A DNA stretch of 64,000 nucleotides from an uncultured delta proteobacterium (lineage in GTDB: Bacteria; Myxococcota_A; UBA9160; JAFDET01), in assembly GCA_947259215.1 (NCBI GenBank), contig CAMYLJ010000027.1, positions 1-64,000 of the forward strand, in the 5' to 3' direction. The notes under the pieces were generated by a model. The model searched no databases. It saw nothing but the letters and a program-made list of their open reading frames with translations, and had not been told where the DNA came from. Below are positions 1-64,000 of the stretch, one piece after another. Made by a program: the position numbers and the translations under genes. How positions within the stretch are numbered: position 1 is the first letter of the stretch; each line of letters opens with the position of its first letter.

Positions 1-9
1 GAGCGAGCT

Positions 10-34
10 CCCAGAGGCCCTCGCGGCCTCTGGG
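10..34. terminator. Perfect 10-bp hairpin, possible terminator
   Basis: The arms CCCAGAGGCC (10-19) and GGCCTCTGGG (25-34) pair perfectly around a 5-nt loop. No T-tract follows on either strand, so an intrinsic terminator is only a guess. The rest of 1-211 holds no coding region I can support. Confidence 0.3.
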
Positions 35-211
35 CTGCGATTCTACTGCGACGCGGGTCAGCAGATGAAGGAAAAGCGTTCGGGCCTCCCGCTCGCGGCC
101 GGCCGTGTTCGTGCCGCGGGGGTTGCCGGACTGCCCCGCTGCCCCTTGGAGCCTACTTGCAGGCGGAAAGAGAAACGCCTGAGAGCGATGCCCCCGGGCG
201 TTTCATGCGTG

Positions 212-256
212 TGGTAGCGGGGGAGGGATTCGAACCCCCGACCTCCGGGTTATGAG
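212..256 (-). repeat. Truncated copy of tRNA-fMet 3' half (putative att site)
   Basis: This 45-bp block is identical to 2734-2778, the 3' half of the initiator tRNA from the anticodon loop through the encoded CCA. Identity stops abruptly on both sides. The 5' half of the tRNA is missing, so this is not a functional tRNA. Integrative elements that use a tRNA 3' end leave exactly this pair: one intact tRNA and one 3' fragment. It is therefore read as the distal attachment site of an island spanning to 2778. Confidence 0.7.
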
Positions 257-578
257 GGCGGACCCGAGGTCGGAGATTCTCTTTGATTCTAGTGATGTTG
301 CGGACTTAGGTCCGACTTCTGTTTGAGCTGGATTGAGCTCGTCCGAGCAAATCCCCCACAGAGTCCCCACACGTCCATCGGGGTCGTCGTCGCTGGCGCG
401 GTTGTCCGCCGCGCCACCGGCCAGATGCGCGCGAAGAGGCCGCGCAGGATCACCGGATCGCCCTCGCAGCCGGCCCGGAGGACGGCCTTGGCGAAGTGGT
501 CAACTCCAAACGACCACGCCCCGCCGAAGCGGGACGCGTCGAAGGTTGAATGATGACGTGGAGAGGCGCCGTCAGGTG
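257..578 (-). other. Island end: possible recombinase arm repeats and a coding-like remnant
   Basis: No complete gene is supported here. Just inside the putative att site are a small hairpin (CGGAC at 301-305 with GTCCG at 310-314) and two direct copies of CCCCACA (354-360 and 365-371), spaced 11 bp. Short direct repeats next to a tRNA attachment core are typical of integrase arm sites, but that reading is inference. On the minus strand a frame open from about 555 down to about 297 has high-GC third positions and lacks a clear start or Shine-Dalgarno. It could be the tail of a decayed gene. I do not recognise the peptide. Confidence 0.3.
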
Positions 579-2084
579 CTACGGAACGGCGCGGACTTTC
601 TCGGCGAAGGCGTCCGCCATCTGCTCGACCTTGTCTCCGATCATCTGGGGATCCATGCCCGGATCCGGCACGCCCTTCTTGGCCGCCTTCTGGAGCGCCT
701 TGGCCACCTGGGCCTCGAACTGCTCACGGGCCTTCTTCCGGCGCGCCTCCAGCCGTTCAAGCTTCGGCTTGCCCGCATGTCCGCTGTCCGCCTGGAGCCG
801 CTTCGCACACAGCTTGGCCGCTGCGGCCAGGATGGCGGCACGGAGTTTGTTCTCATGCGGTCCCGCCTGGCCCGGCATCCAGCCGCCAAGGATGTCGTCG
901 CGAATCCCCTGCATCGGCTGGAGGAAGGCCGCGTCGAGGAAGTCCGGAACTGGGTCCTCCAAGCGGCAGCTCTGGCCTCTGCGAAGGGCCTTCTGGATCG
1001 CCTTGTCGTGGCTCGAGGCGAGCTTCGATTCGTGCTTCGCCAGGCACGCATTGAGCCAGTCCTGGGCCGGATCCTTCGCCGGATTCTTGACGTAGCTCCT
1101 CCAGCAGCGGAAGGCGGCATTGCCGAACTCCGCACCCCGCTTCATCTGCTCGGCCGCACAGCGGGATTCCGAGGCGAGAAGGGCGACCCCTTCGGAGGCG
1201 TCCGCCGGGTCGCTACAGCCTGGATCGGCCGTGTCCACCAACGCGTTGTTGTTGTTGTCGACGCCGTCGTCACAGGCGACGGTGGCATTGGTCTCGGTCG
1301 AATCCGTCGGACCCGCGCAGCCGGGGTCGGCCGCGTCGATGAGGCTGTCGCTGTCGTTATCCGCACCGTCATCGCAGACCAGGGCGGGATCGGTCTCGGT
1401 AGGATCGCTCGGACCCGAGCAGCCCGGATCCGCGGCGTCCATGAAGCCGTCGCCGTCGTTGTCGATGCCGTCGTCGCACTCGGGGGAGCCGCCCCCGCAG
1501 CTCCCGGGGGGCGTGGCGGGCCCGGCGTCCTTGCCGAAGTCCGCTGTCCAGAATTGGGGCTGCACGGCGACACCATATGGGTCGAGGACGCAGAGGTCGG
1601 GGCCGATCGCATGGCCGATCCCGACGTGTCGGGCAGTGGCGTTGAGCAGGATGCCCCGATGGGGCGTGGAGGCCATCCAAGCGCTCACGATCTGGCTCGG
1701 GCTGACCTGGCCCGCTCCCACGGCCTCCTGGCCCGGATTCGGGTAGCCCGCGTCGAGCATCCGCTGGTTCTTGCTGGAGCCGTCCGATCCCGTGTGACTC
1801 AGGAAGCAGCCGTCCCGCATGTCGTCGCTGTGACGCACTGCGGACTCCATCAGGCGCCCATCGAGCTCGACCGGTGCGAGGTTGTTCGCGGCGCGCTGCT
1901 GGTTGATCAGATCGAGGACCTCCAGCTCCTCGTTCGTCGGCAGCGGGCACGGGGTCTGGCCCTGGGCGGGCGCGGCGAGAAGCGCCAACCCCAGCAGCGC
2001 GATCGCGACTCGCGGTCGGGGAATCCTCGCGAAGCGCCCGCAAGGCGCGCCAGGCGCCTGTGATCGATGCTCAGCCCGACCCAT
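579..2084 (-). CDS. Secreted CAP/SCP-domain protein with calcium-type repeats
   Basis: Predicted 501-aa exported protein. After a long basic N-terminus comes a hydrophobic signal segment ending near AAPAQG. Next is a CAP (cysteine-rich secretory/SCP) domain, visible as LINQQRAANNLAPVELD, HSDDMRDGC and SHTGSDGSS. Three exact-length 34-aa repeats with a CDDGxDNDGDG core follow, resembling thrombospondin-type-3 calcium loops. The C-terminal 200 residues are basic and helical with no recognised domain. ATG at 2084 is preferred over an upstream ATG at 2141 because GAGGCGAGGG lies just before it. It sits alone inside the putative tRNA island, divergent from the gene at 2334. CAP domains in bacteria are extracellular and of varied function, so no activity is assigned. 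Confidence 0.75.
   Translation of the reverse strand: MGRAEHRSQAPGAPCGRFARIPRPRVAIALLGLALLAAPAQGQTPCPLPTNEELEVLDLINQQRAANNLAPVELDGRLMESAVRHSDDMRDGCFLSHTGSDGSSKNQRMLDAGYPNPGQEAVGAGQVSPSQIVSAWMASTPHRGILLNATARHVGIGHAIGPDLCVLDPYGVAVQPQFWTADFGKDAGPATPPGSCGGGSPECDDGIDNDGDGFMDAADPGCSGPSDPTETDPALVCDDGADNDSDSLIDAADPGCAGPTDSTETNATVACDDGVDNNNNALVDTADPGCSDPADASEGVALLASESRCAAEQMKRGAEFGNAAFRCWRSYVKNPAKDPAQDWLNACLAKHESKLASSHDKAIQKALRRGQSCRLEDPVPDFLDAAFLQPMQGIRDDILGGWMPGQAGPHENKLRAAILAAAAKLCAKRLQADSGHAGKPKLERLEARRKKAREQFEAQVAKALQKAAKKGVPDPGMDPQMIGDKVEQMADAFAEKVRAVP
1173..1478 (-). repeat. Three in-gene 102-bp repeats (34 aa, Asp-rich)
   Basis: Three tandem units of 102 bp inside the CAP protein gene; the first Cys codons of successive units lie exactly 102 nt apart (1272, 1374, 1476). 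Each unit encodes CDDG-x-DN and ADPGC, the pattern of calcium-binding thrombospondin-3-like loops. The third unit has NNNN where the others have acidic DGDG or DSDS, so its calcium binding may be weaker. Confidence 0.75.
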
Positions 2085-2333
2085 GCCCTCGCCTCGACGC
2101 AAAGCCCTTCCCCCCGGGAGGGCTCCGGTGTCTCGGAACACCGCGATATCTCGAGGGTTTCATCGATCCGAGCCGCGTGGGATTCTGTGACCTAGACCAC
2201 CAACAGGCCGGACGGCAGCGCGCCAGCGCATCGGGACGCCCCGGCCCCGGGGGGGCCTTCTCCGGTTTCGCCCCGCCACCCCTCCTTGCTGCTCCCCCGT
2301 CGGCCGGGGTGCGCCACAGAAGTGAGCCAGAGC

Positions 2334-2678
2334 ATGACTGGCCGATCTCCCGTGAACCTCTATAACGACTTCGACATCGCGCCGGAAGTTCGGGACCGCA
2401 TCCGCAAGACCTACGACGGCCCGTTGGCGCTCGCCCAGGACTACATGGTCTTCAACGTCACGAAGGGCGACGTGCGGGTCCGGACGTCCGCGGTGGACGA
2501 GGACATCCTTCCGCCGCCGGCGCTCAAGAAGAAGAACGCCCCGGATACGTCGAAGATGATCCTGTTCTCCGACTTCACGTCATCGGGCAATGTCGACTTC
2601 AAGGACATCGTCCAGGGTGTCTACGACGAGGTCAACGAGAGGTACGGAACGGACTACCAACCGAGGTTCCAGGACTAG
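2334..2678 (+). CDS. Hypothetical protein, 114 aa
   Basis: I do not recognise this family. The product is soluble and mixed-charge, with no signal peptide or membrane segment. It has a proline stretch (DILPPPALKKK) in the middle and an acidic, aromatic C-terminus. ATG at 2334 is chosen over an in-frame start at 2286 because the intervening residues look non-coding and a weak AAGTGAG lies upstream. It is the only other gene in the putative island, divergent from the CAP-domain gene, with a hairpin terminator 17 nt after its stop. Codon use matches its neighbours, which suggests a real, expressed gene. Confidence 0.6.
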   Translation: MTGRSPVNLYNDFDIAPEVRDRIRKTYDGPLALAQDYMVFNVTKGDVRVRTSAVDEDILPPPALKKKNAPDTSKMILFSDFTSSGNVDFKDIVQGVYDEVNERYGTDYQPRFQD

Positions 2679-2694
2679 GCCAGCCCCGACGCAC

Positions 2695-2729
2695 GAAGCC
2701 CCCGGAGCCTGCGCGGCCCCGGGGGCTTC
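2695..2729. terminator. Hairpin between convergent gene and tRNA
   Basis: GAAGCCCCCGG (2695-2705) pairs perfectly with CCGGGGGCTTC (2719-2729) around a 13-nt loop. It lies between the plus-strand gene ending at 2678 and the minus-strand tRNA ending at 2734, so it probably acts in both directions. The T-tract is poor. Confidence 0.55.
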
Positions 2730-2733
2730 TGAT

Positions 2734-2810
<77 letters not shown>

Positions 2811-2908
2811 ACAAAATCGGTGCCGAGCGGGGGCGAACCTATTTCCTCGCCGGGGCGCTGTCAAGGAGCGTTTCCTGCGCGGGACTTGCCGGTGTAAGTA
2901 CTTGTTTT

Positions 2909-2927
2909 AGTGACATTTTTTGTCACT
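2909..2927. promoter_or_regulatory. Inverted repeat AGTGACA-N5-TGTCACT
   Basis: Perfect 7-bp arms around five T residues, in an AT-rich patch that is unusual here, 42 nt before the start codon at 2969. The position suits an operator or promoter-proximal hairpin for the DUF4124-type gene. The spacing (GTGA-N9-TCAC) does not fit the CRP or FNR consensus, so the regulator is unknown. Confidence 0.45.
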
Positions 2928-2968
2928 GGAGGCCACTTCCTGACATGGGACGGAAGGGAGGCTTCACG

Positions 2969-3550
2969 ATGAACCGGATTCACTACTCGGGCGCCCTGGT
3001 CGGCGCCGCACTCGCCCTGGCCCTGGCCGCGCCGGCAGAGGCGGGAAAAGTCTACTCCTGGCGCACGGACGACGGGGGCTATGCCTTCGCCGACGACCTG
3101 CGTCGCGTGCCCGAGCGCTACCGCGATCGCGTGGAGATGCGCGAGACCCGCTCGGTGCGGGAGTTCGAGCGCTTCACGCCCACGGACGACGTCGCGACGG
3201 ACGCCTACGCGGCCGGGCTCGAGAAGCGGCTCGAGGGCCTGCGCGCGCGGCAGGAGCACCTGCGCCGGGTGCTGGCGGCGCCCACCGGTCAGCGCGCCGC
3301 GGACGACACGGTGACGGTGCGCCTCTCCAGCAACGGGGAGCCCATCATCGACATCCCGCAGGGTGCGACCGGCGGTGCGGACCCGGTGGTGATCGAAAAG
3401 ATCATCGCCAAGCCCGACAACGACATCCGCACGCGCAGCAACACGGTGATCCGCCAGGGCGACGAGACCATCGCGATCGTCCGGCCCTACGACGCGGTCC
3501 CGACCCTGCGCTACCCGACGGAGTCGGAGCTCGAGGGCGACGACTTCTAG
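2969..3550 (+). CDS. Secreted DUF4124-type protein
   Basis: 193-aa exported protein. The signal peptide (ALVGAALALALAAPAEA) is followed at once by a DUF4124-like segment, KVYSWRTDDGGYAFADD. That family is small, periplasmic and found in many Proteobacteria with no known biochemical role. A charged helical middle (about residues 75-105) and a beta-rich tail follow. ATG at 2969 is chosen because AAGGGAGG lies 8 nt upstream and the signal peptide begins there; a longer in-frame opening back to 2774 would read through the tRNA. It is monocistronic and ends at a strong bidirectional hairpin. Confidence 0.7.
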   Translation: MNRIHYSGALVGAALALALAAPAEAGKVYSWRTDDGGYAFADDLRRVPERYRDRVEMRETRSVREFERFTPTDDVATDAYAAGLEKRLEGLRARQEHLRRVLAAPTGQRAADDTVTVRLSSNGEPIIDIPQGATGGADPVVIEKIIAKPDNDIRTRSNTVIRQGDETIAIVRPYDAVPTLRYPTESELEGDDF

Positions 3551-3573
3551 GCAACTCGCGGCGAGAGCCAGAT

Positions 3574-3616
3574 ACGACGGGGCGTCGGGAGCATGGCTCC
3601 CGGCGCCTCGTGTCGT
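3574..3616. terminator. Strong bidirectional hairpin terminator
   Basis: The core stem 3581-3592 pairs with 3596-3607 (12 bp, one G-U) around an ATG triloop. An outer ACGAC/GTCGT extends it, and TTTC follows on the plus strand. It separates the convergent genes ending at 3550 and 3638. Confidence 0.65.
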
Positions 3617-3637
3617 TTCGGGGCTGGGCGCTGCGGG

Positions 3638-4054
3638 CTACTCGCGCAGCCAGCCGGGCAGGGCGCCGGCCTGGCGCGCCTCCTCCGGCAGCCCTTCCTC
3701 GAGGTAGGCGATGGCCTCCTCCAGGGCGCGGTGGGCGGCGTCGCGCTCGGCGGCGATGCCGCTGCGGGGCTCGCCGCGGGCCCGTCGCCGCTGGCGCAGG
3801 TTCTGGTACTCGTGCTCCGCCTCGGCGACGCGCTCCTGGGCCAGGTCCACGCGCTCGCGCGCGGCCTTCGCCTTGGCGCGCCAGTAGGCCTCGCGCTTCT
3901 CCGCGGGCGCTCCCGAGCCCGGGGGCTGTCCCAGCGCGTCCACCGGGTCCTGCTTGGCCGGAAGCGCGTCCTCGGCACCCGCGCCGGGCACCCACGCCAG
4001 CAGGCCGAGCGCCACCAGTCCCGCCGTGAGTGCTCCACCGATCCACGTCCTCAT
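3638..4054 (-). CDS. Secreted coiled-coil hypothetical protein
   Basis: 138 aa. An N-terminal signal peptide (GGALTAGLVALGLLAWVPGAGA) precedes a low-complexity linker. A charged helical segment of about 65 residues rich in Ala, Glu and Arg follows and probably forms a coiled coil; the C-terminus ends GWLRE. No family is recognised. GGAGG lies 7 nt before the ATG. The start codon overlaps the stop of the PilZ response-regulator gene by 4 nt (ATGA), so the two are translationally coupled and this protein may serve the same pathway. Confidence 0.6.
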   Translation of the reverse strand: MRTWIGGALTAGLVALGLLAWVPGAGAEDALPAKQDPVDALGQPPGSGAPAEKREAYWRAKAKAARERVDLAQERVAEAEHEYQNLRQRRRARGEPRSGIAAERDAAHRALEEAIAYLEEGLPEEARQAGALPGWLRE

Positions 4055-4767
4055 CCCACTGCCTCCACCGGCGGAAGCGCCGCGCGCTCGTGGACCCAGT
4101 CGTCCAGGTAGCGGGCGCTCTTGCCGTCCAATCCCAGAAACCGCAGGCCGACTCCCTGCGTCTCGCCGCCATCGTCGCGGTCGAGCCAGACCACCTCGGC
4201 CGTCGGGCGCACCGAGAGGCTCGTGTCCGGCAGGTCGAACTCGAGGCTCACCTCGTGGGAGAGCGCCAGCTCCTTGTGCGCCTCGATGAAGATCCCGCCC
4301 CGGGACACGTTGCGCGCGACGCCGTACCAGTCGGCGTGCCCGTCGTCGATCCGGACCCGGGCGCGGAAGGGCGCCCGCGGCAGGCCGCGCACCGCGGCGA
4401 AGCGCAGGAAGCGCTGCACGGCCTCGATCAGGCTCGTGCGGTTGATGGGCTTCCCGATCACGTCGTCCGCGCCCGCGCGCAGGGCCTTGGCGCGGTCGTC
4501 GCCCCGGTCGCTCGAACAGAGCACCACCACGGGCGTCGGCGCCAGCTCCGGGTCGGCCTTCAGGGCGCGGCAGAGCGCCAGCCCGTCCATGTCCGGCATG
4601 AACTGGTCCACCAGGACCAGGTCGGGCCGCTCCCGCCGTGCCGTCCGGAGGCCCTCCTCGCCGCCCGCGGCGGTGATGACCCGCCCCGAACGCGCCAGGA
4701 AGAGCGACTCCAGCTCGCGGAACATGGGCGCGTCGTCCACGATCAGAATCTTGCGTTGGCTCTCCAC
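4051..4767 (-). CDS. Response regulator with C-terminal PilZ domain
   Basis: 238 aa. The N-terminal receiver domain (about 1-120) has the acid pair in LIVDDAP, the phospho-acceptor Asp in LVLVDQFMPDMDG, and the conserved Lys in IGKPINR. A PilZ domain (about 130-230) follows, with RVRIDDGHADWYGVARNVS then GGIF near its start. PilZ domains commonly bind cyclic di-GMP, and the second part of the motif here is S-RGG rather than the classical DxSxxG. The protein probably relays phosphorylation to a c-di-GMP-linked output. GTG start with GGGGGGAAGC just upstream. No histidine kinase is adjacent. Confidence 0.85.
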   Translation of the reverse strand: MESQRKILIVDDAPMFRELESLFLARSGRVITAAGGEEGLRTARRERPDLVLVDQFMPDMDGLALCRALKADPELAPTPVVVLCSSDRGDDRAKALRAGADDVIGKPINRTSLIEAVQRFLRFAAVRGLPRAPFRARVRIDDGHADWYGVARNVSRGGIFIEAHKELALSHEVSLEFDLPDTSLSVRPTAEVVWLDRDDGGETQGVGLRFLGLDGKSARYLDDWVHERAALPPVEAVG

Positions 4768-4801
4768 CCGCTTCCCCCCTCGGATGGCTCCCGTGGTCGC
4801 C

Positions 4802-5278
4802 CTAGCGGGCGGCTTGGGAGGGCGCCATGACGACCAGGGCGCTGCGCAGCTTCTCCAGATCCGGTGTCACGGTCCAGGCGCCGGTGGTGATGTCTCGCTT
4901 CCAGACCTGCCGTTCGCTCCAGCCGTAGGTGACCAGACGCGCCAGGTGGTACGCCTCGTACTTGACCAGGATCTCGGCCTCGGTCTGGAGCTCGTTGATG
5001 TCGGTGTCGATCACGTCGTAGTCGGCGAAGCGCACCTCGCTGAAGCCCTTGACCTCTTCCAGCCACTCCTCGCGCAGGTCCTCGGACACGAGGTACGCCG
5101 CGGAGCCGTACTCGCCCCAGCGCAGGAGGCGCACGTACTTCTTCTGCGAGTTCTCGAGCCGAGCCTTGTGACCGCGCACGTCGAGCCAGTCGCGGAATCC
5201 CAGGACCTGTGCGCAGCCGCTGGTGGCGAGCAGGGCCACGACGGCAAGACCGACGAGGATCGAACGAGGACGAACCAT
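4802..5278 (-). CDS. Lipoprotein of unknown function
   Basis: 158 aa with a clear lipoprotein signal: basic start, hydrophobic stretch and lipobox LLATSGC, so the mature protein is predicted to be membrane-anchored in the envelope. The mature part is an alpha/beta domain of about 130 residues that I do not recognise; its shape recalls the NTF2-like fold, but that is a guess. ATG at 5278 is preferred over an upstream ATG because GGGAGGGAAG precedes it directly. It lies upstream of the PilZ regulator in the same direction with a 34-nt gap, possibly one operon. Confidence 0.65.
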   Translation of the reverse strand: MVRPRSILVGLAVVALLATSGCAQVLGFRDWLDVRGHKARLENSQKKYVRLLRWGEYGSAAYLVSEDLREEWLEEVKGFSEVRFADYDVIDTDINELQTEAEILVKYEAYHLARLVTYGWSERQVWKRDITTGAWTVTPDLEKLRSALVVMAPSQAAR

Positions 5279-5380
5279 GCTTCCCTCCCAGGGCTCAGCC
5301 GGCGGCAAGCGGCCAGCAAAGCCCGCACGTGGCGTCCGCTTTCTCTATCGGCGCGGCCGGCCCGCGGCCTGAGGGCGCTG

Positions 5381-5389
5381 TGATACACT
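5381..5389 (+). promoter_or_regulatory. Extended -10 promoter for ROK gene
   Basis: TG-A-TACACT is an extended -10 element ending 22 nt before the TTG start at 5412. No good -35 is visible, as expected for an extended -10. Confidence 0.4.
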
Positions 5390-5411
5390 CGCGGTCGACC
5401 GCCCCAAGGGG

Positions 5412-6407
5412 TTGCTTCAAAAGGGGTTTTCCATTCGTCCGGCACTCGGGATCGACATCGGGGGAACCAAGGTGGCCTACTGCCTGGGTCGCCCCGACGG
5501 AACGCTCCTGGCCAGGCACCGGCGGCCCACCGAGCCGAGCGGCGACCCGGACCAGGACATCGCGCGCATGGGCGCGGACGCGCGCGCGCTGCTCGACGAG
5601 GCCGGCCTGGCGCCGGGCGATCTAGCGGGGGTGGGTGTGGCCGTGCCGGGCCCGCTGGATCCCGCGCGCGACCGCGTGATCGACCCGCCCAACATGCCCG
5701 GCTGGCACGACGTGAACGTGGTCGCGCGGCTGCGCGACGCGCTGCCGGGGGTGCCCATGGTGCTGGAGAACGACGCCAACGCCGCAGCCCTGGCCGAGGC
5801 GCGCTTCGGCGCAGGCAAGGGCTTCCGCAGCCTGGTCTACCTCACCATGTCGACGGGCGTCGGCGGCGGCATCGTGATGGACGGCAAGGTGCGGCACGGG
5901 CGCACGGTGAGCGCCGGCGAGGTGGGGCACATCCCGCTCGTCTGGGAGGGCGAGTCGTGCTTCTGCGGGCTCCGCGGCTGCGCCGAGGCGTACCTCGGTG
6001 GGCGCGCCTGGGCGCGACGTCTGGCCGGGGTGGCGCCGCCCGACGGGCGCGTGGCCGAGCTCGCGGGGGGGCGCGAGCACGCGACCCCGGTGCAGGTGGT
6101 CGAGGCCGCGAAGGAGGGCGACGCCTTCGCCCTGGCGGAGATCGAGCGCTTCAACCGCTACCTGGCCCAGACGCTCGTGGTGCTGACCTTCGTGCTCGAC
6201 CCGGACGCGATCGTGCTCGGTACCATCGTGGCCGCGGCGGGGGACGAGCTGGTGCTGGATCCGGTGCGGAGCCTGGTGCGGGAGCACGCCTGGGGGCGGA
6301 TCGCGGAGGGGCTCGAGCTGCGCGCCGCCTCGCTGGGGGAGGAGCTGCCGTACTACGCGGGCCTCTGCGTGGCGCTGGCGGCGTCGGATTCGTCCTCGAC
6401 CAGCTGA
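5412..6407 (+). CDS. ROK-family sugar kinase (glucokinase-like)
   Basis: 331 aa, the usual ROK length. The phosphate-binding loop GIDIGGTK is at residues 13-20 and the catalytic Asp lies in ENDANAA near 120. The zinc site is formed by GEVGHIPL (about 169) and CFCGLRGC (about 183-190), the CxCGxxGC signature of ROK proteins. No helix-turn-helix precedes it, so it is a kinase rather than a ROK repressor. ROK kinases phosphorylate glucose, N-acetyl sugars or mannose, and the substrate cannot be read here. TTG start with AAGGGG upstream. Its 3' end overlaps the convergent chemoreceptor gene by 55 nt. Confidence 0.85.
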   Translation: MLQKGFSIRPALGIDIGGTKVAYCLGRPDGTLLARHRRPTEPSGDPDQDIARMGADARALLDEAGLAPGDLAGVGVAVPGPLDPARDRVIDPPNMPGWHDVNVVARLRDALPGVPMVLENDANAAALAEARFGAGKGFRSLVYLTMSTGVGGGIVMDGKVRHGRTVSAGEVGHIPLVWEGESCFCGLRGCAEAYLGGRAWARRLAGVAPPDGRVAELAGGREHATPVQVVEAAKEGDAFALAEIERFNRYLAQTLVVLTFVLDPDAIVLGTIVAAAGDELVLDPVRSLVREHAWGRIAEGLELRAASLGEELPYYAGLCVALAASDSSSTS

Positions 6408-8539
6408 GCGTCTTCGACGGCGAAGCGGTCCTGGTCGCCGTGCCGGAAGCGGCTGATCTCGGTCTCGAGCGCGTGGGCGTCTCGCTGCAGCTGTCCGAAG
6501 ATCGTCACGATCTCGGGCACGCGCCCGCCGGTCTTCCGCGCCACCTCGAGCACGCGCTCCAGCGCCTCGACCACGGCCTCGCTGGCGCCCTGCTGGGTGC
6601 CCATGTTCTGGTGGATGGCGCGCATCATCTCGCCGATGGACGAGATCCCCTCGCTGATGAACGAGCTGGTCTCGCGCTGCTCTTCGGTCGAGCGCGCCAC
6701 CTGACGGCAGACGCCGAGGGCCGTCTCGGAGGTGTGGAGCATCTGCTCGCTGGCCCGGGACTGCTCGGACATGGCGTTGGAGATCTTCTGCACCATGGCG
6801 GAGGTGCGGTTGGCCGCCTCGGCCACGTGGTTGGAGTTCCGGCCCTGCTCGTGGGCGGCGCGCGTGATCTCGGAGACCCGCGCGTTGGCCTCGGCCGCCA
6901 GGCTGCGGATCCGCGACAGGGCGTCGCCGGCCTTCTGGGAGCGGTCGACCCCGTTCTCGACGGCGTTGATCCCCGCGGCCATCGCCTTCATGGCGTTGCG
7001 CGACTCCTCCTGCACGCTCGAGATGAGTCGCTCGATCTCCTGGGTGCTCATGGCGGTGCGCCGGGCCAGGGTCTTCACGTGGGTCGCGACCACGGCGAAG
7101 GCCTTGCCCTGCTCGCCGGCCTGGGCGGCGATGATGGCGGCGTTCAGCGACAGCAGGTTGGTCTCGTCGTTGATCTCGCCGATCACGGTCAGGATCTCGC
7201 CGATCTCCCCGATCCGCTGCACCAGCTGCTCCAGCACCTGGCGCGCGTCGTCGGTGAGGGTGCGGATCTCCTCGATGCCGTCGATCGTGGAGGCGACCGC
7301 CTCGGATCCCTCCTCGGCGCCCTGGGAGACGCGCTCGGTGAGCTCCGAGGCCTGGCGGACGTGGTCACCCACCTCCTGGATGGCGCGGTCCATCTGGGTC
7401 ATGGAGGCGGCGGTCTCCTCTGCCATCCGCTGCACCTCGTCGGCGCTCTCGGCCACCTGGCGGATGCTCGCGCCCATCTCCTGGCTCGAGGAGCTGGCCG
7501 ACTCGACGGCGTCGTTCAGCGAGCCGACGCTGCGCGCCACCTCGTCAACGGAGCTGGAGAGCTCGAGGGTGGACGACGACGCCTCCTCGGTGCTGCGGGA
7601 GAGGGTCTCGATCTCGCTGTTCACGGTGCGGATGGAGGAGTTCACCTTGGCCAGCAGGCTGGCAGTGTCCTCGGCGGACTCGACCTGGCTCTCGCTGCCC
7701 TCCTCGATCTCGTGCATGGCGGCGCCCAGGCGCTCGGTCACCGCATGCAGGCGGCCGGTGATGTCGACCACCCGGCCCGCCAGGCTGCCGAAGTTGCCCC
7801 ACATGGTGTTGAGCGCCTCGCCGAGCGCCTCGAACGCGCCCATGCCTTCGGGATCGACCCGGGCCGAGAGGTCGCCCGCGCCCATGCGTTCGAGCGCTCT
7901 CAGGATGCGTGCAATGGGCCGCAGCCCCTGGCGCAGCAGGAAGAAGTAGGCGATGCCGCCGGAGATCCCGGTGAAGATCAGCACCAGGAAGCTCGAGATC
8001 AGCATCTGGCGGAAGAGGGCCTGGTCCATGCGCGCGGTCGAGTAGCGCATGGCCAGGGTCGCCAGGAGCGGCGTCTCGCCGGTCTCCTCGTCGGTCTCGC
8101 CGAGGACCGGCCACACCAGCAGCAGGCTGGCGTTGCCCGCGAGCTCGTCGCCCGCGCTGTAGTGCCCCTGGCTGCGGCTCTCGGCGGCCACGCGGTGGTA
8201 CTGGCCCGCCGTGGTGCCCACGCTGGCGGCGTCGCTCGCCACCAGGATGCGACCCTCCGCGTCGGCGACCTCGATCTGCTGCAGGTCCGGGAGCTCGGCC
8301 GCGGACTTCACCAGACGCTCCGCCGTGCGCGCGTGTCCGCGCTGGAGCGCGGCCGAGAGCGAGACGGCCAGCGCGCGCGTGTCGGACATGGCGCGTCCGG
8401 CCAGCTCGTCGGTCAGGAGCTGGGTGGCGCCCTTGCCGAGGGTGTAGATCGCGACCGCCGCGGTGAGGAGGACGCCGCCCACGATGCCGATCACGATGTT
8501 GCGTCGGAACTCTTCCGCGGCGTTGGTGTTTCGGCCCAC
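6353..8539 (-). CDS. Methyl-accepting chemotaxis-type receptor
   Basis: 728 aa. One membrane helix near residues 15-34, a periplasmic sensor of about 145 residues without a recognised domain, a second helix near 180-203, a HAMP domain, then a long cytoplasmic coiled coil. The hairpin tip reads NDETNLLSLNAAIIAAQAGE. The canonical tip has E and R where this has I and Q (NAAIEAAR versus NAAIIAAQ). In E. coli Tsr those are E385 and R388, trimer-contact residues, so coupling to a standard CheA/CheW array is doubtful. No che genes are nearby. A GTG at 8545 is also possible, but 8539 has GGAGG at ideal spacing. Confidence 0.85.
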   Translation of the reverse strand: MGRNTNAAEEFRRNIVIGIVGGVLLTAAVAIYTLGKGATQLLTDELAGRAMSDTRALAVSLSAALQRGHARTAERLVKSAAELPDLQQIEVADAEGRILVASDAASVGTTAGQYHRVAAESRSQGHYSAGDELAGNASLLLVWPVLGETDEETGETPLLATLAMRYSTARMDQALFRQMLISSFLVLIFTGISGGIAYFFLLRQGLRPIARILRALERMGAGDLSARVDPEGMGAFEALGEALNTMWGNFGSLAGRVVDITGRLHAVTERLGAAMHEIEEGSESQVESAEDTASLLAKVNSSIRTVNSEIETLSRSTEEASSSTLELSSSVDEVARSVGSLNDAVESASSSSQEMGASIRQVAESADEVQRMAEETAASMTQMDRAIQEVGDHVRQASELTERVSQGAEEGSEAVASTIDGIEEIRTLTDDARQVLEQLVQRIGEIGEILTVIGEINDETNLLSLNAAIIAAQAGEQGKAFAVVATHVKTLARRTAMSTQEIERLISSVQEESRNAMKAMAAGINAVENGVDRSQKAGDALSRIRSLAAEANARVSEITRAAHEQGRNSNHVAEAANRTSAMVQKISNAMSEQSRASEQMLHTSETALGVCRQVARSTEEQRETSSFISEGISSIGEMMRAIHQNMGTQQGASEAVVEALERVLEVARKTGGRVPEIVTIFGQLQRDAHALETEISRFRHGDQDRFAVEDAQLVEDESDAASATQRPA

Positions 8540-8664
8540 GAGCACCCCTCCCCGGGCCCGGTGCTGGGAAACCCCGGGTACCCCGGCGCATCGGTCGCGG
8601 GCCGACCGCCCTTGAGGCGAAAGCCGTTGCCGACCGGGCGGTTCGGAGGGAGAGGCGCGCGGGG

Positions 8665-10827
<2,163 letters not shown>

Positions 10828-10838
<11 letters not shown>

Positions 10839-12093
10839 CGGGTTCGCTCCCGGCGAGGGCCCCGCGCAGGGCCGGGGCGTCGGCGATCGAGTCCCAGGAG
10901 AAGAACGCCAGGCCCGCCGGCCGCGCCGCCCGGGCGGTCTCGAGCTGGGCCAGCGCCCGCTCGGGGCGGCGGGCGAAGAGCCAGGACCCGAGCCCGAGCC
11001 AGACCCGCTCGCCGCCAACGCCGCCCGTGTAGGCGCGGGATTCGTAGTGCAGCAGCGCGTCGTCGCGCGTGTAGAGCATGACCACGGCGAAGTCGAGCAG
11101 CCCGTCCTCGAGCCAGCCGCGCCAGTCCTGGAAGAGCGACAGGTAGGCCCGCTCGGGATACGCCGTCACCGCTGCCGAGAGCCACAGATCGGGGTCGGAG
11201 GCGCGCGCGGCCTCGCCGATCCGCCGCAGCAGGCCGTTCACCTGCTCGCGCCGCCACTCGTCCCAGGCGTCGCCGTCGCCCTTGCCGGCGGCGTCCGGCA
11301 CACGGCGGCCGGTTTCGGCCTCGAAGCGCGCCCGGGACGCCGCGCCGTAGCCGAAGTCGATCCCGACCCCGAAGCGGGAGCCCGGCGAGAAGGGCAGCAC
11401 GTCCGGGTAGCGGATGTAGTCGAAGTGCAGTCCGTCGAGCTCCGGGTAGCGCGCGCTGAGCTCGGCGAAGGTGGCTACCAGCCGATCGGCTACGGCCGGT
11501 ACCGCGGGATCGAGCCACACGGCGGGCGTGCCCATGCGCACGAGCCGGCGCTCCGGCTGCGGGACGTCGAGCTTCGGGTAGTCGAGCAGCGAGCGGCCCT
11601 GGCGATCGACGTGCACCGCGTCGCGGCCGAGCTCGCGCAGCAGGCGCGCGTCGCGGTTGGCGGCGAGGGACAGCACGTTCACCCACGCGTGCAGCCGCAA
11701 TCCCTCCGCGTGGGCGCGCGCCACCAGGGCCCGGAGCGGATCGCCGCCCCAGGCCTCGCTGGCGGCGCGGTAGGGCGCGGCGTCGGCGTGGCTCGAGTCG
11801 AACCAGGCGCGACCGCCGCGGTAGACCTGCACGAAGAGGTCGCTCGCGCCGATCGCAGCCGCGTCCCGGAAGAGGGCGTCCGCCCGCTCCGGGTGCTCGA
11901 GCACCCGCTGGGAGCCCTCGGCCAGCACCCACAGGCCGAGGGGCAGTCGGCGCGGAGCCTCGGGTGCGGGAGCCGCGGGCGCCGCCGCTTCGGGCTTGCT
12001 GGCGACGTCCGGGGTCGCAGGCTCGTCAGCGCCGCACCCGAGGACCAGGGCGGCGGCCGCGAACGCGACGGCGATGCCGGGGAAGTGCGACAA
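10828..12093 (-). CDS. Glycoside hydrolase-like lipoprotein (GHL10/DUF187 type)
   Basis: 421 aa. The lipobox LVLGC near residue 20 marks a lipoprotein, followed by an Ala/Pro linker and a TIM-barrel-like domain. The segment LDGLHFDYIRYP is diagnostic of the GHL10/DUF187 family, which includes E. coli DigH, a hydrolase of denuded peptidoglycan glycans. A wall-remodelling role is therefore plausible and fits the divergent slt gene. The TTG start at 12093 has no Shine-Dalgarno, but a TAGCTT hexamer ends 8 nt upstream, suggesting a leaderless mRNA that begins at the start codon. It heads the queA-tgt operon. Confidence 0.8.
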
Positions 12094-12101
12094 GCGCGCC
12101 G

Positions 12102-12107
12102 AAGCTA
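12102..12107 (-). promoter_or_regulatory. -10 element placed for leaderless transcription
   Basis: TAGCTT on the minus strand, 8 nt before the TTG at 12093. This spacing puts transcription start at the start codon. It is one of nine such cases in the window. Confidence 0.4.
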
Positions 12108-12153
12108 GCAGCCGCCCCGCAGCTCTCGCACACTAGGCACCAGGGGGAGAGGA

Positions 12154-14172
12154 GTGACGCGACGGCTGCGCAAAGGGGCCGCGGGCATCGCTCTCGGCGT
12201 GGGCGTTCTCGCGTGCGAAGGCGCCGCGGCGCGTCCGGCGCCGGAGGTGGCGGCGGCCGCCGAGGCGCTGCGGGGGGCGTGGACCGAGGCGGAGGCGGAG
12301 CGCGCCGCGGAACGGCTGGCCGTCGTGGCCGAGCGCTATCCGGTGATCGGGGACCACGCCGCGCTGCTGGCGGGGCGGCGGCTGCTGGCCGCCGAGAAGC
12401 CCGGCAAGTCTGCGGCCGCGGTCCGCGCCGGCCTGCGCCGGCACCCGGACTCGCCGCTCCTCGCGCGACTCCACCAGCTCGAGGCCGAGGCCCGCGCTGC
12501 GGGCGGCGACGAGGCCGGCGCGCGCGCGGCCTGGGAGCAGGCGCTGGCGGCGGAGCCGCCCCCGGAGCTGCGCGCCAGCCTGTCCCTGGAGCTCGCGGCA
12601 TCCCTCGAGCGCGCCGGTCTGGCGCGCGAGGCGGTGCCGCACTACCGCGCCGTCTGGATCGAGGCCGGCGAGCGCGAGCCCAGCCAGCGCGCGGGCGAGC
12701 GGCTGGCGGCGCTGGAGGAGGAGCTCGGGGAGCCGCTGCGCGACGCGCCCGGGCGGGTGGCCCGCGCGGACGCGCTCTTCGACGCCCGCCGGAGCGAAGA
12801 CGCGCTGGGCGAGTACGAGATCGCCCTCACGGACGTGACCTTGCCCGCCCGCGCCGCGCGCCACGCGCGCCGCCGGCGGGCCGACTGCCTCTTCCGCCTG
12901 CGCCGCTACCCGGAGGCCGCCGAGGCCTACGGCGAGCTGGCCGGGGTGGATCCCGTGGCACGGGTCGAGCGCGCCCGCTCCGTGGCCCGGGCGGGAGACG
13001 TCGAGGCCGCGATCGTGCAGCTCGAAGCCATCGCGGCGGAGCCCGGGAATCCCCAACGCCGCCGAGCGCGCTACCTGGCGGCGCTGCTGCTGGAGGACGA
13101 CCACCCGGAGCGCGCGCGTGCGCAGTTCGCCGAGCTCGCGCGCAGCGCCGGGCGGACCGGCATGGGCCGCGATGCGCGCTGGAAGCTCGGCTGGGACGCC
13201 TACCGGGCGGGCCGGGACGAGGAAGCGAAGCGTCAGCTCGGGCGGCTGGCCGAGGAGCAGCCCGACCCGATCGGCGCCCTCCGCGCCCGCTACTGGCTGG
13301 CGCGGCTGGCCGAGCGCAGCGACGCCGAGCTCGGGCAGCGCCAGCTCACGGAGATCGCAGGCACGTACCCGCTCAGCTACTACGGCTGGCGGGCGCGCGG
13401 CCGGCTGTCCGCGGTCGGGGCGCCCGCGGCGCCCGGCGACGCGCTCCCCGAAGAGGCCACGCGCTTCAAGCCCCGCGCGCTGGCGCGGCCGCGCATCCTG
13501 TTCGAGGCGGGCCTGCTGGACGAGGCGCGCTGGGAGCTCGACCGGCTCGCGCCCATGACGCGGATGTCGTCGGACCGCCTGGCGCTGGCGAGTCTGTACC
13601 GCGACGTCGGCGCCTTCCACGAGGCGCAGAAGCTGATCGTCGGCCCCTACGCCGAGACCCTGGCGCGAGGACCGGCCGCAGGCGCCGAGCGGGGGCCCTG
13701 GCGCCTGGCCTGGCCCCGCGCCTACGACGAGCTCGTGCGGCGCGAGAGCGCGGCCTCGGAAGGCCGGGTCACGCCCGAGCTGGTGTACGCGATCATGCGC
13801 GAGGAGAGCGGCTACCGGCCCGAGGTGGTGTCTACCGTCGGCGCCCGCGGGCTGCTCCAGATCATGCCCGACACCGGAGAGCGGGTGGCCCGCGACCTGG
13901 GCTTCGCCCTCGCGCCCGACGATCTCTTCCGTCCGGGCGTGAACATCCGGCTCGGGACCGCCTACCTGGACCAGCTCGGCCTGCGCTTCGCGGGCCGCGC
14001 CTCGGCGGCCATCGGGAGCTACAACGCCGGGCCCGAGGCCGTCGATCGCTGGCTCGCGCGCGACGGCGGTGTCGACGACGACGTCTGGGTCGAGGCGATC
14101 CCCTACGACCAGACGCGCGGCTACGTGAAGCGCGTGCTGCGCAGCCGGTTCGCCTACCAGGTGCTGTATTGA
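12154..14172 (+). CDS. slt: Soluble lytic murein transglycosylase
   Basis: 672 aa, close to E. coli Slt70. A signal segment is followed by about 500 residues of helical superhelix, Ala/Arg/Glu rich, with TPR-like repeats. A C-terminal lysozyme-like SLT domain begins near 540. The catalytic Glu lies in AIMREESGYRPE (about residue 550), with the following GARGLLQIMPDTG and SYNAGPEAVDRW motifs intact. It cleaves peptidoglycan glycan strands, producing 1,6-anhydromuramic ends. GTG start with GGGGGAGAGGA upstream. Its stop overlaps the TTG of the PfkB gene (TTGA). Confidence 0.92.
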   Translation: MTRRLRKGAAGIALGVGVLACEGAAARPAPEVAAAAEALRGAWTEAEAERAAERLAVVAERYPVIGDHAALLAGRRLLAAEKPGKSAAAVRAGLRRHPDSPLLARLHQLEAEARAAGGDEAGARAAWEQALAAEPPPELRASLSLELAASLERAGLAREAVPHYRAVWIEAGEREPSQRAGERLAALEEELGEPLRDAPGRVARADALFDARRSEDALGEYEIALTDVTLPARAARHARRRRADCLFRLRRYPEAAEAYGELAGVDPVARVERARSVARAGDVEAAIVQLEAIAAEPGNPQRRRARYLAALLLEDDHPERARAQFAELARSAGRTGMGRDARWKLGWDAYRAGRDEEAKRQLGRLAEEQPDPIGALRARYWLARLAERSDAELGQRQLTEIAGTYPLSYYGWRARGRLSAVGAPAAPGDALPEEATRFKPRALARPRILFEAGLLDEARWELDRLAPMTRMSSDRLALASLYRDVGAFHEAQKLIVGPYAETLARGPAAGAERGPWRLAWPRAYDELVRRESAASEGRVTPELVYAIMREESGYRPEVVSTVGARGLLQIMPDTGERVARDLGFALAPDDLFRPGVNIRLGTAYLDQLGLRFAGRASAAIGSYNAGPEAVDRWLARDGGVDDDVWVEAIPYDQTRGYVKRVLRSRFAYQVLY

Positions 14173-15143
14173 GCGGGGCGGCGGGGGAGGGGCCCCTGCT
14201 GGAGCCGGGGCCGCCGCGGGAGCTCGACGTCGTCGGGCTCGGCGAGATCTCCCTCGACCTGGTCTCGCGCGTGTCTTCGCTTCCCGCCCCGGGCGGGAAG
14301 GCACACGCCCTCGAGACGGAACGGCTGCCGGGGGGGCAGGTGGCCAGCGCGCTCCTGGGCTGCGCGCGGCTCGGCCTGCGCTGCGCCTACGTCGGGAGCG
14401 TGGGCGACGACCCGGCGGGCTGCGAAGCCCTGGCGCCGCTGGCCGCGGCCGGGGTCGATCTCTCCGGCGTCGTCGTCCGGCCCGGAGCCCCGAGCCGCAC
14501 GGCGCAGATCTGGGTGGAGCGCACGAGCGGGGAGCGCTCGATCGTGGCCTGCCGCGACCCGCGCCTGGCCCTCGCGCCGGACGAGCTGCCGCTCGAGCGC
14601 ATCCGCGCTGCGCGGCTGCTGCACCTGGACGCGACGGACCTGGCCGCCTCGCTGGCGGCGGCCGCCGCGGCGCGCGAGGCGGGGATCCCGGTCGTGCTCG
14701 ACGCGGACGACGACGCGCTCGCGGACGGCGTGGAGGAGCTGCTCCAGCGGGTCGATTTCCCTGTGGTGGCCGCCACGTTCGCCGAAACGCTCTACGGGAC
14801 CACGCGGCGCGAGGAGGCGCTGGAGAGGCTGCTGGCCGCCGGAGCCCGCATGGCGGTGCTCACGGCGGGCCTCGAGGGAGCCCTGGCGGGCGACGGAGAG
14901 CGCGTGTGGCGTGCGCCGGCCTTTCCGGTCGCCGCCCGCGACACCACCGGTGCCGGGGACGCCTTCCACGCCGGGTTCATCTGGGGCCTGCTCGAGGGCC
15001 TCCCCGCCCACGGGGTCCTGGCCGCTGCGGCAGCGGCGGCCGCGATCAACTGCCGGGCGCCTGGCGCCCAGACGGGACTTCCCGAGCGGGCGGAGCTCGA
15101 AGCCTTCCTGGCGCGGGCCGAGCAGGGGGGGTCGCGGCACTAG
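14169..15143 (+). CDS. PfkB-family carbohydrate kinase
   Basis: 324 aa. An N-terminal VVGLGEISLD motif is followed by the GG signature of family motif 1 (ERLPGGQVASA). The C-terminal DTTGAGDAFHAGF (about 257-269) holds the anion hole and catalytic Asp of PfkB/ribokinase enzymes. The phosphoacceptor sugar cannot be inferred; neighbours are peptidoglycan-related. The start is the TTG overlapping the slt stop, because the next plausible starts lie inside the conserved N-terminus. Translational coupling to slt is likely. Confidence 0.85.
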   Translation: MSGAAGEGPLLEPGPPRELDVVGLGEISLDLVSRVSSLPAPGGKAHALETERLPGGQVASALLGCARLGLRCAYVGSVGDDPAGCEALAPLAAAGVDLSGVVVRPGAPSRTAQIWVERTSGERSIVACRDPRLALAPDELPLERIRAARLLHLDATDLAASLAAAAAAREAGIPVVLDADDDALADGVEELLQRVDFPVVAATFAETLYGTTRREEALERLLAAGARMAVLTAGLEGALAGDGERVWRAPAFPVAARDTTGAGDAFHAGFIWGLLEGLPAHGVLAAAAAAAAINCRAPGAQTGLPERAELEAFLARAEQGGSRH

Positions 15144-15154
15144 GAGGACGCGAG

Positions 15155-15589
15155 ATGGCCAAAGGGACCGGAGGAGGGGGGAGCCGGGTCTTCCCGCTGC
15201 TCGTGCTGCTGGCGCTGCTCGGGGGCGGTGGGGCCTGGAACTACCAGCGCAACCTGGCTGCCGAGGAGGCGATGCCGCGCCCCTACAAGGGCTATTCGGA
15301 CTCGGATCTCGAAGCCATGGCCGGGGCTTACGAGCAGGAGATCGAGCAGTACACGAAGCGTTGGGAGCGGGCCCGCGGCCAGCGCATGCAGGCGTCGACG
15401 CAGGGCCTGGTGGGCGACGCCGCCCAGGAGTTCGAGCGCGTCCAGGGCCACACCAGCGAGGTGCGGGCGCTGAAGCGTGATCTGGCGGAGCGGCAGGTGA
15501 CGCTGGACCAGATCGCCGAGGAGCTCGAGTACCGGCGCAGCCTCGGAAAGGGCTGGCAGCTGCATCTGCGGCGCCTGACGACGTTCTAG
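15155..15589 (+). CDS. Single-pass membrane coiled-coil protein
   Basis: 144 aa. A Gly-rich N-terminus is followed by one membrane helix ([17 protein letters not shown], about 12-28). A charged helical region (about 50-130) with [16 protein letters not shown] follows and probably forms a coiled coil. No family is recognised. TAGGAGG is 8 nt upstream of the ATG, and the gene follows the PfkB kinase by 11 nt, so it belongs to the slt operon. Its stop shares a CTAG with the convergent FYDLN gene. Confidence 0.65.
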
Positions 15590-16284
15590 TCGTCTTCCTC
15601 GACGACCTCTTCGGTGTCGTCTTCGATGTCGATGGCGGGGTCGACGTCTTCGTCCGCGGCGATCCCCGCGATCCCGACGTCCAGCTCATCGCCGGTGACG
15701 GAGGCGTCGCGCCGGGTGGCGTCGTCGTCGTCGTCCAGGTAGGGCGCCAGCGGCCGGGCCTCTTTCTTGGCCTTCGGCGCCGGGGGCGGGGACGGGGCCT
15801 TGGTGGGGGGCTTGGCCCGCTGGTCCGCACCGCACTTCGGGCACAGGGGCTCCGGCTGGTTCAGGTCGTAGAACTTGGCCCCACACGAGAAGCAGGCCCA
15901 CTTCTGGCCGAGACGGGTCTGGCGCGGGCCCGGCGGCGGCTGGCCGGGGATGACCGGGCCGCGCGCGCTGGAAGCGCGGGACCGGCGCGCCCGGGCCTTG
16001 CTGCGGGCCTTGCTGCGGGCCGAGCTGACGGCGGGCGCCTTGCGCCCCGACGCCTTCTGGCCGGCCTTCTCCGGGGCCTTGGCGGCGGGGCCCTTCGGAG
16101 CCTGCTTGGCGGCCTTCTTGGCCGGCTTCGCAGCCTTCTTGGACGGCTTGGCAGCCGGCTTCCGGGCGACCTTCTTGGAGGCCGCCTTCTTCTTCGGCTT
16201 GGCAGCCGAGGCCGTCTTCCGGGCCTTCTGCTTCCGTGATTTCCCGCTCTTTGCGGTCTTCTTCGTCGCCTTCCGGGCGGTCAT
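15586..16284 (-). CDS. FYDLN-type zinc-ribbon protein with histone-H1-like tail
   Basis: 232 aa in three parts. Residues 1-115 are Lys/Ala-rich with repeated KKA and PAKK blocks like bacterial histone-H1 proteins, so DNA binding is plausible. Residues about 125-155 carry the family signature [14 protein letters not shown] with a second Cys pair in [10 protein letters not shown], forming a zinc ribbon (TIGR02300-type). The tail is strongly acidic. The function of the family is unknown. The ATG at 16284 begins the basic region; a longer frame to 16398 has no supporting signal. Upstream 16285-16448 is AT-rich by local standards and probably holds its promoter. Confidence 0.8.
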
Positions 16285-16448
16285 GCGGCCACTCCGCGGG
16301 GGGGTCCGCGTTTCGTTGGCGCGCTGTAGCACAGACGAAAAGAAGGGGGAAGGCCGGAGTCCGGAGCGGCCTGGGTCGGCATCGGTCTCGGGACTCAATT
16401 TGACATAATCATTCTTATCGGACGTTAGAGGGGAGGCCGGGGAAAGGC

Positions 16449-17189
16449 TCAGCGGGGAGCCGCCTCCAGCTCCCGGAGCCGCGCTGCCAGGTGATCCGGC
16501 AGCCGGGTTTCAGGGGATTCCGCGCGGATGCGCTTGTACAGCGCCAGGGCGCGTTCGATCTCGCCGGCGTCCGCCCGGAGCCGCGCCGCCTGGGCCAACG
16601 CCGGATAGCGCAGCGGATAGCCGCTCGTGTCTCCTGCGCCTTCATAGGCCGTTGCCGCCTCGGACGGCTGGCCGGCGACCTCGTAGGCCTGACCCAGGCG
16701 CTCCAACAGGACGCCGCGCAGCTGGGGCCGGTCTGCCGCGGCGTCGGCGGCCGCACGCCAGGCCTCGAGGGCGGCGTCGGTCTCTCCCAGCTGGAGCCGC
16801 AGCTCCGCGACCTGGGCCAGCGCCAGGGCCGCCGCGGGCGTCCCGGCGTGCTCCTCCGCCAGCACGGTGAAGCGGTCGGCGAAGTCCGTGCGGATGCTGC
16901 GCGCCGTCTCGGGGTTGGCGGGCTCGGGCACCTCGAGCGAGCCCGGGCTGCCGCCCATGGCGGCGACGAACTCGCTACGCAGGTCCTCCAGCGCCTCGGT
17001 GGCGGCCTCGCTGCGGGCCTGGCGCCACTGGAGCACGCCGCCCCCGATGGCGGCCAGCAGCACGATTCCCCCCAGCAGGGCCAGGATCGGCCGCGGGTTG
17101 GCGGAGACCCGCTCCACCAGCCGGTCGGTGAAATGCTGGATCTCCTCCAGGGTGTCGCCGGGGGCGTGGGGATTGCGGGTGCGGGCCAC
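16449..17189 (-). CDS. YfgM-like membrane-anchored TPR protein
   Basis: 246 aa. A short cytoplasmic N-terminus precedes one membrane helix ([19 protein letters not shown], about 34-52) and a periplasmic TPR-like region of Ala-rich helical pairs. This layout and its place directly after der match YfgM, which associates with SecYEG and periplasmic chaperones in Enterobacteria; bamB, usually between them, is missing here. GTG start with AAGGAG at good spacing. It is co-transcribed with der (48-nt gap). Confidence 0.75.
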
Positions 17190-17237
17190 GGGCTTCTCCT
17201 TCGCGGGCGCGAAGTGTATCGGACCGCCGCGGCTTCT

Positions 17238-18584
17238 CTACGCGGGAGCGCGCCGGGCGCGCAGCCGCAGGCGCAGGGGCACCCCCGCCAGGTCGAAGTG
17301 CTCGCGCAGGCGGTTTTCCAGGTAGCGTCGGTAGCCCGGCTTGACGGCGCCCGGATCGGTGCAGAAGAGCGTGAACGTCGGGGGGTGGACCCCGGTCTGG
17401 GTCGCGTAGAAGAAGCGGATGGGCCGCCGACGGGTGCCCTTCTCGCCCAACGCCGGCTGGTGTCGTCCGACGGCGTCCTCGAGCCAGCGATTGAGCTCGG
17501 CCGTCGGGATCTCCCGGCCGGCGCGCGCGTGGAGCCGCGTGACCCAGGGAAAGATCCGCTCCAGCTGGGAGCCCGTGCGCGCGGAGACGGCCTGCACCGG
17601 CGCGTCTCCCATGAAGCGCAGGCGCCGCGCGATCTCGTCGCGCACGCGGGTCGGGTCCGGGCCGTCCTCGCCGCCGACCCGGTCCCACTGGTTGGCCAGC
17701 ACCAGCACCGGACGACCGCGCCCACGGGCCAGGCCCGCCACGCGGACGTCCTGGTCGGTCACCCCCTCGCCGGCGTCGATCACCACCAGGGCGACGTCGG
17801 CGCGCTCGAGCGAGCGCAGTGCCATCAGCGCCCCGCCCCGCTCCGACTGGGAGTGCCGCCGCCCGGGCCGCCGCAGCCCGGCGGTGTCCACCAGCACGTA
17901 GCGCTGGGAGTCGCGCACCAGCACGCTGTCGACCGCGTCCCGGGTCGTCCCGGGCTCATTGGAAACCACCACCCGCTCCTCCCCGAGGAGCGCGTTCACG
18001 AGGGAGCTCTTGCCCACGTTGGGGCGGCCGATCACGGCCAGCCGGATCCCGGCCTCTTCCTCGACCGGGGCCGGCGCCGGCAGGCGCTCCACCAGCGTCT
18101 CCAACAGGTCCCAGGCGCCGTGGCCGTGGGCAGCGGAGATCCCGGCCGTCGGCTCGAGCCCGAGGCGATGGAAGTCGAGCACGCGCTCGGCGTGCTTCGG
18201 GTGGTCGAGCTTGTTGACCGCCAGGGCCACGGGCTTGTCGGTGCGCCGGAGCTCGGCGACGATGCGCTCGTCCTCGGGCAGCAGGCCGGCCCGGCCGTCC
18301 ACGACGAAGAGCACCGCGTCGGCCTCCGCCACGGCCACCCGCGCCTGGGCCTGGACGGCGGCGGGCAAGCCCGCCTCGGCGTCCGGATCGAGGCCCGCCG
18401 TGTCCACCAGCAGGATCCGGCGGCCGGCCGCCTCCACGGCCTGGACGATCCGGTCCCGCGTCAGCCCGGGCGTGTCGTGCACCAGCGCCCGGTTGGCGCC
18501 GGCGTAGCGGTTGAAGAGCGTGGACTTTCCGACGTTGGGGCGCCCCACGATGGCGACGATGGGCGGGGCGGCGGCAGGCGACAT
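17238..18584 (-). CDS. der: Ribosome-assembly GTPase Der (EngA)
   Basis: 448 aa, the family norm. Two tandem GTPase domains are followed by a KH-like domain. The P-loops are GRPNVGKST (14-22) and GRPNVGKSS (near 185), the G3 motifs are DTAGL in both, and the G4 motifs are NKLD and NQWD. Der is essential for late 50S assembly. The second G4 has Gln instead of the usual Lys, a mild departure. ATG at 18584 begins eight residues before the first G domain, and upstream in-frame sequence is intergenic. Confidence 0.95.
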   Translation of the reverse strand: MSPAAAPPIVAIVGRPNVGKSTLFNRYAGANRALVHDTPGLTRDRIVQAVEAAGRRILLVDTAGLDPDAEAGLPAAVQAQARVAVAEADAVLFVVDGRAGLLPEDERIVAELRRTDKPVALAVNKLDHPKHAERVLDFHRLGLEPTAGISAAHGHGAWDLLETLVERLPAPAPVEEEAGIRLAVIGRPNVGKSSLVNALLGEERVVVSNEPGTTRDAVDSVLVRDSQRYVLVDTAGLRRPGRRHSQSERGGALMALRSLERADVALVVIDAGEGVTDQDVRVAGLARGRGRPVLVLANQWDRVGGEDGPDPTRVRDEIARRLRFMGDAPVQAVSARTGSQLERIFPWVTRLHARAGREIPTAELNRWLEDAVGRHQPALGEKGTRRRPIRFFYATQTGVHPPTFTLFCTDPGAVKPGYRRYLENRLREHFDLAGVPLRLRLRARRAPA

Positions 18585-18670
18585 GGGGGGTCCGAGGCGG
18601 GCCCGCAGAGTACCCCGCCCCTCCCCTTCTGCAACAAACCCCCCAAGCTCCCGTGGCAACGCCGCTTTGC

Positions 18671-18700
18671 TTGACAACGCCGTGCGTACGCCCTTACGCT
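18671..18700 (+). promoter_or_regulatory. Sigma-70-type promoter
   Basis: TTGACA (18671-18676) and TACGCT (18695-18700) are separated by 18 nt, upstream of the gene at 18754. The -35 is a perfect consensus. Confidence 0.55.
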
Positions 18701-18753
18701 GAGCGTGTTCCGGCCCATGGGGGAGGTCGGCACTACATGGGGGGAAGACCACC

Positions 18754-19215
18754 GTGAACCTTGTCACGTCTGCGCGCCCGCGGTGTGCGCTCGCCGGGTT
18801 GGCGCTCGCCGCCCTCCTGCTGGCGCCGACCTCGGCCGGCGCTGGAACCGAGACCCTGAGTCGCTCGTTCTCGAACATGATCGGTGGCCCGGTCGACATG
18901 GGGCTCTCGCCGATCACCGCGGGCATGGTGCAGTACCGCAACATGAAGAACGTCGAAGACAGCCCCGGCGTGCGCGTCTTCTACGCCGTTCCCGGCTACG
19001 TCTGGCTCTTCGCCCTGCACCTCGGGGCGTCGGCGCTGCGCACGACCTCGGGCCTGCTGGAACTCATCCCGGGGCTCGTGCTGCTGCCCTTCAAGGACAC
19101 CGAGCTGGACCCGCTCTTCGCCCCGGCGGATCGCGGCGAGGCCATCATCTGGGACTTCCCGAACGCGGTGATGGACGTCCGCCTCGGGATCGACTACACC
19201 GCCGCGCCCTTCTAG
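18754..19215 (+). CDS. Exported protein, resembles exosortase-associated TIGR04073 family
   Basis: 153 aa. The signal peptide (LAGLALAALLLAPTSAGA) is followed by a short mature protein with the pattern SRSFSNMIGGPVDM, LRTTSGLLELIP and DFPNAVMD. The arrangement (arginine start, an internal hydrophobic G/A segment, E-x-x-P, then a short acidic tail) resembles the small exported TIGR04073 proteins that co-occur with exosortases. This is a resemblance, not a firm assignment. GTG start with GGGGGAAG upstream and a good sigma-70 promoter. Its stop shares CTAG with miaA. Confidence 0.55.
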   Translation: MNLVTSARPRCALAGLALAALLLAPTSAGAGTETLSRSFSNMIGGPVDMGLSPITAGMVQYRNMKNVEDSPGVRVFYAVPGYVWLFALHLGASALRTTSGLLELIPGLVLLPFKDTELDPLFAPADRGEAIIWDFPNAVMDVRLGIDYTAAPF

Positions 19216-20168
19216 CGGCGTCCGTCGAGAAACGCCTCGACGCTCTTGGCGATGCCCGCCTCGTCGCCGGGGTGCATCCAGACCACGTCCGCCACCCCGC
19301 GCAGCCAGGTGCGCTGGCGGCGCGCGAAGCGGCGCGTGTCGCGCTCCATCGCAGCGGCGGCGTTCACGAGCGTGTCGGCACCGTCCACCACGGGGGCCAT
19401 GTGGCGATAGCCGATGGCCTGCATGGAACGGAGCTCCGGCCCGTAGCCGCGCTCCCGCAGGTCGCGCACCTCTTGCAGCAGGCCGCCCTCGATCATGCCC
19501 CGGGTCCGCTCCGCGATGCGCGCGTCCAGCTCCGCGACGCCGGGATCGAGGGCCAGGTACAGCCAGCGGTAGGGTGAGTCGGCGCGCTCCTGCTCTCCCC
19601 GCACCCGCGACGCCGGACGCCCCGCGCCGGCCGCGATCTCGAGAGCGCGCACGATCCGTCGCAGGTCGTTCGGATGCACCCGCTCGGCGGTCTCGGGGTC
19701 GGCCTCCGCCAGTCTTCGGTGCAGACGGGCCGGATCGCCGGCTGCCACGGCCTCGGCGTGATCGCGCTCGAGCTGCCCGCGCAGCTCCGGATCGGCCGCG
19801 CCCCCCTCGTCCACCAGCCCGTGGAGGAACGCGCGTACGTACAGCCCGGTCCCGCCCACCAGGAACGGCGTGTGGCCGCGCCCGCGCACGGCGGCGGCCG
19901 CCGCCCGCGCCTCGCGCGCGTAGCGTCCGGCGCTGTAGACCACGTCCGGGGTCACCACGTCCAGCATGTGGTGCGGCACGCGCGCGCGCTCCGCCGGGCC
20001 GGGCTTGGCGGTCCCGATGTCCATGTAGCGGTAGACCTGCATCGAGTCGGCGTTCACGATCTCGCCGTCGAAGCGCTCCGCCAGCGTGAGGGCCAGGCCC
20101 GACTTGCCGGCGGCCGTCGGGCCGGCCACCACCACGACGGGGGGACACTCGGGGTCGGGGGGCGCCAT
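19212..20168 (-). CDS. miaA: tRNA dimethylallyltransferase
   Basis: 318 aa. MiaA adds a dimethylallyl group to A37 of tRNAs reading codons that begin with U. The P-loop GPTAAGKS is at 16-23. Further signatures are NADSMQVYRYMDIGTAKP, HHMLDVV, FLVGGTGLYVRA, HPNDLRRIVRALE and QAIGYRHM, plus RFARRQRTWLR near the C-terminus. No Shine-Dalgarno precedes the ATG, but TACGCT ends 8 nt upstream, consistent with leaderless expression. It lies 18 nt downstream of mutL, though its own -10 suggests separate transcription. Confidence 0.95.
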   Translation of the reverse strand: MAPPDPECPPVVVVAGPTAAGKSGLALTLAERFDGEIVNADSMQVYRYMDIGTAKPGPAERARVPHHMLDVVTPDVVYSAGRYAREARAAAAAVRGRGHTPFLVGGTGLYVRAFLHGLVDEGGAADPELRGQLERDHAEAVAAGDPARLHRRLAEADPETAERVHPNDLRRIVRALEIAAGAGRPASRVRGEQERADSPYRWLYLALDPGVAELDARIAERTRGMIEGGLLQEVRDLRERGYGPELRSMQAIGYRHMAPVVDGADTLVNAAAAMERDTRRFARRQRTWLRGVADVVWMHPGDEAGIAKSVEAFLDGRR

Positions 20169-20176
20169 GGCGGCGG

Positions 20177-20182
20177 AGCGTA
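20177..20182 (-). promoter_or_regulatory. -10 element placed for leaderless miaA
   Basis: TACGCT on the minus strand, 8 nt before the miaA ATG at 20168. It lies between the mutL stop and miaA. Confidence 0.4.
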
Positions 20183-20186
20183 GCCG

Positions 20187-21961
20187 TTAGCGGCGTCCGA
20201 AGCGCCGCTCGATCTCGCCGCGCTCGAGCGGCACGGCCACGGGACGGCCGTGGGGACAGGTGGGCGCCCAGGGAATCGTGTCGAGGGCCTCGAGGATCGC
20301 GCGCTGCTCGCCCGCCGGAAGCACCTCACCGGCGCGCCGCGAGGAATGGCAGGCCAGGGTGGCGAGGATGTGGTCCGCCTCGGGGAGCATGCGAGAGCGG
20401 GCGCGTGTGTCGTCGCCGGCACCTTCCCGCAGCTCGTCGGCCAGACTGCGCACGAGGCTCGCCGGACTCAGGCCGGCCAGCAGGGCCGGCACCGCACGGA
20501 CCGCCACGGCGCCCTCGCCGAAGGCCTCGATCTCGAAGCCGAGACGCAACGCCAGCTCCGCGGACTCGACCAGCGCCGCCACGGCGCCCGGCTCGAGCTC
20601 CACCGTCTCGGTCAGCAGCAGCGCCTGGCGCTCGACCCCGCCCTCCAGTGGGCCGCGTGCTGGTCCACCATCAGCACGGCGTCCTTGCCCTCGACGATCA
20701 GGTAGGTGCCGAGCACCTGCCCCACCAGCTGGAGATCGGAGAAGCGCAGCGGTGCCGTCGCGGGCGGTGCGTCGAGCGATTCCGGGACGGGCTCCCGGGC
20801 GCCCTGGGCGAAGAGCCAGTCGCCCGCGGGAGCGTCCGCCACCCGCGCCTCCCCGGGCGGACCCGTGCCGAAGCCCGAGGAATCGCGCGCCGGCGGGTGC
20901 GGCGCGGCGGCGGCCGCCCCGCCCAGCCAGCGGCGCTCACCCAGCGCGCCCCGGACCGCCTCGCGCAGGGCGCGGTGCGCCGCGCGCGGATCCGCGAAGC
21001 GCACCTCCCATTTGGCAGGATGTACGTTCACGTCGACGGCGCCGGTCGGCAGCTCGACGAACAGGATCGCCGTGGGGAAGCGGCCTCGCGGAAGCACGTC
21101 GCGGTACACGTCGAGCAACGCGTGGCGCAGCAGCCGGTCGCGCACCGGTCGGCCGTTCACGTAGAGGTGGATCCCGGCGGCCGTGCCCCGGTGGTGATCC
21201 GGGCGCGAGACGTGCCCCGCGACCCGCACGCCGCCCGCAGCCGCCGAGACCGGAACCAGCGACGCCGCCTGCTCTTCGGAGAGCACCGCGGCGACGCGGT
21301 CGACCGGGTTCTCGACGGCCGGCCAGGCGAGCGACGGACGCCCGTCGCGCTGGACGTCGAAGTGGACGTCGGGCCGCGCCAGCGCCACCCGGGCCAGCCA
21401 GTCGGCCACGTGGCTCCACTCCGTGGCGTCCGTCTTCAGGAACTTCCGCCGCGCGGGCACGTGGGCGAAGAGCTCGGCCACCTCGATCCGCGTCCCTTCG
21501 GGCCCCGCGGCGGCCCGGTCCAGCTCGCGGCGCCCGCCGTCGACCTGGATCTCCCACGCCTCCTCGCGCCCGCGTGCGCGGGTGCGCAGACGCAGCTTCG
21601 ACACCGAGGCGATGGCCGGGAGCGCCTCGCCGCGGAAGCCGAAGCTCGTGATCGCGCGCAGGTCGTCGCTCGAAGCCAGCTTGCTGGTCGCGTGGCGCTC
21701 CAGCGCCAGCCGCGCCTCCTCCGGGGTCATGCCGCAGCCGTCGTCCGTCACGGCCAGGAAGCTCCGGCCCCCGTCGCGCAGCTCCACCCGCAGCCGCTCG
21801 GCGCCCGCGTCCAGGGCGTTCTCCACCAGCTCCTTCACCACCGACGCGGGGCGCTCCACCACCTCGCCGGCCGCGATCTGGTCGATCAGGGTGGGATCCA
21901 GGCGGCGGATGCGGGGGGCCTCGGAATTTGTGAGGGGGCGCCGAGGCGGCAATTCGGGCAT
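20187..21961 (-). pseudogene. mutL: DNA mismatch repair protein MutL, disrupted in C-terminal domain
   Basis: The N-terminal GHKL ATPase is intact (AAGEVVERPASVVKELVENA, DDGCGM, FGFRGEAL). At the start of the C-terminal domain the frame reads MVDQHAAH and then runs into a stop at 20612-20614. The rest of MutL continues in another frame from about 20645, reading GGVERQALLLTETVEL and ending with intact ACHSSRRAG and TCPHGRPV motifs. MutL normally has about 10-15 residues (ERVxYERL-type) between DQHAAH and this point. The simplest reading is therefore an out-of-frame deletion near 20645 removing part of the DQHA(X)2E(X)4E nuclease motif; a sequence error cannot be excluded. Start ATG 21961 with GGGAGGAA. 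Confidence 0.8.
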
Positions 21962-22043
21962 GATTCCTCCCCAGGTGCGGGGGTTTACACGCGAGCTGGC
22001 CGGCCAAAATGGACTTCCAGTTGGCAAGGTATCCGCAATTGCA

Positions 22044-22073
22044 TTGACAAGCACCCCGGTTTCTCAATAGTTT
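22044..22073 (+). promoter_or_regulatory. Sigma-70-type promoter for the AAA+ regulator gene
   Basis: TTGACA (22044-22049), an 18-nt spacer and TAGTTT (22068-22073). It drives the gene at 22107, in the divergent interval with mutL. Confidence 0.5.
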
Positions 22074-22106
22074 TCCACGTTGGGCGGTCAGGGGGGCCTT
22101 GCCACC

Positions 22107-23090
22107 ATGAGTGCACGCGAAGAAGCAGTCGAGAGTGTGGCGGGAGCGGCGGGAGCCGAGCCGCGACAATTGGGACGGCGACGCAGTGATCGACTGGTGG
22201 GGGTGAGCCGCGGTGCGGGCCGGGCCCTCGACCAGGCGACCGCTGCGGCGCGATCGGATCTGGCGGTCTTGATCCGCGGACCCGACGGCGCCGGCAAGAC
22301 CTACGTCGCACGCGCAATCCATTCCTGGGGCGATCGCGCCGAGGGACCGTTCGTCGAACGCTCCTGTGCGGCGCTCCCCGAAGCGCTCCAGGCGCGCGAG
22401 ATCTTCGGCTGCGCCGCGGGCGTGCACTCCATGGTGCCGGGGGAGTACGAGGGAGCCCTCGCCCAGGCGGCCGGAGGCAGCCTGGTGCTGTCCGAGGTGG
22501 AGCGTCTGCGTCCCGAAGTGCGCACGGCGTTGGTGCAGGCCATCGCCCAGGGCACCTTCCGGCGCGAGGGCGACAGCGCGCGCCAGGCGTTGCGGGTGCG
22601 GATCATCGCCACCGACGAATCCCAGGCCGGCGGCGACCCGCTCGGCGACCTGCCCCACCACGAGGTGGAGATCCAGGGCCTCGAGGATCGGACGGAGGAC
22701 ATCCTGCCGCTCGCGGCGCACTTCCTGGCCGAGTTCGCGGACCGCGAGGGCGTCGCCGTCGTGGGCTTCAGCGAGGACGCCCGCGCCGCACTCGTGGGCG
22801 CGAGCTGGCCCGGCAACGTGCGCGAGCTGCGCGAGCGTGTGCGTCAGGCAGTGCGCCTGGCGCGCGGCGGCGCGGTCACGGCGGAGGCCTTGATGCTGGC
22901 CGGCGAGACCGCCGAGGTGCCGTCGTTCAAGGAGGCCAAGCGCGCCTTCGAGACGCGTTACGTCGAGGGCCTGCTGCGTCGCTGCGGCGGCAACATCAGC
23001 CGCGCTGCGCGCCTGGCCAAGAAGGACCGCAAGGACTTCTACGACGTGATCCGGCGGACGGGCGTCGATCCGCAGCGCTTCCGCGGCTGA
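22107..23090 (+). CDS. Degenerate sigma-54 activator-like AAA+ protein with Fis-type HTH
   Basis: 327 aa. A short N-terminus without a receiver or sensor is followed by an AAA+ domain with Walker A GPDGAGKT (about 58-65). The sigma-54-contacting GAFTGA loop is replaced by GVHSMV within EIFGCAAGVHSMVPGEYEGAL. Walker B reads SLVLSEVER, so the usual Asp is Ser. The WPGNVREL motif is intact, and the C-terminus has a Fis-type helix-turn-helix (GGNISRAARLAKKDRKDFY). Without GAFTGA it should not remodel sigma-54 polymerase; a DNA-binding role akin to TyrR-like variants is more likely. ATG 22107 preferred over an upstream TTG. Confidence 0.75.
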   Translation: MSAREEAVESVAGAAGAEPRQLGRRRSDRLVGVSRGAGRALDQATAAARSDLAVLIRGPDGAGKTYVARAIHSWGDRAEGPFVERSCAALPEALQAREIFGCAAGVHSMVPGEYEGALAQAAGGSLVLSEVERLRPEVRTALVQAIAQGTFRREGDSARQALRVRIIATDESQAGGDPLGDLPHHEVEIQGLEDRTEDILPLAAHFLAEFADREGVAVVGFSEDARAALVGASWPGNVRELRERVRQAVRLARGGAVTAEALMLAGETAEVPSFKEAKRAFETRYVEGLLRRCGGNISRAARLAKKDRKDFYDVIRRTGVDPQRFRG

Positions 23091-23112
23091 GCCCAGCCCG
23101 CGCCACGTCGGG

Positions 23113-23118
23113 TATCGT
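23113..23118 (+). promoter_or_regulatory. -10 element placed for leaderless amidase gene
   Basis: TATCGT lies 7 nt before the GTG at 23126, and no Shine-Dalgarno is present. Confidence 0.35.
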
Positions 23119-23125
23119 CTGCGGC

Positions 23126-23938
23126 GTGCGTGCGGCCGTCGTCCAGATGACCTCCAGCGACGACGTGGAGGCAAACCTCGACGCCGCGGCCCAGCTGCTG
23201 GAGGAGGCGGCCGCCCGCGGCGCCGAGCTGGTGGCCCTGCCCGAGAACTTCGCCTACCTGCGGCGCGAGGGGCTGCCCGTCCCGTGTGCCCAGGGCCTGG
23301 ACGGGCCCTTCGTCGCCTTCCTGCGCGAGCAGGCGCGCCGCCACCGCATCTGGCTCGTCGGGGGCACCCTGCCCGAGGCGGTGCCCGGCGAGACCCGGGT
23401 GCACAACACGTGCGTCACCCTCGATCCCGAGGGCGAGCTGATCGCCGTCTACCGCAAGATCCACCTGTTCGACGTGGACCTCGGCACGGCCGGCGGCGAC
23501 GTCTTCAGCGAGTCGGCCACGGTCGCGCCCGGAGAAGAGGTCGTGGTGGCCGAGACCGCCTTCGGCGGCGTGGGTCTGTCGGTCTGCTACGACGTGCGCT
23601 TCCCCGAGCTCTATCGGGCGCACGCCGCGCGCGGGGCCCGCTTCCTCTGCGTGCCGGCCGCCTTCGCCCGGGAGACCGGCAAGGACCACTGGGAGGTCCT
23701 GCTGCGGGCGCGCGCCATCGAGAACCAGGCCTTTGTGCTGGCGCCAGCCCAGTGCGGACGGCACAGCCCGGAGCGCGCCAGCTACGGCCGCTCGCTGATC
23801 GCGGACCCCTGGGGCCTGGTGCTGGCCCGGGCCGGGGACCGGCCCGGCGTGGTGGTGGCCGAGTGCGATTTCGAGGAGCAGGACCGGGTGCGGGCCGCCC
23901 TGCCCGCCCTGCGTCACCGGCGCCTGAAGCCCGCCTAA
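23126..23938 (+). CDS. Carbon-nitrogen hydrolase (Nit1/omega-amidase type)
   Basis: 270 aa, a single nitrilase-superfamily domain. The catalytic triad is visible: Glu in ALPENFAYL, Lys in YRKIHLFDVD, and Cys in SVCYDVRFPELYR. The CYDVRFPELYR context matches Nit1-like deaminated-glutathione amidases and omega-amidases, which clean up wrongly transaminated metabolites. That specific substrate is inferred from motif similarity only. GTG start, probably leaderless. The FHA gene follows after 62 nt. Confidence 0.88.
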   Translation: MRAAVVQMTSSDDVEANLDAAAQLLEEAAARGAELVALPENFAYLRREGLPVPCAQGLDGPFVAFLREQARRHRIWLVGGTLPEAVPGETRVHNTCVTLDPEGELIAVYRKIHLFDVDLGTAGGDVFSESATVAPGEEVVVAETAFGGVGLSVCYDVRFPELYRAHAARGARFLCVPAAFARETGKDHWEVLLRARAIENQAFVLAPAQCGRHSPERASYGRSLIADPWGLVLARAGDRPGVVVAECDFEEQDRVRAALPALRHRRLKPA

Positions 23939-24000
23939 AGCGCCCGCTCAGACAGGCCGATAGCGCCCCCGAGATGCCCTGTGGGGCGTCCGGAGGGGCC

Positions 24001-24297
24001 ATGGCGCAGCTCAGGATCCAGAACGGCGGATTCGAGGGCATGACCTACGACCTGGGCGAGGAGCCCACGGTCATCGGCCGCAACCCCAACACCGACATCA
24101 CCCTGCTCGACGAGGGCATCAGCCGCGAGCACGCCATCATCGAGCTCGACGCGGAGAGCGGCGGCTTCACGATCGAGGATCTGCAGTCCACCAACGGCAC
24201 CAAGGTGAACGGCAAGCGCGTGCGTTCGTGCGAGCTGTCCGAGGGCGACGAGATCCTGATCGGTCAGACCCTGTTCCAGTTCACGACCGCCGCCTGA
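24001..24297 (+). CDS. FHA-domain phosphopeptide-binding protein
   Basis: 98 aa, essentially a single forkhead-associated domain. The conserved residues are all there: TVIGRNPNTDI, GISREHAII (Ser-x-x-His) and DLQSTNGTKVNGKRV. Such stand-alone FHA proteins bind phosphothreonine partners, usually of Hanks-type kinases; no such kinase is nearby. GGAGGGGCC lies 2-10 nt before the ATG. A slightly longer start at 23973 is possible but would place this Shine-Dalgarno inside the gene. Confidence 0.9.
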   Translation: MAQLRIQNGGFEGMTYDLGEEPTVIGRNPNTDITLLDEGISREHAIIELDAESGGFTIEDLQSTNGTKVNGKRVRSCELSEGDEILIGQTLFQFTTAA

Positions 24298-24305
24298 ACG
24301 GCGCC

Positions 24306-25331
24306 TCAGGCGGCGAGGCGGCGACGCAGATACGGGCCCAGCCAGGAGGCGAGCGGCACCGGCAGCCGGGTCCACGCGCGCGAGAAGGCGCGCAGGACGG
24401 CGCTGTCGCCCGGTGCGTCCGGCGGCAGCGGGCGCCGGTCGGGCGCCAGGCGCAGCCAGGCCAGGGGCTCCTCGCGGGCGCCCCAGCCGCGCTTGAAGCG
24501 GTGGGTTCCGCCGTCCCGGGGCGAGCGGCCGAAGTCGAAGACGCCGGCGCCCTGCTCCACCGCCCAGCGCAGCGCCTCCCAGTAGATCAGGTTGTTCGGA
24601 CAGCGCGCGCGCTCGGAGCGCAGGGTCGAGGCCCACGGCACGCTGACCGCACCGGCGTAGCGGATGGCGACCAGCCCCCCCACGCTGCGCTCGCCGTCCC
24701 CCGCCACCACGAAGCGCAGGCGCGGACCGAAGGCGCGGGCCATGGCCTCGAAGAAGCGCGGCGCGTGCACGGGGGAGCCCAGATCGCGCATGTTGCGGCA
24801 GAAGGGGGTCCAGAAGCCCTCGAACGTGTCGGCGGCCAACGTCAGGCCCGTGCGGCTCGCCTTGCGGGTCTGGTTGCGCACCTTGGCCGGGAGGGCCCGC
24901 CACTGGGCCTCCTCGTCCGCCTGGAGGTCGAGCACCAGGTCGACGCGGTCCAGCTCGCTGGCCGGCCCCTCCCGCAGCGGATGCCGCTGGCGCAGCTCGA
25001 GGTCCGCGACGCCCGTGCGCGCGGCCGCCTCCACGGCCGCGTCGAGGAGCGCCGCCTCGGCCTCCGGGCTCCGGACCAGGATGCCGGCGGCGTCGTGGAA
25101 CGGAAGTGACACCAGGCTGCGTCTGCCCTGGAGACCCCGGAAGTGCACCAGCGGGAGCACACCCGCGAGCGCGCCGTCGTGCTCGCGCGCCGCCAGGTAG
25201 AGCGGCGTCAGGCCGTAGGCATCCCGCAGGATCTCCGCCCAGGCCGAGGCATGGCCCACCACGGCGCCCGGCGTCGCCTCGACGAAGGCGTCCCACTCGG
25301 CGCCCGGATCCGTGACGGCCTCGACCCGCAT
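24306..25331 (-). CDS. FemAB-like GNAT acyltransferase, exosortase/EPS-associated type
   Basis: 341 aa. Two GNAT-like halves are visible: the N-terminal one with DAFVEATPGAVVGHASAW and LPLVHFRGLQGRRS, the C-terminal one with RNQTRKASRTGLTL and FDFGRSPRDGGTHRFKRGWG. The FDFGRS/GTHRFKRGWG pair is characteristic of FemAB-related proteins of exosortase/PEP-CTERM polysaccharide loci (TIGR03019-type). The reaction is unproven and probably aminoacyl or acyl transfer during polymer modification. TATACT ends 8 nt before the ATG with no Shine-Dalgarno, so the mRNA is probably leaderless. It is divergent from the polysaccharide export genes. Confidence 0.85.
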   Translation of the reverse strand: MRVEAVTDPGAEWDAFVEATPGAVVGHASAWAEILRDAYGLTPLYLAAREHDGALAGVLPLVHFRGLQGRRSLVSLPFHDAAGILVRSPEAEAALLDAAVEAAARTGVADLELRQRHPLREGPASELDRVDLVLDLQADEEAQWRALPAKVRNQTRKASRTGLTLAADTFEGFWTPFCRNMRDLGSPVHAPRFFEAMARAFGPRLRFVVAGDGERSVGGLVAIRYAGAVSVPWASTLRSERARCPNNLIYWEALRWAVEQGAGVFDFGRSPRDGGTHRFKRGWGAREEPLAWLRLAPDRRPLPPDAPGDSAVLRAFSRAWTRLPVPLASWLGPYLRRRLAA

Positions 25332-25339
25332 GGCCGCGG

Positions 25340-25345
25340 AGTATA
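25340..25345 (-). promoter_or_regulatory. -10 element placed for leaderless FemAB-like gene
   Basis: TATACT, the closest to the TATAAT consensus in this set, lies 8 nt before the ATG at 25331 on the minus strand. Confidence 0.5.
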
Positions 25346-25444
25346 GGGCCCGTCCGCCCGGCGTCGGTCAAGTCGGCTGCGAGAAACGCCGAAGCAGGTG
25401 TACCCTAGTGGCTCGACTTGCGCATGATCGAAAGGGTCCACGCC

Positions 25445-26167
25445 ATGACGATCTCCGTCCACACTCCCGTGGTCGCCGCGCTCCTGCTGGCGCTGGCGCC
25501 GTCGCCCGGATGCCGCGCCACGTACGGAAACCCGACCGTCTCGGATCCCACCACGGTCTACCGCGTGGGCCCGCCCGATTCGCTGCTCATCACCGTCCTT
25601 CCCGAGCCGCTCATCAGCCGCAGCGTGATGGTGCGCCCGGACGGCATGATCTCCTTCGACCTCGTGGGCGACGTGCCCGCCGCCGGCCGCACGCCGACCG
25701 AGATCGCCAAGGACGTGGAGCAGCGCATCGCGCGCTACAAGCGCGACGCCAGCGTCACCGTCTTCCTGGCCGGAAGCGCCAGCACGACCGTCACCATCCT
25801 CGGCGAGGTACCGCGGCAGACGACCTTCCCGCTGCCGCGGGAGACACGCCTGATCGAGGTCATCGGGGCCGTCGGGGGTTGGCGGCCCAGTGCCGCGGCG
25901 AGCCGCATCCGGATCATCCGCACCAAGGGCGGGGAGCCCGAGGTCTTCGGCGCCAACCTGGACGCCATCATTCGGGGCGACATGCGGACCAACCACCTGC
26001 TGCGCGGCGGCGACATCATCTACGTACCCATGAACATCTCGGCCGCCATCGGCCGCGCCGTGGCGAAGGCACTCTCTCCGGTCACCGCGCTCTTCTCCCT
26101 GGGCCGGGCCGGGAACCAGGCGGCGGTCATGGTGCAGGGCGGCGGGTTCTCGGGCAACCAGCCGTGA
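25445..26167 (+). CDS. Wza-type polysaccharide export lipoprotein, copy 1
   Basis: 240 aa. A signal peptide ends at APSPGC, a weak lipobox. The Poly_export domain follows: YRVGPPDSLLITV, RPDGMISFDLVGDVPAAG and a SLBB-like module (GEVPRQTTFPLPRETRLIEV). LLRGGDIIYVPMN precedes a hydrophobic C-terminus. Proteins of this family form the outer-membrane polysaccharide exit channel; the short form fits the exosortase-associated type (TIGR03027). ATG 25445 has GAAAGG upstream; a TTG at 25418 is an alternative. Copy 2 follows with a 4-nt overlap. Confidence 0.85.
   Translation: MTISVHTPVVAALLLALAPSPGCRATYGNPTVSDPTTVYRVGPPDSLLITVLPEPLISRSVMVRPDGMISFDLVGDVPAAGRTPTEIAKDVEQRIARYKRDASVTVFLAGSASTTVTILGEVPRQTTFPLPRETRLIEVIGAVGGWRPSAAASRIRIIRTKGGEPEVFGANLDAIIRGDMRTNHLLRGGDIIYVPMNISAAIGRAVAKALSPVTALFSLGRAGNQAAVMVQGGGFSGNQP
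25556..25628 (+). repeat. 73-bp segment identical in both export genes
   Basis: Identical to 26275-26347 (offset 719 bp), covering the codons for VYRVGPPDSLLITVLPEP and what follows. Similarity continues at a lower level through most of both genes, marking a tandem gene duplication. Confidence 0.85.
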
Positions 26168-26934
26168 CGATCCGCGTCCGCACGCTGGCGGCGGCCGCGC
26201 TGCTCCTGGTGCTGGCGCCCTGTCTCGGCTGCCGCACCACCTACCCAAGCCCGGCTGACTCGGGTCCGACCGGCGTCTACCGCGTGGGCCCGCCCGATTC
26301 GCTGCTCATCACCGTCCTTCCCGAGCCGCTCATCAGCCGCAGCGTGAAGGTGCGCCCGGACGGCATGATCTCCTTCGACCTGGTGGGCGACGTCCCCGTC
26401 GCCGGCCGTACCGTGACCGAGATCGCCGAGGACATGGAGCGGCGCATCGCGCGCTACAAGCGCGACGCCAGTGTCACCGTCTTCCTCGCGGGCAGCTCCA
26501 GCACGACCGTCACCATCCTCGGCCAGGCGGGGCGTCAGACGACCTTCGCGCTGCCGCGGGACACGCGCCTGATCGAGGTCATCGGGGCCGTCGGCGGTTG
26601 GAGCCCCACCACTGCCGCGGCGAGCCGCATCCGGATCATCCGGCTCACGGACGGGGAGCCCGAGGTCTTCGGTGCCGACCTGAACGCCATCGTGAAGGGC
26701 GACCTGCGGACCAACTACCTGCTGCGTGGCGGGGACATCATCTTCATCCCCCGGAACGTCTCGGCCACCATCGGCCTGGCGGTGGCCAAGGCCCTGTTCC
26801 CCCTGAGCAGCATCATCAGCCTGAGCATCCAGGGGGGCCGGATTGCGATCATGGTGCAGAGCGGCGGGACCGCGGCCCTGGCGAGCAAGGCCTTCGGGGG
26901 CGTGCCCCTGGCTGGGCTGGCGGGCGGGCTCTGA
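26164..26934 (+). CDS. Wza-type polysaccharide export lipoprotein, copy 2
   Basis: 256 aa, a paralogue of the preceding gene with the same domain order. A better lipobox is present (LAPCLGC). The central Poly_export and SLBB-like regions are nearly identical to copy 1. The signal peptide and the C-terminal 45 residues differ; here the tail is more hydrophobic (SSIISLSIQGGRIAIMV). GTG start overlaps the copy-1 stop (GTGA). Copy 2 ends 167 nt before a strong terminator. Two channels with different tails could partner different polymers, or form a mixed ring. Confidence 0.85.
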   Translation: MTIRVRTLAAAALLLVLAPCLGCRTTYPSPADSGPTGVYRVGPPDSLLITVLPEPLISRSVKVRPDGMISFDLVGDVPVAGRTVTEIAEDMERRIARYKRDASVTVFLAGSSSTTVTILGQAGRQTTFALPRDTRLIEVIGAVGGWSPTTAAASRIRIIRLTDGEPEVFGADLNAIVKGDLRTNYLLRGGDIIFIPRNVSATIGLAVAKALFPLSSIISLSIQGGRIAIMVQSGGTAALASKAFGGVPLAGLAGGL

Positions 26935-27101
26935 GGCTGGCGGGCGGAGGCCCCAAGGGGGCTGGAGTTCAGGGGAACGCCCCAGCAGATTCGAAGGCAT
27001 TTACCTACGGGCGAATACTTGATAAAAACGATCCGCTGGGTGGAGAATTGCCTTTTGTTTGCCTTCCCATCCGGGGTTCGATCGGCATAGGATGATTCCA
27101 C

Positions 27102-27119
27102 CCCCCGAAGGGGGTTTTT
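27102..27119 (+). terminator. Rho-independent terminator after export genes
   Basis: CCCCC (27102-27106), loop GAA, GGGGG (27110-27114), then TTTTT. It is the cleanest intrinsic terminator in the window. It ends the duplicated export pair, and the next gene starts 80 nt on. The preceding 26935-27101 has no gene; TAGGAT near 27088 could be a -10. Confidence 0.8.
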
Positions 27120-27198
27120 GTCGCGTCGACACCAAAACGTGGTTTGACGGCACCAACCCGGGAACGGGAACCGATTCTGACGGGGGTCGGAAGGGGCG

Positions 27199-28575
27199 AT
27201 GCGGTACTACCTGCTGAACCTGTACCTGAGCCGGGTGGCGATCGTCGTCCTGCTCGACCTCTTCTGCTTCGCGCTGGCCGCCACCCTCACCTGGTTCGCC
27301 CTCGAGCCGCCCGTCGCGCCCACGAGCTTCGCCCTCGGTGCCGCTGTGGCCGGAGTCGGTCTCTTCGTCCTGCTGCACTACACCGACGCCTACGGGCTCA
27401 TGGTGATCGGCAGCGGGCGCCGCACCTTCATGTGCATCTCCGCCACCGCGGGCATCCTGCTCATCGGCTCGCTCGCGGCGTGGTGGGTCGGGTCGCCCGA
27501 GCTCTGGCAGATCGAAACGGTCGCCCACACCGCCGGGCTCACCTTCGCATTCCTGCTGGTGGGGCGGCTGGGCTTCCGCGTGATCTCGGCGCGGCCCCGC
27601 TTCAGCCAGCGCGTGCTCATCGTCGGAGCCAGCGACCTCGGGCTCGCGATCGCCCGCGCCGTGCGCGATCGCCGCAACCTGGGTGCCGACATCGCAGGCT
27701 TCCTGTCCGACGACTTCGAGGACCAGGGGGCCTGGCTGGAGGGCTATCCGGTGCTCGGCCGCGGGCACGAGATCGAGAAGGTGCTCGACCGCGAGGAGAT
27801 CGGCCGCGTGGTGGTGGCCTCGAAGCGGCGGGAGGAGTACTTCCCCGCCCAGGAGCTGCTGCAGGCCAAGCTCGAGGGCCGCAGTGTCGAGTCCGGCGTC
27901 GCCTTCTACGAGCGCGTGACCGGCCGCATCTACCTGCGCGACCTCCGTGCCAGCTACCTGATCTTCTCCCCCGGCTTCCGCAACGGCCGCCTGTCGCTCC
28001 TCGCCAAGCGCGCCCTCGACGTGGTGGTGGCGGGAGCCGCCCTGGCGCTGCTGTGGCCGCTGCTCGGGCTGGCCGCGCTGGCGGTGAAGCTCGACTCGCC
28101 CGGCGCGGCGTTCTTCAGCCAGGAGCGGGTCGGCCGCTTCGGGCGCACCTATCGCCTCTACAAGCTGCGCTCGATGCGCGAGGGCGCCGAGGCCCAGTGC
28201 GGTCCTGCCTGGGCCGACAAGGACGACGCACGCACCACGCGCGTCGGCCGCATCCTGCGCAAGGCCCGGCTCGACGAGATCCCGCAGCTGTGGAACGTGC
28301 TGCGCGGGGAGATGAGCCTCGTGGGCCCGCGTCCCGAGCGGCCCGAGTTCGTCCAGGGGCTGTCCGAGCGATACCCCTACTTCCGGGCGCGCTTCGCCCT
28401 GCCCCCGGGCATCACCGGCTGGGCGCAGATCCGCCAGGGCTACGTCAACGAAGTGTCGGGGTGGGAAGAGAAGCTGGCGCTCGACCTGTACTACATGAAG
28501 TACCGCTCGCTCTCGATGGATCTGCTGATTCTCTGGAAGACGGTAAAGACCGTCTTCCTGATGAGCGGCGTCTAG
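27199..28575 (+). CDS. Polyprenyl-phosphate sugar-1-phosphate transferase (exosortase-type EPS)
   Basis: 458 aa. Four N-terminal membrane helices precede a Rossmann-like CoA-binding segment ([18 protein letters not shown]). A further helix ([20 protein letters not shown]) leads into the catalytic bacterial sugar transferase domain. Its signatures are [33 protein letters not shown] and [12 protein letters not shown]. It starts repeat-unit synthesis by moving a sugar phosphate to undecaprenyl phosphate; the layout fits the TIGR03013 group tied to exosortase loci. GGAAGGGGC lies directly before the ATG. The deacetylase gene follows after 4 nt. Confidence 0.93.
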
Positions 28576-28579
28576 TCAC

Positions 28580-29461
28580 TTGAGCGCCAACGCCCTGTCC
28601 GTCGACCTGGAGGAGTACTTCCAGGTCTCCAACTTCGATGGCGTGATCGAGCGCGAACGCTGGGACAGCCTGCCCTCGCGCGTGGCCGACCAGACCGAGC
28701 GCCTGCTGGATCTGTTCGACGCCTGCGCCTGCCGGGCGACCTTCTTCGCGCTCGGCTGGGTGGCCGAGCGACACCCGCAGCTCCTGCGTCGGATCGCGGA
28801 GCGCGGCCACGAGATCGCCTGCCACGGCTTCGGACACGAGCTCGTCTACACGCTCGGTCCCGATCGCTTCCGGGATGACGTGCGGCGCGCGCGGGCAGCG
28901 CTCGCGGACGCGGTGGGCGCCCCGATCAGCGGCTACCGCGCGCCCAGCTACTCCATCACCCGCGACTCGCTCTGGGCGCTGCCGATCCTGGTCGAGGAGG
29001 GCTTCGCCTACGACTCCTCGATCTTCCCGGTCCGCCACCCGCGCTACGGCATTCCGGGCTTCGCCCGCCGCCCGGTCCGGATCGAGCTGGCGAACGGCAC
29101 CTCGATCCGAGAGTTCCCCCTCACCACCGCGCGCGTGGGCCCCGTGTGGCTGCCCATCGCCGGAGGCGCCTACCTGCGCTTCCTGCCGGGACCGCTGCAT
29201 CGCTGGGCGTTCCGGCGCCTGGTCCGGGCCGGCGAGCCCACCCTGCTCTACGTGCATCCCTGGGAGATCGACCCGGAGCAGCCGCGGCAGCGGGTCGGGT
29301 GGCAGGTGCGGGTGAACCACTATCACAACCTGGGCCGCACGGAGCGCCGCTTGGAGGCGCTGCTGCGGGAGCACCGCTTCGCACCCCTGGGCGAGGTCCT
29401 GGAGGGGCTCGAGGCGGCCTCGGGGCTTCCCCGGGTGCCGCTGGAGGCGATGGCCGCCTGA
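28580..29461 (+). CDS. Polysaccharide deacetylase, exosortase-locus type
   Basis: 293 aa, a NodB-fold deacetylase of the XrtA-associated group with the DUF3473-like C-terminus. Visible are SVDLEEYFQVSNF with the catalytic/metal Asp, GHEIACHGFGHELVYTL with the metal His residues, GYRAPSYSIT, and LLYVHPWEIDPEQPR near the end. It probably removes N-acetyl groups from the exopolysaccharide. The TTG start lacks a good Shine-Dalgarno and depends on coupling to the sugar transferase stop four nt upstream. Confidence 0.88.
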   Translation: MSANALSVDLEEYFQVSNFDGVIERERWDSLPSRVADQTERLLDLFDACACRATFFALGWVAERHPQLLRRIAERGHEIACHGFGHELVYTLGPDRFRDDVRRARAALADAVGAPISGYRAPSYSITRDSLWALPILVEEGFAYDSSIFPVRHPRYGIPGFARRPVRIELANGTSIREFPLTTARVGPVWLPIAGGAYLRFLPGPLHRWAFRRLVRAGEPTLLYVHPWEIDPEQPRQRVGWQVRVNHYHNLGRTERRLEALLREHRFAPLGEVLEGLEAASGLPRVPLEAMAA

Positions 29462-29573
29462 CCCGCGGGGAAGCGCGTCCGAGTAACTTCGGGATCGTTC
29501 GTCACCTTTCGCCGGGTGAGGGATACTCCTCAAGCACCTGGCTGCCCGGGCAAGGGACGGAACCGCACCTGGC

Positions 29574-31718
29574 ATGATGAGCGTCTTCGCCGACTTCCAG
29601 CTCGAGGACATCTTCGAGCTCATCGATCGCCGCAAGTGGTGGCTCGCGATGGCGCTCGTCGTGGGTCTGGCCTTCGGGGTGCTGGCCTACGTGGTGCTGC
29701 CGGCGACCTACGTGTCCAGCACGACCATCCTGGTGGAGCCCCAGGAGATCCCCAGTGAGTTCGTCAAGTCCACGGTCACCCTCGGCGTGAAGCAGCGCCT
29801 GCGCACGCTCAGCGAGCGCGTGACGAGCTTCGCCAACCTGACGTTGCTGATCGAGGCCGTGGGGGAGGACGTGCTCGATCCCGAGGGCGGCATGGGTCGC
29901 GAGGCGATCATGAACGTGATCCGAGGGAAGCTGGACGTCGAGCTCCAGGGTGGCACGGGCTCGTCGGTGTTCCAGATCAGCTATCGCGACAAAGATCCGG
30001 AGCGGGCGGCCGCCGTGACGCGCCAGGTCGCCGACCTGTTCGTCGCGGAGAACATCAAGGACCGCGCCGCCCAGGCGACCACGACGGCGGAGTTCCTCGA
30101 CCGCGAGCTCGCGAAGCTGTCCGTGGAGCTCGAGCGGATGGAGACCGAGTTCGCCAACTTCCGGAAGCAGCAGTCGGGGGCGCTACCGGACCAGCTCGAC
30201 GCGAACCTGCACAGCCTCGAGCGGCTGGACGATGCGGTGCAGGCGAACCGGGAGTCCCAGACCCAGATCCAGGAGCGGATCGCCCTGCTGGAGGACAGGA
30301 TGACGTCGCCGCTGTTCGCAGGCGACGACGAGGCCTTGCCCGCGAATTCGCCGGCCGCCCAGCTGATCGGCCTGCGCGCCAGCCTCAGGAACGCCGAGCG
30401 GGTCTACACCGCGGAGCATCCGAACGTGGTGCGGCTCCGCAACGAGATCGCGGTGGTCGAGAAGGAGGTCGAGGAGGCCGCCGCCGCGGCCGACGCGGGA
30501 GACCTCTCGCGGCTCGACCCCACCACGCGCCGGTTCGTGGTGCAGATCGAACGGGAGAAGCTGCAGCTCGTCTCCCTGCAGCGCAAGGAGGCGACCCTGC
30601 GCGCGCGCATCCAGGAGGTGGAGCGCCGCGTGGACGAGACGCCAGACCTCGCCCACGACATGCAGGCGATGCTGCGCCAGATCGGCAGCCTGCGCGCCAC
30701 CTACAGCAGGCTGCTCGCCAAGAAGCGGGACGCTTCCCTGGCTCGCAATCTGGAGATGGCGCAGAAAGGAGAGCGCTTCAAGGTGTTGCGGCCCGCCCGC
30801 GCGCCCCGCTACCCGGCCTCTCCGAGCCTGTGGATCACCCTGCCGGCAGGCGTGGCGCTCAGCCTCGCGATCGTCGTCGTGCTGATCCTGGTGGCCGAGA
30901 CGCGCAACCCCTCCTTCCGCTCGGTGGCCCGCCTGACGCGATCCCTCGGCCTGCCGGTGCTGGCGTCGGTACCGCGGATCGACGACGACCGCATCTTCGA
31001 GGACGGACCGCCCGACGACGTGGACCCGAGGTTGGTGGTGCACACAGCGCCCGAGTCGGCGCCGGCCGAGCAGTACCGGAGCTTCGTGCCGGTCTTCCTG
31101 GAGGACGAGAAGCGCCGGGTCGTCCTGGTGACGAGTGCCGCCCGCGGCGACGGCAAGTCGCTGACCTGCATGAACCTGGCGCTCACGGTGGCACGCGACG
31201 TCAATCGCCGCGTCCTGGTGATCGATGCGGACCTGCGTCGCCCGACGGCGCACCGGCTCCTGCGCGTGCGCGCCCCGGCGGGTCTCACGGAGGTGCTCGG
31301 GGGCAGCGCAAGCTTCGAGGAGACGGTCATCACGACCCAGGTCCCGAACCTGTCCCTGCTGGCGGCGGGTCGGGCGACCAAGAACCCCCTGACCCTCCTC
31401 ACCGACAAGTCCTTCCTCGAGCTGCTGGAGCACGCACGCAACGACTACGACGCCATCTTCATCGACTCGCCGCCGCTCATGCCCGTGGTGGACACGAAGC
31501 TGCTGCGCAAGCTGGCCGACATGGTCGTGTTCGTGGTGCGCGCGGACGCGACGCCGCGCGAGGCCGTGCTCCGCTCGCTCAAGGAGATGCGCGAGGTCGC
31601 CGGCGTGGTGTTCAACCAGGTCAGCGCGGGCTCGTTCCGCCGCTACTACTACTACGACGCCTACTCCCGCTACGCCTACGGCGAGCCCGGCGAGGGAGGC
31701 TCCGATGAAGATGTCTGA
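29574..31718 (+). CDS. Wzc-type chain-length determinant fused to tyrosine autokinase
   Basis: 714 aa. First membrane helix about 23-42, a periplasmic Wzz domain with long coiled coil (about 60-400), second helix about 423-443, then a cytoplasmic BY-kinase. Kinase motifs are Walker A SAARGDGKS (about 521), Walker A-prime VLVIDADLRRP (about 548) and Walker B IFIDSPPL (about 628). A tyrosine cluster YYYYDAYSRYAYG lies near the C-terminus. It controls polymer length, with cycling driven by autophosphorylation and by a phosphatase, for which the gene at 39086 is a candidate. It combines in one chain what are separate proteins in many exosortase loci. Confidence 0.93.
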   Translation: MMSVFADFQLEDIFELIDRRKWWLAMALVVGLAFGVLAYVVLPATYVSSTTILVEPQEIPSEFVKSTVTLGVKQRLRTLSERVTSFANLTLLIEAVGEDVLDPEGGMGREAIMNVIRGKLDVELQGGTGSSVFQISYRDKDPERAAAVTRQVADLFVAENIKDRAAQATTTAEFLDRELAKLSVELERMETEFANFRKQQSGALPDQLDANLHSLERLDDAVQANRESQTQIQERIALLEDRMTSPLFAGDDEALPANSPAAQLIGLRASLRNAERVYTAEHPNVVRLRNEIAVVEKEVEEAAAAADAGDLSRLDPTTRRFVVQIEREKLQLVSLQRKEATLRARIQEVERRVDETPDLAHDMQAMLRQIGSLRATYSRLLAKKRDASLARNLEMAQKGERFKVLRPARAPRYPASPSLWITLPAGVALSLAIVVVLILVAETRNPSFRSVARLTRSLGLPVLASVPRIDDDRIFEDGPPDDVDPRLVVHTAPESAPAEQYRSFVPVFLEDEKRRVVLVTSAARGDGKSLTCMNLALTVARDVNRRVLVIDADLRRPTAHRLLRVRAPAGLTEVLGGSASFEETVITTQVPNLSLLAAGRATKNPLTLLTDKSFLELLEHARNDYDAIFIDSPPLMPVVDTKLLRKLADMVVFVVRADATPREAVLRSLKEMREVAGVVFNQVSAGSFRRYYYYDAYSRYAYGEPGEGGSDEDV

Positions 31719-31929
31719 GCACGAGTTCCTCACGACCGCCCAGGTCCTCGGTCTGTTGCAGATCGGGCGCACCAAGCTGTGGGAGCTGGTGCGGGACGGG
31801 GCCTTTCCTGCGTACCGCATCGGCGAGGGGGCGAACGCCCCGCTCCGCTATCGACGCCTCGACGTCGTGGGCTGGCTCGAGAGCCGGCGCGTCGGCGCCA
31901 GCGACACCCAACAACCCGTCGCCGAATGA
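31705..31929 (+). CDS. Small excisionase-type helix-turn-helix protein
   Basis: 74 aa, almost entirely one MerR-like/excisionase HTH: FLTTAQVLGLLQIGRTKLWELVRDG then RIGEGANAPLRYRRLDVVGWLESRR. The domain normally binds DNA in excisionases or small regulators (HTH_17, TIGR01764-type). It overlaps the end of the Wzc gene by 14 nt with its own GGGAGG, and its stop overlaps the next gene (ATGA). It is thus embedded in the exopolysaccharide operon, where a feedback regulator is plausible. No mobile element accompanies it. Confidence 0.8.
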   Translation: MKMSEHEFLTTAQVLGLLQIGRTKLWELVRDGAFPAYRIGEGANAPLRYRRLDVVGWLESRRVGASDTQQPVAE

Positions 31930-33407
31930 GCCCGCCGCTGGCGCGCCCGCTGCCACCGCGACCGCGAGCGTGGGAGTGGTGGGTCGCCGGAGCCGGCGCC
32001 GGGATCCTGCTGGGCGTGGCCGAGTCGGCGCTGGCGCAGCTCGCCGGCGCCCCGCTGCCGCCGCGCCTCACCTTCGCCTACGTGGGCATTGCCGGCGTCT
32101 TCTGCGCCGCCGGGGCGGGGCTGGTGGGTGCGACCGTCGGCCGTCGCGAGGGGCGGTCAGCGCTCGCGGGCTGGGTGCTGGCGCCCGTGGTCGCCCTGCC
32201 CGCGCTGGCTGGAGCCGCCCGACTGACCGTGGCGGACGAGCCGCGGACGGCGGCCCTGCTGGCCGCGCTGGCCCTGACGGGCGGCGGCATCCTGGGCTGG
32301 GTCGCCTCCCGAGCCGCCACCCGCCTGGAGGCGGCGGGCGTCCCGATTGCGGGCTGGGGGCTGTGGACCGGGGCGGCGCTCCTCGTGGCCGGCGCCGAGC
32401 AGGCGACCGGCCCGACCGCCGGCCTCGGCGTCGCGGTGGGCGCCCTGTTGGCCGCCTTCGCAGCCACGGCCGGGGCCGCCTGGCTCGCGGCGCGACCCCG
32501 CCGGATACGCACCTCCTGGGGCGTCGCCATGGTCGTGCTGGCGCTGCTCACCTGCGCCGTGGCCTGGCTCGAGCCCCTGCGTCGCCTGGCGGTGGATCCC
32601 GGCGCTCAGCGGCCGGTGGTGCGCGCGCCCGCCAGCCTCCTGGCCGTCTCCCTGCCGCCCGAGGGCGACGAGACGGAGGACCTCGCCTCCTGGGGGGTCG
32701 CGACCTCCCAGGCGCTGGCGTTCGACGAGCTGATCGAGGGGGTTGCCCCCGCCGATCTGCCGGACGTGCTGCAGCTCAGCTCCGGAGAGCCGCTCGTCGC
32801 CGTGCTCGCAGCGAGCGGCTACGCCACGGCCACCATCCTGCGCGATCCCCTGCGCGAGGCCCCGGCCGGCGCTCGTGAGCTCGACGAACGCCTCGCCGCC
32901 GGCGGGATGCTGCGCCGTCACGGCGGCCGCGCCGCGGGAGGTCAGCTGCTGCTGGCGTTGGCGCCGGAACAACGCCAGGCGGTCGGCCTCGACGAGACCC
33001 TGCGCGGGCCCGAAGCTTTGACGTCGTCCGCGCTGCTCTGGCTGGCGGGCTGGCGCTGGCAGCGCTCGAGCAACCCCTTCGCGCTGGTCGTGGACTACGG
33101 CGCCCGGGGCGAGCGGCGAGCGCCCCCTGAAACGGGGGCCCAGCTGGCGGAGCTGCTCGAGGCGCTCTATCTGCTCGAGGCCGATGCCAGCACCTTCGTG
33201 CTGGTGCTGCGGCCCGAGCCCGGCGGCCCCACCCGGCTCGCACTGCGGGTGCCCCCGCTTTGGCGAGACGCCCCGCGCGGCGCGGTTGCGCGGGAACCCG
33301 TCGCCGCCGGCGCCTGGGCGGACGGGCTCTTCCGCAGTCTCGCCAGCCCGCCGGCCGCTCCCGTCTGGATGCCGGGGATGACCTTCGAGCCGCTGCTCGC
33401 GGACTAG
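31926..33407 (+). CDS. Polytopic membrane protein with periplasmic C-terminal domain
   Basis: 493 aa. About seven hydrophobic segments occupy residues 15-225, then a soluble domain of about 260 residues. The family is not recognised. The soluble part (PEGDETEDLASWGVATSQALAFDEL and later VVDYGARGE) has a spacing that recalls membrane-bound sulfatase/phosphoglycerol-transferase proteins. It lacks their metal ligands, so a degenerate alkaline-phosphatase fold is only a suggestion. The ATG overlaps the HTH gene stop. It is the last gene of the Wzc transcription unit. Confidence 0.65.
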   Translation: MSPPLARPLPPRPRAWEWWVAGAGAGILLGVAESALAQLAGAPLPPRLTFAYVGIAGVFCAAGAGLVGATVGRREGRSALAGWVLAPVVALPALAGAARLTVADEPRTAALLAALALTGGGILGWVASRAATRLEAAGVPIAGWGLWTGAALLVAGAEQATGPTAGLGVAVGALLAAFAATAGAAWLAARPRRIRTSWGVAMVVLALLTCAVAWLEPLRRLAVDPGAQRPVVRAPASLLAVSLPPEGDETEDLASWGVATSQALAFDELIEGVAPADLPDVLQLSSGEPLVAVLAASGYATATILRDPLREAPAGARELDERLAAGGMLRRHGGRAAGGQLLLALAPEQRQAVGLDETLRGPEALTSSALLWLAGWRWQRSSNPFALVVDYGARGERRAPPETGAQLAELLEALYLLEADASTFVLVLRPEPGGPTRLALRVPPLWRDAPRGAVAREPVAAGAWADGLFRSLASPPAAPVWMPGMTFEPLLAD

Positions 33408-33463
33408 CGACGGGCCGCGACGCCGCGCGACCCGCCAGTCACCCTTCTCGCCGAAGCAGCTGG

Positions 33464-33469
33464 TAGGAT
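33464..33469 (+). promoter_or_regulatory. -10 element placed for leaderless glycosyltransferase gene
   Basis: TAGGAT lies 8 nt before the ATG at 33478, with no Shine-Dalgarno between. Confidence 0.4.
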
Positions 33470-33477
33470 CCGGCGCC

Positions 33478-34596
33478 ATGCGCGTGGCCCTGGCCCTGGA
33501 GTCGAGCGGACCCGGTGGCGCCGAGAAGGTGCTGATCGAGCTGGCGGAGGGCCTGCGGGCGGCGGGCGATGAGCCCGTGATCTTCAGCCTGCGCCCGGGC
33601 TGGATGATCGAGGGCGCCCGCGCCCGCGGCCTTCCCGTCGAGCTGGTGCCGCAGCGGGCGGGCCTCGATCCGCTGTGGGTACCCGCGTTCGCCCGCCGGC
33701 TGCGGCGCGGCGGGTTCGAGCTGCTGCACAGCCACGAGTTCCTGATGAACGTCTACGGCGGCGCCGCGGCGCGCCTGGCAGGACTCCCGACCCTGGCCAC
33801 GGTGCACGGCCACACCTGGATCGCCGATCACCCGCGCCGGCCGCTGGCCTACCGGCTGCTGCGGCGCTCGGGCATGCGGGTCGCCACCGTCTCCCACGAG
33901 CTCGCCCGCTACCTGGGCTCCGTCTTGCGGATCGCCAGCGACGAGATCGACGTCGTGCACAACGGAATCCCCGTGCCGCCCCGGCCGCCGGAAACGGCGC
34001 GGGCCGAGGCGCGACGCGCGCTCCCCCTGCCCGCCGACGGGCCGCTGGTGCTGGCGGTCGGCAACCTCTACCCGGTGAAGGACCACGCGACACTCCTGCG
34101 CGCCGCGGCGCGCCTGCCCTCGGCGCAGGTCGCGATCGCCGGGCGCGGCGCCGAGGAGGCGTCGCTTCGGGCCCTCGCGGCCGAGCTGCGGATCCACGCT
34201 CGGGTCCATCTGCTCGGCCTGCGCGACGACGTGGGGCGCATGCTCGTCGCGGCCGACGTGCTGGCGCACCCCTCGCGCCAGGAAGGGCTCCCCATGGCGA
34301 TCCTCGAGGCCATGGCGGCGGGGCGTCCGGTCGTCGCGTCGGCCGTGGGGGGGATCGGCGAGGCCGTGATCGACGGAGCCACGGGACTCCTCGTTCCCCC
34401 GCAGGACCCCCAGGCGCTGAGCACGGCGCTCGCGCGCGTGCTCGAGTCCCCGGAGCTCCGGGAACGCCTGGGCGCAGCCGGCCACGCGCGGGCGCAGGCC
34501 GAGTTCTCCCGCCAGCAGATGACCGCGCGCTACCGCGCCCTCTTTGCCCACCTGCGGGCCGGCCGGGCGGACGCCTCGGCCAGCACCTCGCGGTAG
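33478..34596 (+). CDS. GT4-family glycosyltransferase (GT-B fold)
   Basis: 372 aa. GPGGAEKVLIELAEGL at the N-terminus and the GT4 donor site near the C-terminus (HPSRQEGLPMAILEAMAAG, with the E-x7-E pattern) define a retaining nucleotide-sugar transferase. The middle contains LAVGNLYPVKDHATL. The sugar is unknown. Its 3' end overlaps the convergent glycosyltransferase gene by 67 nt. Because of the -10 at 33464, it appears to have its own promoter rather than reading through from the gene ending at 33407. Confidence 0.92.
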   Translation: MRVALALESSGPGGAEKVLIELAEGLRAAGDEPVIFSLRPGWMIEGARARGLPVELVPQRAGLDPLWVPAFARRLRRGGFELLHSHEFLMNVYGGAAARLAGLPTLATVHGHTWIADHPRRPLAYRLLRRSGMRVATVSHELARYLGSVLRIASDEIDVVHNGIPVPPRPPETARAEARRALPLPADGPLVLAVGNLYPVKDHATLLRAAARLPSAQVAIAGRGAEEASLRALAAELRIHARVHLLGLRDDVGRMLVAADVLAHPSRQEGLPMAILEAMAAGRPVVASAVGGIGEAVIDGATGLLVPPQDPQALSTALARVLESPELRERLGAAGHARAQAEFSRQQMTARYRALFAHLRAGRADASASTSR

Positions 34597-35645
34597 AGCG
34601 CCGCCGTTTCGCGGGCCGCGCGCGCGGCGGTGAACGCCTCGCAGTAGCGCACACGCGCCGCCGCAGAGGCGCGCCCGCCCGCAGCCGGGTCCGCCGTCAC
34701 GTGCAGCAGGGCCGCCGCCCAGGCGTCGGCGTCCCGGTCGCGCTGCAGCCAGCCGGCCGGCCGATCCCCCAGGATCTCCGCCACCCCGGGCAGATCGGCC
34801 GCCAGCACCGGCGTCCCGAGGGCCAGCGACTCGATCACGCCGATCGGATTTCCTTCGTGCAGGCTCGGGACGAGCAGCGCCCGCCATTGCGCGAGTCTCG
34901 GCAGGGGATCGGCTTCGAAGCCGACGAAGCGGATGCGTGCGGCGGCCCCGCTCGCGGCGGCCCGCTGTTCCAGCACCGCGCGCAGCGGACCGTCACCCAC
35001 CACCTCCAGCTCCAGCTCGGGGCAGCGCGCCACCGCGTCGACAGCGAGGTCGATGCCCTTCACCGGGTCGAGCCGCCCGAGCACGCCCACGCGGCGCGGG
35101 CGCTGCGCCCAGTCCGGGGGTGCCACGCGGGGGGCCGGATCGACGATGCCGTTCCAGATGCGGGTCACCCGGGACGCGCCCACCCGGCGCGCGAGCCAGG
35201 CCTCGACCTCGGTGGAGACGGCGATCACCCGCCGCGCGGCCCTGCGCTTCGTCCAGAGGTCGACGCCCGTGTAGGCGACCATCCGCATGCCGGCCAGGCC
35301 CGGGAAGCGCTCCGGCCGGCCGTGCTGGGTGGCCAGCCACGGGCGGCTCGAGCGGGCCGCGAGCAGGTTCTCCTTGTAGCGGTGTGCGTGCACCAGGTCG
35401 GCGTCGGCCAGCAGCGGGCGTACCTCGGCCAGCAGCGACCGGAAGCGACGGCCCGCCTCCGGCACCACGCGCACCTCCACGCCTGCGTCGGCGAGCCGCT
35501 CCGCCAGCTCGCCGGGGTTCAGCACCAGCGCGCCGACCCGGCACTCTCCGCTCGCCGCGAGGGCCGAGAGCAGGTGCCAGGTGGCCACCTCGGCGCCAGC
35601 CCAGCGATCGCCCGACGCCAGGTGCACGACCCGCGGCTCGCTCAT
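34530..35645 (-). CDS. GT4-family glycosyltransferase
   Basis: 371 aa. The N-terminal acceptor half has LASGDRWAGAEVATWHLL and DADLVHAHRYKENLLAA. The donor half has GVLGRLDPVKGIDLAV and the E-x7-E motif in PSLHEGNPIGVIESLALG. It is the last gene of a five-gene minus-strand operon in which each gene overlaps the next by 4 nt. ATG 35645 overlaps the ATP-grasp stop (ATGA). Its tail runs 67 nt into the convergent glycosyltransferase gene. Confidence 0.92.
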   Translation of the reverse strand: MSEPRVVHLASGDRWAGAEVATWHLLSALAASGECRVGALVLNPGELAERLADAGVEVRVVPEAGRRFRSLLAEVRPLLADADLVHAHRYKENLLAARSSRPWLATQHGRPERFPGLAGMRMVAYTGVDLWTKRRAARRVIAVSTEVEAWLARRVGASRVTRIWNGIVDPAPRVAPPDWAQRPRRVGVLGRLDPVKGIDLAVDAVARCPELELEVVGDGPLRAVLEQRAAASGAAARIRFVGFEADPLPRLAQWRALLVPSLHEGNPIGVIESLALGTPVLAADLPGVAEILGDRPAGWLQRDRDADAWAAALLHVTADPAAGGRASAAARVRYCEAFTAARAARETAALYREVLAEASARPARRWAKRAR

Positions 35646-36820
35646 CCGAGGCGCTCCCGCAGCTCGCGCCAGAAGGGGCGCGGGTCGTCGCGGCGCCAGA
35701 CCTCGAGGCGGGTCCCGTCGAAGAAGCTGGCGAAGAACCCGGCCAGCACGGCCCAGACACCGCGACCCAGCGCCCGGCGCTCGGCCGGTCGCCGCAGGGC
35801 GATCCAGGTGTGATCCACGTCCCCGAGCAGCCAGCGTGTGCGCACCCCGAGCCGCGGCGCGGGCGCCTGGATCGGCACGCCCCGGGCGAGGTCCACCAGC
35901 AGGCCCGGGAAGTCCACCCCCGCGTCGATCGCGAGCTGCACCGAGCCCCAGAGCCGCGGGTTCAGCTCCATCAGCATCGCACGCCCGTCGGGTGTGCGGC
36001 GGAATTCGAGCATCGCCAGCCCATGCCACCCGAGCTCGCCGACGAGGCGCTCGCAAGCGGCGAGCTCGGCGGGCTCCATGTCCCGCGACTCGGACACCAC
36101 GCTGGCGCCGCCGGAGGGGGGCTTCTCGCGCAGCCGGCGGTGTGCGAAGCGCGCGCGCACCACGCCGTGATCCACCAGCAGGAAGACGCCCTCGCCGTGC
36201 CCCGGCACGAACTCCTGGATCAGCGCGCCGCCGGCCATGCCGGGCTGGCGGATCGCTTCGGCGAGCTCGCCCGGTGTATTCACGCGCACCGGATGACCTC
36301 CCTCGGCCCAGCCAAGCCCGTTGCGCCAGCGCGAGCGCCGCGGCTTCAGGACCACCGGGTAGTCGAGCCCCGACGGGAGCGTGGCGAGCGTGGACGGATC
36401 CTCCGCCAGGGCGCCGCGCGGCGTCGCGATCCCGACGCGTGCGGCAGCCTCGAGGAGCGCATGCTTGTCCACCGCCACGGCGTACGCCTCGCGCGGCGGA
36501 GCGGCCAATACGCAGCCCGACGGCAGGCAGGTGTCGAGCAGGTTCGCCGTCGCCACCTCGCTGACCGGCAGGACCAGCGTCTCGCCCAGGGACGCCGCCA
36601 GCCGCGCGAGACCTGCGCTCCACTCCTCGGGCGCCCGCTCGGGATCGGGCAACACGTGCTCGGCCGCCGCGTGGCGCGACGCGGCCGCGAGGCAGCCGGC
36701 GCGGCGCGCCAGGACGTGGACCGCCAGGCCGCGGGCTCCGAGGGCGCGGGTGGCCGCCAGCGCCGGACGGGACTCGCCGTCGGTCACGAGAACGCTGACT
36801 TCGGGGCCGGGCCGGCTCAC
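35642..36820 (-). CDS. ATP-grasp enzyme (carbamoyl-phosphate-synthase-like)
   Basis: 392 aa. An N-terminal pre-grasp Rossmann region (VLVTDGESRPALAATRALGARG) is followed by the ATP-grasp core with PVVLKPRR, GALIQEFVPG and the Mg ligands in LMELNPRLWGS. ATP-grasp enzymes join a carboxylate to an amine via an acyl phosphate. In polysaccharide loci such genes are thought to attach amino acids or similar groups to sugars; the substrate here is unknown. GTG 36820 overlaps the aminotransferase stop. Confidence 0.85.
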   Translation of the reverse strand: MSRPGPEVSVLVTDGESRPALAATRALGARGLAVHVLARRAGCLAAASRHAAAEHVLPDPERAPEEWSAGLARLAASLGETLVLPVSEVATANLLDTCLPSGCVLAAPPREAYAVAVDKHALLEAAARVGIATPRGALAEDPSTLATLPSGLDYPVVLKPRRSRWRNGLGWAEGGHPVRVNTPGELAEAIRQPGMAGGALIQEFVPGHGEGVFLLVDHGVVRARFAHRRLREKPPSGGASVVSESRDMEPAELAACERLVGELGWHGLAMLEFRRTPDGRAMLMELNPRLWGSVQLAIDAGVDFPGLLVDLARGVPIQAPAPRLGVRTRWLLGDVDHTWIALRRPAERRALGRGVWAVLAGFFASFFDGTRLEVWRRDDPRPFWRELRERLG

Positions 36821-37971
36821 GCCGCGTCTCCGAGCGCCCGCACGATGCATTCGACGTAACGTTCCGCGTCGGCGTGAGTGGGCAGGGTCAGGATGCGGGC
36901 CGCCAGCGCGCGCGCGCCCGCACACGACCGACGCTCCACCAGATGCGGGGCGAGCGGGGTCACGCGATCCAACGCGTCGGGATACGAGGGACTCGCCCCG
37001 AACGAGGCCAACGCCTCGAGGGCACGCACGCGGGCACCGGCATTGGGCGCGCGCACGGCCAGGCGCGGATAGACCCCGCGCTCGCCGGGAGCCGCGACGA
37101 GCGGCTCGAAGCGCGACTCCGCAGCCACCCGTTCGGCCAGGGCCAGCGCCCGTTCCGCCCGGCGCGCGGCGGCGGCCGCCACGTCTGCCACGCCCGCTGC
37201 CGCCAGCGCGAGCGACGCCGGGGCAATGGGTCCCCTCGGAAAGACCGGGTCGTAGATCGTCGCGCCCACGTGCAACGCCGGCACGGCGGCCAGCCAGCCG
37301 AAGACGCGCGGCGAGAGGGCCGCGTTTGCGGCCAGCGCGCGCAGCAGCGCGCCCCAGCGCGCGGGCGCCGGCGGAACCTCCGCGCTGGCCCCGGCGGCCC
37401 GCCACACGAGCGCCCCCCCGCCGAGCCCGGAGAGTGGCTTGCCGCGGGCGAAGGAGAGGAGCGCCACGTCGCCGCGACCACCCACGGGCCCGTCGCCGGC
37501 GCCGGCGGCCAGGCTCTGCGCCGCGTCGTCCACCACGGCCGCGCCCGCCGCCGCGGCGAGCGCGTGCACGGGCGCCACGGGCTCCGGCACGCCGTACAGG
37601 TTGCACACCACCACGGCCGCGGTTCGCTCCAGGGGCTGGCGCCTCAGGTCCTGGAGATCGATGCGGCCGGCTGCGTCCACGTCCACGAGTCGCACGCGCA
37701 GACCGGCCGCCACCACCGACGCCGGCACCGACCAGCAGGTGTAGGCCGGCACGACCACCTCCTGCCGGCCGCGTTCCGCGGCCAGGCGCACGAGCGCAGC
37801 CCGCAGGGCGTCGCGCCCCGACACGTGCAGCTCGACCGGTCCGGCCAGGCCGACGAGCTCGGCCAGGGCGCCGGCCAGACGGTTCGCCGCATCCCCCGGT
37901 GCGAGCAGCGAGGCCAGACGAGCGAGGGGCACGGGCTCCCCCGCCGGCGGAACCCGGAACCTGCGGTTCAT
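36817..37971 (-). CDS. DegT/DnrJ/EryC1 sugar aminotransferase
   Basis: 384 aa PLP-dependent enzyme. Features are VVPAYTCWSVPASVVAAGL, the PLP-contacting Asp in AVVDDAAQSL, and the Schiff-base Lys in LLSFARGKPLSGLGGG. Family members transaminate keto-sugar nucleotides. In this gene order it would make an amino sugar that the ATP-grasp enzyme could acylate. The C-terminal 120 residues are Ala-rich and diverge from typical members. ATG 37971 overlaps the GT2 stop by 4 nt. Confidence 0.87.
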   Translation of the reverse strand: MNRRFRVPPAGEPVPLARLASLLAPGDAANRLAGALAELVGLAGPVELHVSGRDALRAALVRLAAERGRQEVVVPAYTCWSVPASVVAAGLRVRLVDVDAAGRIDLQDLRRQPLERTAAVVVCNLYGVPEPVAPVHALAAAAGAAVVDDAAQSLAAGAGDGPVGGRGDVALLSFARGKPLSGLGGGALVWRAAGASAEVPPAPARWGALLRALAANAALSPRVFGWLAAVPALHVGATIYDPVFPRGPIAPASLALAAAGVADVAAAAARRAERALALAERVAAESRFEPLVAAPGERGVYPRLAVRAPNAGARVRALEALASFGASPSYPDALDRVTPLAPHLVERRSCAGARALAARILTLPTHADAERYVECIVRALGDAA

Positions 37972-39089
37972 CGGCGGGTCGGCGCCCAGGTCACCGCGCG
38001 GCGGCCGGACACGTGGTACGCCCACGCCACCAGCATGGAGGCGTTCACGAGCAGGAAGTAGCCCGCCAGGCGCGGCAGGCGACCGGCTCCGTCGGACGGT
38101 CGCGCCAGGGCCCAGAGACCCGCCGCGTAGGCTGCGAGCTGGGCAGCCAGCAGGGCCGCTGCCGGGGCGCTCGTCGCTGCGGCGGCGGCGCTCGCGACGA
38201 GCAGCGCCACCAGGGCGAAGGGCGACGTGAAGCGCGCCAGCTTGTGGCCCCACACCGCCAGCGCGAGACGACCCCGGCGCGGATCGAGCAGCGCCCGGTA
38301 GCGGAACAGCACCGCGAGACCGCGCCTCACGGTGCGCACCTTCCGGGCCCACTCCGCCGCGGCGTCTTCCGTGACGCCGAAGCGCGCCCGGGCGGCCGGC
38401 TCGGAGACCGCCCGCAGGCCGCGGCGGCCGGCTTCGAGGGCCGTGCGGAAATCGCTCGCCAGATCGTCGGGCCACGGATCTCCGAGCTCGCGGCGCGCGG
38501 CGAAGAACGAGCCCGAGAGCCCCACCAGGCTGGCGGCCTCGCTCTCCCACTGGCGCAGGGCCATCTCCAGGCGCACGTAGGCGCCCTCGCCGGACCCACC
38601 CTCGACCACGTCCTCGCTGCTCACGCAGCCGACCGCGGGATCGGCGAAGGGACGCACGATCGCCGTCAGGGCGTCCGGCTCGAGTCGCGCCGACAGGTCG
38701 CTGAAGACCAGGATCTCCCCGGTGGCGCGTGCGATGGCCGCCGCCTGCGCGGCTTCCTTGCCACGGCGCTCGGGGAGCGCCACGAGCTCCACGCCCCGGT
38801 TCGCGTACGCGCGTGCCAGTGCCTCGGTGCCGTCGCTGGAGCCGTCGGAGGCGACGATCACCTGACGCGCGCCCGCGTACGTGCACGCCAGGGTGTTGTC
38901 GAGCTTGGCGGCCAGCTCGTCGGCTCCGTCGTGGACGGCGAGGATCAGCGAGAGCGGCGGCGTCACGTCACCGCGCCGCAGCGGGCGCGGCGCGAAGCGC
39001 GCCAGCAGGTAGAGCGTTAGCGGATAGCCGACGTACGCGAAGCCCAGCCACGCAGCCGCGATGCCCGCGACTCCCCACGCCACACTCAC
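37968..39089 (-). CDS. Membrane GT2-family glycosyltransferase
   Basis: 373 aa. One N-terminal helix (GIAAAWLGFAYVGYPLTLYLLA) precedes the GT-A domain, with LSLILAVHDGADELAAKL, VIVASDGSSDGTEALARAY and EILVFSDLSARL (DxS in place of DxD). Two or three C-terminal helices follow. It is processive-type or polyprenyl-linked by layout, with unknown sugar. GTG 39089 overlaps the phosphatase stop (GTGA). Confidence 0.9.
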   Translation of the reverse strand: MSVAWGVAGIAAAWLGFAYVGYPLTLYLLARFAPRPLRRGDVTPPLSLILAVHDGADELAAKLDNTLACTYAGARQVIVASDGSSDGTEALARAYANRGVELVALPERRGKEAAQAAAIARATGEILVFSDLSARLEPDALTAIVRPFADPAVGCVSSEDVVEGGSGEGAYVRLEMALRQWESEAASLVGLSGSFFAARRELGDPWPDDLASDFRTALEAGRRGLRAVSEPAARARFGVTEDAAAEWARKVRTVRRGLAVLFRYRALLDPRRGRLALAVWGHKLARFTSPFALVALLVASAAAAATSAPAAALLAAQLAAYAAGLWALARPSDGAGRLPRLAGYFLLVNASMLVAWAYHVSGRRAVTWAPTRR

Positions 39090-39667
39090 GGCGCAACTCT
39101 CTCGATGCGCTGGGCGAGCCGCGCCACGGCCGCCTCCAGGCGCACGAACACCGCCTCGAAGAAGGCATCGTCGCGGCCCCAGGGGTCGGCGATCGCGAAC
39201 GGGGGCTCCGGCAGGAAGTCACCGAGCAGCCGGACCCGGGCCTCGCACGCCGGCCAGCGCCGGACCAGCTCGGCGGCGTGACGGCCCTGCATACCGAGGA
39301 TCAGATCCGCGTCGGCGACGTCCTGGTCCGACACCGGACGCGTGCGATGGGGCCCGAGGTCGACGCCCCGGCGCGTCGCCGCGCGCACGGCGGCCTCCGG
39401 GGCGGGATCGTCGCCGGAGGCTGCGAGTCCGGCGGACCGCACCCGGAGCGCCGGCAGACACTGGGCCATGCGCGCGCCCGCGAACGGGCTGCGGCACAGG
39501 TTTCCGTGGCACACGACGAGCACCCGCTGCACGGAGCCCGGCAGGCCCGGCTCGCCGACCAGGCGCCGCCGCCACTCGTGCCACGCGTCTTCGCGTGCCT
39601 GCGACGAGACCAGCACCCGAGCTAGCGCGCGGGCGCCGCCCCAGGGGCGCGGCGCAACGTCAACCAC
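39086..39667 (-). CDS. Low-molecular-weight protein tyrosine phosphatase
   Basis: 193 aa. The P-loop VCHGNLCRSP (C-x5-R, Cys 53, Arg 59) and the general-acid loop DPWGRDD are present. In polysaccharide loci such phosphatases (Wzb type) dephosphorylate the Wzc tyrosine kinase, here encoded at 29574. An N-terminal extension of about 45 residues precedes the usual start. A shorter GTG at 39532 exists, but the upstream GGGAG supports 39667. It is the first gene of the operon running to 34530. Confidence 0.88.
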   Translation of the reverse strand: MVDVAPRPWGGARALARVLVSSQAREDAWHEWRRRLVGEPGLPGSVQRVLVVCHGNLCRSPFAGARMAQCLPALRVRSAGLAASGDDPAPEAAVRAATRRGVDLGPHRTRPVSDQDVADADLILGMQGRHAAELVRRWPACEARVRLLGDFLPEPPFAIADPWGRDDAFFEAVFVRLEAAVARLAQRIERVAP

Positions 39668-39791
39668 CGTGTCTCCCGCCCCGCTCGACCCGAGCCGCTA
39701 CCATCACGCGTCCACCGTGCGAGCCTTCGGGCTGCCATCGGGGCAGCTTGAGTGCGCAGCCGTCCCGAAGCGAGGCACCCCCGGCACCCCG

Positions 39792-40616
39792 ATGCAAGGG
39801 CCTCGAACCGCCGCGAGGGAGACGGCCGTCTGGTTGGCACTGGCCGTGGGCTTCTCCCCGGTTCTGGTGGATCTCGCTCGCAATTTGCTCGCCTTCCCCC
39901 ACGATCATTGCACCCTGGTCGCCCCCGTGCTGCTCGCCCTGGCGCTGCGTCCCGGCGCGCCCCGCCAGCGGCCGCGGCCCGGCCTGGGCGCGGGACTGCT
40001 CGCCTGCGGCGCTGGCCTCCAGCTCGCCGGGATCGCCATCGACGGCTGGAGCGTGTCCCGGCTGGGGCTGCCGGTCGCAGCCCTCGGCGTGGCGGCCTGG
40101 CTGGGGCGCCCGCCTCTGGCGGCGACCGCCCTGCTCTTCTGGCTCGTGCCGGTTCCGGACTCCATCCTGGACGCCGTCAGCCCGAGCGGTGAGTCGCTGC
40201 TCAGCCAGCTGGGTGTCGCGCTGATCCGGCCTCTGGCCGCCGGGCTCGAGGCTGTGGGCCCGCTCGTGCGTGCGGGCGACGCCTACCTGCCGCTGGAGGC
40301 CGGCGACTGGGGTCACGCCCCGATCGCGGCCCTCTCGGCGACGGGCTGGTTCGCTTCGGTCCGGCTGGGACGCAACGTGGCCACCGGGATGCTGTGGGCC
40401 GCGCTCGGCGGGGCCGCCGGGGTCGCGGCCCAGCTGGTCTTCGGGGTCCTCGGCATCGCCTGGTTCGCGCTGGGGGATCCGGCGGGCCTGGCCTTCGTCT
40501 GGATCCGGCAGCTGGCCTGGCTGCTGCCGACCCTCGCCGCCACGTTCGCGATCGAGCAGCGAGCCCGGTCCGCGAAACTGGATGCAGAAGCAGGCGCAAC
40601 TCGCTACGGAAACTGA
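39792..40616 (+). CDS. Exosortase-like membrane protein lacking the catalytic residues
   Basis: 274 aa with about eight membrane segments in the EpsH/exosortase arrangement. The N-terminal loop FPHDHCTLVAPVLLALAL corresponds to the usual YSHG-type segment. In place of the catalytic CSGL motif it has LEAGDWGHAPIAAL. In place of the ANxxR motif it has AAQLVFGVLG, and no His follows in the last loop. The only Cys is near the N-terminus. It is therefore exosortase by fold and context (EpsI nearby) but probably not a transpeptidase. A GTG at 39717 with TACCAT 12 nt upstream could give a 299-aa form. Confidence 0.7.
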   Translation: MQGPRTAARETAVWLALAVGFSPVLVDLARNLLAFPHDHCTLVAPVLLALALRPGAPRQRPRPGLGAGLLACGAGLQLAGIAIDGWSVSRLGLPVAALGVAAWLGRPPLAATALLFWLVPVPDSILDAVSPSGESLLSQLGVALIRPLAAGLEAVGPLVRAGDAYLPLEAGDWGHAPIAALSATGWFASVRLGRNVATGMLWAALGGAAGVAAQLVFGVLGIAWFALGDPAGLAFVWIRQLAWLLPTLAATFAIEQRARSAKLDAEAGATRYGN

Positions 40617-40674
40617 CGATTTCAGATCCGTCACCGGCGTAACCCCGAGGGCCACTCACCTCGGATGGCTGCGG

Positions 40675-40711
40675 TATGCTGCCGCATCCCACCGGCGGGT
40701 CCCGCCGGTGG
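40675..40711 (+). promoter_or_regulatory. -10 element followed by an 11-bp-arm palindrome
   Basis: TATGCT (40675-40680) is followed after 8 nt by CCACCGGCGGG (40689-40699), T, CCCGCCGGTGG (40701-40711). Transcription would start at the foot of the palindrome, so it could be an operator at +1 or a 5' mRNA hairpin for the gene at 40755. Confidence 0.5.
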
Positions 40712-40754
40712 CGCGGCGGGCCGCACTGCTTCGGGGGGAGGATCGGCACCCGCA

Positions 40755-42167
40755 ATGAGTCGCGTCGTGATCCTCGGTGGCGGGCCGGCCGGGCTCGGGG
40801 CCGCCTACTGGCTGGCCTCGCGCGGCCTGGCGCCCGTCGTGATCGAGCAACGCGAGAGCGTCGGCGGCAACGCCGGCAGCTTCGAGCTGGCGGGGCTGCG
40901 CGTCGACTACGGCAGCCACCGCCTGCACCCGGCCGCCGACCCCGGGGTGCTGGCCACCCTGCGCGAGCTCCTGGGCGACGACCTGCTGGAGCGGCCGCGC
41001 CACGGCCGCATCCGTCTGCTGGATCGCTGGCTCCACTTTCCCCTGCGTCCCCTCGACCTGGTGCGTCGGGCTCCGCCGCGCTTCGTCGCGGGGGTCGCCA
41101 CGGACGTGCTCCGCAAGCTGGTCCCGAGCAGCGCCAACGGACCGGAGACCTTCGCCAGCGTCCTCGAGCGCGGCCTCGGCCGCACGATCTGCCGCGACTT
41201 CTACTTCCCCTACGCGCGCAAGATCTGGGGCCTCGACCCGGAAGCCATCTCCCCGACCCAGGCGTACAAGCGTGTCTCGTCGGGAACCCTCGGCAAGCTG
41301 GTGCGCCGGCTGCTGCCGGGCGGCACCGGGCCCGGCGCCGGCCAGCGCCGCGGTGTCTTCTACTACCCGCGCAAGGGCTACGGGCAGATCAGCGAGGCCC
41401 TGTGCGAGGCAGCCGCGGAGCGCGGCGCGGACATCCGTCTGGGCACGAAGGTGGCCCGCGTGGGACTGGCCGAGGGCGGCGCGCGGGTCGAGGTGATTCG
41501 CGGCGCCGAGGACGAGGAGCTCGTCGCGGATCACGTGTGGTCGACGATCCCCATGGGCGTCCTCGTGCGCCTGCTCGACCCGAAAGCCCCCACCGCCGTG
41601 GAGTCGGCGGCCCGCGAGCTCGAGCTGCGCGCGATGCTGCTGGTCTACCTGGTGCTGGAGGAAGATCGCTTCAGCGAGTACGACGCCCACTACTTCCCGG
41701 GCCTGGACATCCCATTCACTCGCCTGTCCGAGCCGAAGAACTACGCGGCCCGCTTCGAACCGCCGGGACGCACGGTGCTCTGCGCCGAGATCCCCTGCTC
41801 CAGCGACGACCCCGTGTGGCTGTTCGACGAGGCCGCGCTCGGCGACCTGGTGCGCGAAGGCCTGGCCCGCGCGGGCCTGCCCGTCCGCAGCCGCGTCGCC
41901 GAGGTGGCGGTACGCCGCCTGCCCGCCGCGTATCCGATCTACAGCCACGGCTACGAGGAACGCTTCGAGCGGGTGGACGCCTGGCTCGGCGTGCAGCCGC
42001 GCTTGCTCTCCTTCGGCCGTCAGGGTCTCTACGCCCACGACAACACCCACCACGCCCTCTACATGGCCCGCTGCGCGGCGGACTGCCTGGGGAGCGGGGG
42101 CGACTTCGACGCCGACCGCTGGGCGGGGTACCGCCGGGAATTCGAATCGCATGTGGTCGAGGACTGA
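40755..42167 (+). CDS. FAD-dependent amine-oxidase/UGM-like oxidoreductase
   Basis: 470 aa. The dinucleotide fold ILGGGPAGLGAAYWLASRG is followed by GGNAGSFELAGLRVDYGSHRLHP, the layout of protoporphyrinogen-oxidase and UDP-galactopyranose-mutase-like flavoproteins. The C-terminal FAD contact is GLYAHDNTHHALYMA. In polysaccharide loci such enzymes may alter lipid-linked or nucleotide sugars, but the reaction is unknown. GGGGGAGG is 13 nt upstream of the ATG. It is paralogous to the flavoprotein at 49016, without the membrane module. epsI follows after 8 nt. Confidence 0.85.
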   Translation: MSRVVILGGGPAGLGAAYWLASRGLAPVVIEQRESVGGNAGSFELAGLRVDYGSHRLHPAADPGVLATLRELLGDDLLERPRHGRIRLLDRWLHFPLRPLDLVRRAPPRFVAGVATDVLRKLVPSSANGPETFASVLERGLGRTICRDFYFPYARKIWGLDPEAISPTQAYKRVSSGTLGKLVRRLLPGGTGPGAGQRRGVFYYPRKGYGQISEALCEAAAERGADIRLGTKVARVGLAEGGARVEVIRGAEDEELVADHVWSTIPMGVLVRLLDPKAPTAVESAARELELRAMLLVYLVLEEDRFSEYDAHYFPGLDIPFTRLSEPKNYAARFEPPGRTVLCAEIPCSSDDPVWLFDEAALGDLVREGLARAGLPVRSRVAEVAVRRLPAAYPIYSHGYEERFERVDAWLGVQPRLLSFGRQGLYAHDNTHHALYMARCAADCLGSGGDFDADRWAGYRREFESHVVED

Positions 42168-42175
42168 GGAGCCGG

Positions 42176-42826
42176 GTGACTCGCGATCGACTGACGCTGG
42201 CCGCCCTGTGCGTTGTGCTCGTCGCCCTCGGCGCTTTGGCCTGGGTCCTGAGCCTGCGGCCGGCGCTTCAGCCCCAGGCCGAGACGCTGCAGCAGCTGCC
42301 GCGTTCGATCGGCGGCTGGGAGGGAAGCAATGTTCCCCTCGAGAACAACGTGGAGTCGGTCCTGCAAGCCGACTTCAATCTCCAGCGCGCCTACCAGCAC
42401 CCCACCGGCGCCACCATCTGGCTCTACATCGGCTACTACGGTACCGCGCGAGGCGGGCGCCCCGAGCACACGCCTCGCAGCTGCTACACGTCGGCGGGCT
42501 GGGGGATCGCCCGCTCCCGCACGATCCCCGTCGCGGGCCAGCTGCGGGTCCGCGAGTTGCTGGTGGAGCAGCCCGGCCAGCGCCGACTCGTCCACTACTG
42601 GCTGCGGTCATGGCGTCGCACGGGGATGGTGAGCGGGTTCGAGCAGAACCTGGATCGCCTGCGCGGGCGGCTCGGGGGAGGCCGGGCCGACGGCGCCCTG
42701 GTGCGACTCTCGACGCCCCTGGACGTGGACGAGGAGGCAGCGCGCAGCCGCCTGATCGCCTTCGCGACCGAGCTGGATCCGTTGCTGGCGCAGCGCTGGC
42801 CCGAGGAAGTGGCGTCATCGCGCTGA
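42176..42826 (+). CDS. EpsI-family protein (exosortase-associated)
   Basis: 216 aa. One N-terminal membrane helix (LAALCVVLVALGALAWVL) anchors a periplasmic EpsI/DUF3485-type domain with LPRSIGGWEG, WLYIGYYGTARGGRPEH and the family hallmark PRSCYTSAGWGI. EpsI is found next to, or fused to, exosortases and is needed for methanolan-type polysaccharide in Methylobacillus; its molecular role is open. GTG start with GAGGAG upstream. The stop abuts the convergent LOG gene with no gap (TGATCA). Confidence 0.88.
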   Translation: MTRDRLTLAALCVVLVALGALAWVLSLRPALQPQAETLQQLPRSIGGWEGSNVPLENNVESVLQADFNLQRAYQHPTGATIWLYIGYYGTARGGRPEHTPRSCYTSAGWGIARSRTIPVAGQLRVRELLVEQPGQRRLVHYWLRSWRRTGMVSGFEQNLDRLRGRLGGGRADGALVRLSTPLDVDEEAARSRLIAFATELDPLLAQRWPEEVASSR

Positions 42827-43516
42827 TCAGGGCATGTCGCGACCCTCGCCGGCGCGAGGGCCCAGCTCCTCCTGGCGGCTGGCGAAGTCGCTCTGAATGA
42901 TGTCCACGAGCTCGTCCACCGAGTCGGTCAGATGCACCAGCTCGAGGTCCGAGTCCGAGATCATGCGCTCGCGCAGGGGCTGCTTGCGCAGCCAGTCGAA
43001 GAGCCCGTTCCAGAAGTCCCGACCGTAGAGCACGACCGGAAACTGGTGGATCTTGCCGGTCTGCTTCAGGGTCAGCGCCTCGAAGATCTCGTCCAGGGTT
43101 CCGAAGCCCCCGGGCATGCAGACCAGCGCGCAGGAGTACTTCACGAACATCACCTTGCGCGCAAAGAAGTACTGGAAGTGGACGAGTGTCTGCGAGTACG
43201 GGTTCGCGTCCTGCTCGAAGGGCAGCCGGATGTTCAGGCCAATGGACCGGCTCGGACCCTCCGCCGCGCCGCGATTGGCCGCCTCCATGATTCCCGGGCC
43301 GCCGCCGGTGATGACCGCGAAACCCGCCTCCGACAGGGCCTCGGCCACCCGCTGGGCGTCGCGGTAGTACGGATGGTCCTCCGGCACCCGTGCGCTCCCG
43401 AAGACGGTGACCGCCGGCCAGACCGGTCGCAGGGTCTCGAAGCCCTCCACGAACTCGGCCATGATCTTGAAGAGGGCCCAGGTGTCCTTCGCGCGGCGAT
43501 CAAGTGCGTCCGGCAT
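42827..43516 (-). CDS. LOG-family nucleotide 5'-monophosphate phosphoribohydrolase
   Basis: 229 aa. GSARVPEDHPYY, ITGGGPGIMEAANRGA and the LOG motif MPGGFGTLDEIFEAL (PGGxGTxxE) are intact. These enzymes release free base from nucleoside 5'-monophosphates (cytokinin activation in plants, nucleotide housekeeping in bacteria). GGGGGAGG lies just before the ATG. It appears unrelated to the flanking polysaccharide genes. Confidence 0.92.
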   Translation of the reverse strand: MPDALDRRAKDTWALFKIMAEFVEGFETLRPVWPAVTVFGSARVPEDHPYYRDAQRVAEALSEAGFAVITGGGPGIMEAANRGAAEGPSRSIGLNIRLPFEQDANPYSQTLVHFQYFFARKVMFVKYSCALVCMPGGFGTLDEIFEALTLKQTGKIHQFPVVLYGRDFWNGLFDWLRKQPLRERMISDSDLELVHLTDSVDELVDIIQSDFASRQEELGPRAGEGRDMP

Positions 43517-43565
43517 GCCTCCCCCATCGGTAGCACGCAGACGCGACTTGAACCGCTTCGCCGCG

Positions 43566-43859
43566 CTACGGTTTCTTGAAGAGCGAGTCGAGGCCGGCGC
43601 GGGCGTCCTGCTGCTCGCGAGCCACCGCGCCGCTCCCCTCTCCCGCTCCCGCCCGGAACCAGTCGCAGCGGTTGGCCCGCTCGCGGTCGCGGACCATCTC
43701 GGCCTGGGACTCCCGGCACTCGTTGTGGGCCGACGGATCGTGGTGGGCGCAGTTGCGACAGACGTGGAGGTCGGCGCCGCAGCCCGAGCACTCGTCGCGG
43801 AAGCCGATCCGCTCGCCGGCGGCGAGCGCCTCCTCCCGCCCGCAGGCGAAGCACTGCAT
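43566..43859 (-). CDS. Small cysteine-rich zinc-ribbon protein
   Basis: 97 aa with three Cys pairs: MQCFACGRE, DECSGCGADLHVC and RNCAHHDPSAHNEC, followed by SQAEMVRDRERANRCDWF. This conserved small protein of unknown function binds zinc by its Cys spacing. ATG 43859 has no Shine-Dalgarno. TTGACA (43890-43895, minus), a 17-nt spacer and CACCGT end 7 nt upstream of it, again a leaderless layout. It is divergent from the gene at 43922 across only 62 nt. Confidence 0.75.
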   Translation of the reverse strand: MQCFACGREEALAAGERIGFRDECSGCGADLHVCRNCAHHDPSAHNECRESQAEMVRDRERANRCDWFRAGAGEGSGAVAREQQDARAGLDSLFKKP

Positions 43860-43921
43860 GGGGCCGACGGTGCGACCGCGGCCGGGGCGTGTCAAGCGGA
43901 AACCCGGTAGCCTGCTCCTCC

Positions 43922-44548
43922 ATGCCCCTCGCCGCGCTCCGTCCCTTCGCCGTCGCGGCGCTGCTGGCAGGCCTCGCCACGCCGGCCAGAGCCCAGGGAG
44001 GTGGCGGCGAGCCCACCCTCCAGGAGATGGCCCTGGCCTGGTCCATGGGGATCTACAAGGGGCCGGTGCTGTGTCCCCTGCCGGAGGGGCCGCGCCGGGT
44101 CGCGCGCACGGTCTCGATCCAGCCGCCCCGGCGCGAGGGCCACCGTCTGATGTTCGATGCGAAGATCGAGTCCCTGGACGTCCCGGGCGTGAGTTGCACC
44201 AACGACCTCGGCGGGGCGGAGCCGGACGTCGTGGGCGCCTTCCGGATCGGGCTCCACGGCCACGCCCGGCCCGACGTGGCCCGCAAGGACTTCCAGGCGG
44301 CCATGAAGCGCGACGGCGGCTTCACCTTCGAGGTGCCGTCGGGATTCGTCGAGATCCGCGAGCCCGACGGCGCCGCCCGCCGGGTCCCCATGGGCGGAGG
44401 CACGGCACGGCTGACGCGCATCCCGCCGGGCAGCGACGCCGCCCGCATGATCGGCGACGTCGGCGGCAAGCCGCGGCGGACCCTGACGCTGGAGGCGCCC
44501 GACGGCACGCGCCTGGTCTTCCCGCTGGTTCTCGTCCGCCCCCGCTGA
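43922..44548 (+). CDS. Secreted hypothetical protein
   Basis: 208 aa. The signal peptide (PFAVAALLAGLATPARAQ) is followed by a mature beta-rich domain with a single pair of Cys (VLCPLPEG and GVSCTNDLGG), which could form a disulfide. No family is recognised. TAGCCT ends 8 nt before the ATG with no Shine-Dalgarno. The stop overlaps the next start (TGATG), so it is coupled to the kinase gene. Confidence 0.65.
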   Translation: MPLAALRPFAVAALLAGLATPARAQGGGGEPTLQEMALAWSMGIYKGPVLCPLPEGPRRVARTVSIQPPRREGHRLMFDAKIESLDVPGVSCTNDLGGAEPDVVGAFRIGLHGHARPDVARKDFQAAMKRDGGFTFEVPSGFVEIREPDGAARRVPMGGGTARLTRIPPGSDAARMIGDVGGKPRRTLTLEAPDGTRLVFPLVLVRPR

Positions 44549-45801
44549 TGGACGGCCCGCGTTTCGCTGCGGACGGCGTGCGTTGGCGGCTGGCGAGTGG
44601 AGGGGACGTCGAAGGCGCCCGACGGCTGGCCGAGCGGTCCCTCGCGGCGCTCCGCGCGGGCCGCCTGTCCGATCGCAAGAGTGGGCGGCGCAAGGCGCTC
44701 TATCCCGTGCCGCCCGAGACGCCCGGCGAGGCCGAGCATCTGCTGAAGGTCACTCGCTACGCGGGCTCGCAAGCCTGGTGGCGCAGCCTGCGGGGCTCGA
44801 AGGCGCGGCACGAGCTGGCCCTGGCCGAGGCGCTGCAGCAGCGCGGGTTGCCCGCCCCGGTCCCCGTCGCCGCGGGCGAGGAGCGTCGCGCCGGGCGGCT
44901 GCGCGCCTGCTACCTGCTGGTGCGCGTCCTGCCCGGTGCCAGCGATCTCGCGCAGCGCTGGCCGACGCTCTCGACCGCCGAGCGCCGCCGCGCCGCGGCG
45001 GCGCTCGGCGCCCTGGTGCGCGAACTCCAGGCCGCCGGACTCGACCAGGACGATCTCGCCCCGAACAACATCCTGGTGGACGGCCGGGAGCTGCTGGCGA
45101 TCGACTTCGAGCGCGCGCGCCTCCGCGCGGGCGCGGTCGGCGAGCGGGCCCGCCTGCGGGCGCTCGCCAAGCTCGACCGCCGCGTGGGCCCGGAGGTCGG
45201 AGCCTGCCAGCGGATGCGCTTCCTCCGGGCCTACGCGGGCGGTGACCGGCCCACGGCCCGCTCCTGGTGGCGCCGACTCGCGGCCGAGCGGGCCCGCGCA
45301 GCGCGACGCGACACCCGGCGCTGGGCCCGCAGCGCGGGGCGTCCGGGCCGACGCATCCAGCGCGTGGCCTTCGACGGCTGGCGGGGGCTGGCCCGGCGCG
45401 ACGCCGACGTTGCGGCCCTGCGGGCCCAGGCGGACCACCCCGTCACCGGCGTTACGGCGGGCGACGGCGTCTTTGCGCTGGCCTGCGACGACCTCGGGAC
45501 GCGGGCGGCGCGCGGCCTCTGGGCGCGCGCACACGCGCTCTGGGACGGACGCGGTCTCGGGCCGCGGCCCCTGGCGCTGTTGCGCCGCAACGGCGCCACC
45601 CTGCTCTTGCTCGAGCGCAGTCCGGACGCGCGGGTCTCGCGGCCCGAGGACGCCGCCGCGATCCGGGTGCTTCAGCATCGGCTGGCCGCCGCCGGCCGGA
45701 TCCACGGCGAGCTTCCCGGCGCCGCCGTGGCGATCCTGGAACACCCCGCCGCGCCGCGGGCCTTGCTGCTCGACGGCCGCTGCTGGCGCCCGCGCGGCTA
45801 G
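44548..45801 (+). CDS. Lipopolysaccharide-kinase-type (WaaP/KdkA-like) protein
   Basis: 417 aa. The first half is a protein-kinase-like fold: KVTRYAGSQAWWRSLRG with the ATP Lys, then GLDQDDLAPNNILVDG and LAIDFERARL for the catalytic loop and metal-binding Asp. Here the usual HxD is QDD. Members phosphorylate Kdo or heptose of lipid A-core. From about residue 270 a second, weaker kinase-like segment follows (GVFALACDDLG, LALLRRNGATLLLLE, RIHGELPGAAVAI) that may be a degenerate duplicate. Its stop shares CTAG with the convergent glycosyltransferase gene. Confidence 0.75.
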   Translation: MDGPRFAADGVRWRLASGGDVEGARRLAERSLAALRAGRLSDRKSGRRKALYPVPPETPGEAEHLLKVTRYAGSQAWWRSLRGSKARHELALAEALQQRGLPAPVPVAAGEERRAGRLRACYLLVRVLPGASDLAQRWPTLSTAERRRAAAALGALVRELQAAGLDQDDLAPNNILVDGRELLAIDFERARLRAGAVGERARLRALAKLDRRVGPEVGACQRMRFLRAYAGGDRPTARSWWRRLAAERARAARRDTRRWARSAGRPGRRIQRVAFDGWRGLARRDADVAALRAQADHPVTGVTAGDGVFALACDDLGTRAARGLWARAHALWDGRGLGPRPLALLRRNGATLLLLERSPDARVSRPEDAAAIRVLQHRLAAAGRIHGELPGAAVAILEHPAAPRALLLDGRCWRPRG

Positions 45802-46787
45802 GAGCCCAGCCGATGCTCGAGGCTGCAGCCGACGAACGTGGCCGTCGCGTAGAGGAAGTAGAGCTGGTGGAAGAGGATCGCGGCGAGGGCGAAGCCCAGG
45901 CCGCGGCGGCGTCGGAAGAGCTCGAAGAGCGGCCGGTTGGCCGCCACCACCGCCACCACGCCGAGCGCCGGAAGCCACAGCGGCACGAGACCCACGACCG
46001 CGGCCAGCAGGATCAGGCTGAAGACGCCCGCCAGGACCGCCCTGCCGCGCTCGCCCGCCGTCACGTTCAGATCGGCGGTCGCCTCGGGCTGCGACAGCAG
46101 CAGCCGGGCCCACGGTATCGCGCGCCGGAAGATGTCCGTCTCGAGCAGCTCGCGGAGACGCCAGCGCTTCAGGTGGGTGGCCTGGATCGAGGGATCCAGC
46201 CGGATGTGTCCGCCCGCCGCGCGCAGCCGGTAGCCGAGCTCGATGTCCTCGATGCTCGGGCGCGGAAAGCGCTCCAGGTCGAACCCCCCGGCCGCCAGGA
46301 AGGCGTCGCGGCGGACGGCGCCGCAGCCCGCCCAGAAGGTGGTGGCGTCGTCGCTGGCGTTCTGGTGGTGGGTGAAGTGATGACGCAGGTTCGTGTACTG
46401 GCTCACGAAGCCCGGGTCCGGCGGGCGGTCGTCGTAGCTTCCGAAGACCGCCACCCGCGCCGGATCGTCGAAGGCCTCGCGCATGCGCCGCGGCACGTCG
46501 GGATGGATCACCACGTCGGCGTCCACGAACAGCAGCACGTCGCCCCGCGCCTCCTGCGCCGCCCCGTTGCGGGCGCCACCCGGGCCGAGCCGCCCTCCGG
46601 AGGGCAGCACGCGGGCGCCCTGGGCCTCGGCGAAGGCCGCGGAGCCGTCGGTCGAGCTGTCGTCGACCACGATCACCTCGAGCAGGTCGATGCCTACCCG
46701 GGCCATCAGCGGCGGCAGCGAGCGCTCCAGATAGCCGAGCCCGTTGTACACGGGCATCACCGCACTCAGGCTCGGAAGCTCTCCCAC
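45798..46787 (-). CDS. GT2-family glycosyltransferase with C-terminal helices
   Basis: 329 aa. SLSAVMPVYNGLGYLERSL, VIVVDDSSTDGSAAFAEA, VLLFVDADVVIHPDV (DxD), and SIEDIELGYRLRAAGG (the ED motif) show an inverting GT-A enzyme; two or three C-terminal membrane helices follow. The GTG at 46787 is two nt after the upstream stop, with GGAGG at about 9 nt. It is the last gene of the operon from 50836. Confidence 0.9.
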   Translation of the reverse strand: MGELPSLSAVMPVYNGLGYLERSLPPLMARVGIDLLEVIVVDDSSTDGSAAFAEAQGARVLPSGGRLGPGGARNGAAQEARGDVLLFVDADVVIHPDVPRRMREAFDDPARVAVFGSYDDRPPDPGFVSQYTNLRHHFTHHQNASDDATTFWAGCGAVRRDAFLAAGGFDLERFPRPSIEDIELGYRLRAAGGHIRLDPSIQATHLKRWRLRELLETDIFRRAIPWARLLLSQPEATADLNVTAGERGRAVLAGVFSLILLAAVVGLVPLWLPALGVVAVVAANRPLFELFRRRRGLGFALAAILFHQLYFLYATATFVGCSLEHRLGS

Positions 46788-46789
46788 CC

Positions 46790-47515
46790 CTATGCGCCTC
46801 CTCGCAAGCGCCGCGCCATCGCGCGCAGCGTCAGCCACGCGTTGGCGGGGACGCTGCCGAAGCGGCGCTGCAACCACGCGCCGCGCAGATAGTAACTGTC
46901 GAGGCGCGGCAGACACAGCGGATCGCAGGCGTTCCCGTCGAGTCGGGCCAGGCGCGTCGTCACGGCGCACGCGACGTGGTGTCCCACGCAGGCGACGACC
47001 GCGGGATCCAGGAAGCCGTAGGGATACGCGAACGCCCGGGGGCGGGTTCCGAGCCGCCGCTCGATCGCTTCACAGGAGCCCCCCACCTCGTCTTCCCGCT
47101 CGGCTTCGGAGCACGCCCGCAGGTCCGGGTGGTTCACGCTGTGGGCCTCGATGGCCCAGCCCTCACGGGCCAGGGCTTCGACGCCGTCCCAGTCCAGCAT
47201 GGCAAGCTGGGCGATCCCGGGCGGCTGTCCGGGCCAGCCGTTGTCGCGCCCGACGTAGCCCGTGGTGAGGAAGAGCGTCGCGGGCGCCTCGAACTCGCGC
47301 AGCAGGGGGAGCGCGTGCTCGGCCACGGAGGCCAGCCCGTCGTCGAAGGTCAGCGCCACGCGGTCCGGCGCCGGCGATGCCGTCAGCTCCGCCAGCGATA
47401 CGATCGCGTGGCCCGACGCGCGGATTCCGGTCACCAGCCCGCGCAGGCTCTCGGGCGTCAGCGCCAGCAGAGACTCCCGGGGCTCGACCGCGTGGAAGGT
47501 CAGGATCGCCCTCAC
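46790..47515 (-). CDS. Polysaccharide deacetylase (NodB fold)
   Basis: 241 aa. ILTFHAVEP opens the domain. VALTFDDGLASVAEHALP has the catalytic Asp-Asp, and EAHSVNHPDLRACSEAERE has the metal His pair. Then AFAYPYGFLDPAVV follows. It is a second deacetylase in the locus, distinct from the XrtA-type one at 28580. The GTG start overlaps the upstream glycosyltransferase stop by 4 nt. Confidence 0.9.
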   Translation of the reverse strand: MRAILTFHAVEPRESLLALTPESLRGLVTGIRASGHAIVSLAELTASPAPDRVALTFDDGLASVAEHALPLLREFEAPATLFLTTGYVGRDNGWPGQPPGIAQLAMLDWDGVEALAREGWAIEAHSVNHPDLRACSEAEREDEVGGSCEAIERRLGTRPRAFAYPYGFLDPAVVACVGHHVACAVTTRLARLDGNACDPLCLPRLDSYYLRGAWLQRRFGSVPANAWLTLRAMARRLRGGA

Positions 47516-48696
47516 GGGGCCGCCTCCCCCAGCGCGCGGCGAAAGCACGCCTCCGCCTCGCGCGCGCCGCGCTCCCAGCTGAAGGACGCCGCCCGGCGCC
47601 GCGCCGCGCCGGCCAGCTCCTGGCGCCGCGCCGGCTCGAGCGCCAGCGCGTCGATCACGCGGGCGATCGCGTCGGGTTGCTCGGGGTCGAAGAAGAGCCC
47701 CGCCTCGCCGACCACCTCCGGCAGGCTGCCCCGGTCGCTGGCCAGGACGGGAAGCCCGCACGCCATGGCTTCCAGCGCCGGCAGGCCGAAGCCTTCCCCG
47801 AGCGACGGGGACACGAAGGCCAGGGCGCCGTTGTAGAGCGCCACCAGGTCGGCGTCGGGCACGAAGCCGGTGAAGACCACGCGCCGCGCCAGCTCCGGCC
47901 GGGCGTCCACGAACGCGCGCAGCTCCGCGACGTTGTCGTAGAAGCCCTGGCCACTCGTGTCGCCCACGACGGCCAGCGCCAGCTCCTCCGCCTTGGCGAC
48001 CAGCAACGCCCGCAGCAGACCCAGGAGATTCTTGTGGGGGTTCAGCCCGCCCACGTAGACCAGGTACGGACGCTCGGCGCCGAGGCCGTAGCGCCCCACG
48101 ACCGACGCCACGGCGTCCCGCTCCTCCAGGCGCCGGAAGCGCACGTCGGCCCCCTCGGAGACCACGTCGATGCGCTCCCGCGACACCCCCAGCAGGGCCG
48201 CGATGTCCCGGGCGGACGCCTCGGAGACCGTCATCACGCGCGTCGCCTGGCGCAGGGCCAGCGTCATCTTCGCACGCCACAGCATCCGATTGCGGCGGGT
48301 CGGGAAGACGAGCTCCGGATGCCGCTCGGGAATCGCGTCGTGGATCGCCAGCACGCAGGCTCCGCGCCGCGGCACGGGGTAGTACGAGTAGACCGAGGGG
48401 AAGAAGAGCAGGTCCCACCGCATGCGCGCCACGCCGCGACCGAGCGCCAGCAGGTCGAGCGGCGAGCGGGCGCCCTCGCCCACGGCGGACTGCTCGAGCG
48501 TGCGGCGCGTGGGAATCACCTGCACCTCCACACCGGGAGGCAGGCTCGCGTCCGGCTCGCGATCGGCGAACAGCACGTAGCGGAAGCCTTCATCGCGGGC
48601 CGCCAGGGCGCTGACGATCTCGCGCGTGAAGCGGCCGTAGCCGCGGTCGTTCCACCAGGTGGTGGCGTCGATGCCGACGATGCGGGGGGCGGCCAC
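47512..48696 (-). CDS. GT4-family glycosyltransferase (mannosyltransferase-like)
   Basis: 394 aa. VGIDATTWWNDRGYGRFTRE, LAIHDAIPERHPELVF, YVGGLNPHKNLLGLL, FTGFVPDADLVALYNGALAF and PSLGEGFGLPALEAMACG give a full GT4 pattern resembling WbaZ-like mannosyltransferases. GTG start, 2 nt after the upstream small membrane gene. Confidence 0.92.
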   Translation of the reverse strand: MAAPRIVGIDATTWWNDRGYGRFTREIVSALAARDEGFRYVLFADREPDASLPPGVEVQVIPTRRTLEQSAVGEGARSPLDLLALGRGVARMRWDLLFFPSVYSYYPVPRRGACVLAIHDAIPERHPELVFPTRRNRMLWRAKMTLALRQATRVMTVSEASARDIAALLGVSRERIDVVSEGADVRFRRLEERDAVASVVGRYGLGAERPYLVYVGGLNPHKNLLGLLRALLVAKAEELALAVVGDTSGQGFYDNVAELRAFVDARPELARRVVFTGFVPDADLVALYNGALAFVSPSLGEGFGLPALEAMACGLPVLASDRGSLPEVVGEAGLFFDPEQPDAIARVIDALALEPARRQELAGAARRRAASFSWERGAREAEACFRRALGEAAP

Positions 48697-48698
48697 CG

Positions 48699-49019
48699 TC
48701 AGGCGGTGTGGCGCAGGTCCACGACCCGGTTGTAGATCCAGGCCAACGTCCAGCCGAGCAGGCCTCCCAGCAGGGCCCCGTAGACCAGCCCGGCCAGCGA
48801 GCCCGGCCAGGTAACGGAATAGCCCGGGAAGTAGTTCGACAGCAGGTTCAGGTGCAGGCCCACGTTGGGGCCGCCCCGCAGCAGCAGCCAGACGGTGGCG
48901 AGGAACAGGCCCGTGCCCCCCACCATGCCGAACACGACCGCCATCACGTTCGCGCGCAGCCGCGCCACGGCGCGCGCGATCAGCTGCGCTTCCTGCTCTT
49001 CCAGGGTGCGTACCGTCAC
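48699..49019 (-). CDS. Small two-to-three-helix membrane protein
   Basis: 106 aa. It has a charged N-terminal helix ([18 protein letters not shown]), a hydrophobic helix and [21 protein letters not shown] then [21 protein letters not shown]. It ends with a third hydrophobic stretch. The same pattern, LLLRGG-(x)n-LLxNYFxGYxVTWxG, forms the C-terminus of the adjacent flavoprotein, so the two are paralogous modules. I know of similar conserved membrane proteins but not a function. The GTG overlaps the flavoprotein stop (GTGA). Confidence 0.8.
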
Positions 49020-50836
49020 GAGTCGACCTCCGTCGGATCCATGGTCCGGGCCAGCTCGAGCCGCCGGATCAGCGCGGTCTCGTGGATGCCCACGACGGCG
49101 TTGATGGTGCGGGCCAGCAGCCAGCCGAACGCGAAGCCGCCCAGGGCGGCCTCGCCGAGGCCGATGAGGGCACCTACCCAGGTCACGTCGTAGCCCAGGA
49201 AGTAGTTCGCCAGCAGCGAGAGGTTGTTCCCCACCAGGATGCCGCCCCGCAGCAGCAGGATCGCCGTGGCCAGGAACAGGCCGAAGCCCGCCACCGCGCC
49301 CACCGCGGCGCCGAGGGCCACGGGGTCGTAGCGGGCGAAGGCCGACAGCACCTGCTCCTCGGGGGTCGGCAGCTCGGCCCGGCCGGGCACCAGGCGATCG
49401 CCGGACGCGGGCTGCGCCGACTCCTCGCGGACCTCCTCGTGGTACTCGTCGTCCACGTTCACCGACCAGACGTCGTGGCTGGCCCCGACGATGTTCTCCA
49501 CCGCCAGCACCGCCGTCATCATCGAGTGGTCCTGATTGTTGTAGCGGTGCTGGCCGTTGCGCCCGATCAGCTGGAGGTTCTCGATCGGGTCGAGCCAGCC
49601 GCGCAGCACCTGGAGCGCCTCCTGGTAGCCTCCGTCGTACACCGGGTACGCCTTGGGGATGCGGATCACGCAGCCGTCCCGCACCTCCTCGGCTCGGATC
49701 AGGCCGAGCGCCGCGCACTCCCGGGTGCCGAGCTCGATCAGGTCGTCGTCGGGGGCGGCCCAGAGCTCGTCGCCCTCCTGCACGAAGTACTCGAGGCCGA
49801 GGCAGGTCCGCTGCGGGTCGGCCACCATGTGGGGGCTCCAGTTCTTGAAGTTCTGGATGCGTCCCATCTTCACGTCGGGCGAATGGATGTAGATCCAGTT
49901 GTCCGGGAAGACCTCGTCCCGGTCCACGATCAGGCCCACGGTCAGGAAGTCCCGGTACCGCAGGCGGTCCGCAGCGGCGAGGATCTCGGGGGGCGGCGCC
50001 GGCTCGAAGGCGTGCAGGAGCTCGCGGATCGGCATCGAGGAGAGCACGTGCTCGGCCTCCACGTCGCGCTCCTGGCCGCCGGCCTCGCGCACCGTCACCT
50101 TCCGCACGCGGCCGTCGGCGTGGTGAAGCCGAACCACCCCCGCGCCCAGCACGACGTCCGTCCCGCGCTCCACCAGCTGGTCCTGGGCGGACTCCCACAT
50201 CTGCCCGGGTCCGTGGCGCGGGTAGTGGAACTCGTCGATGAGGGTGGCCACGATCTCGCCCCGGGTCGCCAGCGAGCCCAGCAGCGCGTTGCGCACCGCC
50301 GTCACCAGGTCGAGGTTCTTGATCCGCTGCGCGGCCCAGTCGGCGCCGATCTCCGAGCACGGCATGCCCCACACCTTCTCCGTGTAGGTCTCGAAGAAGA
50401 TCTCGAACAGGCGCCGCCCGAAGCGGTTCGTCACCCACTGCTCGAAGGTGCGCTCGTCCGCGTGGGGCAGGATCTGGGCCTTCACGTAGGAGAGGCCGAT
50501 CCGGATCGCCTCGATCGGACCCAGACCCAGCAGGGCGTTCATGGGCTTCAGCGGGTAGTCGAAGAAGCGCTCGCCGTAGAAGATGCGGGACAGCCGCGGG
50601 CGCACCAGGAACTCGTCGCCGAGGATCTCACGCCAGAGCGCGTTCACCCGCTCCACCTTGGTGAAGAAGCGGTGGCCGCCGATGTCGAAGCGGTAGCCCT
50701 TGTACTCGACCGTGCGGCTGATGCCGCCCACCAGCTCGTCGGCCTCGAAGACCACGCAGCGGCGGCCCAGGCGCGCGAGCTCCCAGGCAGCCGTCAGGCC
50801 AGCCGGCCCCGCGCCGATGACGACGGTCTCGGACAT
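49016..50836 (-). CDS. FAD oxidoreductase fused to a C-terminal membrane module
   Basis: 606 aa. Residues 1-480 form a UDP-galactopyranose-mutase-like flavoprotein: [40 protein letters not shown] and [18 protein letters not shown] linker leads to two or three membrane helices (about 505-580) containing [21 protein letters not shown] and [20 protein letters not shown], the module also found in the next gene. The fusion would place the enzyme at the membrane, consistent with action on a lipid-linked sugar. ATG 50836 begins the FAD fold. First gene of the operon to 45798. Confidence 0.88.
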
Positions 50837-50968
50837 GCGGCGAGCGATCCTCCCTCCCGACTCCGGGGGCTCCCGGAGGGGCACGGGTGAGTGTCCGTCA
50901 GAGAGGGAAAGGGTACGGCAAAACCCGCACGAAGCTGTAGGACCGGCAGCGGAGCGGCAGGTGTGGGC

Positions 50969-51265
50969 TCAGAACCGCGCGCGATCCAGGAAGTCGAGCC
51001 GGTAGACGCTCTGCTCGGTCTCGACCTGCAGCGTCTCGGGGCCGAGGTGGGACAGATCCACGACCTCGCCCGTGACGAGGACCGGGCCCCCGTCGACCGC
51101 CAGGCGAGCCGGCTCGCCGAGGGCGATCGGGTCCAGGATCCGCCCCTCGCCGAGGAGCGTGGGCCCCAGGGCCTGGGAGCTGCGGTTCTCCACGAGGGTG
51201 ATCCGCACCGGGGCGTCCGGCTGGTGGGCCGGCAGCGGCGTCTCGAGGCGCGCGGCGCTTGCCAT
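50969..51265 (-). CDS. Small beta-rich hypothetical protein
   Basis: 98 aa, no signal peptide or membrane helix. Beta-type hydrophobic alternation with LLGEGRILDPIALGEPARLA and GPVLVTGEVVDLS could be a PilZ- or SH3-like barrel, but no signature residues confirm either. ATG 51265 has GGGGAGAC upstream. It stands between the flavoprotein operon and the CAAX protease gene, in the same direction as both. Confidence 0.55.
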   Translation of the reverse strand: MASAARLETPLPAHQPDAPVRITLVENRSSQALGPTLLGEGRILDPIALGEPARLAVDGGPVLVTGEVVDLSHLGPETLQVETEQSVYRLDFLDRARF

Positions 51266-51382
51266 GCAGTCTCCCCTGCTCCTGGCGGACACCTCCGTTT
51301 TCGGCCGGCCGGGACGACGCCTTGAAGCCGGCCCCCGGCGGGCCTGCGTCGGAGCTGCCGCTGGAAGCGGGGGTCCTGCCGG

Positions 51383-52120
51383 CTAGAGAAAATACTCGAG
51401 CCCTCGCCCCCAAGGGCCCATCACCAGGGCGTAAATCGCCGCATTGCTGACGGCGTGAGCCAGCACGCAGGCCCCGATGTGGCCGCGCCGATAGAGCCAC
51501 AGGGTGTAGATCGCGCCGGTCGCGAAGGCGACCGGCCACTCCCAGGTCTGATGGGACACGCCGAAGTAGACGACGCTGATCCAGAAGCTCCAGGCCGAGT
51601 AGCGGGCCATCGGGAGATCGCGGAAGTCGCGACTCGCGTCGATCTCGAGCCGCCCGCCGCGCCACGACACCAGCTCGGCGCCGCGCAGCAGGAAGCTCCG
51701 CACGAAGAGCTCTTCCACGAAGGGCGTGACCCCGACGAAGCCCACGAGCCGCAGCAGCCGTCCCGCATCGGCCCAGCCCGGACCGAGCGCGTCGGCGTCG
51801 AAGCCCGCCTCCGGGCCGGGGTGCCCGAGCACCCCGAGCGCATACGGGACCACCCACAGCGCCGCCACGCCGAGCCCGAGGGCCGCGTCGGCGAGCAGGC
51901 CCCCCGGCGAGAGCCGCATTCCACGCAGCTCCGGGAAGCACCCGCGCGCCGCGTAGGCGACGAAGAGGCTCCCGGGAACGACGACCTGGAGCACGAGGAC
52001 GAACGCCGCGGCGCGGTGTGGCAGCCAGGCGCCGACGCTCACGATGGCCAGGAACGCCGCGTACGGAACCACGTACGGCTCCCAGCCCCGCGCCCGTCGC
52101 GTCCCCTCGCCACTGCTCAC
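51383..52120 (-). CDS. CAAX/CPBP intramembrane metalloprotease, exosortase-associated type
   Basis: 245 aa with about six helices. CPBP motifs are intact: the Glu pair in FVEELFVRSFLLRG (about 135), His in VYFGVSHQTWEW, and HIGACVLAHAVSNAAIYA near the end. The PEP-CTERM/exosortase-linked CAAX-related family (TIGR03008) has this form, and such proteases are often located with EPS/exosortase genes. The substrate is unknown. A Gly-rich in-frame ATG lies at 52147, but GTG 52120 has the better G-rich ribosome site. Confidence 0.82.
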   Translation of the reverse strand: MSSGEGTRRARGWEPYVVPYAAFLAIVSVGAWLPHRAAAFVLVLQVVVPGSLFVAYAARGCFPELRGMRLSPGGLLADAALGLGVAALWVVPYALGVLGHPGPEAGFDADALGPGWADAGRLLRLVGFVGVTPFVEELFVRSFLLRGAELVSWRGGRLEIDASRDFRDLPMARYSAWSFWISVVYFGVSHQTWEWPVAFATGAIYTLWLYRRGHIGACVLAHAVSNAAIYALVMGPWGRGLEYFL

Positions 52121-52184
52121 GTAACCGGCCCCCCCGCCCCCATTCAATAGGCTGCCCCGGCTTTCTCGCGCAAGGCGCGTGCCC

Positions 52185-52227
52185 TACCGTTCGACTCCGG
52201 GTCTGACGGCCCGTCAGACCCGGAGTC
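52185..52227 (+). promoter_or_regulatory. Promoter -10 and 35-bp perfect palindrome
   Basis: TACCGT (52185-52190) is followed 2 nt later by a perfect palindrome: arm GACTCCGGGTCTGACG (52193-52208), loop GCC, and its complement (52212-52227). It lies in the divergent region between the CAAX protease and the PQQ dehydrogenase, 5 nt before the latter's TTG. The core TGACG-N3-CGTCA is the kind of dyad bound by TetR-family repressors; an mRNA hairpin masking the start is the alternative. Confidence 0.65.
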
Positions 52228-52232
52228 CCCCG

Positions 52233-54182
52233 TTGCTCCCTCCCCGACTCGCCGCGCTCGTCCTGACCGGCGTCCTGTCGGCGGCCTGCGGCGGCAGCTC
52301 CCCGGCCCTGGATCTCTCCGGCCCCACCGCGGGCTGGGACGTGACCGGCGGCGACCCGGGCGCCACCCGCTACTCCCCGCTGACCCAGATCGATCGCGAG
52401 AACGTGCGCTTCCTCGCGCCCGCCTGGACCTTCCACACGGGCGACGTGGGCGGGAAGGACGCCGCGGTGCCGAAGACGACCTTCCAGGCCACCGCGATCC
52501 TGGACGAGGGCACGCTCTATCTCTGCTCGCCCCTGAACCGGATCTTCGCCCTCGATCCCGCGACCGGCGCGCAGCGCTGGGTCCACGATGCGGCGCCCCA
52601 GATCACCACTCGCTGGGCGGCGACATGCCGTGGCGTCGCCGCCTGGCGCGATCCGCGGGCCGCACCCGACGCCGCCTGCGCCCGCCGGATCTTCATGGGC
52701 ACCATGGACGCGCGTCTGGTGGCGGTCGACGCCGCGAGCGGCCGCGCCTGCGAGGACTTCGGAAGCGGGGGCAGCGTGGACCTGACTGCGGGCCTCGGCG
52801 ACCTGCTGCCGGGCGAGTACTACCCGACGTCCGCACCGGCGGTCGTGGACGATGTGGTGACGCTCGGCGCCCTGGTGGCCGACAACCGGCGCGTGGAGCC
52901 GCCGGGCGGGGTCGTGCGCGGCTTCGACGCGCGGACCGGAGCCTTGCGCTGGGCCTTCGAGCCCGTCCCGCCCGGCACCGAGCCGCTGGCGCCCGCCCCC
53001 GACGGCAGCCCCCGCCATCACCGCGGCACGCCCAACGCCTGGAGTCAGTTCGCGGTGGACCCGGAGCGCGGCCTGGTCTTCGTGCCCTTCGGTGGCCCGA
53101 GCCCCGACTTCTTCGGAGGGCACCGGCGCGGCTTCGATCACTACGGGAGCTCGCTCGTGGCCCTCGACGGCACGACGGGTCGCGCCGTCTGGCGCTTCCA
53201 GACGGTGCACCACGACGTCTGGGACTACGACGTGGCGTCGCAGCCGAGCCTGCTCGAGCTCGCCGTCGACGGGCACCCGCGGTCCGTGGTGGTGCAACCG
53301 ACGAAGACGGGTCACCTCTTCGTGCTGGACCGCGAGACGGGCGAGCCCGTCTTCCCCGTCGAGGAGCGGCCCGTCCCCCAGAGCGACGTGCCGGGGGAGA
53401 CCACCTCGCCGACGCAGCCCTTTCCCACCCACCCCCCGCCCCTGCACCCGACGGGGCCGATTTCGCCGGACGACGCCTGGGGCCTCACGCCATGGGATCG
53501 CGGGCACTGTCGGCGGCAGATCGAGGCGCTCCGCAACGAGGGCATCTTCACGCCGCCGAGCCTGAAGGGAAGCGTGCAGTACCCGGGTACGGCCGGCGGC
53601 TTCAACTGGGGCGGCGGCGCCTGGGATCCGGAGCGCGGCCTCTTCGTGCTGAACCAGAATCGCATCGCCCAGGTACAGACCCTGATCCCTCGCGAACGCG
53701 TTCCCGACGCGCCCTACCCCCAGATCGGTCCTCAGCGGGGGCTGCCCTACGCCATCGCGAGCCGCGTGCTCGTCTCGCCGCTCGGGATTCCGTGCACCCC
53801 GCCGCCGTGGGGGACCCTGCTGGCCGTGGACCTGCGCCGCGGCCGCGAGCGCTGGCAGGTGCCCTTCGGCACCGTTCGCGAGATGACGCCGCTGCCCGTG
53901 CCGCTGCGCTTCGGGATGCCGAGCATGGGTGGCCCGATCGTGACCGCCAGCGGGCTCGTCTTCATCGGCGCCGCCATGGATGACTCCCTGCGCGCCTTCG
54001 ACGTGGAGACCGGTGAGGAGCTCTGGCGCGCGGACCTTCCCGCCGGCGGCCAGGCCACTCCGATGACCTACCGCCTCGACCGCGATGCCCGCCAGTTCGT
54101 GGTGATCGCCGCCGGCGGTCACGCGAGCCTGCGCACTCGTCTCGGCGACGCGCTGGTCGCCTTCGCACTCCCGGCGCCATGA
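52233..54182 (+). CDS. PQQ-type quinoprotein dehydrogenase, lipoprotein
   Basis: 649 aa. The lipobox LSAACGG ends a signal peptide that starts at the TTG 52233; a GTG at 52179 would translate through the palindrome. An eight-bladed beta-propeller follows with repeated AxDxxTG units (FALDPATGAQRWVHDA, AVDAASGRACEDFG, ALDGTTGRAVWRFQTVHHD, AFDVETGEELWRADLPAGG). VHHDVWDYDVASQP and GYSP-like segments match membrane glucose-dehydrogenase-type quinoproteins, which oxidise sugars or alcohols in the periplasm. No PQQ synthesis genes are nearby. Its stop overlaps the SixA start (ATGA). Confidence 0.88.
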   Translation: MLPPRLAALVLTGVLSAACGGSSPALDLSGPTAGWDVTGGDPGATRYSPLTQIDRENVRFLAPAWTFHTGDVGGKDAAVPKTTFQATAILDEGTLYLCSPLNRIFALDPATGAQRWVHDAAPQITTRWAATCRGVAAWRDPRAAPDAACARRIFMGTMDARLVAVDAASGRACEDFGSGGSVDLTAGLGDLLPGEYYPTSAPAVVDDVVTLGALVADNRRVEPPGGVVRGFDARTGALRWAFEPVPPGTEPLAPAPDGSPRHHRGTPNAWSQFAVDPERGLVFVPFGGPSPDFFGGHRRGFDHYGSSLVALDGTTGRAVWRFQTVHHDVWDYDVASQPSLLELAVDGHPRSVVVQPTKTGHLFVLDRETGEPVFPVEERPVPQSDVPGETTSPTQPFPTHPPPLHPTGPISPDDAWGLTPWDRGHCRRQIEALRNEGIFTPPSLKGSVQYPGTAGGFNWGGGAWDPERGLFVLNQNRIAQVQTLIPRERVPDAPYPQIGPQRGLPYAIASRVLVSPLGIPCTPPPWGTLLAVDLRRGRERWQVPFGTVREMTPLPVPLRFGMPSMGGPIVTASGLVFIGAAMDDSLRAFDVETGEELWRADLPAGGQATPMTYRLDRDARQFVVIAAGGHASLRTRLGDALVAFALPAP

Positions 54183-54694
54183 AAACGCTCCACCTGTTGC
54201 GCCACGCCAAGTCGAGCTGGGAGGACGCGCGCCTCAGCGACCACGAGCGCCCGCTCGACGCCCGCGGCGAGCGGGCGGCCACGCTCATCGGCGTCCACCT
54301 GGCCCAGTGCGGGGTAGCGCCCGACCTGGTGCTGGTGTCGAGCGCACGCCGCGCGGTCCAGACCGCAGAGCGGATCGCCGTCCACCTGCCCGACGGGACT
54401 CCGGTCGTGCACGAGCGCGGGCTCTACGAGGCCGACGACGACGCCCTGCTCCGCCGCCTCCGCCAGCTCGGGCCGGAGCTCGCCTGCGTGCTCCTCGTCG
54501 GTCACAACCCGGGGCTGCACGGGCTGGGGCTGCAGCTCGTCGGCGCGGGCGCTGCCGACACCCGTGCGCAGCTGGCACGCAAGTTCCCGACGGCGGCCTG
54601 GCTCGAGCTGGCCCTGCCCGGAGAGCCCTGGGGCGGCCTGGCCCCGGGCTGTGCCTCGCTGCGGCGCTTCGTCGTCCCGAAGGATCTCGTCTAA
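54179..54694 (+). CDS. SixA-type histidine phosphatase
   Basis: 171 aa. The RHG motif is LLRHAKSSW with the phospho-His nucleophile. The second Arg is in SSARRAVQTAERIA, and the distal His in LLVGHNPGLH. SixA removes phosphate from phosphohistidine on phosphotransfer proteins in E. coli; family members also attack other phosphates. It starts a run of phosphate-chain genes (CYTH-CHAD, PPK1, SixA-Ppx), suggesting a role there. Coupled to the dehydrogenase by ATGA. Confidence 0.9.
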   Translation: MKTLHLLRHAKSSWEDARLSDHERPLDARGERAATLIGVHLAQCGVAPDLVLVSSARRAVQTAERIAVHLPDGTPVVHERGLYEADDDALLRRLRQLGPELACVLLVGHNPGLHGLGLQLVGAGAADTRAQLARKFPTAAWLELALPGEPWGGLAPGCASLRRFVVPKDLV

Positions 54695-54703
54695 CGTGTA
54701 CGG

Positions 54704-56272
54704 GTGCCGATGGACACGGGCACCCCCCGCGAGATCGAGCTCAAGCTCCTGGTGGCGGAGGCAGACGTCCCCCGTCTGCGGCGCCACCCGCGGCTCCACG
54801 AGCTGGGCCGCAGTCGCCCGGTCACCCGCACCCTCGAGTCCGTCTACTGGGACACGCCGGAGCTCGCCCTCCACCGGGCCGGGGTGGCACTGCGGGTGCG
54901 CCGCGCCGGCGGACGCTTCACCCAGACGCTGAAGACCCGCGGCGAGGCCCGGGCGGGCCTGTTCGATCGCGGCGAATGGGAGGCGCCCGTCGGCGATGCG
55001 CACCCGGACCTCGACGCCGTGTCCGATCCCGAGCTCCGGGACCGCCTCCGCCAGCTCGTCGCCGGCGTCCCCCTGGAGCCGGTGGTCACCACCGTCGTTC
55101 GCCGCACCCGGCGTCTGCTCGGCGAGGCCGGCTGGCAGGTCCTGTGCGAGATCGACGTGGGCGAGGTGCGCGTACGCGGCCGCAGCGCGCGCATCTGCGA
55201 GCTCGAGCTCGAGCTCCTGGAGGGCGAGCCGGTCGCCCTCTACGACCTGGCCCTCGCCTTGTCGGAAGCGGTGGCCCTGCGACCCGCCGTGCGCGACAAG
55301 GCCGAGCAGGGCTTCGATCTGCTGCTCGGGCGTGGCCCCGTGCCCCAGCGCGCGCGCACGCCGCGACTTTCCCCCGATGCGACCCTGGACGAGGCGATGG
55401 CGGCCATCTTCGCCGGCGGGCTCGAGCAGGTGCTCGGCAACGAGGAGCCCACCCGAACGGGTGTGGATCCGGAAGGCGTCCACCAGATGCGCGTGGGTGC
55501 GCGTCGGCTGCGCTCGGCGCTCTCGATCTTCCGCGAGGGCGTGCCCCCGGAGCACGCCGAGCCGCTCAAGGAGGGTCTGCGCTGGCTCGGATCGCAGCTC
55601 GGCGATGCGCGCGACCTGGACGTGTTCCTCGAGGAGACCCTGGCCGACCTGCGCCGCCACTACCCGGACGATCCCGACCTGAAGCGGCTGCGCGAGGTGG
55701 CCAGCGAGCTTCGCGACCAGGCCTACGACCGGGCGCGCGAGGCCCTGGCGTCCCAGCGTTACGCCGCTCTAGTGCTCGGACTGTCCGCCTGGATCAACGC
55801 GCGCGGCTGGCGCGATCAGCCCCTGACGTCGCATTCGGCCCGGCTCTTCGCCCCCGCGCGGGCCCATGCCGACCAGAGCCTGCGGCGCCGCCAGCGCAAG
55901 GCCCGCCGACTCGGTCGCAACCTGGCACAGCGCACCCTCGCCGAGAAGCACGCACTTCGGATCGAGCTGAAGAAGCTCCGCTACGCGGCGGAGTTCTTCC
56001 GCAGCCTCTACCCCGAGGCGCAGTCCAACCCCACCTTGAAGCGCCTGTCCCGGCTGCAGGACGTGCTCGGCCACCTGAACGACCAGGCGACGGCGGACCG
56101 CCTGCTGGCCCGCATCCTCGAGCGCCTGGGGAGCGAGGCCACCCCGGCCCACCACCGGGCCGCAGGCCTCGTCTCGGGCTGGACCGCCCGGGGCGCCGAG
56201 GACGAGCTGGCGCGACTGGGCCGGCGCTGGCGGCGCTACCGCCGCAACCGGCCCTTCTGGGCCCGGGACTGA
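54704..56272 (+). CDS. CYTH-CHAD protein (triphosphatase/polyphosphate-binding)
   Basis: 522 aa. The N-terminal CYTH domain (about 1-200) starts with EIELKLLV and keeps the basic and acidic tunnel residues (LRVRRAGGRFTQTLKT, CELELELLEG). The CHAD domain (about 220-510) has GVHQMRVGARRLRSAL and LRIELKKLRYAAEFF, the His/Arg/Lys helices that bind polyphosphate. CYTH enzymes hydrolyse triphosphate groups, and CHAD targets polyP granules. The GTG 54704 lies 6 nt after TAACGT with no Shine-Dalgarno; an ATG two codons on is the alternative. Confidence 0.92.
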   Translation: MPMDTGTPREIELKLLVAEADVPRLRRHPRLHELGRSRPVTRTLESVYWDTPELALHRAGVALRVRRAGGRFTQTLKTRGEARAGLFDRGEWEAPVGDAHPDLDAVSDPELRDRLRQLVAGVPLEPVVTTVVRRTRRLLGEAGWQVLCEIDVGEVRVRGRSARICELELELLEGEPVALYDLALALSEAVALRPAVRDKAEQGFDLLLGRGPVPQRARTPRLSPDATLDEAMAAIFAGGLEQVLGNEEPTRTGVDPEGVHQMRVGARRLRSALSIFREGVPPEHAEPLKEGLRWLGSQLGDARDLDVFLEETLADLRRHYPDDPDLKRLREVASELRDQAYDRAREALASQRYAALVLGLSAWINARGWRDQPLTSHSARLFAPARAHADQSLRRRQRKARRLGRNLAQRTLAEKHALRIELKKLRYAAEFFRSLYPEAQSNPTLKRLSRLQDVLGHLNDQATADRLLARILERLGSEATPAHHRAAGLVSGWTARGAEDELARLGRRWRRYRRNRPFWARD

Positions 56273-56360
56273 GCCCAGACTTCACGCAAGCGACTCCGGC
56301 CCGCCAGCGTCCCGTACCGATCCACCCCCGCAGGGTCACGCGGGACGCCCAAGCACCCGA

Positions 56361-56366
56361 TAGGAT
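56361..56366 (+). promoter_or_regulatory. -10 element placed for leaderless ppk1
   Basis: TAGGAT lies 6 nt before the ATG at 56373, and no Shine-Dalgarno is possible in the C-only spacer. An inverted repeat GCGTCCCG/CGGGACGC (56307-56314 and 56341-56348) sits just upstream and may be the preceding gene's terminator or an operator. Confidence 0.45.
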
Positions 56367-56372
56367 CCCCCC

Positions 56373-58466
56373 ATGGCCTCCGCCCCGGAACGCAGCGCAT
56401 CCCAGCCGGACCTCCCGGGCCTGCGCGGCCCCTACCTGAACCGCGAGCTCTCGTGGCTGGACTTCAACGAGCGGGTGCTGGCCCTGGCCGCCGATCCGGC
56501 CCTGCCGCTGCTCGAGCGCATGAAGTTCCTCGCCATCTTCAACAGCAACCTGGACGAGTTCTTCCAGGTCCGGGTGGCGCTGCTCCACGCCGAGGTCGAG
56601 TCGGGTGTCTCCGTGACACCCCCGGACGGGATGTCGCCGGCCGATCAGCTGCGGGCGATCCGGGCCCGGGTGCTCGAGCTGGCGGCCCGCGAGCAGGCGA
56701 TCTTCCGGGGCGAGCTGCGCCCCGGCCTGGCCCGCGAGGGAATGCACCTCTGCGAGTGGGGGCAGCTGGACGATCCGGACCGCAAGCGGCTTTCGGAGTT
56801 CTTCGAGAAGCGGATCTTCCCGGTGCTGACGCCGCTGTCCGTGGACCCGGCCCACCCCTTCCCCTACGTGTCGAACCTCTCCTTCAACCTGGCGGTCCAG
56901 GTTCGCGACCCGCGCAGCGGGCTCGCGCGCTTCGCCCGCATCAAGGTCCCGAGCCTGCTCGATCGCTTCGTCGCCCTGGAAGACGAGGACCGCTTCGTCC
57001 CCATCGAGCAGGTGATCGGCGCGCACCTGGAGCGGCTCTTCCCGGGCATGGACATCGAGTCCACCTGCAGCTTCCGGGTGACCCGGGACGCCGACCTGGA
57101 CATCGAGGAGGAGGACGCGGACGACCTGCTCCAGGCCATCGAGGCCGGGCTGCTGCGCAAGAAGCGCCTCTCGGACGCGGTGCGGCTCGAGGTCGACCAC
57201 AGCATGCCGGACGAAACGCTGGCCATCCTGCTGGAGGAGCTGGAGCTCGATGACGAGGACGTCTACATCCGCGACACGCTGATCGACCTGGGCGACCTCT
57301 GGGGGCTCTACGCGCGGGGCCGCGCCGGGCTGAAGGAGCGTCCCTGGGTCCCGCGCACCGAGCCCCACTTCACGAGCCTCAGCGACGATTCGAAGCCCCG
57401 CGACATCTTCGCCCTGCTGCGCGAGGGCGACATCCTGGTCCACCACCCCTACGACTCGTTCCAGACATCGGTCGAGGCGTTCCTCTCCCAGGCCGCCGCG
57501 GACCCGAAGGTCCTGGCCATCAAGCACACCATCTACCGCACCTCGGAGCGCGAGAATCCGATCGGCAGCACGTTGATCCGGGCCGCCGAGTCGGGCAAGC
57601 AGGTCGTGACCCTGGTCGAGCTGAAGGCGCGCTTCGACGAGCAGACCAACATCGAGTGGGCCCGAAAACTCGAGGCCTCGGGCGTGCACGTCGTCTACGG
57701 CCTGGTCGGGCTGAAGACCCACGCCAAGGCCGTCCTGGTGGTCCGCCAGGAGCGGGACGGGATCCGGCGCTACTGCCACATCGGCACCGGCAACTACAAC
57801 CCGGTGACGGCGCGCCTCTACGAGGACTGCGGGATGTTCACGGCGGACCCCGACATCTGCGCGGACCTCTCCGACCTCTTCAACCACCTCACGGGCTTCA
57901 GCCACGAGGGTCCCTACCGGCGCCTACTGGTGGCCCCGGTCCACCTCCGCAACGGCCTGCTGGCGGAGCTGCGCGAGGAGATGCAGCACCCCGACGGGCG
58001 TGTGCTGATGAAGGTGAACAACCTCTCCGACGCGCGCATGATCGATGCGCTCTACGAGGCCTCCCAGGCCGGCGTCGAGATCGACCTGCTGGTGCGCTCG
58101 ATCTGCTGCCTGCGGGCCGGCGTGCCCGGGCTGTCGGAGCGGATCCGCGCGCGCTCGGTCCTGGGGCGCTTCCTGGAGCACTCGCGCATCTGCCGCTTCG
58201 GAAGCGAGAGCCGGGGCTATCGCTACTTCATGGGATCGGCGGACCTGATGCCCCGGAACCTGGACCACCGGGTCGAGGTGCTGACGCCGGTGCGAGATCC
58301 CGCCCTCCAGGAACGGCTCCAGCACGCGCTCGACCTGCTCCTGCGCGCGGACGTCGGGGCCTGGGTCCTGGACGACGCCACGTGGCGTCGCGCCTCGGGC
58401 GGCGATGACCTGTGCGCCCACGAAGAACTGATGAAGCGAGCCGTGGAACGCGCGAAGACCGAGTGA
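56373..58466 (+). CDS. ppk1: Polyphosphate kinase 1
   Basis: 697 aa, full-length PPK1. The N domain (YLNRELSWLDFNERVL), head domain and two phospholipase-D-like C domains are present. The autophosphorylated His lies in YGLVGLKTHAKAVLVV, and the second conserved His in GRFLEHSRICRFG. It polymerises the terminal phosphate of ATP into polyphosphate reversibly. It sits between the CHAD protein and the exopolyphosphatase fusion, so synthesis, binding and breakdown are encoded together. Confidence 0.97.
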   Translation: MASAPERSASQPDLPGLRGPYLNRELSWLDFNERVLALAADPALPLLERMKFLAIFNSNLDEFFQVRVALLHAEVESGVSVTPPDGMSPADQLRAIRARVLELAAREQAIFRGELRPGLAREGMHLCEWGQLDDPDRKRLSEFFEKRIFPVLTPLSVDPAHPFPYVSNLSFNLAVQVRDPRSGLARFARIKVPSLLDRFVALEDEDRFVPIEQVIGAHLERLFPGMDIESTCSFRVTRDADLDIEEEDADDLLQAIEAGLLRKKRLSDAVRLEVDHSMPDETLAILLEELELDDEDVYIRDTLIDLGDLWGLYARGRAGLKERPWVPRTEPHFTSLSDDSKPRDIFALLREGDILVHHPYDSFQTSVEAFLSQAAADPKVLAIKHTIYRTSERENPIGSTLIRAAESGKQVVTLVELKARFDEQTNIEWARKLEASGVHVVYGLVGLKTHAKAVLVVRQERDGIRRYCHIGTGNYNPVTARLYEDCGMFTADPDICADLSDLFNHLTGFSHEGPYRRLLVAPVHLRNGLLAELREEMQHPDGRVLMKVNNLSDARMIDALYEASQAGVEIDLLVRSICCLRAGVPGLSERIRARSVLGRFLEHSRICRFGSESRGYRYFMGSADLMPRNLDHRVEVLTPVRDPALQERLQHALDLLLRADVGAWVLDDATWRRASGGDDLCAHEELMKRAVERAKTE

Positions 58467-58542
58467 GTTCTGGTATGCTCGCACTCCCCCCTGCGAGCCG
58501 ACGCCCCGCACCTGCGCGGGCGGAGCGGAGGGAAGACCTCTC

Positions 58543-60000
58543 TTGAAGCTCTATCTGGTCCGGCACGCGCGCGCGATCCCGCGCGCCGAGTGGGAGGGTG
58601 AAGATCTCCTGCGGCCGCTCTCCGAGCGCGGTCGCTCGGAGTCCGAGGCCCTGCTCGACCTGATGCTCGCCGACCCGCCGACGCGGATCGTGAGCGCGCC
58701 CTCGCTGCGCTGCCAGCAGACCGTCGAACCCGTGGCGGTGGCGACGGATCTCGACGTGGTGGCGGACGAGCGGCTCGGCGAGGGCGAGAGCACCGAGCGC
58801 GCTCTCGAGCTGCTCCCGACCGACGACACGGGCCCGGTGCTCTTCTGCAGCCACGCCGACGTGATCGAGGGATTGCTCCAGGTGCTCGAGCTGGCCGAGC
58901 CCGAGCGCGGCCAGCGCATCCCGGTCAAGAAGGGCTCGGTCTGGGTGCTCGAGGGCAGCGGCTACACGCCGAGCCGCGCCAGCTACCTGGAGCCCGTGCG
59001 CCGTTCGAAGCGCGGGCGCCGCGTCCGCTACTCCGAGCGCGAGGTGGCGACGCCGCGCCCGGTGCGGGCGGGCGTCCTCGACATGGGAAGCACGTCCTTC
59101 ACCCTGCTGATCGCCGACAGCACGCCGGCCGGCGAGATCCGCCCTGTGGTGAGCGAGCGGGTGATGCTGCGCCTGGGAGCGGTGGTCGCGAGCGGCGGCT
59201 CGATCCCGCAGGACGCCTTCGCGCGCGCGGTTCGCGTGGCACACGAGCTGCGGGCGGTGGCGGAGCAGGAGAAGACGCAGCGCTTCCTGCCCGTAGCCAC
59301 GGCGGCCCTGCGCGAAGCCGACAACGGACGCGAGCTGGCCGCAGCGATCAGCGAGGCCCTCGGCGAGCCGATCCGGATTCTCTCCGGCGAGGAGGAGGCG
59401 CGGGTCATCTTCCGGGCCTTCCAGGCGCGCCTCGCTCTCGGTGAGCGTCAGGTCCTCGGCCTCGATCTCGGCGGTGGGAGTCTGGAGCTGGCCGCGGGCC
59501 GCGGCGCCAACGTGGATGCCGAGGTCACGCTGCCGCTCGGTGCGGTCCGGCTGCACGGCAAGCTGGTGAAGAGCGACCCCATGCGCCCGGAGGAGGCCGC
59601 AGCGATCCGTACCCGGGTGCGGGAGGCGCTGGCTCCTCAGCGGGGCCGGCTGGTTCGACCCGCGCCGGAGATCGCGGTGGCCGCGGGCGGGACCGCCCGC
59701 TCCCTGGCCCGGCTCGTGGTGGAGCAGCGCGATCACCGGGCGCAGCTGGCCGAGGGCGTGGTGCTGTCCGGCGAACAGCTGGCGAGCCTCGTCTCGCAGC
59801 TCGAGACGTCCTCCCACGCCGAACGGCTGCGCATGCGCGGGATCCGTCGGCGTCGTGCCGACTTGCTGCCGACCGGCGCCCTGGTCCTCCAGACCGTGAG
59901 CGAGGAGCTCGGCCTGGACGGCTTCACGGTCTGCGACTGGGGCCTCCGCGAAGGGATCCTGCTGAACGACCTGGTTCGCGATCGCCGGCTGGACTCCTGA
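58543..60000 (+). CDS. SixA histidine phosphatase - Ppx/GppA exopolyphosphatase fusion
   Basis: 485 aa in two domains. Residues 1-150 are a histidine phosphatase: LVRHARAIPRAEWEGED, SAPSLRCQQTVEPVAVA and LFCSHADVIEG. After a basic linker, residues 175-485 form a Ppx/GppA ASKHA phosphatase: AGVLDMGSTSFTLLIADS, LSGEEEARVIF, LGLDLGGGSLELAAG and AVAAGGTARSLARL. Both catalytic sites look intact. Ppx removes phosphate from polyP ends; the SixA part is unusual here. TTG start with GGAGGGAAG at 9-17 nt upstream, TATGCT promoter at 58473. Confidence 0.93.
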   Translation: MKLYLVRHARAIPRAEWEGEDLLRPLSERGRSESEALLDLMLADPPTRIVSAPSLRCQQTVEPVAVATDLDVVADERLGEGESTERALELLPTDDTGPVLFCSHADVIEGLLQVLELAEPERGQRIPVKKGSVWVLEGSGYTPSRASYLEPVRRSKRGRRVRYSEREVATPRPVRAGVLDMGSTSFTLLIADSTPAGEIRPVVSERVMLRLGAVVASGGSIPQDAFARAVRVAHELRAVAEQEKTQRFLPVATAALREADNGRELAAAISEALGEPIRILSGEEEARVIFRAFQARLALGERQVLGLDLGGGSLELAAGRGANVDAEVTLPLGAVRLHGKLVKSDPMRPEEAAAIRTRVREALAPQRGRLVRPAPEIAVAAGGTARSLARLVVEQRDHRAQLAEGVVLSGEQLASLVSQLETSSHAERLRMRGIRRRRADLLPTGALVLQTVSEELGLDGFTVCDWGLREGILLNDLVRDRRLDS

Positions 60001-60112
60001 GCCGACTCCTAGTCCCGGCTGTTTGATTCAGAGAAACGACGTTTTGGCTCCATGCCCCTCGAGCGTCACGCGAAGGGGATGGCGTCCCGGCGAGAGCTAG
60101 ATTCCGCCGCGC

Positions 60113-60820
60113 GTGACCGACACCCTGCCCAACCCGACCCGGATGACCCGGACCGCGCCCGAGATCGCCGCCCTGCTGCCCCCCGGCGTCGAGGCGGCCG
60201 TGCTCGTGGGCCCTGGACACGAGGCCGATCTCCTGGCGGAGGAGCGCGACGCGATCCGGCGGGCGGCGCCCGCGCGACGGCGGGAGTTCGCCGCGGGTCG
60301 TGCCTGCGCACGCCACGCCCTGGCCGCCCTCGGCATCGGGGAGGTACCGGTGCCGCAGGCCCCGGATCGTGCCCCGTGCTGGCCGGACGGCGTGGTCGGG
60401 AGCATCACCCACACCGGTGACTTCGCCGCCGCCGCCGTGGCGCACCGGCGCGAGCTCGTCAGCCTCGGGATCGACGCCGAGCGGCGTGACCGCGCCGCGC
60501 CCCGCCTGTGGCCGCGGATCTGCACGCCGGCCGAGCTGGCCTGGCTGGAGTCGCTTCCCGAAGGCGAGCGGGTCGCCCTGGCGACGGCCCTCTTCAGCGC
60601 GAAGGAGGCCTTCTACAAGTGCCAGCACCCGCTGACGGATACCTTCCTCGCCTACCGGGACGTGGAGGTTCGGATCGCGGAGAGCGCCTTCACGCTGGAG
60701 GTGCTTCGCGACGTTCCCGCCCTGGAGCCCTACCTCGACGGAGCGGCGGCGGGCCGGATCCTCCACGACGACGACGTCGTCGTCACCGCGATCGCACTCG
60801 CCGCACCATCTTCCGGCTAG
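60113..60820 (+). CDS. 4'-phosphopantetheinyl transferase (EntD/Sfp type)
   Basis: 235 aa. RREFAAGRACARHALAAL, VGSITHTGDFAAAAVA, LGIDAERRDR (metal Asp/Glu) and LFSAKEAFYKCQHP carry the superfamily signature. It activates carrier proteins with the coenzyme A arm. The closest layout is EntD, including the paired WPDGVVGSITHT. No carrier-protein or NRPS/PKS gene lies in the window, so it serves genes elsewhere. The GTG 60113 follows TAGATT by 9 nt, again without a Shine-Dalgarno. Confidence 0.92.
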   Translation: MTDTLPNPTRMTRTAPEIAALLPPGVEAAVLVGPGHEADLLAEERDAIRRAAPARRREFAAGRACARHALAALGIGEVPVPQAPDRAPCWPDGVVGSITHTGDFAAAAVAHRRELVSLGIDAERRDRAAPRLWPRICTPAELAWLESLPEGERVALATALFSAKEAFYKCQHPLTDTFLAYRDVEVRIAESAFTLEVLRDVPALEPYLDGAAAGRILHDDDVVVTAIALAAPSSG

Positions 60821-61359
60821 CCCTCCTCCCAGTCGAAGGGCTCCGCCCGCGCCAGCCCGCGCACCAGGTTCCGGAGCGACACGACGCCGCGCACGCCGTG
60901 GCTGGCGGCGAACGCCGCGACCCGGGGGCCGCTCCCGAGCAGCAGGCGCACGTACCCGCGCCGGGCCAGCCGCGCGAAGGGCGCGGTGATGCGAAAGCCG
61001 ATCTGGCGCTCCTCGTCGGGATCGATCATCAGCTCGAAGAGCCGCACCGCGAACTCGCCGACCTCGCGCCCGGCGGCGGCCAGCTCGTGGATCGACGCGG
61101 GCGCGAACAGGAACACGAAGTCCGGGTCCGGCGGGCGACCGGGACGCAAGCGGGTCTCGCCGCCCTCGCGCACCAGATGCCACGGCTCCCCGGGCCGGTG
61201 CCGGAACCAGACCGCGCTCGTCGAGTGGTCGCTCAGGCGCGCCGCGGCCTGGCGCCAGGCGGGATGCTCGCGATACAGCCGGGCCAGCGCCGCCACGTGC
61301 TCGTCGGGAAAGCGGATCTCGGACTCGGACGGACGGCCTCGCGACGCCACGGCCCCCAT
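60817..61359 (-). CDS. Hypothetical protein, possibly SCP2-like
   Basis: 180 aa, no signal peptide. The layout (SAVWFRHRPGEPWHLVREGG, DPDFVFLFAPASIHELAAA, IGFRITAPFARLARRGYV) resembles the small sterol-carrier-protein-2-like fold, but this is weak. Ends in an acidic FDWEEG tail. The start is uncertain: ATG 61359 or 61392, neither with a ribosome site. Its stop shares CTAG with the phosphopantetheinyl transferase gene. The upstream 61360-61527, shared with the divergent CBS gene, shows no clear site. Confidence 0.5.
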   Translation of the reverse strand: MGAVASRGRPSESEIRFPDEHVAALARLYREHPAWRQAAARLSDHSTSAVWFRHRPGEPWHLVREGGETRLRPGRPPDPDFVFLFAPASIHELAAAGREVGEFAVRLFELMIDPDEERQIGFRITAPFARLARRGYVRLLLGSGPRVAAFAASHGVRGVVSLRNLVRGLARAEPFDWEEG

Positions 61360-61527
61360 CGTCGCACAGCGGGGACGTTCCTCGAGCATTGCGTCGGGGG
61401 ACAGTCCTCGAGCCGACCGGGGGTGGGGCGGGCCGCCCCATCGGTGAGGCGCCGCACCCCGGCGGCACACCTCTGCCCCACCCAAAACGCCCGGTTGCTG
61501 GCGCGCCCCTTGCAATCGAAGTCCCCG

Positions 61528-62328
61528 ATGGAGCCCACCGTCAAGCCCTGGATGACCGGCGACCCCGTATCCGTGGAGCCGGACGCCTCCGCGCTCGAGG
61601 CTCTCGATCTGATGGTCGATCGCGGCATCCGCCACCTGCCGGTGCTCGACGCGCAGCGCCGCGTGGTCGGCGTGCTGGCGGTGGACGACCTGCGGGCGGC
61701 GCTTCCCATGTCCGTCCACACGCGCGAGCCCCTGCCCGCCGCCGATCGCGACGTAGCCCGCGAGTGGCGGGTTGGCGACATCATGACCCACGCCCCGGAG
61801 ACGATCGGCGAGGATGCGAGCCTGGCGGAAGCGGCCGAGCGCATGGCCGACGCGCACATCGGATGCCTCCCGGTCGTCGACGCGAGCGACCGGCTGGCCG
61901 CCATCCTGACCGAGACGGACCTCCTGCACGCGCTCGCCACGGCCCTCTGGTCCGAGCGCGTGCGCGGGCCGCGAGACGCGACCCCCCTGGTGGATCTCGT
62001 GATCGCGCTCCAGCGCGAGCGGGATCGTCTGCGCGAGCGCGTCGCCGAGGACCGCCGCGCGGAGGACGCCCTCGGACGCGAGCTGCACGAGGTGCCCCTC
62101 GACCTCGCCGAGCGCGGGACGGACGAGAGCGAGATCCAACGCATCGAAGCGCTCTACGTCCTGACCCGCCGGCGCCTCGAAGCCATCGAGCGCGCGTTGG
62201 AGCGCGCCGAAGCCGGGTGCCTCGACGTGTGCGAGCGTTGCGGGGGCACGATCGCACTCACGCGGCTGCGCGCGCTCCCGGGCGCCAGCCTGTGCGTCGG
62301 CTGCGCCCGCAGCGGGGAGGAGACATGA
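61528..62328 (+). CDS. CBS-pair protein fused to a DksA/TraR zinc-finger domain
   Basis: 266 aa. Two CBS motifs (about 5-60 and 82-135) are visible as VSVEPDASALEALDLMVDRG with LPVLDAQRRVVGVLAVDDL, then ETIGEDASLAEAAERMADA with GCLPVVDASDRLAAILTETDL. A helical hairpin (about 150-225) leads to a four-Cys finger CERCGG...CVGC (235-258), together a DksA/TraR module. CBS pairs sense adenine nucleotides; DksA binds RNA polymerase with ppGpp. The fusion suggests direct energy-status input to transcription. The DksA acidic coiled-coil tip cannot be assigned with certainty. Confidence 0.85.
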   Translation: MEPTVKPWMTGDPVSVEPDASALEALDLMVDRGIRHLPVLDAQRRVVGVLAVDDLRAALPMSVHTREPLPAADRDVAREWRVGDIMTHAPETIGEDASLAEAAERMADAHIGCLPVVDASDRLAAILTETDLLHALATALWSERVRGPRDATPLVDLVIALQRERDRLRERVAEDRRAEDALGRELHEVPLDLAERGTDESEIQRIEALYVLTRRRLEAIERALERAEAGCLDVCERCGGTIALTRLRALPGASLCVGCARSGEET

Positions 62329-62819
62329 ACGAGAGAGCTCGCCCGGGGCAGCCCCGACGCCGCGACCGCCTGGTGCAGCCCCACGACCACGACCCGTACC
62401 GGCCCAAGGGAAAGCTCTCCGACCCGACGGGCTGCCCGACCTGCGGTGCCGCCTTCCGCGAGGGCCGTTGGACCTGGCGCACCGCGCCGGCGGGCTCTCC
62501 CGAGGCGGTATGCCCGGCCTGCCGCCGCATCCAGGACGACTACCCGGCGGGCTACCTCCGCCTGGAGGGCGACTTCCTGGGCGAGCACGAGGCGGACCTG
62601 CGCGGCCTGATCGAGCACGTGGAGGAGCGGGAGCGTCGCGAGCACCCGCTGAAGCGCGTGATGGCGATCCGGGAGGAGGAGGGAGGACTCCTCGTGACCA
62701 CCACCGACGCGCAGCTCGCCCACGCGATCGCCAGCGCCCTGCACAAGGCCTACCGGGGCGACCTCGAGAGCCGCTGGGCCGACGACGAGAACCTGCTGCG
62801 CGCCACCTGGCGCCGCTGA
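62325..62819 (+). CDS. BCAM0308-like zinc-binding protein
   Basis: 164 aa. A basic N-terminus is followed by two Cys pairs, GCPTCGAAF and AVCPACRRI, separated by a Trp-rich segment. A helical domain with DLRGLIEHVEERER and VTTTDAQLAHAIASAL follows. The form matches the BCAM0308/NMD3-related family found beside stress and RNA-related genes; function unknown. ATG overlaps the CBS-DksA stop (ATGA), so the two are co-translated. Confidence 0.78.
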   Translation: MNERARPGQPRRRDRLVQPHDHDPYRPKGKLSDPTGCPTCGAAFREGRWTWRTAPAGSPEAVCPACRRIQDDYPAGYLRLEGDFLGEHEADLRGLIEHVEERERREHPLKRVMAIREEEGGLLVTTTDAQLAHAIASALHKAYRGDLESRWADDENLLRATWRR

Positions 62820-62849
62820 CCCGCGCCCATCACGACGTCCGCGACGCCC

Positions 62850-64000
62850 GTGACTCCGATCCTGCGCTTCCTCGGCGCGACCGGCACCGTGACCGGCAGC
62901 CGCTTCCTGCTGGAGACCGACCGCGCGCGGGTGCTGCTCGAGTGCGGGCTCTTCCAGGGCCTGAAGGAGCTGCGCCTGCGCAACTGGGCGCCCCTCCCCG
63001 TCGAGGCGTCCTCGATCGACGCCGTGGTGCTGAGTCACGCGCACCTCGACCATGCCGGCTACCTGCCCTCGCTGGTGAAGCAGGGCTTCGCCGGCCCGGT
63101 CTTCACCACGCCGCGCACCGCGGACCTCTGTCGCATCCTGCTGCCCGACAGCGGCCGCATCCAGGAGGAGGACGCCGCGTACGCCAACCGGCGCGGCTTC
63201 TCCAAGCACACGCCCGCCCTCCCCCTCTACAGCGAGGAGGACGCCGAGCGCGCCCTGGGGCGGATCCGGCACGCGGGCGCCGAGCCGCAGGAGGTCGCGC
63301 CGGGCGTGCGGGTGGGCTTCCGGAACGCCGGCCACATCCTCGGGTCCGCGTCGCTCCACGTGAGCTTCGACGACGGCGAGGCCGGCGATCTCCTCTTGAG
63401 CGGGGACCTCGGACGCCCGCGGCACCCGGTGCTCGAGCCGCCCGAGCCTCCGCCCGCCGTGCGCACGCTGCTGATCGAGTCCACCTACGGAGACCGCTGC
63501 CACGACGACAGCGCCGCGCTCGCGGCGTTCGTGGAGGCGATCGTGCGCACCGCGGCGCGCGGCGGTCTCGTCCTGATCCCGGCCTTCGCCGTCGACCGCA
63601 CGGAGGTCGTGCTCTACCACCTGCGCCAGCTCACCGCCGAAGGCAAGATCCCGGAGCTTCCCGTCTACGTGGACAGCCCCATGGCGCTGGCGGCGCTGCG
63701 CGTCTACCGGGAGGCCGTCGCGGCGGGCGAGCCCGAGATCCGCTCCGAGCTGCGCGGCCACCCCGAGCCGTTCGATCCCGGCGGACTGGTCGAGGCCCGC
63801 GCCGTCGAGGACTCCAAGGCCATCCACGACGCCGCCCTGCCGGCCATCGTGGTCTCGGCCTCGGGCATGCTCACCGGCGGGCGTGTCCTGCACCACCTGG
63901 CGCGGCGCCTGCCCGACCCCACCACGACCGTCATCCTGGTGGGCTTCCAGGCGGAAGGCACCCGAGGCCGGCGGCTGCTCGAGGGCGCCGAGACCATCAA
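62850..64000 (+). CDS. Beta-CASP metallo-beta-lactamase-fold RNase (partial)
   Basis: 383 residues are visible before the window ends. The lactamase core has SHAHLDHAGYLPSL (HxHxDH), AGHILGSASLHVSF and LLSGDLGRPRHP. The beta-CASP part starts at LIESTYGDRCH and includes LIPAFAVDRTEVVLYHL and VSASGMLTGGRVLHHL. This is the YSH1/KH-less CPSF-like group, RNA endo/exonucleases. GTG 62850 begins the domain, with 30 nt since the BCAM0308-like gene, so all three probably share an mRNA. The C-terminus lies beyond 64000. Confidence 0.9.
   Translation, partial: MTPILRFLGATGTVTGSRFLLETDRARVLLECGLFQGLKELRLRNWAPLPVEASSIDAVVLSHAHLDHAGYLPSLVKQGFAGPVFTTPRTADLCRILLPDSGRIQEEDAAYANRRGFSKHTPALPLYSEEDAERALGRIRHAGAEPQEVAPGVRVGFRNAGHILGSASLHVSFDDGEAGDLLLSGDLGRPRHPVLEPPEPPPAVRTLLIESTYGDRCHDDSAALAAFVEAIVRTAARGGLVLIPAFAVDRTEVVLYHLRQLTAEGKIPELPVYVDSPMALAALRVYREAVAAGEPEIRSELRGHPEPFDPGGLVEARAVEDSKAIHDAALPAIVVSASGMLTGGRVLHHLARRLPDPTTTVILVGFQAEGTRGRRLLEGAETI

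What the first reader, a model, noticed from the sequence alone, without database searches (positions are those of the whole stretch)
39792..42826. Exosortase-like protein without catalytic Cys/Arg/His beside EpsI
The protein at 39792 has exosortase topology and context (EpsI at 42176, XrtA-type EPS genes around). The CSGL-type motif is replaced by GDWGHAP, the ANxxR-type motif by AAQLVFG, and the late His is absent. Known exosortases need the Cys-Arg pair for transpeptidation. A non-catalytic member could act in polymer translocation, in step with EpsI, rather than protein sorting, and no PEP-CTERM substrate is visible here. This could be a distinct functional branch.
Basis: partly seen in the sequence, partly recalled or inferred. 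Interest (0 to 1): 0.7.

Follow-up and report, generated by a model that had tools for sequence, protein, structure and literature searches.

The report
Catalytically dead exosortase paired with EpsI
A membrane protein related to exosortases (enzymes that cut and release tagged surface proteins) has lost its cutting residues across a whole bacterial order, yet is always inherited with its own kind of the partner protein EpsI and usually with one particular working exosortase, so it looks like a conserved non-cutting helper rather than a broken gene.

Summary
The protein at 39792-40616 is a true but distant exosortase homologue: family profile against exosortase profile E 2e-13, and 7 of 24 relatives hit PF09721. 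Cys becomes Asp172, Asn becomes Gln214, Arg becomes Phe217 and His becomes Arg239. It is not a sequencing error. In 34 distinct relatives from one uncultured Myxococcota order, none has the Cys or the Arg, while 20 of 20 compared exosortases have the full set. The relatives form one clade (support 100/100).

It has its own type of EpsI. Over 61 genomes, 28 have both, 0 have the protein alone, 3 have that EpsI alone and 30 have neither (p 3e-14). That EpsI type never adjoins a catalytic exosortase; the other type does in 36 of 37 cases. The protein is also co-inherited with one catalytic exosortase lineage (25 of 28 genomes against 7 of 33), but not with XrtA.

'Polymer translocation rather than protein sorting' is not shown, and no genome has this type without a catalytic exosortase. 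The likeliest reading is a non-catalytic partner in an exosortase-dependent exopolysaccharide and surface-protein pathway. Function is inferred only. New variant of a known kind.

The parts
39792..40616 (+). Non-catalytic exosortase-like membrane protein (274 aa)
   Evidence: hhalign of its family against exosortases, prob 98, E 2.2e-13; AlphaFold2 mean pLDDT 94.4; hydropathy and Arg/Lys distribution fit about eight membrane helices
40305..40307 (+). Codon of Asp172, at the position of the exosortase catalytic Cys
   Evidence: joint alignment: Asp in 22 of 34 relatives, otherwise Gln/Arg/Trp/Glu/His/Ala, never Cys
40431..40433 (+). Codon of Gln214, at the position of the Asn of N-x-x-R
   Evidence: Gln in 32 of 34 relatives
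40440..40442 (+). Codon of Phe217, at the position of the catalytic Arg
   Evidence: small or hydrophobic residues in relatives, never Arg
40506..40508 (+). Codon of Arg239, at the position of the late His
   Evidence: mostly Asp in relatives; His in one
40755..42167 (+). FAD-dependent amine-oxidase-like protein (similar to UDP-galactopyranose mutase-like PRK07208 models) between the two genes
   Evidence: PF01593 E 3.8e-29, NF005547 E 1.7e-75, below that model's cut-off; not seen at this place in relatives, so probably not part of the pair
42176..42826 (+). EpsI of type N: one N-terminal membrane helix and a periplasmic alpha/beta domain; the only DUF3485 gene of this genome
   Evidence: TIGR02914/PF11984; AlphaFold2 mean pLDDT 92.9; keeps EpsI invariants H98 P100 C103 G108 W109 R170 D172 G173 R177
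25424..26934 (+). Two Wza-like export genes of TIGR03027 type in tandem (25424-26167, 26164-26934)
   Evidence: NCBIfam, below cut-off
27199..31718 (+). Sugar transferase (TIGR03025), polysaccharide deacetylase (TIGR03006), chain-length/tyrosine-kinase protein (TIGR03007, TIGR03018)
   Evidence: TIGR03006 at 348 bits is over its cut-off of 276

Best explanation
This is a member of a conserved, catalytically inactive clade of exosortase homologues that works as the membrane partner of a dedicated EpsI subtype ('type N'). I infer that the pair forms a non-cutting module at the inner membrane of an XrtA-type exopolysaccharide machine. The inactive protein keeps the exosortase fold and its outward-facing pocket, now lined by Asp/Gln instead of Cys/Arg/His, and positions EpsI and perhaps a bound substrate (a sorted protein's C-terminal helix, or the exopolysaccharide or its lipid carrier). 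Cleavage is done by a separate catalytic exosortase, in this genome most likely the copy at G000:C7:27795-28616. Shown: the homology, the loss of the residues across the clade, exclusive pairing with type-N EpsI, co-inheritance with one catalytic exosortase lineage, and the exopolysaccharide gene context. Inferred: physical interaction, topology, what is bound, and the helper role.
For: Homology: hhalign E 2.2e-13; PF09721 hits in 7 of 24 members. Loss of Cys and Arg in 34 of 34 relatives against 20 of 20 intact exosortases; one clade, 100/100. EpsI type N: 31 genes at 264-307 bits, all others at 106 or less; 16 of 31 within 200 bp and same strand as the inactive gene, 0 of 31 beside a catalytic one; type A 36 of 37 beside a catalytic one. 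Co-occurrence 28/0/3/30, p 2.6e-14; one genome per genus, median p 3e-9. Catalytic partner lineage: 25/3 against 7/26, p 9e-8; XrtA control p = 1. Partial Mantel controlling for IF-2: inactive protein vs EpsI-N r 0.20, p 0.02; EpsI-N vs catalytic partner r 0.26, p 0.02. Same-locus arrangement of all three in G016, G035, G040, G045. Operon context: XrtA-type ATPase, kinase, Wzz, Wza and sugar transferase.
Against: Co-inheritance is not contact. Distances of the inactive protein and the catalytic partner do not correlate (r -0.02), though the inactive protein's distances are saturated. G027, G029 and G037 have the pair without that catalytic lineage; G015, G023 and G058 have that lineage without the pair (G024 has it with only a frame-broken copy). 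In most genomes the catalytic gene is at another locus. An exopolysaccharide-only role fits the operon equally well.
Confidence: 0.5

Rival explanations
1. One reading: the inactive protein, with EpsI, acts in translocation, polymerisation or assembly of the exopolysaccharide and has nothing to do with protein sorting.
For: It sits in an exopolysaccharide export cluster; no flippase or polymerase was recognised in the window's cluster or on its contig; EpsI keeps its own invariant residues although the exosortase lost its own.
Against: Flippase and polymerase families exist elsewhere in the genome. All 28 genomes also have a catalytic exosortase, and the inactive protein tracks one lineage of them. 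In Methylobacillus the catalytic EpsH was dispensable for exopolysaccharide (PMC1569441).
Confidence: 0.28
2. An enzyme with a changed active site: Asp (C position), Gln (N position) and often Asp (H position) form a new catalytic centre acting on protein, glycan or lipid carrier.
For: Gln at the N position in 32 of 34 and Gly of C-x-G nearly invariant; Asp at the Cys position in 22 of 34.
Against: The Cys position also holds Gln, Glu, His, Trp, Arg or Ala, and the His position varies widely; no position but Gln214 is polar and nearly invariant among the three motifs. The family evolves fast (mean distance 2.96 against 1.38 for the catalytic lineage).
Confidence: 0.12
3. A decaying paralogue or sequencing error without function.
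For: One relative (G024, locus L052) is broken by a frameshift, and that genome also lacks EpsI-N. The family diverges fast.
Against: Intact in 34 distinct relatives with a shared new motif set, strict EpsI partnership, confident fold.
Confidence: 0.03

Closest known systems
Exosortase A (XrtA/EpsH, TIGR03109, TIGR02602, PF09721) with adjacent EpsI
   Same: fold family, P-x-P and Gly of C-x-G, EpsI next door, exopolysaccharide cluster with TIGR03006/03007/03013/03018/03027-type genes
   Different: no Cys, Asn, Arg or His; own EpsI type; too divergent for NCBIfam or, in most members, Pfam detection
EpsI (TIGR02914, PF11984/DUF3485)
   Same: all core invariant residues, one membrane helix and a periplasmic domain
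   Different: type-N residues such as R71, Y88, G93-G94 and E127, where type A has C, H, R/E and R
L001-type catalytic exosortase of the same order (own copy at G000:C7:27795-28616; nearest models XrtW, XrtA, TIGR02602)
   Same: co-inherited; in four genomes in the same locus
   Different: intact Cys-Asn-Arg-His; usually at another locus and without an EpsI beside it
XrtF and its associated protein of Flavobacterium johnsoniae (PMC10936215)
   Same: exosortase-family gene needed for biofilm, with a partner gene and no known substrate
   Different: not tested here whether XrtF lacks catalytic residues; different phylum and partner

Membership tests
Exosortase (PF09721 / TIGR02602) | sequence homology to the family | tested here: met
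   profile-profile E 2.2e-13; 7 of 24 relatives hit PF09721 at E<=0.01, best 2.8e-10; the window protein alone does not
Exosortase (PF09721 / TIGR02602) | catalytic Cys in C-x-G | tested here: not met
   D172; 0 of 34 relatives have Cys
Exosortase (PF09721 / TIGR02602) | N-x-x-R motif | tested here: not met
   Q214 and F217; 0 of 34 have Arg
Exosortase (PF09721 / TIGR02602) | H-x-x-x-G motif | tested here: not met
   R239; His in 1 of 34
Exosortase (PF09721 / TIGR02602) | about eight membrane helices | tested here: inconclusive
   AlphaFold2 helices, hydropathy and Arg/Lys distribution are compatible with eight; no dedicated topology predictor was run
Exosortase (PF09721 / TIGR02602) | cleaves PEP-CTERM proteins | not testable with these tools
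   26 PEP-CTERM proteins above cut-off in the genome, none on this contig; three catalytic exosortases elsewhere
EpsI (TIGR02914 / PF11984) | score over curated cut-off | tested here: met
   122.5 bits against 42.8; 153.2 bits against 26.1
EpsI (TIGR02914 / PF11984) | invariant H-x-P-x-x-C, G-W and R-x-D-G-x-x-x-R | tested here: met
   H98 P100 C103 G108 W109 R170 D172 G173 R177
XrtA-type exopolysaccharide locus | XrtA-system genes nearby | tested here: met
   TIGR03006 over cut-off; TIGR03007/03013/03018/03027 strong but below cut-off

The most novel reading that the evidence does not exclude
A split exosortase: a catalytic exosortase and an inactive exosortase paralogue with its own EpsI act together as one sorting and export complex, with cutting in one subunit and substrate or polymer coupling in the other. 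This would be the first pseudoenzyme role described for the exosortase family, as far as the held literature shows.
Probability: 0.3. Interest if true: 0.75.

Novelty: new variant of a known kind. Interest (0 to 1): 0.6.

Why it matters
EpsI has been a conserved companion of exosortases with no known function since 2006. Here is a natural case in which EpsI keeps all its invariant residues while its exosortase partner has lost catalysis. That implies EpsI has a job that does not depend on cleavage by the exosortase beside it. It also shows that exosortase homology does not by itself mean protein sorting, and gives a defined set of genes (inactive protein, EpsI-N, one catalytic exosortase) for testing how protein sorting and exopolysaccharide export are coupled.

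Tried and rejected
A sequencing error or pseudogene was rejected by conservation. Genomes with this type but no catalytic exosortase: none among 28. EpsI fold matches (SciW, START-like; E about 0.02, low TM-scores) are too weak to use. The alignment A1 was too variable for a collection scan, so EpsI was used instead. Literature searches in the held open-access library found no non-catalytic exosortase and nothing on DUF3485; the 2012 Haft paper is not held, so prior mention cannot be excluded. The FAD protein between the genes was considered as a third partner and dropped, because relatives lack it between their pair.

Full report
What is there. The window lies on contig C27 of a 5.7-Mb genome in 128 contigs. 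Relatives fetched from named records are metagenome-assembled genomes labelled mostly Deltaproteobacteria or Myxococcota, a few only Proteobacteria or bacterium, plus one Spirochaeta label. The gene at 39792-40616 (+) encodes 274 residues. Downstream on the same strand are an FAD amine-oxidase-like gene (40755-42167) and EpsI (42176-42826). The surrounding cluster holds two Wza-like genes, a sugar transferase, an XrtA-system polysaccharide deacetylase (over its cut-off), a chain-length/tyrosine-kinase protein and several glycosyltransferases.

Is it an exosortase homologue? The single sequence has no Pfam hit, and on NCBIfam only a weak one to XrtW (E 0.14). Searching 60 related genomes found homologues in 26 of them besides its own. 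The family alignment (A1) against 18 bona fide exosortases (A2) gives hhalign probability 98 and E 2.2e-13 over 235 columns. Seven of 24 members hit PF09721 at E 0.01 or better, best 2.8e-10. So the homology is real but remote.

The catalytic residues. In a joint alignment, the Cys, Asn, Arg and His of exosortases are intact in 20 of 20 compared exosortases. In 34 distinct relatives, the window protein included, the Cys position holds Asp in 22 and never Cys, the Asn position holds Gln in 32, the Arg position never holds Arg, and the His position holds His once. The window protein has D172, Q214, F217 and R239. A maximum-likelihood tree separates the 30 inactive from the 20 catalytic sequences with 100/100 support; the root between them was not determined. 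The AlphaFold2 model is confident (pLDDT 94.4). Hydropathy and the distribution of Arg and Lys are compatible with eight membrane helices, with these positions near the outer face (topology inferred).

Distribution. A profile search of 284 genomes of the phylum found members only in the window's own order. Clear members score 130 bits or more. Below that come two divergent members at 70-73 bits (G029, G037), which also lack the residues, and catalytic exosortases at 66 bits or less.

EpsI comes in two types. A profile of EpsI genes next to the inactive protein separates 31 type-N genes (264-307 bits) from all others (106 or less) in 61 genomes. Type A lies within 200 bp and on the same strand as a catalytic exosortase in 36 of 37 cases and never beside the inactive protein. 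Type N is beside the inactive protein in 16 of 31 and never beside a catalytic one. Type N was defined from EpsI genes near the inactive protein, which favours the adjacency count, but the wide score gap and the co-occurrence in genomes where the genes are far apart or on different contigs do not depend on that. By genome: 28 have both, 0 only the intact inactive protein, 3 only type-N EpsI, 30 neither (Fisher 2.6e-14; one genome per genus, median 3e-9). G024 has a frame-broken copy and no EpsI-N. Type-N EpsI keeps the residues invariant in both types (H98, P100, C103, G108, W109, R170, D172, G173, R177). In this genome it is the only EpsI, although there are three catalytic exosortases.

A catalytic partner lineage. 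One exosortase lineage (own copy at G000:C7:27795-28616) scores 257-452 bits with its own profile, against 195 or less for other exosortases, and occurs in 31 genomes plus fragments in G012. It is present in 25 of 28 genomes with the inactive protein and 7 of 33 without (p 9e-8; strict count p 5e-7); one genome per genus, median p 2e-5. XrtA shows no association (16 of 28 against 19 of 33, p = 1). In G016, G035, G040 and G045 the two lie within about 3 kb, with XrtA-type ATPase, kinase, Wzz, Wza and sugar transferase genes nearby. Partial Mantel tests controlling for IF-2 distances give weak signals for inactive protein with EpsI-N (r 0.20, p 0.02) and EpsI-N with the catalytic lineage (r 0.26, p 0.02), and none for inactive with catalytic.

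Interpretation. The data support a functional unit of inactive protein and type-N EpsI in an exopolysaccharide export setting, in the same pathway as one catalytic exosortase. I consider a non-cutting partner role most likely (0.5). New chemistry using Asp and Gln is less likely because the Asp is not invariant. Co-occurrence does not prove contact, the named members come from assembled environmental genomes, and I know of no experiment on any of them.

Comparison with the known. Exosortases are defined by invariant Cys, Arg and His (PMC1569441) and mediate PEP-CTERM protein sorting (for example PMC12188702). This family fails the three motif tests, so it should be called an exosortase homologue, not an exosortase. 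The held open-access literature has no description of such a branch, but the library is incomplete and the main 2012 survey is not held.

Noticed in passing
window 51383-52072 (-): A CPBP/Rce1-like membrane protease (PF02517, E 1.8e-11), the family to which, from memory, myxosortases belong, lies about 9 kb from EpsI; whether it sorts MYXO-CTERM proteins was not tested.
   Followed up: no
window 25424-26167 and 26164-26934 (+): Two Wza-like export genes in tandem that share the stretch YRVGPPDSLLITVLPE, apparently a duplication.
   Followed up: no
L052 (G024:C35) 611-1799: A frame-broken copy of the inactive exosortase gene in a genome that lacks type-N EpsI; either an assembly error or loss of the pair in progress.
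   Followed up: partly
EpsI, window 42176-42826: The predicted EpsI fold has weak resemblance to SciW (a chaperone that binds membrane helices of effectors) and START-like proteins (E about 0.02, low TM-scores); a possible lead for EpsI binding hydrophobic helices or lipids.
   Followed up: partly
window 31926-33407 (+): A 493-residue protein with hydrophobic N-terminal half and no Pfam or NCBIfam match inside the exopolysaccharide cluster.
   Followed up: partly
window 40755-42167 and 49016-50836: Two distinct FAD amine-oxidase-like proteins (PRK07208-type, UDP-galactopyranose-mutase-like) within 10 kb of each other.
   Followed up: no
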